A stretch of 45,625 bases of DNA from a virus. Below are positions 1 to 45,625 of the stretch, one piece after another; position 1 is the stretch's first letter; each line of letters starts with the position of its first letter. A program made the position numbers and the translations under genes. The notes beneath the pieces were generated by a model, which saw only the letters and a program-made list of their open reading frames with translations, was not told the DNA's origin and did no database searches. The stretch lies in the IMG/VR virus record IMGVR_UViG_3300046499_000264, positions 1 to 45,625 of that record; one strand, 5' to 3'.

Positions 1-9
1 CACACTACA

Positions 10-43
10 GGGGCACACGGTGACCGATTAGCCCGTGTGCCCC
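10..43. other. perfect 11-bp hairpin upstream of first gene
   Basis: Arms at 10-20 and 33-43 pair perfectly (GGGGCACACGG with CCGTGTGCCCC) around a 12-nt loop. No T-run follows on either strand, so a simple intrinsic terminator is not supported. It sits just before the C/A-rich leader of the first gene and could be the terminator-like end of a unit lying left of the window, or an mRNA structure. Confidence 0.5.
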
Positions 44-72
44 GGCACCCAACACCACACCCCCACATCACG
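44..72 (+). promoter_or_regulatory. C/A-rich, nearly G-free leader (copy 1)
   Basis: A stretch of almost only C and A, with G only at its two ends, precedes the GGAAGG ribosome site of the first gene. The same kind of tract recurs at 561-597 before the second gene and at 1885-1925 after it. Low structure and high C content are what is expected of ribosome-accessible leaders or of Rho-loading sites; the sequence alone does not decide which. Confidence 0.4.
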
Positions 73-86
73 GAAGGCACGACATC

Positions 87-557
87 ATGAGCACTAAAGC
101 AAACAACACGGCCCGCGCTGAAGCCCTGCAGGAATTGCACAAAATTCTGAAGCCCGGGGACACGCTGCACACCATTACCCGCCACGTCTCATCTTCCGGG
201 ATGTCCCGGGCTATTTCCGTTGTGAAAGTAGGGCGGGACGGCTCCATTTTCTACCTGGACGGGCTAGTCGCCCGGGCGGGTATCTTCAGCCTGCACCCCC
301 GCTATGACGGGCTGAAGCTGGACGGCGCCGGAATGGATATGGGATTCCATCTTGTTTACAGCGTGTCCCGGGCCGTGTTTGCGGACGGCTTCAAGTGCAC
401 CGGGCACGACGGGACAAAACGGGCGCCGGCCTGCCCGTCCAACGATCACAGCAACTACTACGCCGAAACACGGGGGCAGGCTAACCCGCCGGCTAACTAC
501 TCCCGGGGACGTAAGCACAGTGACCCGGGCTACGCGCTCCGGCACCGGTGGATGTAG
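87..557 (+). CDS. conserved phage protein, GMDMGFHLVY family
   Basis: 156-aa soluble protein of unknown function. It carries a signature I recognise from hypothetical proteins of many phages: TRHVSSSGMSRAISV near residues 31-45, GMDMGFHLVYSVSR near 82-95, CPSNDHSNY near 115-123 and a C-terminal GYALRHRWM. The SNDHSN stretch after two cysteines suggests a small metal or nucleic-acid binding element, but no activity is established. The ATG is chosen because a GGAAGG ribosome site lies 10 nt upstream. The same leader, down to GACATCATGAGCA, precedes the next gene. Base composition (very rich in CCCGG and CTGCAG) differs from genes after 2.7 kb, suggesting a separate origin. Confidence 0.8.
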   Translation: MSTKANNTARAEALQELHKILKPGDTLHTITRHVSSSGMSRAISVVKVGRDGSIFYLDGLVARAGIFSLHPRYDGLKLDGAGMDMGFHLVYSVSRAVFADGFKCTGHDGTKRAPACPSNDHSNYYAETRGQANPPANYSRGRKHSDPGYALRHRWM

Positions 558-609
558 CCCCGCGCGACACCCTCACACCCCCCACACACCACACGGAAGG
601 CTAGACATC

Positions 610-1884
610 ATGAGCAACACGGAAGACACCCCGGACACCCTGCAGCACTTCAGCGCCGGGGATGTAAACGGCGCCCGGATCACTGAAGCCCCGCGCCACT
701 CCAGCGCCACGGGCTACGGGGCCAAAATTCCTACCCCCTACATGCTCCAGACATTCGGCCCGCGCCCCGTGTGGCGGCGTGTCTACGTCATCAATTATGG
801 GAATGCCGGCAGTAGCTACGTGCTGCAGGGCGGCGCCCGCCACTATCTCACCCCCGGGGTAGAGCTCATCCTGGAGACAATTCGGGACGGGGGGACACTT
901 GAAGACGCCCGGGCCAAAATGACGGAATGGCCCGAATGGATGAGGGCGGCGGAAGGCCTGCCGGTGGAAGACGTGCATATGCCCCTAGCCGGCGACATCC
1001 TGGAGCATGACGGGCGTGAAATTTTGGTGCAATTCGCTGAAGCTGCCCCCGGGGGTGCCTACCGTGTGAGGGGCCGTTATGTGGCCCCGGATGACTCCAT
1101 TGATGAGCTGGCAGACATCACGTTTACCCCCGCGCCGCCGGCGCCGGCTGAAGACATCCCGGCCCGGCTGGAGCAACTACGGGCACGACTTGAAGCGGAA
1201 GACATTAGCTACGGCGAATTAGTGGAGCTGCAGGGCCTAGCGGCACACATCACCCCCGGTGACGTGCAGCTATTGGAAGCTGCAGGGGTGCCCGAACACC
1301 CCGCCACGGAAGACGCCCCCGCGCTGCAGATTCAGCCCCTGCACGATACCCCGCTACAGCGGCGGATAGCTGCAGGGCACCTGCAGCGGACGGGGCACCC
1401 GCTGGACGCCGTGAGCGTGTCCGGTGACGGGGTGCTCTGGCACACGGTTAGGCGGTGTTGTGGTGAGTCCGTCCCGCCGGAAGTGGCGACGTGGCAGGAT
1501 ATGACGCCGGCCCCGGATGTCCCGGCCTTCCGTGTGGGGCAGACAGTCAAGCTACTAAACACACACCCCGGGGACGGCGGGTGGAGTAGCGCCTATGTGG
1601 AGTCCATAGCCGGCAGCCGCTACGGGGTGAGAGTGCAGGGCCATTCCCTGTATTGGGTCACGGCTGCAGCGCTGGAGCTCATCCCGGAAGACGCCCCGCC
1701 GGCTGCCCCCGCGCTGCAGGCCGGCGCCCGGGTGACTACCCCGGACGGCCCCGGCTACGTCTACACCCTGGACGGCGAACACGCCGGGGTGATCCTGGAC
1801 AAATACGCGGGCCGGAATAACCCGCCTATCTATTGGGCTAAGCCTTCAGAGCTGCAGCCGGAAGGCGGCGCGCCTATGGCTTAG
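610..1884 (+). CDS. hypothetical modular protein with SH3-like segments
   Basis: 424-aa acidic protein, not recognised. The reading frame is open further upstream, but ATG 610 is chosen because GGAAGG at 595-600 and the GACATCATGAGCA context repeat those of the first gene. Three stretches look like small beta-barrel (SH3/KOW-like) modules: around residues 120-170, around 320-370 (VGQTVKLLNTHPGDGG) and the C-terminal 55 residues (GARVTTPDGPGYVYTLDGEH). A proline/alanine linker (PAPPAPAED) and a charged helical segment lie between them. No catalytic motif is visible. It ends just before a strong terminator, so this and the preceding gene probably form one short transcription unit. Composition is foreign to the rest of the window. 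Confidence 0.7.
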   Translation: MSNTEDTPDTLQHFSAGDVNGARITEAPRHSSATGYGAKIPTPYMLQTFGPRPVWRRVYVINYGNAGSSYVLQGGARHYLTPGVELILETIRDGGTLEDARAKMTEWPEWMRAAEGLPVEDVHMPLAGDILEHDGREILVQFAEAAPGGAYRVRGRYVAPDDSIDELADITFTPAPPAPAEDIPARLEQLRARLEAEDISYGELVELQGLAAHITPGDVQLLEAAGVPEHPATEDAPALQIQPLHDTPLQRRIAAGHLQRTGHPLDAVSVSGDGVLWHTVRRCCGESVPPEVATWQDMTPAPDVPAFRVGQTVKLLNTHPGDGGWSSAYVESIAGSRYGVRVQGHSLYWVTAAALELIPEDAPPAAPALQAGARVTTPDGPGYVYTLDGEHAGVILDKYAGRNNPPIYWAKPSELQPEGGAPMA

Positions 1885-1919
1885 CCCCTCACACACACAC
1901 CCCACACACCCCCACATCA

Positions 1920-1949
1920 CACCCCCGGTCATTAGGCCGGGGGTGTTTT
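1920..1949 (+). terminator. rho-independent terminator
   Basis: A perfect 9-bp stem (CACCCCCGG at 1920-1928 with CCGGGGGTG at 1937-1945), an 8-nt loop and TTTT at 1946-1949. It lies 35 bp after the stop of the second gene and ends the left, compositionally distinct unit. Confidence 0.9.
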
Positions 1950-2573
1950 GTTGCGCCCTGGAGCTGCCCGCCCTGCAGTGACCCGGGGCGCCTGCAGCGG
2001 GGCTACTCCAGCGCGCCCCGTTGTGTGCCCCCGTGAGCGTATGGCAGGCCTTCCGGGCTGCCCCTGCAGGGGGCCGGCTGCAGGCGCGCTGAAGGCGGCA
2101 CGGCTGCCCGCTCACACGGCATAGGGCCTAGCGTGTGGGGGGTGGATGCACTCACCCCGCGCCCGGGCGTGTCGGATGTGGAGATATAGAACAAAGACGG
2201 GGATGTGTTGCATATGGGGCTATTCCAGACATCCATTCTCTAATTTCTATCTATGAAGACACACGGCGGCGTGTGTGTGGGGTGCTGCAGGCACGGATAC
2301 GCCCGGAACGGGACTAGGGCACTGTGAAACACCCCTTATTTGCAACGCATTCCACCGTTTTGTGACGCATTCCCGCAACGGCTCCAGCGCGGGGGCCTGC
2401 AGGCCTGCAGCCCTGGACCTGGAGCCCTGCAGGGGGGTGCATATGGGGGGTGTATTCCATGCCCGGGGGTGCATATAGGTCCATATGGTGAGATATGCCC
2501 GTGTGAATTTTCATGCATCTATGTGGGGGACTGTGCATGATGAGGGCTTGACACTCACGGATCACATCAAAAG
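1950..2573. other. non-coding repeat-rich stretch
   Basis: No convincing gene is visible on either strand. The stretch holds eight of the CTGCAG palindromes, a direct repeat ACGCATTCC at 2345-2353 and 2365-2373 (20-bp spacing, two helical turns), flanking GCAACG copies at 2342-2347 and 2375-2380, and three copies of a GTGCATATGGGG-like element (2208-2219, 2437-2448, 2469-2479), two of them followed by ATTCCA. Iterated short repeats in non-coding DNA fit a protein-binding or replication region; that is inference. Confidence 0.5.
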
Positions 2574-2654
2574 TCAAGTACCGGACTGAATCACTTTCAG
2601 GACGCCGGCGAAGGCCAGGATGGCCGGCTGTTCGACATACTCAGACGGACTCAT
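2574..2654 (-). CDS. possible 26-aa micro-ORF
   Basis: A leftward 27-codon frame starts with ATG at 2654, six bases after a perfect GGAGG, and ends with TGA at 2574. The predicted peptide begins MSPSEYVEQPAI and has a hydrophobic middle (AILAFAGVL). It is the first feature to the right of the composition break. The ribosome site is the main support; length alone would not make a gene. It diverges from the HTH gene at 2747. Confidence 0.45.
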   Translation of the reverse strand: MSPSEYVEQPAILAFAGVLKVIQSGT

Positions 2655-2734
2655 GTTTTTCCTCCATGGACGCCCTCGCGTTTTGGCCGATCCCAAAAAA
2701 TCGCGCGTGCATTTTCCGCCCAGGGGCTTCGGTG

Positions 2735-2746
2735 TAGAGTTCTCCC
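2735..2746 (+). promoter_or_regulatory. leaderless-type promoter of the HTH gene
   Basis: TAGAGT at 2735-2740 is followed by exactly six bases and then ATG 2747. No Shine-Dalgarno sequence precedes the ATG. With a start point seven bases after the -10 box, the mRNA would begin with the A of ATG. The same geometry occurs at five other starts in this window. Confidence 0.6.
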
Positions 2747-3085
2747 ATGCCCTACAAATCAGAGAAGGCCGGCCCGATCCAGCCCGCCGATGACCGCCGC
2801 CGCAAGCTCACCGACGCCCAGCGCGAGGAGGTGCGCGAGCAGCACGCCCAGGGAGCCAGCCAGCGCCAGCTGGCCATCCACTTCGGCGTCTCGCGCCGGC
2901 TCATCGGCTTCATCCTGGACCCCGAGAAGGAAGCCGCCGCCAAGGCCGCGTACATCGAGCGCCGCAAGGACGGGCGCTACTACGATCCGGCCAGGCACAC
3001 CGAGCAGATACGCCGGCACCGCCGGCACAAACACGAGCTGTTCAAGGAAGGCAAGCTCGGCGCGCGGGAGGATAGCGCCGAGTAG
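2747..3085 (+). CDS. small HTH DNA-binding protein
   Basis: 112-aa, highly basic protein. Residues about 20-60 read as a homeodomain/resolvase-type helix-turn-helix: KLTDAQREEVREQ as first helix, then GASQRQLAIHFGVSRRLIGFI as the HTH proper. The rest is Arg/Lys-rich (RRHRRHKHELFKEGK), fitting nucleic-acid contact. It has a leaderless-type promoter and no ribosome site, so it may be expressed alone and early. It lies 3 kb from the integrase. A regulator of accessory genes or of lysogeny is possible, but nothing identifies it as the immunity repressor. Confidence 0.65.
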   Translation: MPYKSEKAGPIQPADDRRRKLTDAQREEVREQHAQGASQRQLAIHFGVSRRLIGFILDPEKEAAAKAAYIERRKDGRYYDPARHTEQIRRHRRHKHELFKEGKLGAREDSAE

Positions 3086-3131
3086 CAGGGAATCCCAGAT
3101 TCCTGGCCCAGGGGCCTTCCTTACTAGGTTG

Positions 3132-3539
3132 ATGTGTATTACGCTGGCCATACACACCCACACAACCAAGGAGACACCGTGGAAAAGCACCAATCGCCAG
3201 CGCGGAAGCATCGAAGCCTGGGCCAGCTTTATCGTCCTCGCCCTCATCGCCCTCATCTGGGTGGGCTCGTCCATCGCCTGGAACAGCGCCCGCGAGACCC
3301 GGACCTGCACCGTGGTCGAGAAGATCGCCACCGGCAAGAAGGACGGCGGCAACAACTACATCCTCATCACCGACAAGTGCGGCCAGCTGCAGGTAGCCGA
3401 CTCCTGGAGCAACGGCCAGTTCAACTCGACCGACACCTACGCCTCGATCAAGACCGGCGTCTCCTACAACTTCGAGACCGTGGGCTGGCGCAACGGCCTG
3501 TTCAGCCAGTACCCCAACGTCGTGAAGGTGAGCCAGTAA
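3132..3539 (+). CDS. membrane-anchored protein with cysteine pair; start disrupted
   Basis: 135 aa in this frame. One transmembrane segment (AWASFIVLALIALIWVGSSIAW) is followed by an extracytoplasmic domain with two cysteines (TRTCTVVEK and DKCGQLQVADSW) and ending NGLFSQYPNVVKVSQ. I recognise this as a common small membrane protein family of actinobacteriophages; function unknown. The start is odd. A good AAGGAG at 3168-3173 leads to GTG 3179, but GTG is in another frame; removing one A from the AAAA run at 3183-3186 would give a start MESTNRQRGS joined to the family sequence. The only in-frame ATG (3132) has no ribosome site. The stop overlaps the next ATG. Confidence 0.7.
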   Translation: MCITLAIHTHTTKETPWKSTNRQRGSIEAWASFIVLALIALIWVGSSIAWNSARETRTCTVVEKIATGKKDGGNNYILITDKCGQLQVADSWSNGQFNSTDTYASIKTGVSYNFETVGWRNGLFSQYPNVVKVSQ

Positions 3540-3814
3540 TGACCGAGAACCCCCACATCTCCAACGCCCAGGACTGGCAGCACGGCGAGGAGCAGCCCTC
3601 GGCCTTCGCCCTCCAGAACGCCCAGATCGAAGCCACTCTCGCCGTGGCCTGGGAGACCGCCCGCCTGGCCGATGAGCAGCGCACCGCCAACCTCATCGCC
3701 GTCGAACAGGGCCAGTACGCCGCGTTCATGCAGGGCGCGCTGAACGATGATGGGCGCCGCATCTGGCAAGAGGCCGGCGCGCAGCTGCTCGAACGCCTGG
3801 GGCTGGAGCCATGA
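3539..3814 (+). CDS. hypothetical helical protein
   Basis: 91-aa protein, not recognised. It is predicted to be mostly alpha-helical (FALQNAQIEATLAVAWETAR and following), with acidic and Gln-rich character and no catalytic motif. The ATG overlaps the TAA of the membrane protein gene (TAATG), so translation is probably coupled. Its own stop overlaps the start of the next small gene. It belongs to the tightly packed rightward accessory unit ending at 5593. Confidence 0.65.
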   Translation: MTENPHISNAQDWQHGEEQPSAFALQNAQIEATLAVAWETARLADEQRTANLIAVEQGQYAAFMQGALNDDGRRIWQEAGAQLLERLGLEP

Positions 3815-3948
3815 TGTCCGAGGGACAGGTCCGCACACTGCTGGCCACGCTGAAAGGCAACCTGGACAACGCGGCCAACACTGCCCATGCCATTGCCTTC
3901 TCCGGCGGGGTCTCAGCGCTGGAGATGGTGCTGGAGGAGAACCCATGA
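3811..3948 (+). CDS. 45-aa hypothetical protein
   Basis: A short frame starting ATGATG at 3811, overlapping the previous stop and ending with TGA at 3946-3948, which overlaps the ATG of the next gene. The peptide (MMSEGQVRTLLATLKGN...) looks like an amphipathic helix pair. Its support is positional: it fills an otherwise empty 130-bp gap with four-base stop-start overlaps at both ends, as the neighbouring genes do. Function unknown. Confidence 0.6.
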   Translation: MMSEGQVRTLLATLKGNLDNAANTAHAIAFSGGVSALEMVLEENP

Positions 3949-4457
3949 GGGGCAGCGCGGGGCCGTGGGCACAGCCCGAGCCGGAAGTCGGCGCCCCCGA
4001 GACCCGGTACTGCCGGCGGTGCGATGTCGAGCTCCCGGTCCACCGGGACCGCGAGAAGTGCAACGACTGCGAGGGCCTGAACCAGTTCCACCCGGGCGGC
4101 AGCCACGGCGGCGGGTTCCCTCCCGTCGATCCGGCCTACGAAATCTTCCTCCACTTCGCCGCCCGGCCCAACGAGGACCGCACCATCGCCACGCTCGACG
4201 CGCTGAAGATGCCCTACCGCACCTACACCGCCAAGAACGATCCGCTGGAGTTCGGCTACGCCGAGGCCCTGCCCTACGTCGGCAGGGACGGGGAGTACCC
4301 CATCGTGCTCATCACCTCCCACGGCAAGCCCATCGACTGGTGGCGGGGCTTCGACCTCGCCGCACTCAACGCCACCCCCGCAGCCCGCAAGGCTGCCACC
4401 GCCCCACCCACCGAGGCCCACCCAGGTGTGCCCACCACCCAGGAGGAAGCAGCATGA
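3945..4457 (+). CDS. zinc-ribbon plus glutaredoxin/NrdH-like protein without CXXC active site
   Basis: 170 aa. The N-terminus has a four-cysteine zinc ribbon (C23-x2-C26 and C39-x2-C42). Residues about 65-145 resemble the thioredoxin fold of phage NrdH/glutaredoxins: a strand-helix start, a YPIVLI segment carrying the likely cis-proline (P119), and WWRGFD where NrdH has HWSGF. The redox CXXC expected after the first strand is missing; that place reads AARPNEDR. So dithiol reductase activity is unlikely and a binding or scaffolding role is more plausible. The C-terminus is a low-complexity Ala/Pro/Thr tail. GGAGGAG seven bases upstream supports ATG 3945. No ribonucleotide reductase gene is visible in this window. 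Confidence 0.55.
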   Translation: MRGSAGPWAQPEPEVGAPETRYCRRCDVELPVHRDREKCNDCEGLNQFHPGGSHGGGFPPVDPAYEIFLHFAARPNEDRTIATLDALKMPYRTYTAKNDPLEFGYAEALPYVGRDGEYPIVLITSHGKPIDWWRGFDLAALNATPAARKAATAPPTEAHPGVPTTQEEAA

Positions 4458-4714
4458 TCGGCACACCAGTCAAGACCTACATCCGAACCATCCCCAAGAG
4501 CGCCGGCTGGACACTTCCCAACGGCCTCACAGGGGTGGGCGAGCAGTTCTTCGAGCTCACCAACATCCCGTGGAAGGACCAACAGGCAATCCGCGAGGAG
4601 CTTGACGCCTTGGGCTTCTACGTCCAGGAAATCCACTTCTCCGATCCCATGCCCATTCAGGTCGGCATGGAAATCCGCAAGCGGTACGAGGCCGAGGAGG
4701 CTGCGAAGAAATGA
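4454..4714 (+). CDS. hypothetical 86-aa protein
   Basis: A small alpha/beta protein, not recognised (MIGTPVKTYIRTIPKSAGW... ending RKRYEAEEAAKK). AGGAGGAAGC just upstream gives a strong ribosome site for ATG 4454, which overlaps the preceding stop. The stop in turn overlaps ATG 4711. The frame is open far upstream, but that part is the shadow of the previous gene. Function unknown; it is likely co-translated with the 2H phosphoesterase that follows. Confidence 0.6.
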   Translation: MIGTPVKTYIRTIPKSAGWTLPNGLTGVGEQFFELTNIPWKDQQAIREELDALGFYVQEIHFSDPMPIQVGMEIRKRYEAEEAAKK

Positions 4715-5154
4715 GCACTGGAATCTGCATCGTTTGGCCGGCATGGTTCCTCGGGAGCACCGATGAGCAGCTGCACTGCACCGCGCTGTTTCTCGGGAAC
4801 ACCGAGACGGCCACCTTCAAGCGCAGCACCATCGAGTACGTTCTGCGCTGGGAGGGCCTGAACCCCGGACCCTGCCGGGTCACCGGCCCCGACCTGTTCG
4901 GCAAGGAAAAGAACGTCCCCGTCCTGACCATCGAGCACCCGGACCTCCAGTCCGAGCACGAGTGGCTGACCCGCCGGCTGGCTGCCTACGGCATCGTCAG
5001 CCCCTCCGAGTTCGACTTCAACCCCCATGTCACCATCGCCAAGGAAGCGGCCAAGCCCTACTTCCCCCACTTCATCCAGTTGGAGCGCCCCGTGCTCTGG
5101 TGGGGCGATGACAGGCCGATCCACACCAAGCACGCGGCAGCGGTGGCGGCATGA
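4711..5154 (+). CDS. 2H phosphoesterase (LigT/2',5'-RNA ligase superfamily)
   Basis: 147 aa with the two HxT motifs that define the superfamily: H22-C-T24 (LHCTALFLGN) and H106-V-T108 (FNPHVTIAKE), about 84 residues apart, as usual for one bilobal 2H domain. Members hydrolyse or ligate 2',5' or 2',3'-cyclic phosphodiesters in the cytoplasm. Phage members include Acb1, which degrades the cyclic nucleotides of CBASS defence, so a counter-defence role is a reasonable hypothesis, as is RNA end processing. Sequence alone cannot separate these. The gene is embedded by ATGA overlaps in a run of small accessory genes next to the integrase, a typical site for such functions. Confidence 0.75.
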   Translation: MSTGICIVWPAWFLGSTDEQLHCTALFLGNTETATFKRSTIEYVLRWEGLNPGPCRVTGPDLFGKEKNVPVLTIEHPDLQSEHEWLTRRLAAYGIVSPSEFDFNPHVTIAKEAAKPYFPHFIQLERPVLWWGDDRPIHTKHAAAVAA

Positions 5155-5453
5155 GCGGCTTCCTGCAGGTAATCCCGGACAACGGCTACATCATCCACGC
5201 AGTCCCCGCCGACAGGCAGCGCGCAGGCTTCAACGAGCAGTTCGCCTTCGGCCCCCCGGTCTGCCGCCGGATTCGGGGCCGCGACGGGCAGGCGTTCCCC
5301 AACCTGCGGGTGCAGTTCAAGGACTATGCCAACGACAAGACGGCGGTCAAGCCCTTCAGCCGGAATCCCGAGGACTTCGACATCAACAGGAGCAGCAGGC
5401 GCATCTGCAGCCACTGCGCCAAGCACATCACAGACCTGGAGGACCAGAAATGA
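5151..5453 (+). CDS. hypothetical protein with C-terminal CxxC
   Basis: 100-aa protein, not recognised. Near the C-terminus RRICSHCAKHITD contains a CSHC pair followed by H, a possible half zinc site. The central part (RRIRGRDGQAFPNLRVQFKDY) is basic and beta-rich. It overlaps the stop of the phosphoesterase gene by four bases and the next start likewise. Function unknown. Confidence 0.6.
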   Translation: MSGFLQVIPDNGYIIHAVPADRQRAGFNEQFAFGPPVCRRIRGRDGQAFPNLRVQFKDYANDKTAVKPFSRNPEDFDINRSSRRICSHCAKHITDLEDQK

Positions 5454-5593
5454 GCCGCCTTTTCGACACCCTGAAGGGCATTCCAGCACCCAAAGTGCTC
5501 ACGATTCGGGACTTGGAAGACCTCGATGACGCCGATTTGAGGGCTGTTGTTGAGGCCCAAAACCCGGTAAAATCAGGGAATGAAGCGGCTTAG
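5450..5593 (+). CDS. 47-aa hypothetical protein
   Basis: A short acidic protein (MSRLFDTLKGIPAPKVLTI... ending SGNEAA) with a D/E-rich helix (RDLEDLDDADLRAVVEA). GGAGG at 5438-5442 serves ATG 5450. It is the last gene of the overlapping accessory unit. Its last codons contain the promoter of the next gene. Function unknown. Confidence 0.6.
   Translation: MSRLFDTLKGIPAPKVLTIRDLEDLDDADLRAVVEAQNPVKSGNEAA
5568..5579 (+). promoter_or_regulatory. leaderless-type promoter inside the previous gene
   Basis: TAAAAT at 5568-5573, six bases, then ATG 5580. No ribosome site precedes ATG 5580. The arrangement matches the other leaderless starts in spacing. It lies within the last codons of the 47-aa gene, so the next gene can be expressed independently of the accessory unit. 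Confidence 0.6.
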
Positions 5594-5918
5594 GCGGGGC
5601 CAAAACACCTGCGAAATCGACGCGGGTGGGCTCCCTCGGGACGCAATCGGGCACCGAACGGACAGATCGGCGGTCTACGCGGAGGGAAAACGTCTCTGGC
5701 GTGATGATGAGCGCCGTTTCTCCCTCGGTGAGCGCGTCCGGGCCATCAAGGTGTGGCACCGGATGGAGCACGGGGAGTGCGGGACCATCATGGTGATCGA
5801 GCAGTCTACCCAGCGAGACTACTACGTCCTCCCCGACAGCCTGTTCCGGCAGTTCATGCGAAATCGCTCCGGCGAGTTCCTGTCCAGGATGCCCGAGCAC
5901 TACCTGGAGCCCGAATAG
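5580..5918 (+). CDS. hypothetical basic protein
   Basis: 112-aa protein, not recognised. Arg-rich N-terminus (MKRLRRGQNT), then a probable small beta-barrel (GERVRAIKVWHRMEHGECGTIMVIEQ... YYVLPDSLFRQF) resembling SH3/KOW-like folds that bind nucleic acid or protein. It starts 14 bases before the end of the previous gene and has a leaderless-type promoter. It is followed by a strong terminator and stands opposite the integrase. A role as directionality factor is conceivable from position only; nothing in the sequence shows it. Confidence 0.55.
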   Translation: MKRLRRGQNTCEIDAGGLPRDAIGHRTDRSAVYAEGKRLWRDDERRFSLGERVRAIKVWHRMEHGECGTIMVIEQSTQRDYYVLPDSLFRQFMRNRSGEFLSRMPEHYLEPE

Positions 5919-5938
5919 CGTAGCCTTGAAAGATAACA

Positions 5939-5978
5939 CCGGCCCCCTCTGGCTTAGCCAAGGGGCCGGTTTTCTTTT
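5939..5978 (+). terminator. rho-independent terminator
   Basis: CCGGCCCC at 5939-5946 pairs with GGGGCCGG at 5962-5969; the 15-nt loop contains a further inner TGGC/GCCA pairing. TTTTCTTTT follows at 5970-5978. It closes the rightward accessory block before attP and the convergent integrase gene. Confidence 0.92.
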
Positions 5979-5988
5979 GCCCTCAAAA

Positions 5989-6040
5989 AGTAGTCAGTTT
6001 GAAGGCAGCTACGTCCACATATGCACTCAAACTGACTACT
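5989..6040. other. attP: probable attP of the serine integrase
   Basis: A perfect 14-bp inverted repeat (AGTAGTCAGTTTGA at 5989-6002, TCAAACTGACTACT at 6027-6040) with a 24-bp spacer; GCA 6005-6007 and TGC 6022-6024 extend the symmetry. Total 52 bp, the size of known attP sites of serine integrases such as phiC31 and Bxb1, which have this two-armed symmetry. The centre falls on T6014-C6015, a non-palindromic dinucleotide as such crossovers require. The right arm starts at the integrase stop codon. Read leftward, the repeat is followed by TTTTT, so it may also terminate integrase mRNA, though a 24-nt loop is large for that. Confidence 0.75.
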
Positions 6041-7436
6041 CCCAGACCGCGTGCAGCGTGATGGCCCGCTTGCCGCCGGCTGGCCCGTTTTCCCAGTCGT
6101 GGAGCTGGATTTTCGACACCAGGCGGCTCAGAATCTCGCGCTTGCCCTTCGAGGGCAGCGTCGGCCACGATTTCAGCAGCTGGGGCACGACCTGGGCCGG
6201 CTTCACGGTCGAATTGGCCTCCACGAGCCTCAACCGGGCCTCCGCCGCCGCCTTTTCCTCGGCCAGCTTGGCTTTCAGCCGCTCGTAGACCTCCGTGGAG
6301 ACCTCGCCATCGAGGTATTTGACCGTCAGGGTGTCGATCCGGGTCTGGTTCTTGGACAGGTCGGCGCGCAGCTGGCCCGCCTTGCGCTCCATGTTGGAGG
6401 ACTTCGGGGGCTCCAAAACGGCTGCCTTCGCGTCGATTTCAGCCGCGATTTGGCCCAACCATGCTAAAACGGCCTTCTCGACGTAGGGCGCGGACACCGT
6501 GGTGGCCTTGTGGTTGCCCTTCTGCTGCGCGACGGTGCAGGTGTAGCGCATGTAGCGCACCCCGTTGGCCTTCTGGATGGTGGAGCCGCCCATGCTGCCG
6601 CCGCAGTGGCAGCGCAGGAGCCCCGAGTAGGCGTAGTCGCTGGCCTCGGCCCGGGTCCGGGGGCTCCGGGAGTCCCTGCGGGCGCGGTACTGCAGCCACT
6701 CGGCCTCGGTGATGACCGCCTCGTGGGCGCCGGGGACGTGCTCGCCCTTGCTCCAGACGTAGCCGGCACCGAACCCACGGTCGAGGATTCTCCTCAGTGT
6801 GCCCAGGCCCCAGCCGGCCTCCGGCTCGAAGCCCTCGGAGACCGCGTAGGCTGCCAGCTCCTTGAAGGTGGACCCGGCAGTAAACCGCAGGTAGAACTCG
6901 CGCAGCACCGGGCCGCTGGTGGGGTCCAGGACGTACCCGCCGGCCTTGGTGTAGGTGTAGCCGAACCGGGGGAGCCCGTGGTGCGGCAGGCCGTTGCGGA
7001 TACGCCGGGCGTGGGTCTCCCTCCAGGTGTCCCCGATCCGCTCCGACTCGAAGGCGGCGAACTCGGTGAGCATCCCGCGCGCGAGGCGCCCGGTAGCGGT
7101 GGACACGTCGATGGCCTCGGTGGCGCTCTCGATCCGACCGCCGGCAGTCTCCACGCGGTCAGCGGCCACGGCCCAGTCGAGCCGGGAGCGGCTGAGGCGG
7201 CTCCACTTCCAGAGCAGGATGACATCGGCCTGCTTGCCCTCCACCAGGTCCATGACGCGCTGGACGCCGGGACGGTTCCAGGTGCGCCCGGAGATGCCGG
7301 GGTCAGCCTCGACGGCCACCACGTCGTAGCCCTGTGAGACGGCATAGCTCCGGCAGGCCTGCTCTTGGAGCTCCAAGGAGATTGACTCCTCCTTGTAGGT
7401 GCTTTGGCGTAAATACAGGGCTGCGCGGGGCTTCAT
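6036..7436 (-). CDS. int: large serine recombinase, phage integrase
   Basis: 466 aa. The N-terminal catalytic domain (about 1-150) begins with ALYLRQS, giving catalytic Ser12, and continues with LLWKWSRLSRSR and ATGRLARGMLTEFAAFESERI. A recombinase domain follows (about 160-260), then a zinc-ribbon region starting LRCHCGGSM, and a coiled-coil segment (ERKAGQLRADLSKN to EKKAAAEARLRL region), the normal order in this family. It catalyses attP x attB integration through a 5' phosphoserine, in the cytoplasm; excision needs a directionality factor. The start ATG 7436 has a TAGAAT six bases upstream, so its transcript is probably leaderless. The stop touches the putative attP. Confidence 0.95.
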   Translation of the reverse strand: MKPRAALYLRQSTYKEESISLELQEQACRSYAVSQGYDVVAVEADPGISGRTWNRPGVQRVMDLVEGKQADVILLWKWSRLSRSRLDWAVAADRVETAGGRIESATEAIDVSTATGRLARGMLTEFAAFESERIGDTWRETHARRIRNGLPHHGLPRFGYTYTKAGGYVLDPTSGPVLREFYLRFTAGSTFKELAAYAVSEGFEPEAGWGLGTLRRILDRGFGAGYVWSKGEHVPGAHEAVITEAEWLQYRARRDSRSPRTRAEASDYAYSGLLRCHCGGSMGGSTIQKANGVRYMRYTCTVAQQKGNHKATTVSAPYVEKAVLAWLGQIAAEIDAKAAVLEPPKSSNMERKAGQLRADLSKNQTRIDTLTVKYLDGEVSTEVYERLKAKLAEEKAAAEARLRLVEANSTVKPAQVVPQLLKSWPTLPSKGKREILSRLVSKIQLHDWENGPAGGKRAITLHAVWE

Positions 7437-7448
7437 GAGGCCATTCTA
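7437..7448 (-). promoter_or_regulatory. leaderless-type promoter of the integrase
   Basis: On the minus strand TAGAAT (7443-7448) is followed by six bases and ATG 7436-7434. There is no ribosome site. Spacing is identical to the rightward leaderless starts. Confidence 0.6.
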
Positions 7449-7533
7449 AATCCGGCGTCAAGAGGGTCTTGCCCTTTATTTTTGTCTGGTGTAGGTTTGC
7501 TTTTACACACCGAGGCACACGGAGGAAAGCAAG

Positions 7534-7629
7534 ATGGCGAAGACCAAAGAGCAGGCCACCCAGGAGGCTGCCGAAGTCTTCGCGCGCTGGCTCTCGACTC
7601 CGACCGAGGAAGGCCGGCAAGCGGCCTAG
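7534..7629 (+). CDS. 31-aa micro-ORF divergent from integrase
   Basis: ATG 7534 follows a strong GGAGGAAAGC ribosome site; the peptide runs MAKTKEQATQEAAEVFARWL and ends GRQAA. It reads as an amphipathic helix. A TTGCCC...TAGGTT pair with 17-bp spacing lies in the intergenic region, a plausible promoter. Because it is divergent from the integrase it could take part in lysogeny control, but there is no motif to show this. Confidence 0.55.
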   Translation: MAKTKEQATQEAAEVFARWLSTPTEEGRQAA

Positions 7630-7996
7630 ACAGAATTGGCTGATTGTGAAAAATCAGCCGCAAGTTGTACCCGGGTGACCGATCAAAAGGAATCCGGCGA
7701 AAGTCCCCCGAACTAATGCTGCTGGTATTCCGCAGGCCAGATCGGGTGCCCTATTCGAGAAGGGGCTAGGGGGATGAGGGGTGATGTGTCCCAGCGCAGG
7801 CTTGGCTGGGTGCGGGTGTCGCTTAGCGCCCCGCATGGCGTGTGTTGGCCTCATACGGGGCCGGCAGGCGCAGTGGTTCAAATCCACCACACTCCACTAG
7901 AGCAGCATGATCCGGTAACCAGCCCGTGACGATGGCTCTAGCCGGAGGGCAGAAAACTCAGGGTTTCTCGTAGGCTTCCCCAAATAAGCTTGCCAA
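7630..7996 (+). ncRNA. hairpin-rich non-coding stretch with tRNA-like 3' part
   Basis: No gene is visible. A chain of stems is: GGCTGATT/AATCAGCC near 7637-7660; CCGATC/GATCGG bracketing GGAAT/ATTCC (about 7680-7745); CCCAGC/GCTGGG (about 7790-7810); TGCGGG/CCCGCA (about 7811-7835); TTGGCC/GGCCGG around TCATACGG; a T-arm-like GTGG-TTCAAAT-CCAC at 7873-7887; and CTAGAGC/GCTCTAG at 7897-7903 and 7935-7941. CGGGTGT at 7813-7819 could pair with ACACTCC at 7889-7895 as an acceptor stem (six of seven pairs). The anticodon-like loop has eight bases, so it is not a normal tRNA. A structured RNA or decayed tRNA is likely. Confidence 0.4.
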
Positions 7997-8069
7997 AGGG
8001 TGGTAGCTCGATTGGTAGAGCAACGGTCTCCAAAACCGTCGGTTGCAGGTTCAAGTCCTGTCCACTCTG
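7997..8069 (+). tRNA. tRNA-Trp (anticodon CCA)
   Basis: All arms fold. Acceptor AGGGTGG pairs with CCACTCT (one G-U), D-arm GCTC/GAGC, anticodon arm ACGGT-CTCCAAA-ACCGT with anticodon CCA, T-arm GCAGG-TTCAAGT-CCTGT. The discriminator is G8069 and the CCA end is not encoded. It lies between the hairpin-rich stretch and a terminator, upstream of the terminase genes. It presumably supplements host tRNA-Trp for UGG codons. Confidence 0.95.
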
Positions 8070-8122
8070 CGGGTTCCCATAACCCCCCATGAGAAAGAAC
8101 CCGGACTATTCACCCGGACAGC

Positions 8123-8160
8123 AAGGCCCCCGAGGTACTTCCACAGCTCGGGGGCCTTTT
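8123..8160 (+). terminator. rho-independent terminator after tRNA
   Basis: A perfect 12-bp stem, AAGGCCCCCGAG (8123-8134) with CTCGGGGGCCTT (8147-8158), loop 12 nt, followed by TTTTG. It separates the tRNA unit from the packaging genes. Confidence 0.92.
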
Positions 8161-8206
8161 GTTGTCCACAGGCTGTGTAGAACGGTGTGTAAAACTTTGG
8201 TCTTGG

Positions 8207-8218
8207 TAAGCTATTGAC
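8207..8218 (+). promoter_or_regulatory. leaderless-type promoter of the packaging unit
   Basis: TAAGCT at 8207-8212, six bases, ATG 8219; no ribosome site. The box is weaker than the others but the spacing is the same, and a terminator lies just upstream. Confidence 0.45.
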
Positions 8219-8761
8219 ATGGCCGATGATCTGAATACAATGGACGCCTTCACGGCGAAAGTTGTCCCCCTGCGCACCAAGGGCTATTCCTTCGAGGAAA
8301 TTGCCCTGAAAACGGGTGCCGATGTCGAAGAAGTGGTGTCCGTCTGGAAAGAGTTCATCACCTCGCGCACGATTATGCCGCCCGAGGAGCAGGCCGTCCT
8401 CCAGGAACTGCGGCTGGAAGTGCTGCTCACGCAGGTCAATGACCGCCTGCGCTTTGCCGACCGCGCCGAGGACTACGAGCTGGTCATCAAGCTGCTGCAG
8501 GAAATCGCCAAGCTGCAGGGCATCAACAAGGAGAACAAGCGCAACGCCGAGGACAAGCTGCTGGAGCTGACCCAAGCCCAGACGCAGCTCATCCTCCGGG
8601 CCATCTTCGCCATCTCCGCAGGGATGCAGGCGCACATCGAGCAGGTGCTGACCAGCAGCAAGACCATCAAGCAAATCCAGGGCCAGCTCACCGGCCCCGT
8701 CCTCCAAGAGCTGTTCACCACCGAGGCGCAGCGCGCCCTGACCGAGGGAGTCGAAGAATGA
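8219..8761 (+). CDS. probable terminase small subunit
   Basis: 180-aa protein. Residues about 5-50 resemble an HTH DNA-binding domain (FTAKVVPLRTKGYSFEEIALKTGADVEEVV); the rest is a long helical, coiled-coil-prone region (LRLEVLLTQVNDRLRF to KLLELTQAQTQLILRAI) suited to ring oligomerisation. This domain order and the position two genes before the large terminase fit a small terminase, which recognises pac/cos DNA and stimulates the motor. The family is too variable for certainty. The first codon coincides with the predicted transcription start. Confidence 0.65.
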   Translation: MADDLNTMDAFTAKVVPLRTKGYSFEEIALKTGADVEEVVSVWKEFITSRTIMPPEEQAVLQELRLEVLLTQVNDRLRFADRAEDYELVIKLLQEIAKLQGINKENKRNAEDKLLELTQAQTQLILRAIFAISAGMQAHIEQVLTSSKTIKQIQGQLTGPVLQELFTTEAQRALTEGVEE

Positions 8762-9000
8762 GCAGCAACCCCAGCATCTACACCAAGGACGTGACCGACA
8801 TCCTGGACCTGTTCTACGACAGGGACGGGCAGGAGCCCGACTGGGCCGCAGTGAAGACCCGGCTGTTCACGGCCACGGACTCCCACTACACCCTCATCGT
8901 CAACCTGCTGAAGGCCGTCTGGGTGATCTACGAGGACAAGGCCACATGGGAGACCGTGCTGGCGAAGCTGGAGCAGGATCGAGCAGATGAGCATTCTTGA
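8758..9000 (+). CDS. hypothetical protein between terminase genes
   Basis: 80-aa acidic helical protein (MSSNPSIYTKDVTDILDLFY...), not recognised. ATG 8758 overlaps the stop of the preceding gene, and its 3' end overlaps the large terminase start by 14 bases. Tight coupling inside the packaging unit suggests a DNA packaging accessory role, by position only. Confidence 0.6.
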   Translation: MSSNPSIYTKDVTDILDLFYDRDGQEPDWAAVKTRLFTATDSHYTLIVNLLKAVWVIYEDKATWETVLAKLEQDRADEHS

Positions 9001-10480
9001 TGCGATGAGGGCTGCCAGCGCCGAGCTGGAGCAGGCTGCCCTCAACGAGCGCTACAAGACCGACATCGCCCTTTGGGCCAAGGACAAGCTCGGCTACACC
9101 CTCTGGGCCAAGCAGATCGAGATTGCCGAGGCGCTGCTGAAGTACAAGCGCGTGGCGGTCAAGTCCGGCCACGGCGTCGGCAAGTCCTTTGTCGCGTCCA
9201 TCATCGTGGCCTGGTGGGCGGACACCCGGAAGTCCCTGGACTCCATCGCGGTCACCACGGCGCCCACGCAGCCCCAGCTGGACATCATCTGGGAGTACCT
9301 GCGCGACCACAAGATGAAGGCCAAGCTCTGGGGCAATATCTCGCTCGACAACGAGTGGAAGTCAGACCTCAAAGTCCAGCGCGCCTTCGGGCGCAAGCCC
9401 TCCAACACCAACGAGCACGCCTTCCAGGGCATCCACCGCCGGCAGGGTGTGCTCGCGGTCCTCGATGAGTCCTGCGGTATCCCCGAGACCATCTTCACCG
9501 CCGTCTCGGCCATCACCACAGGCAAGTACGACGCCGCGCTGGCCATCGGCAACCCTGATGATGTGAACACCCCGTTCGGCGCCATCTGGAAGACCAACAA
9601 CGAGTCCTGGCACAAAATCACCATCAACTCCTACGACTCCCCCAACATCACGGGTGAGGACTTCCCCGAGGAGGCCTCCGGCGGTCTGGTGACGCTGGAG
9701 TGGATCGAGGCGCGCAAGAAGGAGTGGGGCGAGGATTCCCCTCGCTTCCGCTCCAAGGTGCTGGGCGAGTTCTCGATGGACGGCACCAACGCGCTGTTCC
9801 CGGAGGGCACCCTGACCATGGGGCGCACCACCGAGCTGGTCCACCGGCAGGACTCCAAGCCGCGCCTCGGCGTGGACGTTGCCCGCATGGGCGGCGACTA
9901 CACGGTGGTCTACATCTACCAGGACGGCGTGCTCCGGTTCCTCGACAAGTGGAACAAGACCACCCTGACCGAGACCGCCGCGCGCGTGGTGACCTTGGCC
10001 CACGACAACTTTGTGGATGAGGTCAGGATCGACGGCGTGGGCATCGGTGCCGGCGTCTACGAGATGGTGACCAACAAGTCCGAGGGCCGCTTCGAGACCA
10101 TCGGCATCATCGGCAACGCGGCCTCGGATGACAACGACAAGTGGCTCAACCGTCGCGCCCAGATGTACGACACCATGCGCGAGGACATGCTGAATGGCCG
10201 GGTGGATATTGATGAGGCGGACACCGAACTCATCAAGGAACTGGGCGATCTGGAATACCACTTCAAGAACACCCGCAGCGCTTTGCAGGTGGCGTCGAAA
10301 GAGGAAATCCGGGCCAAGACAGGCAAATCCCCTGACTACGCCGACGCCGCCGCTTATGCCCAGATGGACTTGGGCTTCGATCCGAAAAACGCCGTCCACA
10401 AACTGGAGGCGGGCACGCAATTCGAGACGATGCCCGAGGATTTCCTGTTTGCCTACGAAACGAGCATTAGCCCTTACTGA
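8987..10480 (+). CDS. terL: terminase large subunit
   Basis: 497-aa DNA packaging motor at the portal vertex. ATPase domain: Walker A GHGVGKS at 61-67, Walker B VLAVLDE at 155-161, with the catalytic Glu after Asp. RNase H-like nuclease domain: first acidic residue D297 (LGVDVARMGGDY), second D349 (VRIDGVGIGAGV), third D450 or D453 (SPDYADAAAY). All key residues of both enzymes are present and the length is normal. It drives ATP-dependent translocation and cuts the concatemer. The ATG lies within the upstream gene and is preceded by GGAGCAGGATCGAGC. A new promoter and the portal gene follow after 90 bp. Confidence 0.95.
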   Translation: MSILDAMRAASAELEQAALNERYKTDIALWAKDKLGYTLWAKQIEIAEALLKYKRVAVKSGHGVGKSFVASIIVAWWADTRKSLDSIAVTTAPTQPQLDIIWEYLRDHKMKAKLWGNISLDNEWKSDLKVQRAFGRKPSNTNEHAFQGIHRRQGVLAVLDESCGIPETIFTAVSAITTGKYDAALAIGNPDDVNTPFGAIWKTNNESWHKITINSYDSPNITGEDFPEEASGGLVTLEWIEARKKEWGEDSPRFRSKVLGEFSMDGTNALFPEGTLTMGRTTELVHRQDSKPRLGVDVARMGGDYTVVYIYQDGVLRFLDKWNKTTLTETAARVVTLAHDNFVDEVRIDGVGIGAGVYEMVTNKSEGRFETIGIIGNAASDDNDKWLNRRAQMYDTMREDMLNGRVDIDEADTELIKELGDLEYHFKNTRSALQVASKEEIRAKTGKSPDYADAAAYAQMDLGFDPKNAVHKLEAGTQFETMPEDFLFAYETSISPY

Positions 10481-10522
10481 TTTGCTCTTTTGATGGCGAA
10501 GAAGCAATAAAGCACCAGTTGA

Positions 10523-10548
10523 TAGAATGGATGGAGTGCTGTCCATTC
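10523..10548 (+). promoter_or_regulatory. promoter-in-hairpin element before portal
   Basis: TTGATAGAATGG with -10 box TAGAAT at 10523-10528. GAATGGA (10525-10531) pairs with TCCATTC (10542-10548), so the left arm overlaps the -10 box and the expected start (about 10535) falls in the loop. The ribosome site AGGAG lies downstream at 10562-10566. Confidence 0.55.
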
Positions 10549-10570
10549 AGCCATTGACTTTAGGAGTTTC

Positions 10571-12202
10571 ATGTCCAGGAAACGCGCACCGCGCCAGCGA
10601 GTGGCAATGCAATTCTCGGAGTCGGCTGGAACACCGATGGCCGAGCTGCTGGAGACCCGGGCAGCCAACCAGGCGCTGGCCGGCAAGGTCACCGAGTTGG
10701 CCGAGTCGCTGGCCGATGTGCAGCTCGCGCTGGACAACATCGGCTGGCGCCCGCTGGGCGAAGACGCGGACATGAACGAGCTCCCGCTGTCCGCCATCAA
10801 GAACTACACCAATGTCACGCGCGCGCTGGCGGTCATCAACCCCATCATCAAGCGCGGCCTCGCGGTGCGCCATGCCTACATCTGGGGCAACGGCATCAAG
10901 CTGGAGGGGCTGGAGAAGCAGGCAGCGTTCGTAAAGTCTGCCGTCAACCAGAAGTACCTCCTCTCGGACAAGGCCCAGGAGGAGATGGAGAACTGCCTTG
11001 CCACGGACGGCAACTTCTTCCTGCTGGTGACCAAGCCCGGACCCAAGTCCACCAAGGGGGCCGTGGCCCGTGTGCCCATGCGCCAGATCACCGGCACGGT
11101 CTCCAACCCCGACAACTCCGAGGAAATCTGGTTCTACCGGCGGGAATGGAAGACCATCACCACCAAGGCCACCACGCTGGAGGAAGTGGAGAAGGAGAAC
11201 GTCGAATACTACCCCGCCGTCGATTACGACACCGAGGAGAACGGCAGGCTCCCCCGGCAATTCAAGGGCAAGAAGGTCAATCAGGACTCCCGCATCGCGG
11301 CGCACAGCGTCAACAAGCAGACCGGCTGGAAGTGGGGCGTCCCTGACCTGCTCAGCGTGATCTTCTGGGCCAAGGCCCACAAGGAGTTCCTGGAGTGCCA
11401 AGCCACGCTGGTGAAGGCCTACTCGCGCTTTGCCTGGAAGGTGGCCACCCCGGCTGCCGCCAACGCCAAGGCAGCGGCCACCAAGGTGGGCACGGCCCCG
11501 GCCATTGACCCCCTGACCGGGCAGCCTCAGTCCGTGGGCGCCACCGCCGTCACCGGCATGGGTGCCACCATCTCCTCGGTGGGCCGCACTGGCGGCTCCG
11601 TGGACTTCGAGGCAGGCCTGCCGCTGGCGGGCTACGTCGCCGCCGGCCTGAACGTGCCGCTCAACGAGCTGACCGCCGACGCCGGCAACGCCAACCGCGC
11701 CTCAGCCGAGACGTTGGGCAGCTCCAACGAGAAGGTCATGCGGGCTCGCCAGTCCGAGCACGTCATGTTCTTCGAGTCGATCTTCAACTACCTCGGCTTC
11801 GAGGTGAAGGTGTCCTTCGAGAAGATCGAGGAGGAGGCCGTCTACCGCCAGATTCAGTCGATTGTCTCCCTGCTCCCGCTGAACCTGTTCAGCGACAAGG
11901 AGATGCGCAAGCTCATCGTCAAGGTGCTCGATCTGGACTACGATCCCGAGAAGGTTCCGAGCGAGGAGGAGCTGGGCAACCTGATCCTTGCGGCCAAGCA
12001 GGCAGAGAAGCAGGCCGAGCTGGCAGCCCAGCACGCCGAGAAGCTGGCCAAGGAGCAGCCTGCCGGCGGCGTCCCCGGCAAGCCCGGCCCCGCTGCCCTG
12101 CCGGCGGGCGGCAAGGCGCCAAAGGTCAAGAAGGACGCCTCCACCGCTCCCTCCAACGGCGACAACTCGTACCGCAAGGACGCGCAGCAGGCCAAGCGGT
12201 AG
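10571..12202 (+). CDS. portal protein
   Basis: 543 aa, normal portal length, directly after the large terminase. The N-terminal part is helical, with a wing/stem-like central region (INPIIKRGLAVRHAYIWGNG, VPDLLSVIFWAKAHKEFLE) and a typical late segment LPLAGYVAAGLNVPLNELTADAGNANRASAETL, followed by an Ala/Lys/Pro-rich tail (GKPGPAALPAGG). It forms the dodecameric DNA channel at the capsid vertex and docks terminase and the head-tail connector. TTAGGAGTTTC precedes ATG 10571. A hairpin overlapping the stop codon probably ends or attenuates the mRNA here. Confidence 0.88.
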   Translation: MSRKRAPRQRVAMQFSESAGTPMAELLETRAANQALAGKVTELAESLADVQLALDNIGWRPLGEDADMNELPLSAIKNYTNVTRALAVINPIIKRGLAVRHAYIWGNGIKLEGLEKQAAFVKSAVNQKYLLSDKAQEEMENCLATDGNFFLLVTKPGPKSTKGAVARVPMRQITGTVSNPDNSEEIWFYRREWKTITTKATTLEEVEKENVEYYPAVDYDTEENGRLPRQFKGKKVNQDSRIAAHSVNKQTGWKWGVPDLLSVIFWAKAHKEFLECQATLVKAYSRFAWKVATPAAANAKAAATKVGTAPAIDPLTGQPQSVGATAVTGMGATISSVGRTGGSVDFEAGLPLAGYVAAGLNVPLNELTADAGNANRASAETLGSSNEKVMRARQSEHVMFFESIFNYLGFEVKVSFEKIEEEAVYRQIQSIVSLLPLNLFSDKEMRKLIVKVLDLDYDPEKVPSEEELGNLILAAKQAEKQAELAAQHAEKLAKEQPAGGVPGKPGPAALPAGGKAPKVKKDASTAPSNGDNSYRKDAQQAKR

Positions 12203-12230
12203 AAATACCCATCACTGGCCTGCTGTTTAT
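12185..12230 (+). terminator. terminator overlapping the portal stop codon
   Basis: CAGCAGGCCA (12185-12194, inside the last codons) pairs with TGGCCTGCTG (12216-12225), 21-nt loop, followed by TTTATT. Ten perfect pairs but a long loop, so termination may be partial. Confidence 0.6.
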
Positions 12231-12257
12231 TCTCAGAGTGCCAGAAAACCAAACTGG

Positions 12258-12263
12258 TAATAT
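12258..12263 (+). promoter_or_regulatory. putative -10 box before the protease gene
   Basis: TAATAT at 12258-12263, in the context AAACTGGTAATATGGAATAG, resembles the other intergenic -10 elements (ACTGATAGAATGG). ATG 12288 has GGAG at 12277-12280. No matching hairpin of note is seen. Confidence 0.4.
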
Positions 12264-12287
12264 GGAATAGACGAATGGAGACTCCCA

Positions 12288-13223
12288 ATGACCGTTACGG
12301 AAATCAGTGAGGCGCGGAAACTACAGCCCGCTGAACTCACGGGCAAAACGTGGCGCATCAAAATCATCGAAGGCGACCGCCAGGGCTCCTCGGCCTACTA
12401 CCCCAAAGAGGTAGTCGAGGCCGGAAAGCATTTGTTCGGCAAGGGTGTCCGCAGTTTCAAGAACCACCCTTCCGCCGATGAGAAATGGAACCGCCCCGAG
12501 CGCAGCATTGACGACATCGTGGGCTACCTTTCCGAATCCTCCGAGTTCGACGGCAAGGATTTGTGGGCCAATCTCACCATTGTCGAATCCGAACGGGCGC
12601 GCATCAAGGAATTGGCCGAGGCCGGGCTGATCGACATTTCCATCCGGGCCTCCGGCGAAATGGTTGAAGGCACCAACGGCATGGAGCTGAAGAAATTTGT
12701 CGCCGTGCATTCGGTGGACATCGTGACCCAGGGCGGTGCCGGCGGCAAATTTGGCGAAATGCTGGAATCCGACCGCAAACAGATTTCTGCATCCGAGAGT
12801 GGTGCAGAGCCCCTAGAAGAAAAGGAACCCATCAAGATGGACAAGGAACTCGAAGCGGCTCTGAGCGCTCTCATCGAGACGACGAACAAAACCGCCGAAG
12901 CAGTCAACACCCTGGTCGAGGCCAAGACCAAGGAGGACGCCGACAAGGCGGCAGCCCTGGTGGAAGCCCAGAAGAAGGATGAGCCCAAGGCACCGTCCGC
13001 AGCCGAGATTGCCGGCGCGCTAGTCGAGGCCGAGCTGCCCAAGGCAGCCCACGCCAAGGTCATCGCAGCTGTGGAATCCGGCACCGAACTCGCGGAAGCC
13101 ATTTCCGCCGAGAAGAAGTACCTGGAGACCATCGTGGAGGAATCCAAGGAATTTCGGGGCAATGGCTCCGAGGAACTGCAGGAGTCGGGTGTCGCCAAAA
13201 TCGGCACCACCATGTTTGGCTAA
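12288..13223 (+). CDS. capsid maturation protease fused to scaffold
   Basis: 311 aa. The N-terminal 160 residues read as a herpesvirus-assemblin (S21/S78-type) prohead protease: H60 in FKNHPSADE, Ser122 in ISIRASGEM, H141 in VAVHSVDIVTQGGAGG, fitting the His-Ser-His triad. The C-terminal half is acidic, Ala/Glu/Lys-rich and helical (ALIETTNKTAEAVNTL, KEDADKAAALVEAQ), typical of scaffolding protein. It shapes the procapsid and then processes it. An in-frame internal start yields scaffold alone (see next entry). Conserved position between portal and decoration/capsid genes supports the call. Confidence 0.85.
   Translation: MTVTEISEARKLQPAELTGKTWRIKIIEGDRQGSSAYYPKEVVEAGKHLFGKGVRSFKNHPSADEKWNRPERSIDDIVGYLSESSEFDGKDLWANLTIVESERARIKELAEAGLIDISIRASGEMVEGTNGMELKKFVAVHSVDIVTQGGAGGKFGEMLESDRKQISASESGAEPLEEKEPIKMDKELEAALSALIETTNKTAEAVNTLVEAKTKEDADKAAALVEAQKKDEPKAPSAAEIAGALVEAELPKAAHAKVIAAVESGTELAEAISAEKKYLETIVEESKEFRGNGSEELQESGVAKIGTTMFG
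12837..13223 (+). CDS. nested in-frame scaffold protein (internal start)
   Basis: Met184 of the protease-scaffold gene is preceded by AGAAAAGGAA about ten bases upstream, a usable ribosome site. Starting there gives a 128-aa protein beginning MDKELEAALSAL that contains exactly the helical scaffold half. Nested scaffold genes of this kind are known from lambda (C/Nu3). I infer the start from the ribosome site and the domain boundary; there is no direct proof. Confidence 0.55.
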   Translation: MDKELEAALSALIETTNKTAEAVNTLVEAKTKEDADKAAALVEAQKKDEPKAPSAAEIAGALVEAELPKAAHAKVIAAVESGTELAEAISAEKKYLETIVEESKEFRGNGSEELQESGVAKIGTTMFG

Positions 13224-13284
13224 ATGAGGCGGTGATCCTGCATCTCGTCCGCTGCAGACGGCTTTCGGGCAATGCAGTAGGGCC

Positions 13285-13327
13285 GGGGTTGTGTGCCTCA
13301 TGAAGGATTTCACAGGCACACAATTCC
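13285..13327. other. intergenic hairpin after protease gene
   Basis: TTGTGTGCCT (13289-13298) pairs with AGGCACACAA (13314-13323), extended by two G-U and two G-C pairs to 14 bp; loop 15 nt. No adjacent T-run on the plus strand. It is a terminator-like or RNA-processing structure between the protease and decoration genes. Confidence 0.5.
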
Positions 13328-13344
13328 GCCCATGCTTTACTCAA

Positions 13345-13372
13345 TTACTCTTTTTCCCGGATGCCGTACAAT
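13345..13372 (+). promoter_or_regulatory. putative promoter of decoration/capsid genes
   Basis: TTACTC at 13345-13350 and TACAAT at 13367-13372 are 16 bp apart. The same TTACTCTTTTTCCC string occurs before the tape measure gene (from 19573), there 16 bp before TAAATA. It would drive the two most abundant head proteins. Note that ATG 13403 has only a weak ribosome site (AAAGGCTGAAC). Confidence 0.5.
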
Positions 13373-13402
13373 AGTAAACAGGCGGCAATGAAAGGCTGAA
13401 CA

Positions 13403-13825
13403 ATGGCAAAGAATTTTGTCTTCAAGGAAGCGGAATACCTCTCCCTTCCCGTACCGACCGGCACAAAGGCAGGCTCCCCTGTCCGTATCGGTGTCCTCAA
13501 CGCCGTCACCGTCACCGATGAGGCTTCGGTTACGCAGACCATCACCCTCGGTGCTGGCGCGCAGCTGACCCAGCCTTCCGGCTCGGCCTCCAGCAACGAA
13601 CCCGGCTTTGCCTCCGTGGCACTGAAGGGCTCCGCGATGCTGCGGGTTGTGGGCGCAACCACGGTCGGCGGTCCGGTCTACATCAAGACCTCGGACAACA
13701 CCCTGACCACGACCCTTGGCGCCGGCTCGAAGCTGTTTGGCGTTGCTCTGCGCGTCAAGACGGCCCCGGCTGCCGACGTGCTCGTCAAAATCCTCAACCC
13801 CGGCATCGCTGCCGACGCAGCGTAA
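13403..13825 (+). CDS. capsid decoration/stabilisation protein (DUF2190-like)
   Basis: 140-aa, beta-rich, Thr/Ala/Gly-rich protein with the flow of DUF2190-type head proteins: an N-terminal YLSLPVPTGTKAGSPVRIG segment, a central GSAMLRVVGATTVGGPVYI and a C-terminal GVALRVKTAPAADVLVKI. These trimeric proteins sit on the outer shell and stabilise it. It lies immediately before the major capsid gene, the usual place. It is likely made in large amounts with the capsid protein from the shared upstream promoter. Confidence 0.8.
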   Translation: MAKNFVFKEAEYLSLPVPTGTKAGSPVRIGVLNAVTVTDEASVTQTITLGAGAQLTQPSGSASSNEPGFASVALKGSAMLRVVGATTVGGPVYIKTSDNTLTTTLGAGSKLFGVALRVKTAPAADVLVKILNPGIAADAA

Positions 13826-13836
13826 GGAAGGCTGAA

Positions 13837-15003
13837 ATGACTATCCAGAACATCGCTGAAGCGGGCAAGATCATGGGCTTCGCCCTTGATGGTGACCGCA
13901 CTGCACAGGGCCGCATCAAGGCCCTTGTGGACGGCAACGCCTACATCACGGAGTCCTTCTCCAGCTCGGACCTCGCGGCTGCCTTTGCCATCGGCGTCAC
14001 CCAGAAGCTGCAGGCTCAGTACGCTGACCGCACGCAGACCTGGAAGGACTTCGCGGTCAAGCTGACGTTCAACGACTTCAAGCCGCAGTGGTTCCGCGAG
14101 CTGACGCTTGACGACGACGTGAATCTGGATGAGAACGGCGGGGCCAAGACCAAGCCGAACTCCCTCCCGCGCATCCCGGAAGGCACGGAGTACCCCTCCT
14201 TCGGCTTCACCACGAGCCAGAGCGGCATCATGCTCTACAAGGAAGGCGCGCGGTTCCCGTTCACCTGGGAAATGGTCATCAACGATGAATGGTCCCTCAT
14301 CAAGTCCATTCCCGGCAAGATGCTCGACCTCGCGGCCAACACCGAGGACACGGAAGCCTACGGCATCCTGGCCGGCGTCAACGGCCCGAACTCGGTCTCC
14401 TTCAGCGCGCAGCACGGCAACATCAACGACTCGAACAGCCTCTTTGCTGCAGAGCACCCGCTGAACCTGGACGCGCTGACCCTCGCCAAGAAGGCCATCC
14501 GTGCCCGCAAGGTCAACGGACGCCGCGTGACGGTTCCCAAGTTCCGCCTGCTGGTCCCCACCACCATGAAGGATCAGGCAGAGGCGCTGCTGGCGATCCG
14601 CGAGTACACCACTCGCAACGCCGACAACACCAAGGAAATCAAGGTCACCCCGACCAACTCTGACGTGGCCCTGACCGCCTCGGATTGGCTGACGGACATC
14701 GACCAGTCCGCGTCTGCCGACACGACCTGGTACTTGGTGCCGGACGGCGGCAAGGACGGCACCCGCGATGCACTGGGTGTGGGCTTCCTGCAGAACCACG
14801 AGGCTCCCGAGCTTCGCATCTCCGGCAACGGCGGCAACTACCTCGGTGGCGGTCAGGTTCCGGGTCTCGAAGGCTCGCTGCTGAACGACACCAGCGAGTA
14901 CCGCGTGCGCCACGTTGTGGCCGGCGCGTTCCTCAACGGTCAGGGTCTCCTGGCCTCCAAGGGCACCGGGGCAGCTGCTCCCTCGCAGTTCAGCACTCCG
15001 TAG
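13837..15003 (+). CDS. major capsid protein
   Basis: 388 aa. Position after protease and decoration genes, size and composition fit an HK97-fold major capsid protein. Segments typical of the fold: an N-terminal helical arm, KLTFNDFKPQWFRELTL as the E-loop/P-domain region, GARFPFTWEMVINDEWSLI as the long spine helix region, and LVPTTMKDQAEALLAIREY with late VPGLEGSLLNDTSEYRVRHVVAG. No long acidic delta domain precedes it, consistent with a separate scaffold. AAGGAAGG upstream supports ATG 13837. A hairpin terminator follows 10 bp after the stop. Confidence 0.9.
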   Translation: MTIQNIAEAGKIMGFALDGDRTAQGRIKALVDGNAYITESFSSSDLAAAFAIGVTQKLQAQYADRTQTWKDFAVKLTFNDFKPQWFRELTLDDDVNLDENGGAKTKPNSLPRIPEGTEYPSFGFTTSQSGIMLYKEGARFPFTWEMVINDEWSLIKSIPGKMLDLAANTEDTEAYGILAGVNGPNSVSFSAQHGNINDSNSLFAAEHPLNLDALTLAKKAIRARKVNGRRVTVPKFRLLVPTTMKDQAEALLAIREYTTRNADNTKEIKVTPTNSDVALTASDWLTDIDQSASADTTWYLVPDGGKDGTRDALGVGFLQNHEAPELRISGNGGNYLGGGQVPGLEGSLLNDTSEYRVRHVVAGAFLNGQGLLASKGTGAAAPSQFSTP

Positions 15004-15013
15004 TCTGACCCAA

Positions 15014-15049
15014 GAAGCCCCGCCGGTGTTTATCGCCTGGCGGGGCTTC
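15014..15049 (+). terminator. hairpin terminator after major capsid gene
   Basis: GAAGCCCCGCC (15014-15024) pairs with GGCGGGGCTTC (15039-15049), 11 perfect pairs, loop 14 nt. The following TGCCATTTCC is a weak T-tract. Confidence 0.75.
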
Positions 15050-15078
15050 TGCCATTTCCGGCCAAATTCGGAATGCTG

Positions 15079-15111
15079 TACCATTGAATTGTGGTGCTAC
15101 TCCTCCGGTAG
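15079..15111 (+). promoter_or_regulatory. possible leaderless six-codon leader ORF between two terminators
   Basis: TACCAT at 15079-15084, six bases, then GTG 15091 opens a six-codon frame (GTG GTG CTA CTC CTC CGG TAG, 15091-15111). The spacing equals that of the leaderless starts. A strong terminator begins nine bases later at 15120. A short transcript of about 80 nt, or a leader/attenuator for the connector genes, is possible; the box itself is a poor match. Confidence 0.25.
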
Positions 15112-15119
15112 TGTGGTGG

Positions 15120-15169
15120 ACGGCCCCGGCTTTTATCGGTTGCTCCCCGGTAATAGCCGGGGCCGTTTT
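15120..15169 (+). terminator. rho-independent terminator before connector genes
   Basis: ACGGCCCCGGCT (15120-15131) pairs with AGCCGGGGCCGT (15155-15166), 12 perfect pairs around a 23-nt loop, ending in TTTTG. Together with the hairpin at 15014-15049 it forms a double terminator isolating capsid expression from the connectors. Confidence 0.85.
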
Positions 15170-15178
15170 GCATTCCGG

Positions 15179-15190
15179 TAGAATTGGTCT
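15179..15190 (+). promoter_or_regulatory. leaderless-type promoter of connector genes
   Basis: TAGAAT at 15179-15184, six bases, ATG 15191, with no ribosome site. It immediately follows the second terminator. It is the clearest of the leaderless examples because a perfect TAGAAT is present and no upstream transcript should reach it. Confidence 0.65.
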
Positions 15191-15628
15191 ATGGCTGAAG
15201 ACGCAAATCCCCTGGACCCAGAGACACCTGTTGGGCAGGTGCGTCTCCTCATTTCTGACACGCAGCTCCGGCGCGATCCGGGCAACCCTTCCGCACCGGC
15301 TGAGTATTACTTCTCGGACGCATTCATCGGCGGCTACCTTTCCATGAATGCAGGAAATGTGTTTCATGCAGCGGCAGACGCAATTACCGCGCTGGCTGCA
15401 AATGAAGCGATGGTCTCGAAGAAAATCCGCAAGGAGAATCTGCAGACCGATGGCCCCGCCGTGGCCAACGCCATGCGCCTGCTCGCGCAGGACTTGCGCG
15501 CCCGAGGTAACCGGGTGCAGGAGGCCACGGACGCGGCTGACGGCACCTTCTTCATCGTGGACTTCTCTGACCCGGTGACGCCGTTCGATCAGTTCGAGGC
15601 AGCCAACGGAGGCTCGCTGTGGGGCTAG
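15191..15628 (+). CDS. head-tail connector/adaptor protein
   Basis: 145-aa helical protein. N-terminal VGQVRLLISDTQLRRDPG followed by YFSDAFIGGYLSMNAGNVFHAAADAITALAANEA is characteristic of the gp6/gp15-like adaptor family, in which a short acidic N-terminus is followed by helices that ring the portal. Located directly after the capsid gene, as usual. Leaderless-type start. Its 3' end overlaps the next gene by ten bases. Confidence 0.75.
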   Translation: MAEDANPLDPETPVGQVRLLISDTQLRRDPGNPSAPAEYYFSDAFIGGYLSMNAGNVFHAAADAITALAANEAMVSKKIRKENLQTDGPAVANAMRLLAQDLRARGNRVQEATDAADGTFFIVDFSDPVTPFDQFEAANGGSLWG

Positions 15629-16083
15629 GAACGTCTGTCTTCCCGGACGGCTGGGCCGAGCACCACATGCCGGTCATCAACTCGGCCATGACAGGCCGCG
15701 TGAAGATCGAGCGCGCCAGCACCACCCCCGCCAAGTGGAACCAAGCAATCGGAGCTTACGAGGGTGGTGTGCCGGAGCTCCTGTACCTGGGCCGGGCCAA
15801 CATTGACCGCATCGCGCGCCCCACGCGCCGTGAGTTTGTGGCGGACGCGGCGGACAACCAGATGACCCAGCTGATGCTGCCCTTCGAGGGCAACGAGGCG
15901 GTGCCGGCCCCGGAAGACCTGCGCTGGCAGTCCAACGACATGGTGACCATCTTGGCCACCGACTCCGAGGGCAACGACATGATTGTGGGCGAGAAGCTGT
16001 TTGTGCGGGGCTGGTTCGGCGCCACCGAGGACTGGGCCTACGTCCTGCACTGCGGCTTCAACTCCAAGCAGGGCGGCGAGTAA
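15619..16083 (+). CDS. head-tail connector (stopper-like)
   Basis: 154 aa, probably beta-rich. Starts at GTG 15619 with GGAGGC upstream, inside the previous gene. Segments such as ARPTRREFVADAADNQ, DLRWQSNDMVTILATDSEGN and IVGEKLFVRGWF fit a small beta-barrel stopper (SPP1 gp16/lambda gpFII functional class). The assignment is mainly positional: second gene between capsid and tail completion genes. Overlaps the next start (TAATG). Confidence 0.6.
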   Translation: MGLGTSVFPDGWAEHHMPVINSAMTGRVKIERASTTPAKWNQAIGAYEGGVPELLYLGRANIDRIARPTRREFVADAADNQMTQLMLPFEGNEAVPAPEDLRWQSNDMVTILATDSEGNDMIVGEKLFVRGWFGATEDWAYVLHCGFNSKQGGE

Positions 16084-16493
16084 TGGCCGGGCTCCTCGGC
16101 CACAAGGCGTTGACCGATGGGCTGTTCCAGCATGTCCTGCAGGCCGAGAAGGGCATGATGGCCGATGTCGAGGAAGCAGCGCTGGAGGCCGGAGTCGCCG
16201 GCCTCGAAGCAGCGCGGTGGACCATAGACAACACGCCCTCCTCGCTCTCCCCCGGCAAGCCGAACCGTAACTGGACCTTCAAGATGAACCAGTCCCTCGA
16301 CGCCGACGTGAAGCGCACCGGCAACACCACCACCATCCGGGTGGGCTGGCTGCGCATCAAGGAGAAATACTTCCTGATCCAGGAGCACGGTGGGGAGGCG
16401 AGCGAAAGGATCATCACCCCCATGAACGCGCTCATGAACGGACGCCATGCCGTCCTCGACACACTGAAAGGCTGGGGCCTGAAAGTCCAATGA
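16083..16493 (+). CDS. tail completion / HK97 gp10-like protein
   Basis: 136 aa. Helical N-terminus (DVEEAALEAGVAGLEAAR) then a beta region (NWTFKMNQSLDADVKRTG, TTIRVGWLRIKEKYFLIQEHGG) and a C-terminal helix. Order and flavour match the HK97 gp10 / minor head-tail joining family, which adds after the stopper to complete the interface. Function by family resemblance and position. ATG overlaps the preceding TAA. Confidence 0.6.
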   Translation: MAGLLGHKALTDGLFQHVLQAEKGMMADVEEAALEAGVAGLEAARWTIDNTPSSLSPGKPNRNWTFKMNQSLDADVKRTGNTTTIRVGWLRIKEKYFLIQEHGGEASERIITPMNALMNGRHAVLDTLKGWGLKVQ

Positions 16494-16918
16494 CCATCAA
16501 CCCATACACCTCCCAGCAGGAAATCCTTGCCCACTTCCGCACCATCCCCTTCATCGAGGTGTTCGAGGGAGGTGTGCCCGATGGCGAGAACATCCCGATG
16601 GATGCCTACGGCAAGATCAAGCCGCACCTCGTGGTGGCCTTCGCCGGCCTGACCAAGCCGCCCAAGCGGGTCAACGGCATCTTCGGCGCCACCGAGGATT
16701 CCTTCATCCAGGGCTTCTCGACCTACGGCATCGCCGGGGATGACGACGCGGCCCGGCAGGTGCATTCCTTGGCGTGGGGAAAGATCACCGGATTCGAGCC
16801 CGCCCATTGCGGCGAGGTCGGCCCGGCGTTTTTCGCCGGCATCGGAGAGATTTCTACTCTCGGGCAGCCGACGCGCTTTTCCGCCACACAGTCCTACCGT
16901 TACCTGATAAACCCGTAG
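16490..16918 (+). CDS. tail terminator protein
   Basis: 142 aa alpha/beta protein. TSQQEILAHFRTIPFIEVFEGGVPDG at the N-terminus, a central LVVAFAGLTKPPKR and a final TRFSATQSYRYLINP are in line with tail terminator/completion proteins (lambda gpU-like), which cap the tail tube and set where elongation stops. It sits just before the tail tube genes, the usual site. ATGA overlap with the previous gene suggests coupled translation. Confidence 0.6.
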   Translation: MTINPYTSQQEILAHFRTIPFIEVFEGGVPDGENIPMDAYGKIKPHLVVAFAGLTKPPKRVNGIFGATEDSFIQGFSTYGIAGDDDAARQVHSLAWGKITGFEPAHCGEVGPAFFAGIGEISTLGQPTRFSATQSYRYLINP

Positions 16919-16942
16919 CCCAGCACGGAATTACGTTGCTGA

Positions 16943-16969
16943 TAAACTGGAATAAAGCGATTGGAGTTT
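16943..16969 (+). promoter_or_regulatory. promoter-in-hairpin element before tail tube genes
   Basis: TTGCTGATAAACTGG with TAAACT at 16943-16948 as -10 box. AAACT (16944-16948) can pair with AGTTT (16965-16969), with partial pairing inside. The right arm overlaps the GGAG ribosome site of the GTG start at 16973. The start point would be near 16955, after the left arm. Confidence 0.45.
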
Positions 16970-16972
16970 AGC

Positions 16973-17203
16973 GTGTCTGAAAGCCTGACAGTCATTGCAA
17001 AGCATGGCAAGACGAAAAAGGTGCAGGAAGTCCCTCGCATCTACCTGGAAATCTATCCTGACCTGCAGGAGGTTTCCGAGGCGTCGATGGTGCAGCGCCA
17101 GCGAGGCATCGAAAAGAAAATGTTCGGGGAATACATCACCCCGGCACACAAGTCCGAGGCGGCTCCCAAGCCTTCTGAGGCAGAAAAGGAAGGCGGCAAC
17201 TAA
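16973..17203 (+). CDS. small protein before the tail tube genes
   Basis: 76 aa. GTG 16973 is chosen because GGAG at 16963-16966 is correctly spaced; the frame is open a few codons further. The protein is basic in the middle (KHGKTKKVQEVPR) with a central region LEIYPDLQEVSEASM and an Ala/Pro/Lys/Glu tail (HKSEAAPKPSEAEKEGG). Not recognised. Located just before the two major tail proteins, so a role in tail assembly is likely but unproven. Confidence 0.6.
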   Translation: MSESLTVIAKHGKTKKVQEVPRIYLEIYPDLQEVSEASMVQRQRGIEKKMFGEYITPAHKSEAAPKPSEAEKEGGN

Positions 17204-17698
17204 ATGGGCAAGCTCATTTCCGGCAAAACCCTCATTCACTGGATCGAAGACCCGGACTACGATCCCGCAGCTCCGTCCCTGGCACTGTTCACGCCGGACA
17301 CGGACATCTCGTGCTCCATCGGGTCCGGCTACACGCTGAACCCCAGCAAGTCGGACGTGAACACCAAGCGGACCATCTGCGAGGAGGCCGAGTCCGAGAC
17401 CCCCGTTCGCTACAACTACGAGGGCAACCTGACGTTCTTCCGCGAGGGCGATCTGGCCGAGACCGCTTCCGCCTTCGCACGCGCGTTCGGCTTCTTCAAG
17501 AACGGGCGCCGGACGGGCTACCTCGTGCGCCGCTCGGCCCTCGCCCGCTCGGTTCCGCTGGCCGTGGGCCAGCTGGTGGACAGCTTCAAGTTCACCGCCG
17601 ACGAACCCCAGGACACCATTGATGATGACCTGATCCAATTTTCCGTGAAGTTCCTGCAGCAGGGCCGCATGGAACTCGACAAAGCCCTCGTGGCGTAA
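17204..17698 (+). CDS. major tail protein paralogue 1
   Basis: 164 aa. It shares ordered motifs with the following gene: GYTL, then ESETPVRYNYEGNLTFFRE, GYLVRRSAL, VGQLVDSFKFTAD and a late ...IQFSVKFLQQG. These are tail-tube-like (beta-sandwich with extended loop) features, and the gene is in the tail tube position before the chaperones. It starts one base after the previous stop. One paralogue probably forms the tube while the other may be a decoration or alternative subunit. Confidence 0.7.
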   Translation: MGKLISGKTLIHWIEDPDYDPAAPSLALFTPDTDISCSIGSGYTLNPSKSDVNTKRTICEEAESETPVRYNYEGNLTFFREGDLAETASAFARAFGFFKNGRRTGYLVRRSALARSVPLAVGQLVDSFKFTADEPQDTIDDDLIQFSVKFLQQGRMELDKALVA

Positions 17699-17711
17699 GG
17701 AGTCCTGAACA

Positions 17712-18245
17712 ATGTCTTCTCACAAGATGGTCAACCAGAAGCGCATCGCGGTCTGGTGGATTCCTGAACTCGGCCTGACTGACGGCGAGCACCCCAGCGC
17801 CGCGCAGATCAACGCCGGCACCCGCGTCTCCCCCGCGCTCGTTACCGGCTACACGCTGAAGATGAGCGATTCCAGCACGGACAACTCCAAGACCGTCGAG
17901 GATGAGGGCAACGTCGAGACCCCGACGCTGAAGAACTACGAAGGCAAGCTGCAGTTCTTCCGCGATGAGCTGGGCACCGGCACCCAGACCCTTCCGGTTC
18001 CGGCCACGGTTTTCACCACGGTGCTGAACCTGTTCAAGGTTCCCTACGTCACCGGCTGGCTGGTCTCGCGCTACGGCCCGAAGGCCGACGTGCCGGTGGC
18101 TGAAGGCGACATCGTTTCGACGTTCAAATTCAAGAACGACATCTACAGGACCATCGAAGGTGACGCGGGAGAAACCCCGGTCATGATCGAGGTGGAGTTC
18201 CTGAAGGCTGGCGAGGCTTACCCCAACGTCACCTGCGAAGCCTAG
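17712..18245 (+). CDS. major tail protein paralogue 2
   Basis: 177 aa. Parallels gene 17204-17698: GYTLKMSDSS, NVETPTLKNYEGKLQFFRD, VTGWLVSRYGP, EGDIVSTFKFKND and a closing IEVEFLKAGEAYPN. It is a typical major tail tube subunit in size and composition. AAGGAGTCCTGAAC provides a ribosome site. It ends the unit, and a promoter with a strong inverted repeat follows. The tandem paralogy is seen directly by aligning the two proteins by eye. Confidence 0.75.
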   Translation: MSSHKMVNQKRIAVWWIPELGLTDGEHPSAAQINAGTRVSPALVTGYTLKMSDSSTDNSKTVEDEGNVETPTLKNYEGKLQFFRDELGTGTQTLPVPATVFTTVLNLFKVPYVTGWLVSRYGPKADVPVAEGDIVSTFKFKNDIYRTIEGDAGETPVMIEVEFLKAGEAYPNVTCEA

Positions 18246-18264
18246 TCCTTACTAGGTAGTTTGA

Positions 18265-18300
18265 TAGGATTGGCCCCATACCAAACAAGGTATGGGGCCA
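18265..18300 (+). promoter_or_regulatory. promoter-in-hairpin element before chaperone genes
   Basis: TTGATAGGATTGG with TAGGAT at 18265-18270. Directly after it TGGCCCCATACC (18271-18282) pairs with GGTATGGGGCCA (18289-18300): 12 perfect pairs, six-base loop, followed by CTACTATTTT. Read-through RNA would form a full terminator-like hairpin; RNA starting near 18277 would keep only part of the left arm. The ribosome site AGGAG is at 18312-18316. Confidence 0.6.
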
Positions 18301-18320
18301 CTACTATTTTCAGGAGCACC

Positions 18321-19079
18321 ATGAGCATCGACGCAGCGGTTGAAATCGCAGAGGAACTGAAGTCCGAGAAGGCCTTCAACGCCCGGCAGGCCGTCACCGG
18401 GGCCACCTACCCGCAGGACAAGATCGACGTGTACTCGGACGCCAAGCTGGCGCACGAGCTGAACATCGCCGTCCACGACGCGGCGCAGGCGCGCTTCCTG
18501 GCCGACGCCATCAAGGAGCGCTTCGCCAAGGCGCAGCGCGAGGCTGCCGCCGCCGACCAGGGCGTAGAGGCCGAGCCCTACGAGGGCGACGGCACCGAGG
18601 CTCCCGACTACGCAGACGCCGACGCGGCAGCCAGCGAGCTGGAGGCCAAGGTTCCCGGCCTGCTCGAAGCCCTCCAGGGCAGTGTGCTCACCTTCCACAT
18701 CCGGGGCCTCGCCCCCGCGCAGTGGAGGCTCATCCACAAGAAGTGGCGCAAGGAAATCAAGCCGCCGGCACGGAAGAACTTCCCCAACACCGAGGACGGT
18801 GAGGAGGAGTACGAGCTGGAGGTCCACGAGCGGAACATCGAGCGCAACGACTCGGTGAACCACGACACGATTGCCTCGGCCATCACCAAGGTGGTTCGCA
18901 AGATCGACGGGGCCGAGGACACCAGCGTCTGGAAGGTGGCCGATGTCCGAAACATCTTCGACACCTACATGGAGTCCGAGTACGACAAGATCAAGAACCT
19001 CGTGCAGCAGCTGACCTTCGCCAACAACCTGTTCCACATCGCAATCGAGCAGGACGCAGATTTTTTGTCAAAGCCCTGA
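18321..19079 (+). CDS. tail assembly chaperone, upstream frame (G-like)
   Basis: 252 aa. ATG 18321 has AGGAGCACC upstream; the frame extends further only into the promoter. Mostly helical and acidic, with an Ala-rich middle. It lies between tail tube and tape measure genes, the fixed position of the lambda G/GT pair in siphoviruses. Near its end the slippery TTTTTTG (19061-19067) allows a -1 shift into the downstream frame, making a longer minor product. The chaperones coat the tape measure protein before tube polymerisation and are absent from the virion. Confidence 0.85.
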   Translation: MSIDAAVEIAEELKSEKAFNARQAVTGATYPQDKIDVYSDAKLAHELNIAVHDAAQARFLADAIKERFAKAQREAAAADQGVEAEPYEGDGTEAPDYADADAAASELEAKVPGLLEALQGSVLTFHIRGLAPAQWRLIHKKWRKEIKPPARKNFPNTEDGEEEYELEVHERNIERNDSVNHDTIASAITKVVRKIDGAEDTSVWKVADVRNIFDTYMESEYDKIKNLVQQLTFANNLFHIAIEQDADFLSKP

Positions 19080-19534
19080 CTTGGCCGCAGAACCGCGAGT
19101 GCGTCTCGATGGTTCTGACGGCCAAGGAATGGGGCTGGTCACCAACGGCAGTCATCCGGCAGGCGAAAGACCCGCGCAAGCCTCACCCGGCTGACTACAA
19201 CTTCGCACACGCGGTGGAAACGCTGCTGGAGGAGAAATGCCCCAAGTGCGGTGTGCCCATCTGGTACGCCTTCTCCACCAACTCGGAGATTGCTTTCAAG
19301 CTGAAGTCGATCACCTGCCAAGGTTGCCTGCATAAGGAAACCGAGACCAAGGATCAGGAACTGAAGCCGGGCGAGTCCCATGTGGTGTACGCAGTCCCCG
19401 CCGATGCCGAAGACGACCCGGAGGCCAAGCTTCCCCCGCGCAGTGACTACTTCGAGCGGGCAGCCAAGGAACATGCGGCTGAGCATGAGCGGCTAATGAA
19501 GCGCCGGGCCAAGGCCGAAGCACAGCAGCAGTAA
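18321..19534 (+). CDS. tail assembly chaperone fusion by -1 frameshift (GT-like)
   Basis: Slipping at 19061-19067 joins the first frame to the downstream frame through DFFVKALTWPQNRECVSMVL. The downstream part adds about 155 residues with a probable zinc site, EKCPKCGV and TCQGC about 30 residues apart, and a charged helical tail ending AEAQQQ. The ratio of short to fused product is normally important for tail assembly. A separate start at ATG 19109 exists in the downstream frame but has no ribosome site, so expression by frameshifting is preferred. The zinc-type insertion is unusual among chaperones I know. Confidence 0.82.
19061..19067 (+). promoter_or_regulatory. -1 programmed frameshift site TTTTTTG
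   Basis: Zero frame reads GAT TTT TTG TCA AAG CCC TGA. The heptamer T-TTT-TTG follows the X-XXY-YYZ rule and permits both tRNAs to slip back one base. The stop of the zero frame comes three codons later, and the -1 frame is open to 19534. Confidence 0.88.
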
Positions 19535-19537
19535 GTG

Positions 19538-19582
19538 AAGCACCAATCCCCACATCTGTAGGGATTGGTGCTTTACTCTTTT
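19538..19582 (+). terminator. rho-independent terminator after chaperone genes
   Basis: AAGCACCAATCCC (19538-19550) pairs with GGGATTGGTGCTT (19561-19573): 13 perfect pairs, 10-nt loop. TACTCTTTTT follows. Confidence 0.88.
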
Positions 19583-19610
19583 TCCCCAGATTTGTAAATA
19601 GCCAAACTGA

Positions 19611-19616
19611 TAGAAT
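19611..19616 (+). promoter_or_regulatory. promoter of tape measure/tail tip genes
   Basis: CCAAACTGATAGAATGG with TAGAAT at 19611-19616. A second candidate lies just upstream: TTACTC (from 19573), 16 bp, TAAATA, matching the arrangement before the decoration gene. GTG 19650 is about 27 bases after the expected start point. Confidence 0.55.
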
Positions 19617-19649
19617 GGCAACAGAATCTACGGAAATTGGTGGTGAATT

Positions 19650-22600
19650 GTGGCTGGTGCGTTTGACGCCAAAGTGGAAATCTCCACCAAGGATGCCAGG
19701 GACGGTCTGAAGGCTCTCCGTTCGGAGGCCAAGGTTTTGGGCGAACAGCTCAAAGAGCTCGATGGCATCATCAAGGCCGGCAAGCAGAACGTCGTTCTCA
19801 TTGCCCAGCAGTTCACCAAGCTCGTGGCGACCCAGCGCACGGCTGCTGCCGCCACCAAGGAGACTGCGCAGGCGGACATCGCAGCCGCTCGCGCTGCCGG
19901 TATCCGCAACACAGCCGACGCCAAGGTGGGCGAGACGCTGGCGCGCAAGGCCAACCAGGAGGCGCAGGCTGGCCGCGCCACGGCGCAGGGCGCTCTTGCC
20001 ACTACCCGCGCTGCCGAGTCTGATGCCCGCCGCACGGCCACGCTGGACCGCCAGGCTGCCGCCGCGCGCAAGGCCGCTGACGCCCAGACCAACATGCACG
20101 ACAGCATGAGCAACAGCCGCTACCTGATGTACGACGTGGGAGCCACCTACGGCGTCATCTCTGCAGGCCTCATGGCCATCCCGGCTGCCACCGCCGCCGT
20201 CTCGGCTGCGTACCAGAAGGACTTCGCCCAGGTCATCCGTGTCAACGAGGAGTTCCAGGCGTCCTCGCAAGAGGCGACCGCCATGAAGGACTCGCTCAAA
20301 GACCTTGCCGCCGACATGCCGGTGGCCTTCGATGACCTCACCCGCATCACCCAGCTCGGTGCCCAGATGGGTGTGGCCAACGACAAGCTGGCAGCCTTCA
20401 CCGAGACCACGGCCAAGTTTGTGGCCGTCACCGGCATCTCGGCTGATACCGGCGCCACCCTGTTCGGGCGCATGGAGACCTCCTTCACCGAGGACGTGAA
20501 GAAGTTCCCGGACTTCTTCGAGCGGGTTGGCGCAGCCATCGCCTACGTCGGCGCCAAGACCGTAGCGACTGACCCCGAAATCGCCGCCATGCTCAACCAG
20601 ATCGGCCCCCTGGGCGCCGCCGCCGGCATGAGCGCATCCGAGGTCACCGGGCTCTCCGCTGCCCTCGCCTCCGTGCGTGTGCGCCCGGAACTGGCCCGAG
20701 GCGCGCTGACCAAGGTGTTCGCCAACATCAACCGCGACGTGGCCGAGGGCTCACCCCGGCTGGAGAAGTACGGCAAGCTGCTCGGCATCTCGGGCGATCA
20801 GGCTGCCAAGCTGTGGAAGACCGACTCCTCCAAGTTCTTCACGGACATGATTGCAGGGCTCAATGGCACCCTGCAGAAGAACGGCGAGCTGACCACCACC
20901 CTCGATGACCTCGGCATCAAGGAACTCCGCGTCTCGGACGCCCTGACCAAGCTCGCTGTCGGTAACGACGTGCTGGTCAAGTCCATGGACTACGCCAACC
21001 AGGGCTTCAAAGAGGGCACCGCCCTGAACGAGATGTCGAAGCCGGTCTTCGAGACCATCGTTGCCCACCTGACCGAGATGTCCAACGCCTGGAAGAACCT
21101 CGGGGACACCCTCGGCGGCGGGGCTCTGGCCCCTCTGGGCCTGTTCGTGGACTTGGCGAAGAACGTGGCAGTCGGGCTCCGGTCCATCTCCGAGAACGCC
21201 GATGGGAGCATCACCCCCATCGGGCGGCTGCTCCAGGCGCTGATGGCCATTGCCACGGTCACGGCGCTGTTTCTCGGCTTCAAGGCCGCGCAGGCTTTCG
21301 TGATGGCCGGCATGATCGGCTTCCAGCAGGCTGCTGCTCGCGGCATGGGCGGCGGGCTGGCGCTGGGCAACCAGGTACGCACGCTGGCCCAGACCATGCT
21401 CATCGCCAAGGGCGCCACCGATCAGCAGTCCCGCGCCTTGCTGGAGCAGGTGGGCGCCACCCGCGCGCTGATGATTGCCTCCACCACCACCTCGGCCCAG
21501 CTCCGCTCCGGCGCGGCTGGCTCCTTTGGTGTGCTCGCTACCTCCACCGGCAGGGCCACAGGCGGCATCAAGGGCGCCGCCTCCGCGCTGCTCGGGATGG
21601 CGGGTGGCCCCATCGGTATCGCTGTCGGCGCGCTGGCGATCCTGGCAGGCGGATTCCTCAACGCACAGATCGAGGCCGAGCAGGCAGGCAAGTCCATTGC
21701 CGACGCCATGCAGCAGGGTGCTGACGCTGGGCGCCGCGCCGTGGCAGAGTCGCTGAACAACCGCAAGGTCCAGCTCTCCATCACCGAGGGCGACATCGCC
21801 TTCCACAAGCTCGGGCAGAGCGTCACCGAGGTGGCGCGCTCTGTGGGTGTGAACTTCAACGACATCGTGGACGCCGTTGCCGGCGGCACGGACACCGCAG
21901 AGAAGTTCAAGGCCAAGATGGAGGAGCTGAAGGGTAAGGCCGGCTTCGACAAGTTCAAGACCGATGCCTACGGCTGGCTGGGCCGCGTTGCCACGGAAAT
22001 GGCCAACTCGGAAAGCACCGCTGCCAAGGGGCTGAAGGATGTCGCGGCAGCTGCCCCGCTGGCCGGCAAGGGCGTCAACGACGCGGCAGGCGAGTTCGAT
22101 GACGCCTCGCTGGACATCGACAAGATGACGGATGCCCTGAAGGCACTCAACGATGAGGTCTTCGGCACCATCAACTCCGAGGCTGCCCTGCAGGCCGCAC
22201 TCGCCAACATTGGTGAAGGCCTGCAGAAGTCCCAGTCGTACTCGCCCATGTCCGAGGGCGGGCGCGAGAACATCCAGAACTTCCAGGATGCCCTGACCAA
22301 GGCCCGGGAATACTACAACCAGCTGAAGGAAACCGACCAGCTCTCGGCGCAGGAAGCGGCGCAGGGCTATGCGGATTTCGTGCAGGGCCTTGTCAAGGAA
22401 ATCCGCGCCTACGGCGGCGACACCTCCTACGTCGAGCAGCTGGCCGAGCAGACCCGCGCCAAGTTCGAGACCATCATCGGAGGCAAGCCGGTCAGTGTGC
22501 CCGTGAACGTGGACACTGCTGCTGTTGCCACCCAGGCAGAGCAGACGGTGACCGCGCTGCAGACGTACTTCGGCAGTGCTGCCGCAGACTTCAAGATCGG

Positions 22601-24380
22601 TGCCGACACCGATGAGGCACACAGCAAGATGGAAACCCTCATCAACAACCTGGTGCTGATTACCGGCTACCCCTACCAGGTGGTTCTGGATGCGCTGACC
22701 GACCCGGCCAGCGAGAAGTCCCAGGAAATCTACAAGCTCATCACCTCGATCACGGACCACACCTACGTGGCGCCGATTGATGCGGACACCTCTGCCGCTG
22801 AGGCCAACGTGCGCAACTTCGCCACGTTCGCCGGCCAGCAGCTCTCGGCTGTCCAGAGCGCCTTCAACCAGGTGGCTGCAACCGCGCCCACGTTTGCCAA
22901 GTACACCAAGAGCCTGTTCCCCGGCGTGCAGGGCGTGCAGGCGCCGCCGAGCATCGCGCTGCCCACCTCCAACGTCGCCGTCCGCCAGGTTGCCGCCCCG
23001 CCGAAGGTCAGCGCGCGCCCCTCCTTCGCGCCCCAGCTCGGGGGCATCGCTGACGGCTACAAGAAGGCTGCCGACGCGGCCCGGGGTGCCGGCAAGGCAG
23101 CAAAGCAGGCAGCCAAGGACATGGCTGACGGCATTGACGATGCGGTGAAGGCAGCCGAGGACTACGGCAACCGCCTGAAGACGGCGCTGATGTCGGCCTA
23201 CAACCAGCAGTACGGGCTGACCAAGGCCACCGATGATTACCACTCCGCGCTGAACGCCATCAACAAGAAGCGCGAGGATGAAATCAAGCAGGTTGAAGAC
23301 CTGCGCGACAAGGTGCGCCAGCTGAACGATGAGCGCAACAAGGAGCTCATCTCAGCCCACAAGGCCAAGATCGAGCAGGGCATCTCGATGAAGTACGGCG
23401 AGGTGGACCGTGCTGCCGACTACGGCCAGCAGGCCCAGGAGTCGCTGAACAACGCTGCCGCCAAGCAGAAGGAAATCGACGCCTCCACCAAGGAAGCGGC
23501 GACGGTTCAGGCCGGCATCGGCCTGCTCACCGGCTACTCGGACGCGGCCATCGCCAACCGCGAGGCTCTGCGCAACCTCGAAACCAAGATGATCGACATG
23601 GTGGGCGCCTACGCGGCGCAGGGCCACAGCGTCGATGAGGTCCGCCGGTACGCGCAGGGCCTGACGGCCCAGTACCAGACCGACGTGGGGCAGATGGGCC
23701 TCAACATGGCTGCCGTGGGCAACCTCCAGGGCAGCCTGGAACGCTACATCGGTGTCGTCAATGCCGTGCCCCGGACCAAGCCCACCGACGTGGAGCTGAA
23801 CGGCACCGAGGGCGCCATCCAGGAGGCTGCCGCCTACGGTGACGCGCTGGATCGGGCCACCCGGGACCGCGTGACCAACGTGGCGACCCGGGTGACCTAC
23901 GGTGTCCGCATCGACCCTGCCGGCGACAAGGTGGGCGATCAGCCTGTCTGGGAGTCCTACAACACCTCATCGGGCGCCTCCACCGGCATCAAGTTCTTCA
24001 ACGAGGGCGGTCTGGTCCCCGGCGATTCGCCGGCCAACCCCAAGCAGGACAACCTGCTGGCCAAGGTGGACGGCAAGGGCCTGGTGGGGATTCGCTCGCG
24101 CGAGTTCATCCAGCCCGAGCCCGCCGTGGACTACTACGGCCTGGACTTCATGGAGGCGATCCGCACGATGCGGCTGCCCAAGTTCAGCGCGGGCGGCTCG
24201 CCGTCCGGCGCGCGCGGCGGGGCAGGCGCGCTGCAGGACTCCGTGGTCGAGCTCGGCGCCGCCACGCTGGCGGCGATGGCCGAGATGCGTCAGGAAATCA
24301 AGCTGTTCACCGAGAACCGCGTCATCGCGGAGTCGGCCAACGCCGGCAACCGGCAACTTGCTGCAGAAGGGCAACGATAA
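19650..24380 (+). CDS. tape measure protein
   Basis: 1576 aa, the largest gene, starting at GTG 19650 after GGTGGTG. The N-terminus is a long Ala-rich coiled coil (LKALRSEAKVLGEQLKELDG, then many AA/AR/AE repeats). A conserved phage tail core follows (YDVGATYGVISAGLMAIPAA), with hydrophobic segments near residues 530-560 and 640-660 (AVGALAILAGGFLNA), then more helices and a C-terminal region with NEGGLVPGDSPAN. At about 1.5 angstrom per residue it predicts a tail near 235 nm, so a long flexible siphovirus tail. It acts as the ruler during tail assembly and may help DNA entry. The stop overlaps the next start. Confidence 0.93.
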   Translation: MAGAFDAKVEISTKDARDGLKALRSEAKVLGEQLKELDGIIKAGKQNVVLIAQQFTKLVATQRTAAAATKETAQADIAAARAAGIRNTADAKVGETLARKANQEAQAGRATAQGALATTRAAESDARRTATLDRQAAAARKAADAQTNMHDSMSNSRYLMYDVGATYGVISAGLMAIPAATAAVSAAYQKDFAQVIRVNEEFQASSQEATAMKDSLKDLAADMPVAFDDLTRITQLGAQMGVANDKLAAFTETTAKFVAVTGISADTGATLFGRMETSFTEDVKKFPDFFERVGAAIAYVGAKTVATDPEIAAMLNQIGPLGAAAGMSASEVTGLSAALASVRVRPELARGALTKVFANINRDVAEGSPRLEKYGKLLGISGDQAAKLWKTDSSKFFTDMIAGLNGTLQKNGELTTTLDDLGIKELRVSDALTKLAVGNDVLVKSMDYANQGFKEGTALNEMSKPVFETIVAHLTEMSNAWKNLGDTLGGGALAPLGLFVDLAKNVAVGLRSISENADGSITPIGRLLQALMAIATVTALFLGFKAAQAFVMAGMIGFQQAAARGMGGGLALGNQVRTLAQTMLIAKGATDQQSRALLEQVGATRALMIASTTTSAQLRSGAAGSFGVLATSTGRATGGIKGAASALLGMAGGPIGIAVGALAILAGGFLNAQIEAEQAGKSIADAMQQGADAGRRAVAESLNNRKVQLSITEGDIAFHKLGQSVTEVARSVGVNFNDIVDAVAGGTDTAEKFKAKMEELKGKAGFDKFKTDAYGWLGRVATEMANSESTAAKGLKDVAAAAPLAGKGVNDAAGEFDDASLDIDKMTDALKALNDEVFGTINSEAALQAALANIGEGLQKSQSYSPMSEGGRENIQNFQDALTKAREYYNQLKETDQLSAQEAAQGYADFVQGLVKEIRAYGGDTSYVEQLAEQTRAKFETIIGGKPVSVPVNVDTAAVATQAEQTVTALQTYFGSAAADFKIGADTDEAHSKMETLINNLVLITGYPYQVVLDALTDPASEKSQEIYKLITSITDHTYVAPIDADTSAAEANVRNFATFAGQQLSAVQSAFNQVAATAPTFAKYTKSLFPGVQGVQAPPSIALPTSNVAVRQVAAPPKVSARPSFAPQLGGIADGYKKAADAARGAGKAAKQAAKDMADGIDDAVKAAEDYGNRLKTALMSAYNQQYGLTKATDDYHSALNAINKKREDEIKQVEDLRDKVRQLNDERNKELISAHKAKIEQGISMKYGEVDRAADYGQQAQESLNNAAAKQKEIDASTKEAATVQAGIGLLTGYSDAAIANREALRNLETKMIDMVGAYAAQGHSVDEVRRYAQGLTAQYQTDVGQMGLNMAAVGNLQGSLERYIGVVNAVPRTKPTDVELNGTEGAIQEAAAYGDALDRATRDRVTNVATRVTYGVRIDPAGDKVGDQPVWESYNTSSGASTGIKFFNEGGLVPGDSPANPKQDNLLAKVDGKGLVGIRSREFIQPEPAVDYYGLDFMEAIRTMRLPKFSAGGSPSGARGGAGALQDSVVELGAATLAAMAEMRQEIKLFTENRVIAESANAGNRQLAAEGQR

Positions 24381-25207
24381 TGACCGTCAAGACCATGCTT
24401 TTCGGGCCGCTCGGAAGAATGCTGCCGATTCCCTACCCCGAGGCCGAGATGGGGTGGGACTTCAACCGCGACGTGGAGGAGACCGCCCTGCTCGACGGCG
24501 GGCGGCACGTCTACGAGGCGCCCACACCGTTCAAGCGGTACAAGCTGCAGTACAAAGGAGGGACCGCCGGCCTGCAGAACCTCGTGGACCTCTACAGCGG
24601 TGTCTATGGCAAGGGGCCGTACTACCTGATCGACTTCAACTTCAGCGCCGGCAACCTGCTCCCCACCCGCTGGGCCTCTGCCTACCTCCTCGGCTACGTC
24701 GCTGAGTCGTGGTGTGCCCCGCGCTGGGTTGCCGGCGGCGGGGCGCTGGCCGGGCAGAAGGTGGTCTTCACCAACCTCGGGCAGTTCCCGGACGCCGGCA
24801 TCTCCCAGGTGGTGGCCACGGTCCCCGGCCAGCCTGCCTACCTGCACCTGTGGGGCGCGCGGACGGGCGCCGCTGTCGTGCAGTCTTCGGTCCTGGACGT
24901 GGCCACCGGGGAGTGGAGCGAGCCCGTCAACCACGTCCCCTCGGACAGCCCCGGCCAGTCGGTCATCATCTCGGCAGCCGATGGCGCGGACAACCTCTAC
25001 ACGGCAATCCGGCTCCAGCTCGTGTGCCCTTCAGGCTCCACCCTGACGCTCGACCACATCAACCTCTCCACGGTCTCCGGCGACAACACGAGGAAGCCGG
25101 GACTCGGTGTTGGAGCTGTGTCATTTACTAGTTCTTTGGGCGGAAATATCGTAACAAAGAGGTTTGATAGAATTGGCCTATCGCTCGACCTCGTGGAAGT
25201 CGAATAG
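24380..25207 (+). CDS. distal tail / minor tail protein
   Basis: 275 aa, first gene after the tape measure, where Dit-type proteins lie. N-terminus MLFGPLGRMLPIPYPEAEMGWDF and PFKRYKLQYKGG resemble the N-terminal tube-like domain of actinophage minor tail proteins. The remainder (LHLWGARTGAAVVQSSVLDV, SPGQSVIISAADGADNLYTA) is a beta-sandwich, possibly carbohydrate-binding-like. ATG overlaps the tape measure stop. Its last 13 codons contain the promoter for the following genes. Confidence 0.72.
   Translation: MTVKTMLFGPLGRMLPIPYPEAEMGWDFNRDVEETALLDGGRHVYEAPTPFKRYKLQYKGGTAGLQNLVDLYSGVYGKGPYYLIDFNFSAGNLLPTRWASAYLLGYVAESWCAPRWVAGGGALAGQKVVFTNLGQFPDAGISQVVATVPGQPAYLHLWGARTGAAVVQSSVLDVATGEWSEPVNHVPSDSPGQSVIISAADGADNLYTAIRLQLVCPSGSTLTLDHINLSTVSGDNTRKPGLGVGAVSFTSSLGGNIVTKRFDRIGLSLDLVEVE
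25168..25173 (+). promoter_or_regulatory. promoter inside 3' end of distal tail gene
   Basis: GGTTTGATAGAATTGG with TAGAAT at 25168-25173. The expected start is near 25180. Downstream CTAT/ATAG and CGAC/GTCG pairs give a weak hairpin (25178-25206). It would drive the minor tail genes from 25226. Confidence 0.5.
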
Positions 25208-25225
25208 CTCAGGGAGAAGAAACAC

Positions 25226-25570
25226 ATGGCAGTTGCATCCATCTACGGAAAGAACAGCCTCGCGGCCAAGTACGCCACCGAGGCGCTTTTCGGGACCGTC
25301 TACACCACGGCCCCGGGTGCAACTGCCGGCACGGAGCCGACTGGGGGAACACCCGTCTTCGCGCGCAAGCCCCTGACGTGGAGCGCCCCGGCCAACGGCG
25401 TCATCACTGCCTCCGCAGTGTTCGACATCCCGGCTGGGACCACCATCGTGGGCACGGGCACGCACACCGCTGCCACGGGAGGCAGCTACGTCGATGGCAA
25501 GGCCGAGACGCCCGCCTCCTTCCCTGCCCAAGACACGGTGACGGTTACCTTCACGTTCTCCGAGGTCTGA
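25226..25570 (+). CDS. small minor tail / decoration protein
   Basis: 114 aa, beta-rich, Thr/Ala/Gly-rich. The pattern ARKPLTWSAPANGVITASAVFDIPAG... and YVDGKAETPASFPAQDTVTVTF is common in actinophage minor tail proteins with an immunoglobulin-like or jelly-roll fold. GGGAGAAG is its ribosome site. Likely a tail-tip component. It is close to the next gene (2 bp gap). Confidence 0.6.
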   Translation: MAVASIYGKNSLAAKYATEALFGTVYTTAPGATAGTEPTGGTPVFARKPLTWSAPANGVITASAVFDIPAGTTIVGTGTHTAATGGSYVDGKAETPASFPAQDTVTVTFTFSEV

Positions 25571-25572
25571 GC

Positions 25573-26241
25573 ATGGCCACCCTCCTACAGGACAACTTCG
25601 ACAGGGCCGACAGCACAACGGTTGTCGGCGCTCCGCAGATCGGTCCTACCCCTACTGTCCCCGTAGGGGTAGCAGGGATCAGCGGCAACAAGCTCTACGC
25701 CAGCACGATTCCGGCGAACGTCATCTACGATCTGGGCACCCCGAACGTGGAGCTGAGTTTCGTAGGGTCCACCATCACGGCGGCCATTGCGAGTATCTTC
25801 CTTGGCTACGCCAGCGCCACGGACAACTACCAGATCACCTTCCAGCAAGGCCAGTCAACGCAGTTGATCCGCAACCTGGTGGGCGGCTCGGCTGCGCTCG
25901 TGACCACATCCATCAAGACCCCCATCTCTGGCACCTCCGTGTGCCAGGCGCACTACAAGGATGGAATCATCCGAGCCTACGTGGACGGTGTACTGGTCCT
26001 GCGCTATGTCCTGGACGCCCCGATCACGGTCAACACACATGGCGTCCGCATCTCTACCAGCGGCGGCGGTCGGCTCGACAGCCTGCTCGGCACCGACGCT
26101 CCCACTGTCTCTGAGCCGATTCTGACCGGCACACGGCTGGAACAGAACAAGACCTTCATTCCGGCTGCACCCTTTGCTTCACCCAGCTTTGCCTACCTGG
26201 GCAGGGACACCAAACTTCAAGACATCTCTGAAGGAGCCTAA
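25573..26241 (+). CDS. minor tail protein with LamG/lectin-like domain
   Basis: 222 aa. Starts LLQDNFDRADSTTVVG, the opening of many phage proteins with a concanavalin/LamG-like sandwich, and carries ASIFLGYASATDNYQITFQQ and YKDGIIRAYVDGVLVLRY, strands typical of that fold. It may bind cell-surface glycan. The true start is ATG 25573, three bases after the previous stop; the open frame further upstream is shadow. The gene belongs to the tail-tip cluster. Confidence 0.65.
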   Translation: MATLLQDNFDRADSTTVVGAPQIGPTPTVPVGVAGISGNKLYASTIPANVIYDLGTPNVELSFVGSTITAAIASIFLGYASATDNYQITFQQGQSTQLIRNLVGGSAALVTTSIKTPISGTSVCQAHYKDGIIRAYVDGVLVLRYVLDAPITVNTHGVRISTSGGGRLDSLLGTDAPTVSEPILTGTRLEQNKTFIPAAPFASPSFAYLGRDTKLQDISEGA

Positions 26242-26243
26242 CC

Positions 26244-27392
26244 GTGGCCATCACTTACGCGGAATTTGACACTACCCCTGCAGGGCTCATTGCTGCTCTG
26301 AAGACCCAGATCCTTGCCAACGCGCACTGGACTGATCTTGGCGTGACTGTGGCCACCACAACCAACTCTGTGGCCACCACCGCTGCGGGCAACACGGCGA
26401 CTCTGACCAGCGCTACCGGCTTCACGGTCGGTCAGTGGATCACGGTCAACCCCGGCGCCTCTGAGGTCTACCGCCAGATCACCGCAGTTGCCGGCAGCGT
26501 CATCACCATTTCCGGCACCTGGGGCTCCATCTTCGCCATCGGCACCACGTTCAAGACTCGTGGCACCGTGCTCAAAAGCACCACGGACAACGGTACTGAC
26601 CTGATCCTCGACCTCGAAGGCGATCTGGGCAGCCAGTACCTCAACGTCATTGCCTACCGGCAGTACACCGGCACGGCTCCCGGCGGCTGGACCGATGCAA
26701 AGCCCAGCTGGATTTTCTGGAAGGCCGCATCGGGCGCACTCAACGCCCCGATCCACGTCACCCTCAGCGTCGGCAAGAACCACCTCTTTGTCGCCATCGA
26801 AGGTCCCCGTGCCAATGAGACCGGCGCAACGTCCCCCATCTACGGCTCGCTGAAGAACTACTTCGCCCTCTCCGAGCTGACCAAGTACCACGCTGGTGAC
26901 ACGGTGACCAACCCTGCCATCTCCATCGGTGCGCCTACCGCCGCCGTCACCTCGACGGTGAACAACGGTGGCCACCAGGTAGCAATCAGCCGTGACGCGG
27001 CCAACACCGTGTCTTGGGGCGTCGGACGCCTTGCGTCTCTGGACTGGCCCACGGTCGGCGCGACTGACGTGGTGAGCATGAACCGCCAGTGCAGCATCGA
27101 CGGCAACGTGTACCTGCTGCCCTACGTCATGTTCAGCGAGACTGAAGGCATCCGTGGCCGGCTGACCAACTTCTTCTTCGCCAACACCAACGCGCCTACG
27201 CCGGCCACGGACTACCCGGACCCCATCGGCACGCGCATCACCTACAACGGCATTGTCTACAAGCTGGTTGCCCTGAACAAGGGTGACGGCTCTGTGGCTG
27301 CCTGGGGTCCGTTCGGCGCTGTTGCCAACGGCTCTGCAGGTCTTCAAATGCGCTCCATCATCCTTGCTGTTCCTTACGCCGTAGCCGTCTAA
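26244..27392 (+). CDS. minor tail protein
   Basis: 382 aa, starting at GTG 26244 with GAAGGAGCC upstream. It is beta-rich and Thr-rich at the N-terminus (NSVATTAAGNTATLTSATGF), a stretch that looks like a short structural repeat around a GFTVGQWITVNPGASEVYRQI element, followed by a globular C-terminal half (VHVTL-, FVAIEGPRANETG-like). I place it among tail-tip structural proteins by position and composition. No enzymatic motif seen. Confidence 0.6.
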   Translation: MAITYAEFDTTPAGLIAALKTQILANAHWTDLGVTVATTTNSVATTAAGNTATLTSATGFTVGQWITVNPGASEVYRQITAVAGSVITISGTWGSIFAIGTTFKTRGTVLKSTTDNGTDLILDLEGDLGSQYLNVIAYRQYTGTAPGGWTDAKPSWIFWKAASGALNAPIHVTLSVGKNHLFVAIEGPRANETGATSPIYGSLKNYFALSELTKYHAGDTVTNPAISIGAPTAAVTSTVNNGGHQVAISRDAANTVSWGVGRLASLDWPTVGATDVVSMNRQCSIDGNVYLLPYVMFSETEGIRGRLTNFFFANTNAPTPATDYPDPIGTRITYNGIVYKLVALNKGDGSVAAWGPFGAVANGSAGLQMRSIILAVPYAVAV

Positions 27393-27395
27393 GCC

Positions 27396-30300
27396 ATGGC
27401 TCCGTGGGCCGGAGGCTCCGCTGTCATCCCGGCAGCGGAGAAGTGGCAGGTAAAGGGCGGTGGCTTCTACAGCACCTTCAGCGGTGTGGGCACCCTGTCC
27501 ACTCAGCTGGACTACATCAAGCGCATTCTCAGCAACTACAGCGGCACCGGCACCCTGGACACGGTGCTCACCTACACCCCCGGCACCTTTGTGCTGGACT
27601 TCTCGGCGGACTCGTTGGGCAGCGCCACGGACTACACCGCCGCCAGCGGGCGTGTCCAGCTCAGCACTGACATTCCCGACCCGGCGTTCTACCCCGGCAT
27701 CACCAATTCGCTCAAATGGGTAGACAGCCGCACCAACAGTGACAACGTTCCGGTGTCCATCCCGGTCACGGTTGGGCCGGAAGGCGGCTCCCTCAGCTTC
27801 ATGTTCAAGGTCAGCTCGGAATCAGGCTATGACGGCCTGCGCTTCCGCATGGACGGGGTAACCCAGACCTCGCCCTGGACAGGCGAGTATGGCTGGAACG
27901 AATTTGGCATGAGCCTGCCGGCGGGCGACCACGTACTGACGTGGGAGTTCTTTCACGACAGCAGCGGTTGGACTGGGCAGAACGCTGCATGGCTCGCCAA
28001 GATCACGGCCACCAACATTCTCCGGCGCCCGTCCGCCGCTACCGGCAACGGCAAGCGGCCAGCGATCTTCAACCTCGAAGACGGGGCCGTCCCTGCTGTC
28101 CTCAGCTCCGCGACGTGGACCAACAGCACCGATGCGCCGATCACCGGCACTCGCTCCATGCGGACGCCTGCGCTCACGGAAGCCGACAGCGGCAACTACG
28201 ACCTGGTGATTGACACCAGCTCCCTGCCGGTGGCCGGCGTGGTGGGCTTTGACCTGAAGTGGCAGGCCACTGGCGGGGATACTGTCTCCATCCTCTCCGG
28301 TGGCACCCAGGTCTGGGGCAACCAGATTGCGGGCGGCAACTCGGGCTCACAGCGGTTTGACTTTGTGGTGGCTCCCACCACGGACACGCTGACGGTTCGC
28401 TTCGCCAAGAACTTCGGCCCCGCTGACCAGGCCGTGTGGGTGGACAACCTCTCCATTGCCTACATGGCCGAGCCTGTTGTCATCAACTCGGCCTTTTCCG
28501 GCGAGGGCACGCTGTCCACCGCGTTCGGCGCATCCGGCCCGGACACCATTGACTCGGACTTCAGCGGCGAAGGCACCCTCACCACCCACTTCTCCACCCG
28601 GAAGATCGTCTCGGACTTCTCCGGGGAGGGTGTGCTGTACGCCGAGCTGGGCTACGTCGTCAAGCCGGCGGAACTGGGCACCACCCCCCTCGGGAGGCTG
28701 GCCAGCTTCACGGTATCCACCTCAGCCGTGCCGCTGAACCCCTCCGAGGGCTCCGGCGCTGCCCCGAGCGTCAACGCGGGGTACATCAAGGGCCTTGACC
28801 CCGAGTTCGCGCTGGGCGAGACCAACGTGCTCTCCCACGGCGCTGTCGGCACCTACGAGGGCGAGATTGTCCGGCTGTCCCTGCCCCAGGGCTCGGACGT
28901 TGCCACCATCGCCCAGGACACCGCGCTGACCCTGCTGAACAACGAGCTGCACCTGTTCCCCTTCATCGACGCTGCCCCCAGCAAGTGGACGGCGGCTCGG
29001 GCCATCGACTACTGGAGCCAGCAGTGCGGCCTGTTCTACGACAAGGTGCCCGGTGACTGCATCGCCTACGCCTCCGGCTTTGGCCACGCCGACTCCTACG
29101 GCGCGCAGACCTCGGCCCGGTTCTACGAGAAGGTGGCCGGCGATCCCACGAGCACGGTTGTCCTGAATGACCGTTCCGTGAAAACCCTCGGTTCCGCTAC
29201 CACCGGAACCACGGCATTCCACGAACTGCCCGAGGGCAGGGTGGCTGTCAGTGTGCCCAGGAACCGCAGACTCGTGGCCAGCATCGGCTTCGGTCTCCGA
29301 GGCGCCGGGCGCGCGGCCAGCGTCTCCTGGAACATGGTGGATGACAAGCGGGGCGCCCACAGCCTCAGCATCTCGGCCACCTCGGACGGCCTCATCACCG
29401 CAGCCATCGGTGGTGTGCCGGCAGACTCTGTGACGGTTCCGTCCGGCGCCGACTACCGCGTGACATTCTCCATCGAGCGGCTGTCTTCCACCGCCGTCGT
29501 GGCCAAGCTGACCGTCCACACCGATGACCTGGACGGCAGCGGCGAGCTGGAGTACGCCGGCATGTCCCAGGTGGCCACGTATGCGCTGCCTAGCGTGATG
29601 TACCTGACCTCGATCAAGCACGCGGCTGCCGGCGGCTCCGGCACACAGATGCTCCGCTGGGGGACGTACCTCACCGTGGCCAAGGGCCACCCTGCCGGCG
29701 TTCCGGCTGTCCAGAAGTCGCTCTCCCAGACGGGCAGGGCGTTCGGCTTTGTCTCCGGCTTCCAGGGCAACGTCTGGTCACTGCTGAACGAATACTGCGC
29801 CATCACCCGGCAGGACATCCGGTTCCTGGACTCCAAGCTGCTGGTCACCCCGCGCATCGCGGGGCTCTCGGCACCGAGGGGCAACTTCAGCGGCTTCAGC
29901 CGGGATTCCGAGCGCCGCGAGAAGTACAAGCAGGTGGCAGTGGTCAACAAGCAGTCCCGCGCTGTCACGGACAACACCGCCGTGCTCTGGCGCGCTGACT
30001 CGGTGTACCAGGTTGCCGCGCGCGAGGTGTTCGAGACCACGGTGCAGACCGGCCACTCGATCCTGAATGTGGTCCAGCCTGTGGCCGTCAACGGCATCTC
30101 GCCCTTCCCCTACAAGAAGGGCTGGGGCCAGTACGTGGTGACCGGCGCTGACGGCTACATCATCGCCCCGCAGTGGTGGAAGGACAACGGCGGCAAGGTC
30201 GAGGTCTCGCTGACCGGGGTGGAGGGGGAAATCGCCATCAAGATCACCGCTCCTGACCTCGACACGGTGCGCGCTCCGTACCGCATCTCGGAGGGCGAGG

Positions 30301-30779
30301 CCGACCGTCCGGCGCTCTACATCTCCGGCTCGGGCATCCTGAATGATCCGGTGGAAGTCCACGTCGGCACCGGGGCCAAGAACGCCCGCGAGGGGTTCGA
30401 CAACGTGTTCGAGTCGCCCTTCATCGCCGGCCCCATGGAGACCTACGACACCGCTGCCGCCATGGCAGCCGAGTACAGCGCCTCCAAGGCCGATGTGAGC
30501 TTCGAGCTGCCGAACGACTTCTACACGCCCAGCCGGTTCGGCCAGTTCCCTGCAGGCACCCGGTTCACGGACGGGAAGCGGAACTACCGCATCACCTCGG
30601 CCTCGCAGACGCACTCCAAGGTCTCCGGCAGCGCGGTGCCCCACACCACCATCGGGGACTACGTGGCGAGCTACCCGCCGGGGGCCACCATCGCTGACGA
30701 AAAGAAGCGCCACTTTGGCCGGACCATCCGGCAGTTCAACATCCAGCCGCTAAGGGGTAACAATGCCGAAACCGCATAA
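27396..30779 (+). CDS. large minor tail protein, probable tip/receptor-binding component
   Basis: 1127 aa. N-terminal region has two copies of a (F/Y)SGxGTLxT motif (near residues 28 and 48) and three more near 367-410 (FSGEGTLST, FSGEGTLTT, FSGEGVLY). Between them lie two galactose-binding/CBM-like beta-sandwich segments (SLSFMFKVSSESGYDGLRF; GVVGFDLKWQATGGDTVSI). From about 430 the protein continues as a long tail-tip module. Such proteins form the central tip or side fibres and contact the host envelope. The start ATG 27396 lies 3 bp after the previous stop; the ribosome site is weak. Its end overlaps the next gene. Confidence 0.7.
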   Translation: MAPWAGGSAVIPAAEKWQVKGGGFYSTFSGVGTLSTQLDYIKRILSNYSGTGTLDTVLTYTPGTFVLDFSADSLGSATDYTAASGRVQLSTDIPDPAFYPGITNSLKWVDSRTNSDNVPVSIPVTVGPEGGSLSFMFKVSSESGYDGLRFRMDGVTQTSPWTGEYGWNEFGMSLPAGDHVLTWEFFHDSSGWTGQNAAWLAKITATNILRRPSAATGNGKRPAIFNLEDGAVPAVLSSATWTNSTDAPITGTRSMRTPALTEADSGNYDLVIDTSSLPVAGVVGFDLKWQATGGDTVSILSGGTQVWGNQIAGGNSGSQRFDFVVAPTTDTLTVRFAKNFGPADQAVWVDNLSIAYMAEPVVINSAFSGEGTLSTAFGASGPDTIDSDFSGEGTLTTHFSTRKIVSDFSGEGVLYAELGYVVKPAELGTTPLGRLASFTVSTSAVPLNPSEGSGAAPSVNAGYIKGLDPEFALGETNVLSHGAVGTYEGEIVRLSLPQGSDVATIAQDTALTLLNNELHLFPFIDAAPSKWTAARAIDYWSQQCGLFYDKVPGDCIAYASGFGHADSYGAQTSARFYEKVAGDPTSTVVLNDRSVKTLGSATTGTTAFHELPEGRVAVSVPRNRRLVASIGFGLRGAGRAASVSWNMVDDKRGAHSLSISATSDGLITAAIGGVPADSVTVPSGADYRVTFSIERLSSTAVVAKLTVHTDDLDGSGELEYAGMSQVATYALPSVMYLTSIKHAAAGGSGTQMLRWGTYLTVAKGHPAGVPAVQKSLSQTGRAFGFVSGFQGNVWSLLNEYCAITRQDIRFLDSKLLVTPRIAGLSAPRGNFSGFSRDSERREKYKQVAVVNKQSRAVTDNTAVLWRADSVYQVAAREVFETTVQTGHSILNVVQPVAVNGISPFPYKKGWGQYVVTGADGYIIAPQWWKDNGGKVEVSLTGVEGEIAIKITAPDLDTVRAPYRISEGEADRPALYISGSGILNDPVEVHVGTGAKNAREGFDNVFESPFIAGPMETYDTAAAMAAEYSASKADVSFELPNDFYTPSRFGQFPAGTRFTDGKRNYRITSASQTHSKVSGSAVPHTTIGDYVASYPPGATIADEKKRHFGRTIRQFNIQPLRGNNAETA

Positions 30780-31680
30780 GGACTTGCCGGGAGGCTCACA
30801 GGCGTGGGCCGCTGAGGTGGATGCCCTCATCGAGGAGAACAAGCAGCTGCGCGAGGTGGTCAGGCAGCTCGCCGCCAACGCCGGGATTGACTTCGCCAAC
30901 CCCAAGCGGGGCATCAACACCGGGGCCACGCCCAGCGTGAAGAACCCCGTTGCCCAGAAGCTCTCCTCCCTGGCGGACGTGGGCACCTACAACGTGCTCG
31001 ACGGCCAGGTGCTGGGCTGGAGCCAGGCCGGCCAGCAGTGGCTGCCCATCGAGCCTCCGCAGTCCGGCATCGCGTGGGAGCTTGCCACGGAGGAAGAACA
31101 CCTCTACGGCGACCTCGACAACGACTCGGACTACTACGGCACGCAGGTCATCGGCAAGCGCGATCCGTACCCGCCGGGAGTGGACTACACCACGGGCGGG
31201 ACCGGCGACGGCTACGGGCTGGTGGGGACCAGCACCAGCTCTGCCTTCCTCCACGGCGCACAGCGGTTCTGGGGTGGCCCTACGCGGGCGCACGGCTACG
31301 TGGTGGCCGAGCCCTACTACTGCAAGATGGGCAACGTCTGGATCAACGAGGAGACCGGCAACTGGGAGCAGTGGTGCGAGGTAGGCCTTGACCGCGACCG
31401 CCTGTACCTCCAGACGCCTATGGGCGGACTCACTGATGACGGCACCCCGGCGCGCGACGGCTCAGTGGCCATCAAGACCAACTGGTTCTACGCGCCGCAG
31501 GTCAACGGTGTCATGGACTCCTACTGGCACATCAACTACCCCAAGCGCCCGGTGGCTGACGGCTACACACCTATGGCCGGCGCGCACGTCTACGACATGA
31601 CGCTCAAAAAGCCCATCTGGTGGAACGGCACCGCGTGGGTGGACGCAATGGGCAACGACATTCCAGCAGCGACTTACTAA
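30763..31680 (+). CDS. minor tail protein with N-terminal coiled coil
   Basis: 305 aa. Starts at ATG 30763 inside the preceding gene, after AAGGGGTAAC. Residues about 15-45 form a coiled coil (VDALIEENKQLREVVRQLA), suited to trimerisation of a fibre-like protein. The rest is Gly/Tyr/Trp-rich (DYTTGGTGDGYGLVG, GNVWINEETGNWEQWCEV), ending KKPIWWNGTAWVDAMGND, a sequence style common at the ends of phage tail spikes. Likely a tail-tip appendage. Confidence 0.65.
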   Translation: MPKPHKDLPGGSQAWAAEVDALIEENKQLREVVRQLAANAGIDFANPKRGINTGATPSVKNPVAQKLSSLADVGTYNVLDGQVLGWSQAGQQWLPIEPPQSGIAWELATEEEHLYGDLDNDSDYYGTQVIGKRDPYPPGVDYTTGGTGDGYGLVGTSTSSAFLHGAQRFWGGPTRAHGYVVAEPYYCKMGNVWINEETGNWEQWCEVGLDRDRLYLQTPMGGLTDDGTPARDGSVAIKTNWFYAPQVNGVMDSYWHINYPKRPVADGYTPMAGAHVYDMTLKKPIWWNGTAWVDAMGNDIPAATY

Positions 31681-31693
31681 GAAGGGCACCACA

Positions 31694-32281
31694 ATGGGAA
31701 ACGTAAACGCAGCAGGCATCTGGACACCGGATGAGGATGACAACCTCGACCCCGAGGTGTGGTCCCAGGCGATGGCTGACTCCATCATGAACGGCATCGG
31801 GGAACGCCTCAAAAGGCAGGAGCGGTACGAGGGTGCCTACCTGAACATCCAAGACCCCTTCACCCTGACGGCGGGCGATCCCGGCCACGCGCAGGTGCCG
31901 CTGCCGTTCATCGTGGGGCAGGGCGTCAACTACCTCGAAGGGGACATGACCCTTGCCGGCGGCGTCCTGAAGGTGGCGCACGAGGGGCTGTACCAAGTCA
32001 ACGCAACGATTGCGGCCTACATCGGTGACATGGCTGAGAATGAGTACCTGGAGCTGACCCTGTGGCAGAACGGCAGCCGCCACAAGCAGGTCGAAATCTT
32101 TGACGACAACACCGGCCACCCTCTGACCCTCGACTGCGCCACCACCATGCGCTGTGTGCCGGGCGACACCATCTGGGCCTCCGGCTGCCAGTATTTCGGC
32201 AACTACGACAACCCGCCGACGCTGAATGTGAACTTCTCACTGTTCAACACCCTCACGGTCACGCTCATTCAGGCATTCTAG
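31694..32281 (+). CDS. minor tail protein with C1q/TNF-like head
   Basis: 195 aa. After an acidic helical N-terminus (PDEDDNLDPEVWSQAMADSI, RLKRQERYEG) the C-terminal about 130 residues follow a jelly-roll pattern: LNIQDPFTLTAGDPG, GVLKVAHEGLYQVNATIA, YLELTLWQNGSRHKQV, VPGDTIWASGCQY, LTVTLIQAF. That matches the trimeric C1q/TNF-like domains used as phage receptor-binding heads. It is the last tail gene and the most likely host-range determinant, by fold resemblance and position. AAGAAGGGCACC precedes the ATG. Confidence 0.68.
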   Translation: MGNVNAAGIWTPDEDDNLDPEVWSQAMADSIMNGIGERLKRQERYEGAYLNIQDPFTLTAGDPGHAQVPLPFIVGQGVNYLEGDMTLAGGVLKVAHEGLYQVNATIAAYIGDMAENEYLELTLWQNGSRHKQVEIFDDNTGHPLTLDCATTMRCVPGDTIWASGCQYFGNYDNPPTLNVNFSLFNTLTVTLIQAF

Positions 32282-32289
32282 AGCCCTGA

Positions 32290-32345
32290 ATATGTCTCCC
32301 TGTAGAATTGGTGTTTAGATACACCTTTTCTACAGGAAGACATAT
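32290..32345 (+). promoter_or_regulatory. 56-bp imperfect palindrome: promoter in left arm, ribosome site in right arm
   Basis: Left arm 32290-32314 and right arm 32321-32345 pair at 22 of 25 positions around TTAGAT. The -10 box TAGAAT (32303-32308) is in the left arm; a start seven bases after it is 32315, the first loop base. The ribosome site AGGAAG (32334-32339) of the gene at 32349 is in the right arm. Read-through RNA from tail genes would hide the ribosome site; RNA from the local promoter would not. Phage T4 lysozyme gene e is controlled in this way. Confidence 0.7.
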
Positions 32346-32348
32346 CTC

Positions 32349-32849
32349 ATGCCCCGAATTACACCGCCGCTCTGGCTCTCCCGGGGACTCACACAGCTAC
32401 GCACCACGCTCCCCTCGGTCTACGGGCCGAGGGGTTTGGTGATGCTCGGGCAGGCCGCACTGGCAGGGTGCTTCGGTCTCGCCTACATCGGTGTCCTGAA
32501 CACGCCGCCCATGCCGGGCGTCCAGCTGGCAACGCTGTTCATGCCGCTGCAGCTGTGGGGAGTCCTCTGGTTCCTCTGCGCTTCGCATCTCATCACCGCC
32601 GCCTTCAAGGTGGACCAGTCCAAGGCCCTCGGCTGGATCACAGCCCTGCTCTTTTTCTGGGCACTGTCCTACCTGCATTACTGGTTCACCACCCCCGTCC
32701 TGCCGGGCGGCTATGACAACCTCGCGTATCTCTCCTCGGCCATGCTGGGCTCGATGGTGCTGAACGCCGTTGGCATCGCCCGGATGCTCAACCCCGGTCC
32801 TGTCCACCTTGAAGTGGTCGAGAAGCCGGGTGACAGCGATGTGGAATGA
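32349..32849 (+). CDS. four-span membrane protein of the lysis region
   Basis: 166 aa with about four hydrophobic segments: LVMLGQAALAGCFGLAYIGV, LATLFMPLQLWGVLWFLCA, ALGWITALLFFWALSYLHY and LAYLSSAMLGSMVLNAVGIA. Short acidic tail ending PGDSDVE. It is the first gene after the tail operon and has its own promoter within a long palindrome that also covers its ribosome site. A holin or holin regulator is plausible given the position, but similar membrane proteins of unknown role are common in these phages. Confidence 0.6.
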   Translation: MPRITPPLWLSRGLTQLRTTLPSVYGPRGLVMLGQAALAGCFGLAYIGVLNTPPMPGVQLATLFMPLQLWGVLWFLCASHLITAAFKVDQSKALGWITALLFFWALSYLHYWFTTPVLPGGYDNLAYLSSAMLGSMVLNAVGIARMLNPGPVHLEVVEKPGDSDVE

Positions 32850-33225
32850 CATCAACTGGTCCACGATCCTCGTAGCCGTCGCCGTAGCACTCATCTCGGC
32901 CAGCGGCGGCGTCCTTGTCGCCAAGCTGAACCGCAAGTCCCAGATCGAGGCCAACGCGCTCACCGGCAACGGGCAGGTCTTCAGCCAGCAGAACACCCTC
33001 CTCCAGGACGTGCAGGAGGAGCGCGACACGGCGAAGGCCGACCTCAAAGAGGAGCGCGAGAAGAACAAGAAGGACATCGCCAGCCTGAACGAGCGCTTCG
33101 AGGAGTTCAAGGTTTCGGTGCAGACCCAGTTCAGCGGCTACCGCAAGTACATCCACGGCCTCCGTGGGCAGGTCCACGATCTGGGCGGTGTGCCCATCGA
33201 GTGGCCCCCCGACCTCGAACAGTAA
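32839..33225 (+). CDS. membrane-anchored coiled-coil protein
   Basis: 128 aa. ATG 32839 overlaps the end of the previous gene. One N-terminal transmembrane helix (STILVAVAVALISASGGVLVA) is followed by a long charged coiled coil (QEERDTAKADLKEEREKNKK, DIASLNERFEEFKVSV) and a short end PIEWPPDLEQ. The topology (N-in or N-out anchor with a coiled coil) recalls spanin-like or holin-partner proteins of actinophage lysis cassettes. I cannot tell which from the sequence. Confidence 0.6.
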   Translation: MWNDINWSTILVAVAVALISASGGVLVAKLNRKSQIEANALTGNGQVFSQQNTLLQDVQEERDTAKADLKEEREKNKKDIASLNERFEEFKVSVQTQFSGYRKYIHGLRGQVHDLGGVPIEWPPDLEQ

Positions 33226-33246
33226 CACCCCGATAAGGAGAACAGC

Positions 33247-34116
33247 ATGGCGTACAAACTGCACGAAGAATATTCGATCACCGATTTCGACGGTGGCCCC
33301 ATGAAGCCCAAGGGCTGGGCCATCCACTGGTGGGGCGATCCCGCCCAGAAGCCCACGTTCTGGAACATCGTGAACGTGCTCATCGCCCGGGCACACGCTC
33401 AGTCGGCGTCCGTGAACTTTGTCTCTGAAGCAGGGCTCGTTGCCTGCCTCATCTCGCCGCTCACGATTGCCTGGGCGCAGGGCGACGGCGCGAACGGCTG
33501 GGGGAACAACAACCTGGTGTCCGTTGAGAACAACCCGCGCTGCTCCGCTGAAGACCGCGAGACGCTGGCCGAACTCATCGCTGACCAGCACATCCTCAAC
33601 GGCATCCCGATTGTCCTGTACCCCCACAAGAACTTCAACGCCACCCAGTGCCCCGGCGTGTGGGAGCAGTGGATTCCGTCGATCACGGCGCGGGCCAAGC
33701 AGATCGTAGCCGAGAAGACGGGCGCAAAGCCCACCCCGGCCCCGGTCAACCCCAGCTCCTCCGTGCCGGCCAAGCCGGCGCCCGCTCCTGCCAAGCAGCC
33801 CCGCGTCTACCCGGACTCCGACATCCACTGGGTGGTAGAGCGCGGAGACACCCTCGGCAAGATTCAGGCCTACTACAACGGCCCGAGCGTGGCGCAGATT
33901 GCCGCCTACAACAACATCGACCCCAACCGGATTGTCCCCGGCCAGAAAATCTGGATTCCGGGACCGCTGGCCTGGAACATCGAGGCCCCCGACACGATCC
34001 GCTCCGTGGCTGCCTACTACGGCCTCGATGCGGGCTACCTCGCCCGGCTCAACGGACTGCGTGGGCCGGACTCCACCATCTACATCGGCAACCAGCTGAT
34101 TATCAAGAAGGGCTAA
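33247..34116 (+). CDS. endolysin: N-acetylmuramoyl-L-alanine amidase with two LysM
   Basis: 289 aa. The N-terminal 155 residues form an Amidase_2/PGRP-type domain with expected zinc ligands H27 (WAIHWWGD), H127 (PHKNFNATQCPG) and C135. A Pro/Ala linker (about 160-185) leads to two LysM peptidoglycan-binding repeats: about 194-237 (VVERGDTLGKIQAYYNGPSV) and 243-287 (DTIRSVAAYYGLDAGYLARL). It cleaves the bond between MurNAc and the stem peptide. No signal peptide, so export needs a holin. GATAAGGAGAAC is a strong ribosome site. Flanked by membrane proteins on both sides. Confidence 0.92.
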   Translation: MAYKLHEEYSITDFDGGPMKPKGWAIHWWGDPAQKPTFWNIVNVLIARAHAQSASVNFVSEAGLVACLISPLTIAWAQGDGANGWGNNNLVSVENNPRCSAEDRETLAELIADQHILNGIPIVLYPHKNFNATQCPGVWEQWIPSITARAKQIVAEKTGAKPTPAPVNPSSSVPAKPAPAPAKQPRVYPDSDIHWVVERGDTLGKIQAYYNGPSVAQIAAYNNIDPNRIVPGQKIWIPGPLAWNIEAPDTIRSVAAYYGLDAGYLARLNGLRGPDSTIYIGNQLIIKKG

Positions 34117-34120
34117 CCCA

Positions 34121-34411
34121 ATGGCAGATCACCTCACCCCCGGGACCGTTCCGGTTCCTCCCAAGTACCTCGACGCGCTGGTCCGCGCTTGGCGCACGCT
34201 CTACACCGGCTTCATCCTCGATGCCCTCGTGCTCATCGGCGGCGGCATCGGCACCCTGATCCTGGAGAAGGACGTGACGACCGAGGCGTTCTGGATCACC
34301 CTCGGGATTCTGGTGGCCAAGTCGTTCATGACGGCGCTCGGCTCGTACCTGCTCCGGCTCAAAGTGACCCCCAAGAATGTTCCGGCAGAGGGTCCGCCGG
34401 CAGTCGAATAG
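34121..34411 (+). CDS. holin (two-span)
   Basis: 96 aa, five bases after the endolysin stop. Two transmembrane segments (TGFILDALVLIGGGIGTLIL and AFWITLGILVAKSFMTALGSYLL), the second longer than usual, joined by a short charged turn (EKDVTTE), and a charged C-terminus. This size and topology fit a class II holin. It lies directly after the amidase gene, the classic place. A promoter with strong palindrome follows. Confidence 0.8.
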   Translation: MADHLTPGTVPVPPKYLDALVRAWRTLYTGFILDALVLIGGGIGTLILEKDVTTEAFWITLGILVAKSFMTALGSYLLRLKVTPKNVPAEGPPAVE

Positions 34412-34443
34412 CACGTCCCCTGCTTACTAATTTACTGTCTTGA

Positions 34444-34483
34444 TAGAATGGGCTACAGACCTACACAGGTTTGTAGCCCATTC
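34444..34483 (+). promoter_or_regulatory. promoter-in-hairpin element after lysis genes
   Basis: CTTGATAGAATGGG with TAGAAT at 34444-34449. GAATGGGCTACAGACCT (34446-34462) pairs with AGGTTTGTAGCCCATTC (34467-34483): 17 pairs, one G-U, loop ACAC. The -10 box lies in the left arm. RNA starting near 34456 would keep only the inner part of the stem. AGGAG at 34492-34496 serves ATG 34503. Confidence 0.65.
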
Positions 34484-34502
34484 CTTGTCTCAGGAGCATA
34501 AA

Positions 34503-34760
34503 ATGGCCCTCAACGATACCCTTTCCCAGCTGACCGGGAGTTCTGTTGCTCCCAAGAACCGCGTGGACATCCTGCTCGAAAAGTGGGAAGGCACCGAGGA
34601 CGGCGAGGCGCTGCTGGCGGCGCTGAACAACGAGGAAATCACCTCGGCCACGCTCACGCTGGCGATCCGGCGGGAAACCAAGACCCACAGCGTCGTCACC
34701 GACAGTTCTGTGGCTGCATGGCGTCGGCGCAACGCCTCGCGCGAAGTCAACGGCCTTTAG
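34503..34760 (+). CDS. small hypothetical protein with possible HTH
   Basis: 85 aa. ATG 34503 follows AGGAGCATAAA; codons upstream in the frame belong to the promoter palindrome. The sequence VAPKNRVDILLEKWEGTEDGEALLAALNNEEITSATLTLAIRRE... SSVAAWRRRN reads as a compact helical protein whose C-terminal part resembles an HTH recognition helix. It lies one base before the metallophosphoesterase gene, so the two are coexpressed. Similar small proteins accompany such enzymes in other actinophages; role unknown. Confidence 0.6.
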   Translation: MALNDTLSQLTGSSVAPKNRVDILLEKWEGTEDGEALLAALNNEEITSATLTLAIRRETKTHSVVTDSSVAAWRRRNASREVNGL

Positions 34761-34761
34761 G

Positions 34762-35949
34762 ATGGCGCTCAGCGAAACGCTGGCCACGGTGCAGGGCATG
34801 GCCCCGCGCCCCGTCGAGATTCCCAGAGGCTTCGATTCCCCGGGCACCGTGGACTATGCGCGCGGCACCGGCACGGTCACCAGCTCCAAGGCCGTCACCA
34901 GCGAGGAGTACCGCAAGGTCTTCGAGGAGGCCACCGGCCAGCCCATCCCCGAGGGCCAGGACGTGATGCTGGAGCGGGCCACTCTGCAGACAGGGCCGAA
35001 CGGCGCCGAGCGCTGGTGGTACAAATTCAAGTTTGTGGCCCGTTCACTTGAAGACTCCGGTGACCGTTCTAGGCTGCTAGAACTCTCCGAGTGGGCAGCC
35101 AGCCGGCCCCCGGTCACCCTCCGCAAGGTCGATCCGGCCTCGCACTTCGGCATCATCAACATCGCAGACCTCCAGCTCGGCAAGACCGACCGCCACGGCG
35201 GCACCGCTGAGACGGAGAAGGGCTTCCTCGAAGGCATCGAGCTTGCCAAGGACTATCTGGCCCGCCACGGCCTCCGCAGAGTGTGCCTCACAGAGCTGGG
35301 CGACGGCGCAGAGAACTTCCAGAACACGCCCACGCAGGCGCAGACCAATGACCGGCAGCTGATCGAGCAGCTGGACCTCCACACCGAGCTGATGACCCAC
35401 GCAGCCTACGAGCTCTCCCGGGTCTCGGATGAACTCATCATTGCCGGTGTGCCGAGCAACCACATGGAGGTCCGCGAGGACGGCAAGGCTGTCGGCGGCG
35501 TCCACAACGACTATGGGCTCCTCAGCCTCTCGAACATCAAGCGCTCGTTCAAGCTCAACCCCGGCGCCTTCTCGCACGTCCAGTTCGCCTGGCCCTCCGA
35601 GCACGAGGTGTCGATGACCCTGGACCTCGCCGGCGTCGGCGTCGGACTGGCACACGGGCATTACAGCCGGGGAGCCGGCGCCGCTGATGGCGTCCCCAAG
35701 TGGCTGACCGGGCAGTTCGCCGGCAACCACCCTCTGCAGCCGGCTCACGTCATCATCACGGCCCACTTCCACCACCTGCGTATGCAGAACCTCATCGGTG
35801 GCCGCTGGTGGTTCCAGGCGCCGACTCTGGACCGGGGCTCCAGCTGGCTCGAACACTCAAACGGTGAGGGCAATTCGCAGAACGGCATCCTCGCCCTGAC
35901 CGTGGGAAATGGTTCCTGGCGCGACATGGAATTGCTGCGCACCTACTAA
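34762..35949 (+). CDS. calcineurin-like metallophosphoesterase
   Basis: 395 aa. From about residue 125 it shows the metallophosphatase signatures: IINIADLQLGK (D136, with Gln in place of the usual His), ELGDGAENF (G180-D181), GVPSNHME (N233-H234), AHGHYSRG and TAHFHHLRM. The first 120 residues are a separate N-terminal part, with RWWYKFKF, of unknown role. Such proteins, sometimes labelled Mre11/SbcD-like in actinophages, cleave phosphodiesters with two metal ions; the substrate here is not known. One base separates it from the small upstream gene. It is followed by its own ParB-like neighbour under a separate promoter. Confidence 0.8.
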   Translation: MALSETLATVQGMAPRPVEIPRGFDSPGTVDYARGTGTVTSSKAVTSEEYRKVFEEATGQPIPEGQDVMLERATLQTGPNGAERWWYKFKFVARSLEDSGDRSRLLELSEWAASRPPVTLRKVDPASHFGIINIADLQLGKTDRHGGTAETEKGFLEGIELAKDYLARHGLRRVCLTELGDGAENFQNTPTQAQTNDRQLIEQLDLHTELMTHAAYELSRVSDELIIAGVPSNHMEVREDGKAVGGVHNDYGLLSLSNIKRSFKLNPGAFSHVQFAWPSEHEVSMTLDLAGVGVGLAHGHYSRGAGAADGVPKWLTGQFAGNHPLQPAHVIITAHFHHLRMQNLIGGRWWFQAPTLDRGSSWLEHSNGEGNSQNGILALTVGNGSWRDMELLRTY

Positions 35950-35964
35950 ATCGGTTTTTTGCTT

Positions 35965-35988
35965 TAGGCTGGTGTGGTTCAATTCACC
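35965..35988 (+). promoter_or_regulatory. promoter with short inverted repeat before the ParB-like gene
   Basis: TTTTTTGCTTTAGGCTGG with TAGGCT at 35965-35970. GGTG (35971-35974) can pair with CACC (35985-35988). The expected start near 35977 is in the loop. The TTTTTT just upstream may be part of a weak terminator. Confidence 0.4.
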
Positions 35989-36006
35989 GTCTGAGGGGGA
36001 GCAACC

Positions 36007-36933
36007 TTGAAGCTCGCAGTGCCGATTACCAAACCCACCAAGATCACCACGCTGAACAAGCCCAGCAAGCTCGTGCAGCTCCACGCCAAAGAGTTCAGCG
36101 TTGACCTCAGAGTGCAGCGCCAGCTCAATCAGGGCCGCGCAGAGGAGATGGCCGAGGACTTCCAACCGGAAGCCCTCGGCCTTCTTGTCGCCTCGCTGCG
36201 GGCTGACGGCCACACCTACATTGTCGATGGCCAGCACCGGATGGTGGCCGCGCGCCTCGCCAAGTACGACGGCCTGCTGGACACGAAGCTTTTCACCGAC
36301 CTCACTCTGCAGGAGGAGGCGGCGCTGTTCCTGGCCCTGAATAAGGGCAGAGCCATCCAGGCCATCGACAAGTTCAAGGCCCGCGTGACCCAGGGCGAGC
36401 CGCAGGCCTGCTCGATCAACAAGGTGCTCCGCGCCTACGATCTGCATGTGGACTGGGCTAACAACCAGAGCCTGAACGTCATCTCTGCCATCGGGACGCT
36501 GGAGAAGGTCTACAGCGGCTGCGGCGTCCGGGATGAGGGCGCGCACCCGGACCTCGTGGACAAGGTGATCCGCACGCTGCACCGCGCCTACGACGGGGCC
36601 AACCTGGACCGCTCCACCTACTCCCGCACGATGCTCGAAGGCCTCGGGGTGTTTGTTGCCACGTTCGGCAAGCGCATCAACTATGACCGCTTGGTGTCCG
36701 TGCTCCAAGGCACTGTGCCCCGCCAGATTGTGGCCCAGACGCGCACTCTGCGGGACGCCAAGGTCACCCGCGCCGGTTCCCTCGGGCAGAACGCCGCCGA
36801 GGTCATCCACCGGCTCTACAACGCCCGTGGCTGGAAGGACAAGCTGCCGCAGTTCCATGAGGTGGACGGGCGGACCACCAAGTTCGAGGATGACCCCCTG
36901 TACGTCGATCCAAGCCAGTACGTCCGGGCATAG
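36007..36933 (+). CDS. ParB/sulfiredoxin-like domain protein
   Basis: 308 aa, starting at TTG 36007 with GAGGGGGAGC upstream. The N-terminal domain carries the ParB/Srx hallmark YIVDGQHRMVAAR (D74-G-Q-H77-R78), preceded by KEFSVDLRVQRQLNQGRAEEMAEDF and followed by LTLQEEAALFLALNKGR, the usual order of this domain. The fold is used by CTP-binding ParB proteins and by phage nucleases or modifiers; no HTH of plasmid ParB type is evident. The C-terminal 180 residues are helical. Standing alone (no ParA), it is more likely a DNA-acting phage protein than a partition protein. Function open. Confidence 0.75.
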   Translation: MKLAVPITKPTKITTLNKPSKLVQLHAKEFSVDLRVQRQLNQGRAEEMAEDFQPEALGLLVASLRADGHTYIVDGQHRMVAARLAKYDGLLDTKLFTDLTLQEEAALFLALNKGRAIQAIDKFKARVTQGEPQACSINKVLRAYDLHVDWANNQSLNVISAIGTLEKVYSGCGVRDEGAHPDLVDKVIRTLHRAYDGANLDRSTYSRTMLEGLGVFVATFGKRINYDRLVSVLQGTVPRQIVAQTRTLRDAKVTRAGSLGQNAAEVIHRLYNARGWKDKLPQFHEVDGRTTKFEDDPLYVDPSQYVRA

Positions 36934-36970
36934 AAAAAGGGAGCCTCTGCAGGGGAGGCTCCCTTTCCCA
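36934..36970. terminator. bidirectional rho-independent terminator
   Basis: AAAGGGAGCCTC (36936-36947) pairs with GAGGCTCCCTTT (36955-36966), 12 perfect pairs, loop 7 nt. A-run 36934-36938 gives TTTTT for leftward transcripts. It separates converging late (rightward) and early (leftward) blocks. Confidence 0.93.
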
Positions 36971-37017
36971 GATACACCCTGCTTCTATTCAGGATTGCTC
37001 GGAGAGCGTATCACGGT

Positions 37018-37353
37018 CTAGTCGAAGTACGTGCCACGCCGCTCGTTGTAGCAAGAGCGCGTGTCGTTGTGGCAGAAGAACCGCTTGCCGGTGTCCTTGC
37101 GCCACGCCGAGGCCTTGAACTCTCCCACGCCGCCGCCGCAGTGGTGGCAGGCGCTGGCCTCGTTCTCGGCCACCAGCGCCTCCGAGGCAAACTTCTCGCG
37201 GTGGACTGGGCACTGGGGGTCAGTCCGCGTCCTGGTGCAGGTCAGCTCGGCCTCGGAGATGGCCCGGTGCAGCTCGAAGGCGCAGATGCAGCCCTCCGGC
37301 AGGGGATTCTTGATCCGGGGCTCCGGCGTCTTGCGGTTCCTGACCCGGCTCAC
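37018..37353 (-). CDS. cysteine-rich putative zinc-binding protein
   Basis: 111 aa. Several Cys/His pairs: EGCICAFELH, LTCTRTRTDPQCPVH, ASACHHCGGG and FFCHNDTRSCYNE. These allow two zinc sites, one resembling a ribbon. Rich in Arg, so nucleic-acid binding is plausible. It is the last gene of the leftward block, 52 bp before the bidirectional terminator. Its start overlaps the end of the DUF4406 gene. Confidence 0.65.
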   Translation of the reverse strand: MSRVRNRKTPEPRIKNPLPEGCICAFELHRAISEAELTCTRTRTDPQCPVHREKFASEALVAENEASACHHCGGGVGEFKASAWRKDTGKRFFCHNDTRSCYNERRGTYFD

Positions 37354-37784
37354 GACAGCACCGGCTCGATGACGATGCCCTGCCCCAGCTTGAAGGCAAC
37401 GCGCTCGGGCTTGGCCAGAGGCGTCTGTGTCCCTGCCGGGTGCCAGAAGTTCCAGTGCAGCAGCGCCTTGATGCCCAGCGCGTTGCCCAGAGCCACCTCG
37501 GTGCGCGCACCCTTGGATTCCTCCCAGCCGGGCAGCAGTGCGATCCCCTCGGCGTGGTCACAAATCCAGGACAAGTCCTGCTTCAGGGCCTCCCGCAGGT
37601 TGAAGCCCTTCTCTGCGGCCTCGTGCCCCTTCAGCCCCGTGGCGTCGAAGCCGTTCTCCCTGTCGTTCTCGGCAGGATTGAATACCGTGTGCCCCGCCTC
37701 GCGCAGCTGCTTGGCTGCCGCGTCGAAGGCCGGGAAGTTGTAATGCTCAATGCCCGTCATGGGGCCTGCCAGGTACAGCTTCAT
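37350..37784 (-). CDS. DUF4406 / nucleoside 2-deoxyribosyltransferase-like protein
   Basis: 144 aa. MKLYLAGPMTG at the N-terminus, FPAFDAAAKQLREAGHTVFNPAE after the first helix, and LLPGWEESKGARTEVALGNALGI near the end are hallmark segments of the DUF4406/nucleoside deoxyribosyltransferase-like superfamily. In that family the Glu of ARTEVA is the nucleophile equivalent and the Asp of WICDHAEG helps bind the base. Members cleave N-glycosidic bonds of deoxynucleosides; DUF4406 activity itself is unproven. With a dNMP kinase in the same operon, nucleotide salvage fits. Four-base overlap with both neighbours. Confidence 0.75.
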   Translation of the reverse strand: MKLYLAGPMTGIEHYNFPAFDAAAKQLREAGHTVFNPAENDRENGFDATGLKGHEAAEKGFNLREALKQDLSWICDHAEGIALLPGWEESKGARTEVALGNALGIKALLHWNFWHPAGTQTPLAKPERVAFKLGQGIVIEPVLS

Positions 37785-37939
37785 GAGCCGATCCTTTCCA
37801 GTTCTGCGAAGTGCTTGCGGAGGTCATAGTCCCACACGCTGTGATGGCCACAGCGGCAGGTGGCGTGGGTGCCGTCCCAGTCCCGCGCGTAGTGGCGCTG
37901 GGGCCGGCGGGTGAACAGCTTGCGGAGCAGGGCGATCAT
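37781..37939 (-). CDS. 52-aa protein with CRCGHH motif
   Basis: A short leftward gene starting at ATG 37939 with AAAGGAACGC upstream, ending with TGA at 37781-37783 that overlaps the next ATG. Peptide MIALLRKLFTRRPQRHYARD..., then HATCRCGHHSVWDYDLRKHF. The C-x-C-x-H-H cluster may bind zinc. Four-base overlaps at both ends support it as real. Function unknown. Confidence 0.65.
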   Translation of the reverse strand: MIALLRKLFTRRPQRHYARDWDGTHATCRCGHHSVWDYDLRKHFAELERIGS

Positions 37940-38328
37940 GCTGCGTTCCTTTCGGCCTGGAGGGCGCGGCAGCGCTCGATCCAGGACTCGTGGGTTTCGG
38001 TGAATCGGTAATGGGTCTCGGGCTTGGGCATCGGTACTTCGACTTCCTCCAGACCCACGGTGCCCTCGTAGTTCTGGAGGGCGAGCAGGCCAGCCCGGGC
38101 GCGGTGGTACTTGGCCCAGTCCTCGTTGGTCGGTGAGACGTTGTAGGCGTCGGCCCGGCGGTGGTAGCGTTCATCGGTCCAGCTCATGCCGTCGAAGACC
38201 TGCTCCTCACTGAGGAGCATGACTGCCGCGAACTTATGGAGGACCGGGATGGTCACCTCCGGTTCCGGGGCCGGCTCGGGCTCGGGGGTCCGCAGCTTGT
38301 CGTAGTCCTGCCTAACTGACCTGCTCAT
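37936..38328 (-). CDS. hypothetical protein
   Basis: 130 aa, not recognised. It begins MSRSVRQDYDKLRTPEPEP with a Pro/Glu repeat, then a helical body (HKFAAVMLLSEEQVFDGMSW, DERYHRRADAYNVSP, DWAKYHRARAGLLALQNYEG) and a C-terminal helix. AGGAGTAATC precedes ATG 38328. The end overlaps the start of the 52-aa gene. Part of the leftward replication operon. Confidence 0.65.
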   Translation of the reverse strand: MSRSVRQDYDKLRTPEPEPAPEPEVTIPVLHKFAAVMLLSEEQVFDGMSWTDERYHRRADAYNVSPTNEDWAKYHRARAGLLALQNYEGTVGLEEVEVPMPKPETHYRFTETHESWIERCRALQAERNAA

Positions 38329-38330
38329 GA

Positions 38331-38777
38331 TTACTCCTGTGGTGGATGAAGCAAACGGATGGTTGGTAGGTGGCGCTGGCGGACCAGGTAAGCGAGGAGA
38401 TGCTGGAGGGCTGCCACCTGGTGGCCCTCCTTCAGCTCACCCCGCTTGGGGTAGAGGCCGGCCCGCTTCAGGACTTTGATGCTGATGAGCTTGTTCTTGC
38501 CGCGCTGGTTGCGGCGCTGCCACACGATGGGCGTTCCCAGGGACTTCAGGTAGCCGATGATGGCCACGGGGGTCAGGTCCACCCCGTGTGTGCCCTCCTC
38601 CAGCTCGAAGGACTCGCAGCCCAACACGTCGTGCTCCGGCACCTCACCGAACTCCACCCATTCCTGGAAGCCGGTGAGGCCGTTGGGGATGATCTTGAAC
38701 AGCTCCACCTTCAGGGTGTCGGTGTTGAACAGGCACACACCTGTCATCCCGCCGGGGTCAAGCCAAAGGACTTTCAT
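38331..38777 (-). CDS. RuvC/RNase H-fold Holliday junction resolvase-like protein
   Basis: 148 aa. MKVLWLDPGGMTGVCLF gives the first acidic residue D7 in the strand typical of the RuvC-type RNase H fold. E55 (GCESFELEEG) is a candidate second. The C-terminal helix reads EGHQVAALQHLLAYL, where the family usually has an acidic DALRH-type motif; here H119 and E117 are the possible ligands. It likely resolves branched DNA before packaging. ATG 38777 overlaps the preceding stop (CATGA), so the longer open frame upstream is not used. Confidence 0.75.
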   Translation of the reverse strand: MKVLWLDPGGMTGVCLFNTDTLKVELFKIIPNGLTGFQEWVEFGEVPEHDVLGCESFELEEGTHGVDLTPVAIIGYLKSLGTPIVWQRRNQRGKNKLISIKVLKRAGLYPKRGELKEGHQVAALQHLLAYLVRQRHLPTIRLLHPPQE

Positions 38778-39211
38778 GCTTGGGGGTTGTCCTTCAGCTT
38801 GCGGACCAGCCTGCAGGGGGTGACTCCGGGCTGGTGCGGGACGTTGCACCACTCAGCGTGTGTGGGTGGAGGCTCGCCGTTGAAGTCGATCCCCGGCACC
38901 CAAGGCTCGCCGTCAGGGCCAGTGACCGGCCACGGCATGGGCCGGACGGTCTCATAGGCAACCGAGCGGGCCTTCTGCCAGCGAAGCCAGCGCGGGAACC
39001 AGTGCGTCAGGTTGGCCTTGTGGTCCCTGCCGAACCGCTTGCGCGTGGCATCGCAGCTGCAGGGGAGGACGCCCCTCTGAACGATGAACGCACAGCCAAC
39101 GGCGTGGTCCTCGTTGTCCGGGCCTTTGACGCTCCAGACACCCGGCGAGACTTGGATGTCCCTGCCAAAGCCCTCGGAGTCGCGGTAGCTGTCGGTGTTC
39201 TCCCGGCTCAT
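38774..39211 (-). CDS. hypothetical protein, cysteine-containing
   Basis: 145 aa from ATG 39211, chosen because it overlaps the upstream stop in an ATGA; an in-frame GTG lies three codons earlier. GVLPCSCDATRKRFGRDHKANL has a CSC pair followed by basic residues, and the end carries HAEWCNVPHQPGVTPCRL; a zinc site is possible. SWIM-like Cys spacing (CxC...) is hinted but not clear. Unknown function in the replication operon. Confidence 0.6.
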   Translation of the reverse strand: MSRENTDSYRDSEGFGRDIQVSPGVWSVKGPDNEDHAVGCAFIVQRGVLPCSCDATRKRFGRDHKANLTHWFPRWLRWQKARSVAYETVRPMPWPVTGPDGEPWVPGIDFNGEPPPTHAEWCNVPHQPGVTPCRLVRKLKDNPQA

Positions 39212-39570
39212 CGTGCCCACCTCGGGACGTAGCCGTAACGCTTCTTGCCGCAGATGGTGCAGTTGGCGTGCGGCCTGTCATCGTGCCAACGACCGTCGTA
39301 GTAGCAGCCCCACATGTGCCAGCCGAGCTTGCAGAGATGCAGGCGGCGGTGGATGGGGATGGTGAAGCTGTCCACGATTTCTGTCCAGTCGATGGAGCGC
39401 CGCCAGTCCGGCGCCTCGGGGAACCAGATGTGCAGGTTCTCCCGCCAGGACTCCGGCGCGTCCACGTCGTGAGGATCGACGCCGTACTCGGCGCAGTGCT
39501 CCTTGTGGAGCTCCCACGCGGTCTCGATCTGCTTGTCCACCCAGCGGGTGATGAACTTGGGAAGCATCAT
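39208..39570 (-). CDS. hypothetical protein with C-terminal zinc-type motif
   Basis: 120 aa. The C-terminal part (LHLCKLGWHMWGCYYDGRWH, HANCTICGKKRYGYVPRW) contains C...H...C and CTIC groups, reading as a small zinc ribbon. The N-terminus is helical (FITRWVDKQIETAWELHKEH). Overlapping starts and stops with both neighbours. Not recognised. Confidence 0.6.
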   Translation of the reverse strand: MMLPKFITRWVDKQIETAWELHKEHCAEYGVDPHDVDAPESWRENLHIWFPEAPDWRRSIDWTEIVDSFTIPIHRRLHLCKLGWHMWGCYYDGRWHDDRPHANCTICGKKRYGYVPRWAR

Positions 39571-39878
39571 TTTTGGTCCCTCCAGAACCTTGTGTTGATC
39601 GGTAGCCCGGGGTCTTTGCCCTGCAGGCGTTGGTTGAGCCGGTGTCGAAGCTCATCACGCGGGGTGTACTCCCAGTGGCCGATGACCTGGCCCTTGATGA
39701 AGGCCTGCTGCCAGGGGTACAAGGGGGTGTTCAGAGCTTCCTCCAGCATCTCCTTGGTCAGCTTGAACTCCTCGGCCATGCGCTGCTGCATGGCTGTCTT
39801 GCCGTAGCCCCTACCGCCGACATAGGCCATGTGGCGGTAGGCCCCGAGCTGCGCCCGGCCCTCTTGCTGCCCGCTCAC
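39567..39878 (-). CDS. mini P-loop protein
   Basis: 103 aa. AYVGGRGYGKTAMQQRMAEEF is a Walker A motif (GGRGYGKT) with its following helix, but no Walker B and too short for a full P-loop NTPase. The rest is helical (LTKEMLEEALNT, PRDELRHRLNQRL). It may bind nucleotide or be the N-terminal remnant of a longer NTPase. It follows the 68-aa gene without a gap and is transcribed from the promoter at 40122-40149. Confidence 0.6.
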   Translation of the reverse strand: MSGQQEGRAQLGAYRHMAYVGGRGYGKTAMQQRMAEEFKLTKEMLEEALNTPLYPWQQAFIKGQVIGHWEYTPRDELRHRLNQRLQGKDPGLPINTRFWRDQK

Positions 39879-40085
39879 TCAGACTTCCTCCAGCTCGGAG
39901 GGGTCCATGAGGTAGGCGTAGGGGCGACCGGACAGCGGCGAGATGATCGTGACCTCGATGTAACGGCCCCGGCTCCTCCCCGTTGCTACCCCATCGCGCC
40001 CAACGAGCGCGCGTGAGTCATGCTCGCTGCGAAAGGGGGCGTGGTGCTGAGAGGCGATTACCTTGACCTTCTGGCCCTTTTTCAT
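39879..40085 (-). CDS. small KOW/SH3-like protein
   Basis: 68 aa, basic N-terminus (MKKGQKVKVIASQHHAPF), beta-rich (YIEVTIISPLSGRPYAYLMD) and an acidic end (PSELEEV). It begins as KOW/SH3-like barrels do (KxGQxVxV). AGGAGCACACA is its ribosome site. It is the first gene behind the strong sigma-70-type promoter at 40122-40149 and therefore heads the leftward unit 37.0-40.1 kb. Confidence 0.65.
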   Translation of the reverse strand: MKKGQKVKVIASQHHAPFRSEHDSRALVGRDGVATGRSRGRYIEVTIISPLSGRPYAYLMDPSELEEV

Positions 40086-40107
40086 TGTGTGCTCCTATGT
40101 CCTGTGC

Positions 40108-40149
40108 GGTGTAAACACCAATCTATAGACCCTCGCGCACGAGTGTCAA
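40108..40149 (-). promoter_or_regulatory. leftward early promoter with 5' hairpin
   Basis: On the minus strand TTGACA (40144-40149), 16 bp, TATAGA (40122-40127). The start would be near 40115. GGTGTTTACACC (40108-40119) is palindromic, again spanning the start, as in the rightward promoter-in-hairpin elements. This is the best -35/-10 pair in the window. Confidence 0.75.
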
Positions 40150-40152
40150 TAG

Positions 40153-42315
40153 CTAGACCTCTGCGAGATTTTTCCCGGAGCCCCAGCTGGCGGTGAACGG
40201 CACCAGGTCACCGTAGACATCCCGCCCGGCCTTGGCCAGCTCGCGGACCAGTACAGGGCCAACCAGCTCGACCTCATCCTTGGGCGTGGAGGCGTAGATG
40301 GCGTCATGGATGGTCCCCATGAGGTGTGCCCCGTAGGCCGGCAGGCACTTGTTGACCTCCAGAGCCGCTGTGAGGCAGATGTCGTTGGCCGTGGACTGCG
40401 AGGTGAAGGCCAACGCCGAGTTGACCACGAGGTGCTTGTTCTTGCGGGTGATGAGTTCGGACTGGAAGTGACGCCCGAACTTGGTCACGATGGCCTCGCC
40501 GTTCAGCGCGCGCTCGGTGATTTCCTCGCGCCACAGGGCGAACATCGAGCCGGGCCGGATGAAGGCATCGCTAAGCTGGTTCGCCTCGCGCAGCGGGATT
40601 CTCAGCGCCTTGGAGATGGCGAGGTCTCCACGGTTGAAGCTCTTGCCGTACACCACGCCCTTCATCGAGGCGCGCTTTCCGTTGTAGAAGTCGGCCTCCG
40701 CTTCCGTGCATTCGTGCGTGACATCCACGCGGTGGTGCAGCTCGAACCAGTCCGTCTGGGGGTAGGCCTGCGTGAGCAGGTTGTCGAAGAAGTCCGGGGC
40801 GCCGGGCTGGAAGGCCGCGATCATCCACTCATCCAGCGACTCGCAGGCCATCACGCGCAGCTCGGCCTGCGAGAGGTCCGCGCCCACCACAAGCTCCTGC
40901 GGGGTGTACGGCAGCACCATCTTCTTCAGGCGCTTGTCCCGGGGCAGGGTGAGCATCGAGGCGCCCTGCCCGCCCAGCCGGCCCGTGGTGGACGCGGTGA
41001 GCTTGTAGCCGGGCCGCACGATGCCGTTGGCGTCGGCCTGCAGCCGGTAGCCGTCAACGTAGGTGCCGAGCTGCTTGGTGTAGTCCCGGCACACAAGGAC
41101 TTGGGATGCCACCAAAGCCTCGGGGGAGTCGTCGGGCTCATCGAGCACGAAGTCCTCCAGGATTTCCTTGCCGGTCCCCTTCAGCGGGACACCCCGCTCG
41201 GTGAACCAGTCCTTGATCTGCTTGGGCGAGTTGGGGTTCAGGCCCGGCTTCTCGGCCAGCTCGCCCAGCTTCGCCAGCGCCTCGATCTTCTCGGCGGTGA
41301 GGATGCCGGACAGCTCCTCCAGGTAGGGGATGTCCAGCCGGATGCCGCGCTTCTCGACGGCCATGAACATGTCCGAGAGTTTCATGAGCAGCGCGAGCAC
41401 CCTCTGGGAGTCCTCATCGTCAGCCAGGTATTCCTCCATGAGGACATCCCAGTGCCAAGTGGCGTACACGTCGAAGGCGTTGTAGCGGTAGAGCAGGTGG
41501 CGCGGGATGCGCTCGTAGCCGGAGCCGGTGGAGTACGCGCGAGCGTCAGCCCATGCCCCGGTCTCCTCATCGCGCCACGGCTCCTCGTAGGTGGCCTTGC
41601 GGGTGTACTCCTTGGTGGCCTCATCCCAGTCCTCGAAGCCGAAATACTTCTTGGTGGTGTTCTTCAGGTCGTGCTGGCCGGCTGCCGGGAACAGCGCGTA
41701 GTGCGCCAGCTGGGTGTCCCGGATGAACCGGACCTTGGCATCGGGGAAATACTTCAGGTCGAACTTGCCGTTGACGGCGATCATCCCGTTGCGTTCCATA
41801 AACCCGCAGAACGCGCCGTAGAAGCCTAGTCCGGCACACAGTTCCTCCGTGAAAACGTAGGCCATGCCGCCGGCAGTGATGGCGATGGAGATGATGCGGC
41901 GCGGGTCCGCCTCATCCACCGAGATGTCGCCGGAGGTCTCGATGTCCACCACGATCTTGGGGTAGTCCGAAATGGACATCAGGAAGTCGGTGGCATCCGT
42001 AAGGTCGTCAATCACCGTGTACTCGAACTCGGGGAGCACGGGCGGGGTGGCCAGCAGGCGGAACGCGGTGCCCAGCCGGGTGAGGATGTCCGGCTTGGTC
42101 AGGCACTGGGCCACGGACGGGGCCGGGACCACGCGCTCGGTGCCCTTGCGGGCGTAGGAGCCCATGGCGAACACGGTGGCGTTGGGCGGCAGCTCCTCCC
42201 CTACGATCTTGCTGAACTCCAGCTCGATGTTCGGGATGGTGTCATTCTTGACGCGCGAGAGGATTTCCAGGCAGGCCGGCGTCACCACGTCGGCGCTGGA
42301 GAGGTAGACCCTCAC
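40153..42315 (-). CDS. family A DNA polymerase with 3'-5' exonuclease
   Basis: 720 aa. The exonuclease domain has Exo I VVDIETSGD (D124, E126), Exo II VNGKFDLKYF (N182, D186) and Exo III YNAFDVYAT (Y278, D282). The polymerase domain has motif A VGADLSQAELRV (D480), motif B RASMKGVVYGKSFNRG (K552, Y556-G557) and motif C TIHDAIYAS (H670-D671). All catalytic residues are present; no 5'-3' nuclease domain. It replicates the phage DNA and proofreads. ATG 42315 overlaps the stop of the preceding gene. The gene end is 13 bp from the promoter of the next unit. Confidence 0.95.
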   Translation of the reverse strand: MRVYLSSADVVTPACLEILSRVKNDTIPNIELEFSKIVGEELPPNATVFAMGSYARKGTERVVPAPSVAQCLTKPDILTRLGTAFRLLATPPVLPEFEYTVIDDLTDATDFLMSISDYPKIVVDIETSGDISVDEADPRRIISIAITAGGMAYVFTEELCAGLGFYGAFCGFMERNGMIAVNGKFDLKYFPDAKVRFIRDTQLAHYALFPAAGQHDLKNTTKKYFGFEDWDEATKEYTRKATYEEPWRDEETGAWADARAYSTGSGYERIPRHLLYRYNAFDVYATWHWDVLMEEYLADDEDSQRVLALLMKLSDMFMAVEKRGIRLDIPYLEELSGILTAEKIEALAKLGELAEKPGLNPNSPKQIKDWFTERGVPLKGTGKEILEDFVLDEPDDSPEALVASQVLVCRDYTKQLGTYVDGYRLQADANGIVRPGYKLTASTTGRLGGQGASMLTLPRDKRLKKMVLPYTPQELVVGADLSQAELRVMACESLDEWMIAAFQPGAPDFFDNLLTQAYPQTDWFELHHRVDVTHECTEAEADFYNGKRASMKGVVYGKSFNRGDLAISKALRIPLREANQLSDAFIRPGSMFALWREEITERALNGEAIVTKFGRHFQSELITRKNKHLVVNSALAFTSQSTANDICLTAALEVNKCLPAYGAHLMGTIHDAIYASTPKDEVELVGPVLVRELAKAGRDVYGDLVPFTASWGSGKNLAEV

Positions 42316-42500
42316 TGGGAGACCGCCTCCTCAGCGCCGACCATGCCCATTGCGAAGGAGTGGGCTTCGGGAAGCGTCTTGAAGGAGTTCTCGTAGTCGT
42401 TGAGGTGTTCCGGCCTGCCGATGGTGACGGCCCACGGGCGCCGGAAACTCTCACTCGGCAGGAACTTGCTGCTGTGCCAAACGTAAGGGCGCTTGCTCAT
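42312..42500 (-). CDS. 62-aa hypothetical protein
   Basis: A small protein (MSKRPYVWHSSKFLPSESFRR...) with basic N-terminus and an aromatic/proline pattern, ending GMVGAEEAVSQ. ATG overlaps the kinase stop and its own stop overlaps the polymerase start, so it is translated in the chain kinase - this protein - polymerase. Not recognised. Confidence 0.6.
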   Translation of the reverse strand: MSKRPYVWHSSKFLPSESFRRPWAVTIGRPEHLNDYENSFKTLPEAHSFAMGMVGAEEAVSQ

Positions 42501-43111
42501 GCCTTCACGTCCTGGAAGGCCATGTCCACGGCGTTGTCGATCTGATCGTGCAGGAACTCCAGCTGGCCGGTCCCGTTGAACAGGAAGACCTGCTCGCCCA
42601 TCTTGCCGGCGTGCTGCTCGGAGGCGTGGCCGTTGGCCGCGTGGACGCCCTCGCGCTCGATGTACCAGAGGCCGAGGGGGTTCATGGCACTGATGACCTC
42701 AGCCTCGTTGGGGAACCGGCAGTCATCGAAGACGTACTTGCCGTTCGCGTAGCTGGGCATCTGCTTGATAGCGGCATCCACCCAGAAGTCCTCAGAGACA
42801 GACCGGATGCAGTCGGTCCCGAGCACCTGGAGGAGGCGGCGGTACTCGTCGCCGTAGCGGGAGGCCTTGACAGCCAGCTCGTCACCCTGGAACTTGTTGA
42901 ACACCTCATCGAGGTGGACCGGGCGGCTGCTGCCTGTAGCGCTCAGCCCCGAGTACACGCGGCTGCTGCCCATGACAGGGTTGAGCGTCCGCAGCATCTT
43001 CTTCAGCGGGGCCGCGAAGGACAGGCGGGTGAAGCCGTGCCGCTCCACGAGGTACTGCGCTGCCGTGCTCTTGCCTACCCCGGCGAAGCCGGTGAGTCCT
43101 ACTACCTGCAT
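42497..43111 (-). CDS. deoxynucleoside monophosphate kinase
   Basis: 204 aa. LTGFAGVGKSTAAQYL gives a Walker A (G8 to S15) at the very N-terminus, followed by LSFAAPLKKMLRTLN, the substrate-binding part characteristic of phage T4 gp1-like dNMP kinases, and later WVDAAIKQMPSYANGKYVFDDCRFPNEAEVI, whose DxRFPNE motif is diagnostic of that family. It phosphorylates dNMPs for phage DNA synthesis in the cytoplasm. AGGAGCACACC precedes the ATG. Next to the polymerase gene, fitting a nucleotide supply role. Confidence 0.88.
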   Translation of the reverse strand: MQVVGLTGFAGVGKSTAAQYLVERHGFTRLSFAAPLKKMLRTLNPVMGSSRVYSGLSATGSSRPVHLDEVFNKFQGDELAVKASRYGDEYRRLLQVLGTDCIRSVSEDFWVDAAIKQMPSYANGKYVFDDCRFPNEAEVISAMNPLGLWYIEREGVHAANGHASEQHAGKMGEQVFLFNGTGQLEFLHDQIDNAVDMAFQDVKA

Positions 43112-43120
43112 GGTGTGCTC

Positions 43121-43543
43121 CTACTGTTTGGATTTGAAATAGAGGGTGGATTCGGATGCCCCGCTCAGCCGTGCGATGACCCCCACCGAGGTGCCGGTCT
43201 CCACGGCCTGCTTAACGAACGAGGCTGGTACTTGGGTGTTTATTATCACGAGCTTACGAAGATAAATGACAGAGGACAAGACCTCGGGCTGGAATTTTCC
43301 GCCGACTGCGTTCTTCTTCATGTGGCGCGAGACCGTGGGGACAGTCAGCCGGCAGATTTTGGCCAGCTGGTTCAGGGAGAACAGCTCGAAGCCGTGCAGC
43401 TCGTGTGCCATGACCATGCGCTCCCGGCGGTCAGCCAGGGCCGAGGTGATCCAGACCTCTTTGGCCCGCTGCAGCTGCTTCAGGCGCTTGTCCTTCATCT
43501 CGCTGGGGTCAGCGCTGAAGATCAGGTTCGGTTGGGTGCTCAT
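43121..43543 (-). CDS. HTH DNA-binding protein
   Basis: 140 aa. Two HTH-like stretches: FSLNQLAKICRLTVPTVSRHM (about 60-80) and SVGVIARLSGASESTLYF (near the C-terminus). The N-terminus is a charged helix (DKRLKQLQRAKEVWITSALADR). It is likely a DNA-binding regulator or replication accessory protein; initiation factors of this size occur beside phage primases. ATG overlaps the stop of the primase gene. Specific role unknown. Confidence 0.65.
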   Translation of the reverse strand: MSTQPNLIFSADPSEMKDKRLKQLQRAKEVWITSALADRRERMVMAHELHGFELFSLNQLAKICRLTVPTVSRHMKKNAVGGKFQPEVLSSVIYLRKLVIINTQVPASFVKQAVETGTSVGVIARLSGASESTLYFKSKQ

Positions 43544-45625
43544 GCTGCGATTTCCTCCTCGAAGTCAATGCGGGTGATCCAGCGGACACCCTTCTCCAGC
43601 GGAGTGACTTGGATAATGCCGGCGTCCTGCAGCGCCTGGATGATCTTCAGGAACTCATCGGCCCGGAGGTCTTGGCGGAAGTGGCGGTAGACCACCTCCC
43701 ACTTGGCGGCGCCGCCCTTCTCCAGCAGGAACTCCTCGACCTGCGCCTGCCGGCGAGCCCAGCTGGATTCGGAGATGCGGTTGGCCATGTTGACCATGTG
43801 GCCGAACCAGCTGGAGGCGAAGTTGATGGCCGCGAGCATGTGCGGCACCTGCACCTGGTCACAGCAGTCGAGCATGGCCAGCAGCGTGGCTGCCTTCAAG
43901 ATCGACTTGGTGAGGCGGTCGGACGCGGCCTCGATGATCTGGTGGCGCTGGTGGCCCTCGGCGGCGTCGAGCACGTCGGTGATGAATTTGTTCAGCCGCA
44001 GCCACGCCTCGGGCACACAGGGGACGGGGTTGGTGGGGCCGTTGGGCTGGTTGCCGAAGGAGCACCAGTGGTCCCGTGCCTGCTCGATCTGCTTGACCAT
44101 GGCCATGAAGACCTCATCGCCCTGCTTGACCTCGTGGATGTCGGCCTGTTCCAGCCAGTCCGAGGCTGCCGTGCGCGGGGGCGGGGTGGCCTCGATGTAG
44201 ATGAAGCGGGTCAGGAAGCCGCTCCTGAAGTCATCCTGCGTGAGGTAGTCGGCCACCTGGGAGGCAATGCCCATCATGAACAGGGTCAGGGCCACGTCCA
44301 CCGAGCCCCGGCGGTTGTTGTCGCCCGTGGCGCGCAGCTTGCCGGAGACGTGGCCGTCGTAGAGCTCGGTCATCTTGCCCTTGGCGCCGGCCATGTACGC
44401 CTTCTTGTCCATCTCCTGAATCCAGCCCTGCGCCTCATCGCGGTGCAGCAGCGCGGAGCGGTTCGGGCGCTTCAGCAGCTCGTTGTCGAGCGCTTCCGGG
44501 GTGAAGTCGGAGCCCAGATCGTAGTTGAAGTCCAGGGCCTCGGGGTCATCGCCCTCGGGCACCACGGCGAGGGCCTTGATGAACTGCAGGCCGAGCGCGC
44601 GGGTGGTGGACTTGCGCGAGCGGGTGGTCTCGCCCAGCACCATGAACCAGAGGTTGAGCGGCAGCCGCCCGAATTTCGGGACGGCGTGGCCGAAGTCGGA
44701 GAACACGGTGGAGAGGATCATGAACGCGCTGGCGACGTGGTACTCGGTGGCGGCGTCGGTCTTGGAGGTGGCCCAGGCGATGTACTCATCAATGAAGGTG
44801 TTGGGCAGGCTGTCCTTCTCGCTCTGCGTCAGGAAGTCCACGGACTTGTCCTTGGGCGTGGGCTCGACGGTGACGGTGGCCTCGTAGCCGGGGTCTTCAT
44901 CGACCTCGCCGCCCTCGGACTTGGCGCGCGCCCGGAGGATGTCGGCCCAGAGCAGTTCATCGGCGTTGTGCTTGCCATCGGCGGCGAACTTGTTGAAGGG
45001 GTGGCTGTGGCACACCACGAAGGCTGCCTCATCGCTGGCGCCGCAGCGGAACAGCTCTTGCTCCAGGAGGAACAGGGCGTCGGAGCGGTCCACGTTGCCC
45101 GGGGTGGTCTTGTTCAGCAGCTCCATGAGCGCCGGGGACGCCTTCAGGGACTTCAGCGCCGCGCCCATCTTGGGCAGGTCACCCATCTCCTTGAACTCAT
45201 CCACGATTTGCTCGACCGGCGGATACGCGGCGCTGAACTCGGCCAGCGTGTAGACCGGGCCGGAGCCGTCGAAGGTGACCAGGAACGGCTCATCGTACTT
45301 GGTGTTCGAGGTGCCAGGCACTCGGAGGAGCTTGTTCACGGCCCAGCCGTTGTCGAGCCCTGTCTTGGCCTTGTCGTGGGTGTTCGACACGCTGTGTGCC
45401 AGCGGCTCGATGAGGGAGGGGTCATGGCAGTCGGTGATCCGCCAGTAGATGTGGGTCTTGCCGTCCGAGGTCTGCGCGATGCCCGAGGGCGGCAGCAGTG
45501 CGTCCGCGACGTTGAAGGTGTCGGCGTCCGCGTGGACCACCTGGATGGCCCGGGCGAGGCTCTTGCGCGCGCCTGCGGTGCCTTTGAACAGGCAGGGTGA
45601 GGTGTAGGTATCCTCGCCGGCAAGC
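43540..45625 (-). CDS. bifunctional primase-polymerase/helicase, 5' end beyond window
   Basis: Partial: the frame is open to the right edge, so the start lies outside. The visible 694 residues begin within an archaeo-eukaryotic primase (AEP) domain: KSLARAIQVVHADADTFN with the DxD (AEP catalytic motif) and later SDGKTHIYWRITD. From about residue 230 a DUF3987-type helicase/ATPase domain follows with a P-loop variant GETTRSRKSTTRAL and a Walker B-like LLHRDEAQGW. The C-terminal 100 residues look like a winged helix. It primes and unwinds during replication. A GTG at 45540 exists but lies within the AEP domain, so it is not the start. Confidence 0.8.
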   Translation of the reverse strand, partial: LAGEDTYTSPCLFKGTAGARKSLARAIQVVHADADTFNVADALLPPSGIAQTSDGKTHIYWRITDCHDPSLIEPLAHSVSNTHDKAKTGLDNGWAVNKLLRVPGTSNTKYDEPFLVTFDGSGPVYTLAEFSAAYPPVEQIVDEFKEMGDLPKMGAALKSLKASPALMELLNKTTPGNVDRSDALFLLEQELFRCGASDEAAFVVCHSHPFNKFAADGKHNADELLWADILRARAKSEGGEVDEDPGYEATVTVEPTPKDKSVDFLTQSEKDSLPNTFIDEYIAWATSKTDAATEYHVASAFMILSTVFSDFGHAVPKFGRLPLNLWFMVLGETTRSRKSTTRALGLQFIKALAVVPEGDDPEALDFNYDLGSDFTPEALDNELLKRPNRSALLHRDEAQGWIQEMDKKAYMAGAKGKMTELYDGHVSGKLRATGDNNRRGSVDVALTLFMMGIASQVADYLTQDDFRSGFLTRFIYIEATPPPRTAASDWLEQADIHEVKQGDEVFMAMVKQIEQARDHWCSFGNQPNGPTNPVPCVPEAWLRLNKFITDVLDAAEGHQRHQIIEAASDRLTKSILKAATLLAMLDCCDQVQVPHMLAAINFASSWFGHMVNMANRISESSWARRQAQVEEFLLEKGGAAKWEVVYRHFRQDLRADEFLKIIQALQDAGIIQVTPLEKGVRWITRIDFEEEIAA

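Follow-up and report, generated by a model that had tools for sequence, protein, structure and literature searches.

Between the last tail gene and the lysis region of an uncultured, Arthrobacter-type phage lies a long palindrome whose arms contain a putative promoter element on one side and the putative ribosome-binding site of the next gene on the other, which raises the question of whether this junction can tell RNA that has run through from the tail genes from RNA that begins within it. The phage is represented by an IMG/VR record of 45,625 nucleotides (the window, i.e., the whole stretch of DNA analysed), and its nearest isolates are distant Arthrobacter phages. The late region on the + strand follows the ordinary siphovirus order (terminase, portal, protease, decoration, capsid, tail tube, chaperones, tape measure, and tail proteins) and continues with genes for a membrane protein, a single-span protein, a LysM-domain amidase, and a small membrane protein. 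Rfam yields one match at gathering score, a + strand tRNA gene (7997–8069) that precedes terminase, and none at the hairpin. The features of the junction are the following:

31694–32281, + strand: last tail-region gene (phrog_21944), presumed source of read-through RNA
32290–32314, + strand: left arm ATATGTCTCCCTGTAGAATTGGTGT, from palindrome and fold; holds the -10 hexamer and is missing from RNA begun at 32315
32303–32308, + strand: putative -10 hexamer TAGAAT with TGG after it, an arrangement shared with other promoters of the window phage; a -35 element was considered and dropped, no match being present
32315, + strand: predicted transcription start; it is the seventh base past the hexamer, opens the loop, and was calibrated with leaderless cap-g6 junctions
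32315–32320, + strand: loop TTAGAT, from palindrome and fold
32321–32345, + strand: right arm ACACCTTTTCTACAGGAAGACATAT, present in short RNA as well as in read-through RNA
32334–32339, + strand: AGGAAG, putative ribosome-binding site in the right arm, 9 nt before the ATG
32349–32849, + strand: membrane protein gene (166 aa, phrog_4026, ATG at 32349), proposed target of the hairpin

The hairpin between the tail genes and the lysis region

Across the two 25-nt arms, 22 of 25 positions are paired, the exceptions being U-U, U-U, and C-A. With an ungapped palindrome score of 17.5, the hairpin ranks first in the whole 45.6-kb window; the next score is 15.0, and ranks two to five are held by two terminator-like hairpins and two sister cassettes. 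The predicted fold of RNA 32270–32380 reaches −43.8 kcal/mol, compared with −22.0 ± 3.2 for shuffled sequences (z −6.84), and none of 200 shuffles folds as well. An earlier sequence-only reading of this DNA had described the arm pair and its pairing, TAGAAT, the beginning of the loop, and AGGAAG in the right arm in just this way, and all of its coordinates check. It had also described the downstream gene as a four-span membrane gene; at the cut-off used, a hydropathy scan returns two clear spans only, four remaining plausible. Since the PHROG label of this gene is minor tail protein, a role in lysis is not established for it. Used as a direct query against IMG/VR, the membrane protein gave no match, and it is missing in 13 of 13 capsid relatives checked; the cassette was therefore traced via the tail genes. 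In cultured Arthrobacter phages with homologs of the membrane gene (Korravirus, Wollypog), neither a comparable intergenic gap nor a match to the cassette model was found, and the genome contigs searched gave no match either.

A putative promoter within the left arm

The predicted start was calibrated on the genes that follow the capsid (cap-g6), exemplified in the window by one promoter:

15175–15191, + strand: leaderless calibration promoter, TAGAAT-6 nt-ATG

At cap-g6 junctions, the ATG falls exactly on the seventh base past the hexamer in seven contigs (spacing 0) and one base later in three (spacing 1), and the stretch between hexamer and ATG is constant in length and divergent in sequence, i.e., conserved more in the former than in the latter. 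Because this leaves no room for a ribosome site, the cap-g6 genes are most likely leaderless, and the start would therefore be set at the hexamer end plus seven, which is 32315 for the hexamer at 32303–32308. TAGAAT occurs at + strand gene junctions at 10523, 15179, 19611, 25168, 32303, and 34444, and most of these copies read TTGATAGAATtGG, an extended -10 with a G past the hexamer; in the window as in its relatives, most late junctions carry a member of a family of the form TGnTARRAT or TAGAATtGG. The same kind of element lies at or near the expected place in a set of 101 distinct junction sequences taken from the window, its IMG/VR relatives, and Amigo. The 32303 promoter does not have the usual extended -10 TG, its TG being one base too close, and this variant, CCTGTAGAATTG, also precedes a leaderless gene in the related contig L017. 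A start in the loop from a promoter nested in the left arm, as proposed in the earlier reading, is thus backed by leaderless relatives sharing the -10 family. As the promoter class of 32303 serves other late junctions too, neither late-specificity nor firing later than the tail promoters is supported for it, and the same holds true for an effect on the timing of lysis.

Two further recurrent elements were seen at promoters of this group. Late promoters at junctions of the window, L012, L017, L018, and L022 are repeatedly preceded by CTTACTA/TTTACT in some phages and by CCTGTAG in others (as a tandem in L017), sequences that may represent an activator site or a terminator tail. A promoter sequence resembling TAAATACCAAnTGATARAAT is shared by 12220–12285 and the portal-protease junctions of relatives, which suggests that bases upstream of the extended -10 are conserved.

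Predicted burial of the ribosome site in read-through RNA

In folding calculations, opening AGGAAG costs 14.0 kcal/mol in read-through RNA versus 3.3 kcal/mol in RNA beginning at 32315. The former value stays at about 14 kcal/mol regardless of the flanks chosen, and none of 1000 shuffles of the upstream sequence with the -10 kept attains it (mean 3.9, maximum 10.5). When the 5′ end is shifted along the sequence, the block is gone for every RNA beginning at 32302 or later, so the result is independent of the exact start position. The short RNA retains a weak local hairpin over AGGAAG, with a mean unpaired probability of about 0.15. This residual hairpin aside, the proposal that the site is hidden in read-through RNA only is supported by folding with controls.

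The preferred reading, to which a probability of roughly 0.6 is given, is a translational switch of the T4 gene e type that distinguishes read-through from promoter-born RNA. Tail-gene RNA carrying both arms would fold into the hairpin, in which 22 of 23 aligned pair positions are standard pairs, and the hairpin would bury AGGAAG and leave the first lysis-region gene poorly translated. From the TAGAAT promoter in the left arm, RNA would begin at 32315 in the loop; without the left arm it would form no hairpin, and ribosomes would load. Output of the lysis region would in this manner depend on its own promoter and no longer follow transcription of the tail genes. The hairpin, the -10 match, the calibrated start, the lost pairing of the short RNA, and the recurrence in relatives with partly compensatory changes come from sequence and computation; promoter activity, read-through RNA, the size of the effect on translation, and any delay of lysis are what we infer here. 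Of the interpretation offered in the sequence-only reading, the promoter nested in the arm, a start within the loop, and burial restricted to read-through RNA are supported, and the lysis role of the first gene and a late-specific promoter are not.

Relatives at the same position

Each of six related contigs (L028, L060, L063, L069, L030, and L029) carries a single copy of the cassette, placed 3′ of the last tail gene, and the genes that follow it are lysis-region genes partly unrelated to those of the window. From read-through to short RNA, the opening cost falls from 17.3 to 3.6 kcal/mol in L028, from 16.9 to 1.6 in L063, and from 11.8 to 2.8 in L060, of which L069 is a near-identical copy; the corresponding values are 9.2 and 5.0 in L029, and 5.8 and 3.0 in L030. 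Burial of the site is therefore strong in four contigs (L028, L060, L069, and L063) and weaker in two, being moderate in L029 and hardly present in L030. In an alignment of the window with L028, L060, and L063, 90% of cells are paired, as opposed to 39–69% with the partner slid, and two outer pairs have changed on both sides with pairing kept (U-A to G-U and A-U; G-C to U-A). On this four-sequence alignment alone covariation is modest, 43–45 of 500 shuffles equalling it, and the compensatory changes may be taken as supportive, not decisive, evidence for RNA pairing. The core of the hairpin, CCCTGTAGAATTGGTGTTTAGATACA, is nearly invariant in five contigs and could be a protein site instead. Retention of the design in relatives with changed sequences points to a real switch. 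Two other contigs, L027 and L065, feature an unrelated palindrome at the same place, with TGTTACTAT in the loop and a T-rich tail; it is placed ahead of the ribosome site, which lies outside it.

Leader ORFs of 8 or 14 codons are found at the ribosome site of the hairpin in four of the relatives:

Leader ORF locations: L028 (reverse complement) 7075; L060 10319; L063 9754; L030 (reverse complement) 6202
Leader ORF peptides: MNFALAGM, MNYRMAGM, MKYGMVAE, MLARQKTSITKADI

The first lysis-region gene has its ATG overlapping or directly adjoining the stop codon of the leader ORF, which suggests translational coupling between the two.

Sister cassettes at other late junctions

Promoters associated with hairpins are also present elsewhere in the late region of the window:

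18261–18307, + strand: tail tube-chaperone cassette with TTGATAGGAT promoter; hairpin begins within the -10, and its strong stem does not include the ribosome site
34440–34483, + strand: cassette after the holin-like gene, TTGATAGAAT, with hairpin GAATGGGCTACAGACCT/AGGTTTGTAGCCCATTC; GAAT of the -10 pairs with ATTC

At the tail tube-chaperone junction, hairpins beginning in or beside the -10 were found in eight phages and are largely unrelated in sequence; their stems have no sequence in common and were matched up by how far each position lies from the loop, not by MAFFT alignment. The post-holin junction resembles it in that the ribosome site lies outside the hairpin. Protease junctions have arms of the type CTCCGTTCGTCTAAAT/ATTTAGACGAACGGAG in L012, L021, and L024, and GTGTCTCCAAT/ATTGGAGACAC in L016 and L023; in both sets the -10 sits in the loop and the ribosome site is hidden and then freed in short RNA, the opening cost dropping from 14.7–16.5 to 0.9–2.9 kcal/mol. 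The portal junction of L038 shows the same design (14.1 to 3.2 kcal/mol). Given that promoters lie in hairpins also at junctions where the ribosome site is exposed, sequestration appears to be one use of a wider design, and the junctions suggest one topology with two uses, a translational block and a transcription stop.

A nested hairpin is clear in three of about nine promoters of the window. Base pairs across the start site, taken as a general statistic, are not raised in most junction families, folding being near chance at term-portal, tact-tmp, cap-g6, and most prot-dec junctions; a nested hairpin is therefore not claimed for all promoters. It may tentatively be proposed, at somewhat less than even odds, that in this phage group and in Amigo promoters nested in hairpins serve as a general insulator between late genes, the fold either stopping transcription or blocking translation. 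At many junctions, a -10 located in the left arm or the loop would have its start within the hairpin, leaving read-through RNA as the only RNA able to fold it, and the lysis cassette would be the translational version. Local promoters would then set gene-by-gene output within an otherwise continuous late operon.

Strong terminator-like hairpins are located at 15011–15060, 15111–15170, and 19534–19577, after capsid and chaperone genes; at 15111 and 19534, a promoter belonging to the -10 family described above comes next. One record among the relatives, IMGVR_UViG_3300049203_000084 (L009, L015), harbors two distinct capsid regions, with 85% and 74% identity to the window, and is presumably chimeric or misassembled.

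Alternative explanations

In the cultured phage Amigo, terminator-like versions of the hairpin with T tracts occur: that of the tail-chaperone junction (GGGAGTCTACTC..GAGTAGGCTCCCTTTTTCTATT) and a cassette at L056:22999 ending in CCATTTTCG both begin in or right after the extended -10. Together with the exposed ribosome site and T-rich tail of L027 and L065, these examples would fit a transcription insulator, in which the hairpin would serve chiefly to terminate or attenuate tail-gene RNA and the promoter in its left arm would let the cassette's own RNA escape. Such a role is unlikely at 32290, where the stem is AT-rich (36% GC), the right arm spans the ribosome site, and CTCATG rather than a T tract follows it. 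A GC-rich stem with an immediate T tract, the mark of an intrinsic terminator, is not found here, nor is a canonical terminator between the upstream tail gene and 32349; the sole match, a weak one, is the 5-pair inner stem of the hairpin itself, at the frequency seen in shuffled sequences.

The read-through helix might, on the other hand, be cut by a double-strand nuclease of the RNase III type, trimming the tail and lysis mRNA in the manner of phage T7 junctions, at which mRNA is trimmed by RNase III-type cleavage. A near-continuous helix of 22–23 pairs, conservation at the RNA level, and the G-U bias described below would suit such processing, which is nevertheless improbable: it gives no reason why the -10 should be part of the left arm, or why the start should fall within the loop, here and at other junctions, and several sister stems have only 11–13 pairs.

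Control at the DNA level, by an operator for a regulator or by a cruciform overlapping the promoter, would be in keeping with a palindrome that covers the -10 and with the near-invariant core in five contigs. On the sense strand, however, mismatches in strand-neutral palindromes are G-U 16 times and A-C 3 times (14:3 without near-duplicates, p 0.013), a bias that a DNA site would not give; it follows that the conserved object would be the sense RNA with both arms, i.e., the read-through RNA. This count is a fairer test than the loop-distance comparison of stems, which used hand-picked arms. The 32290 cassette taken alone lacks the strand bias (A-C type 2, G-U 1), but from one junction to another within a genome the arms have no sequence in common, and control of this kind is very improbable. 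Chance complementarity of the -10 and the ribosome site is scarcely credible, for although the two motifs constrain both arms and many other junction cassettes fold at chance level, the upstream shuffles never reproduced the block, the design recurs in relatives and, from unrelated sequence, elsewhere, and palindromes scoring at least 12 are present in 16 of 101 cassettes versus 1.1 expected.

Comparison with known systems

The translational switch favored here has counterparts outside this phage group. In the fold-back inhibition of IS10 and IS50 transposase, transcripts from outside fold over the ribosome site and the element's own transcript does not; there, the arrangement shields a transposon from outside promoters and does not concern a phage gene junction. 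In the available part of the source, a stable hairpin of unknown role is placed ahead of seg43 in Aeromonas phage 25, beside the ribosome site (PMC2988022). Being next to, not over, that site, it resembles the tail-chaperone and post-holin cassettes, and unlike for the cassettes of the window phage, a nested promoter is not described in that part (PMC2988022). Cluster K mycobacteriophages carry SAS/ESAS elements, whose inverted repeats immediately precede the start codons of several genes, and ESAS arms share a consensus (PMC3203893), whereas the arms of the window phage differ at every junction. The 13-bp start-site sequence GGGATAGGAGCCC of these phages was rejected as a candidate, its one match in the window (42151, two mismatches) being below chance expectation. 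The literature available contained no usable match for a comparable design in actinophages or for terminator/promoter pairs of phiC31.

The precedent invoked in the sequence-only reading, gene e (lysozyme) of phage T4, is an apt one: there, as also in soc, 49, and I-TevI, a hairpin in read-through RNA hides the ribosome site, and a promoter in the DNA of the hairpin's 5′ strand yields RNA lacking that strand (PMC3014915, PMC2988022). The 32290 cassette shares both structural traits at the level of sequence, with a ribosome site predicted to be paired and a putative promoter in the 5′ strand, and the controlled gene belongs to lysis in T4 and to the lysis region here. T4 late promoters, TATAAATA, need gp55 and split early from late, whereas the element at 32303 is TAGAAT, a member of a sigma-70-like -10 family; the T4 late promoter sequence, a T4-specific rather than mechanism-specific feature, is not present at that site. 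In contrast to gene e, whose translation from the long RNA drops about 100-fold, the upstream RNA at 32290 would itself come from late (tail) genes, which would make the switch a means of uncoupling, not of early/late timing. The window phage is, moreover, unrelated to T4, and the design recurs at several junctions. Since the same topology has been rebuilt from unrelated sequences, it should be possible to predict it from sequence and to test it in a relative that has been cultured (Amigo, with Arthrobacter as host). If true, these cassettes would extend the mechanism known from T4 lysozyme to actinobacterial siphophages unrelated to T4, where it would act at several junctions within a single operon, and they would offer a simple rule by which genes of a polycistronic unit can be insulated.
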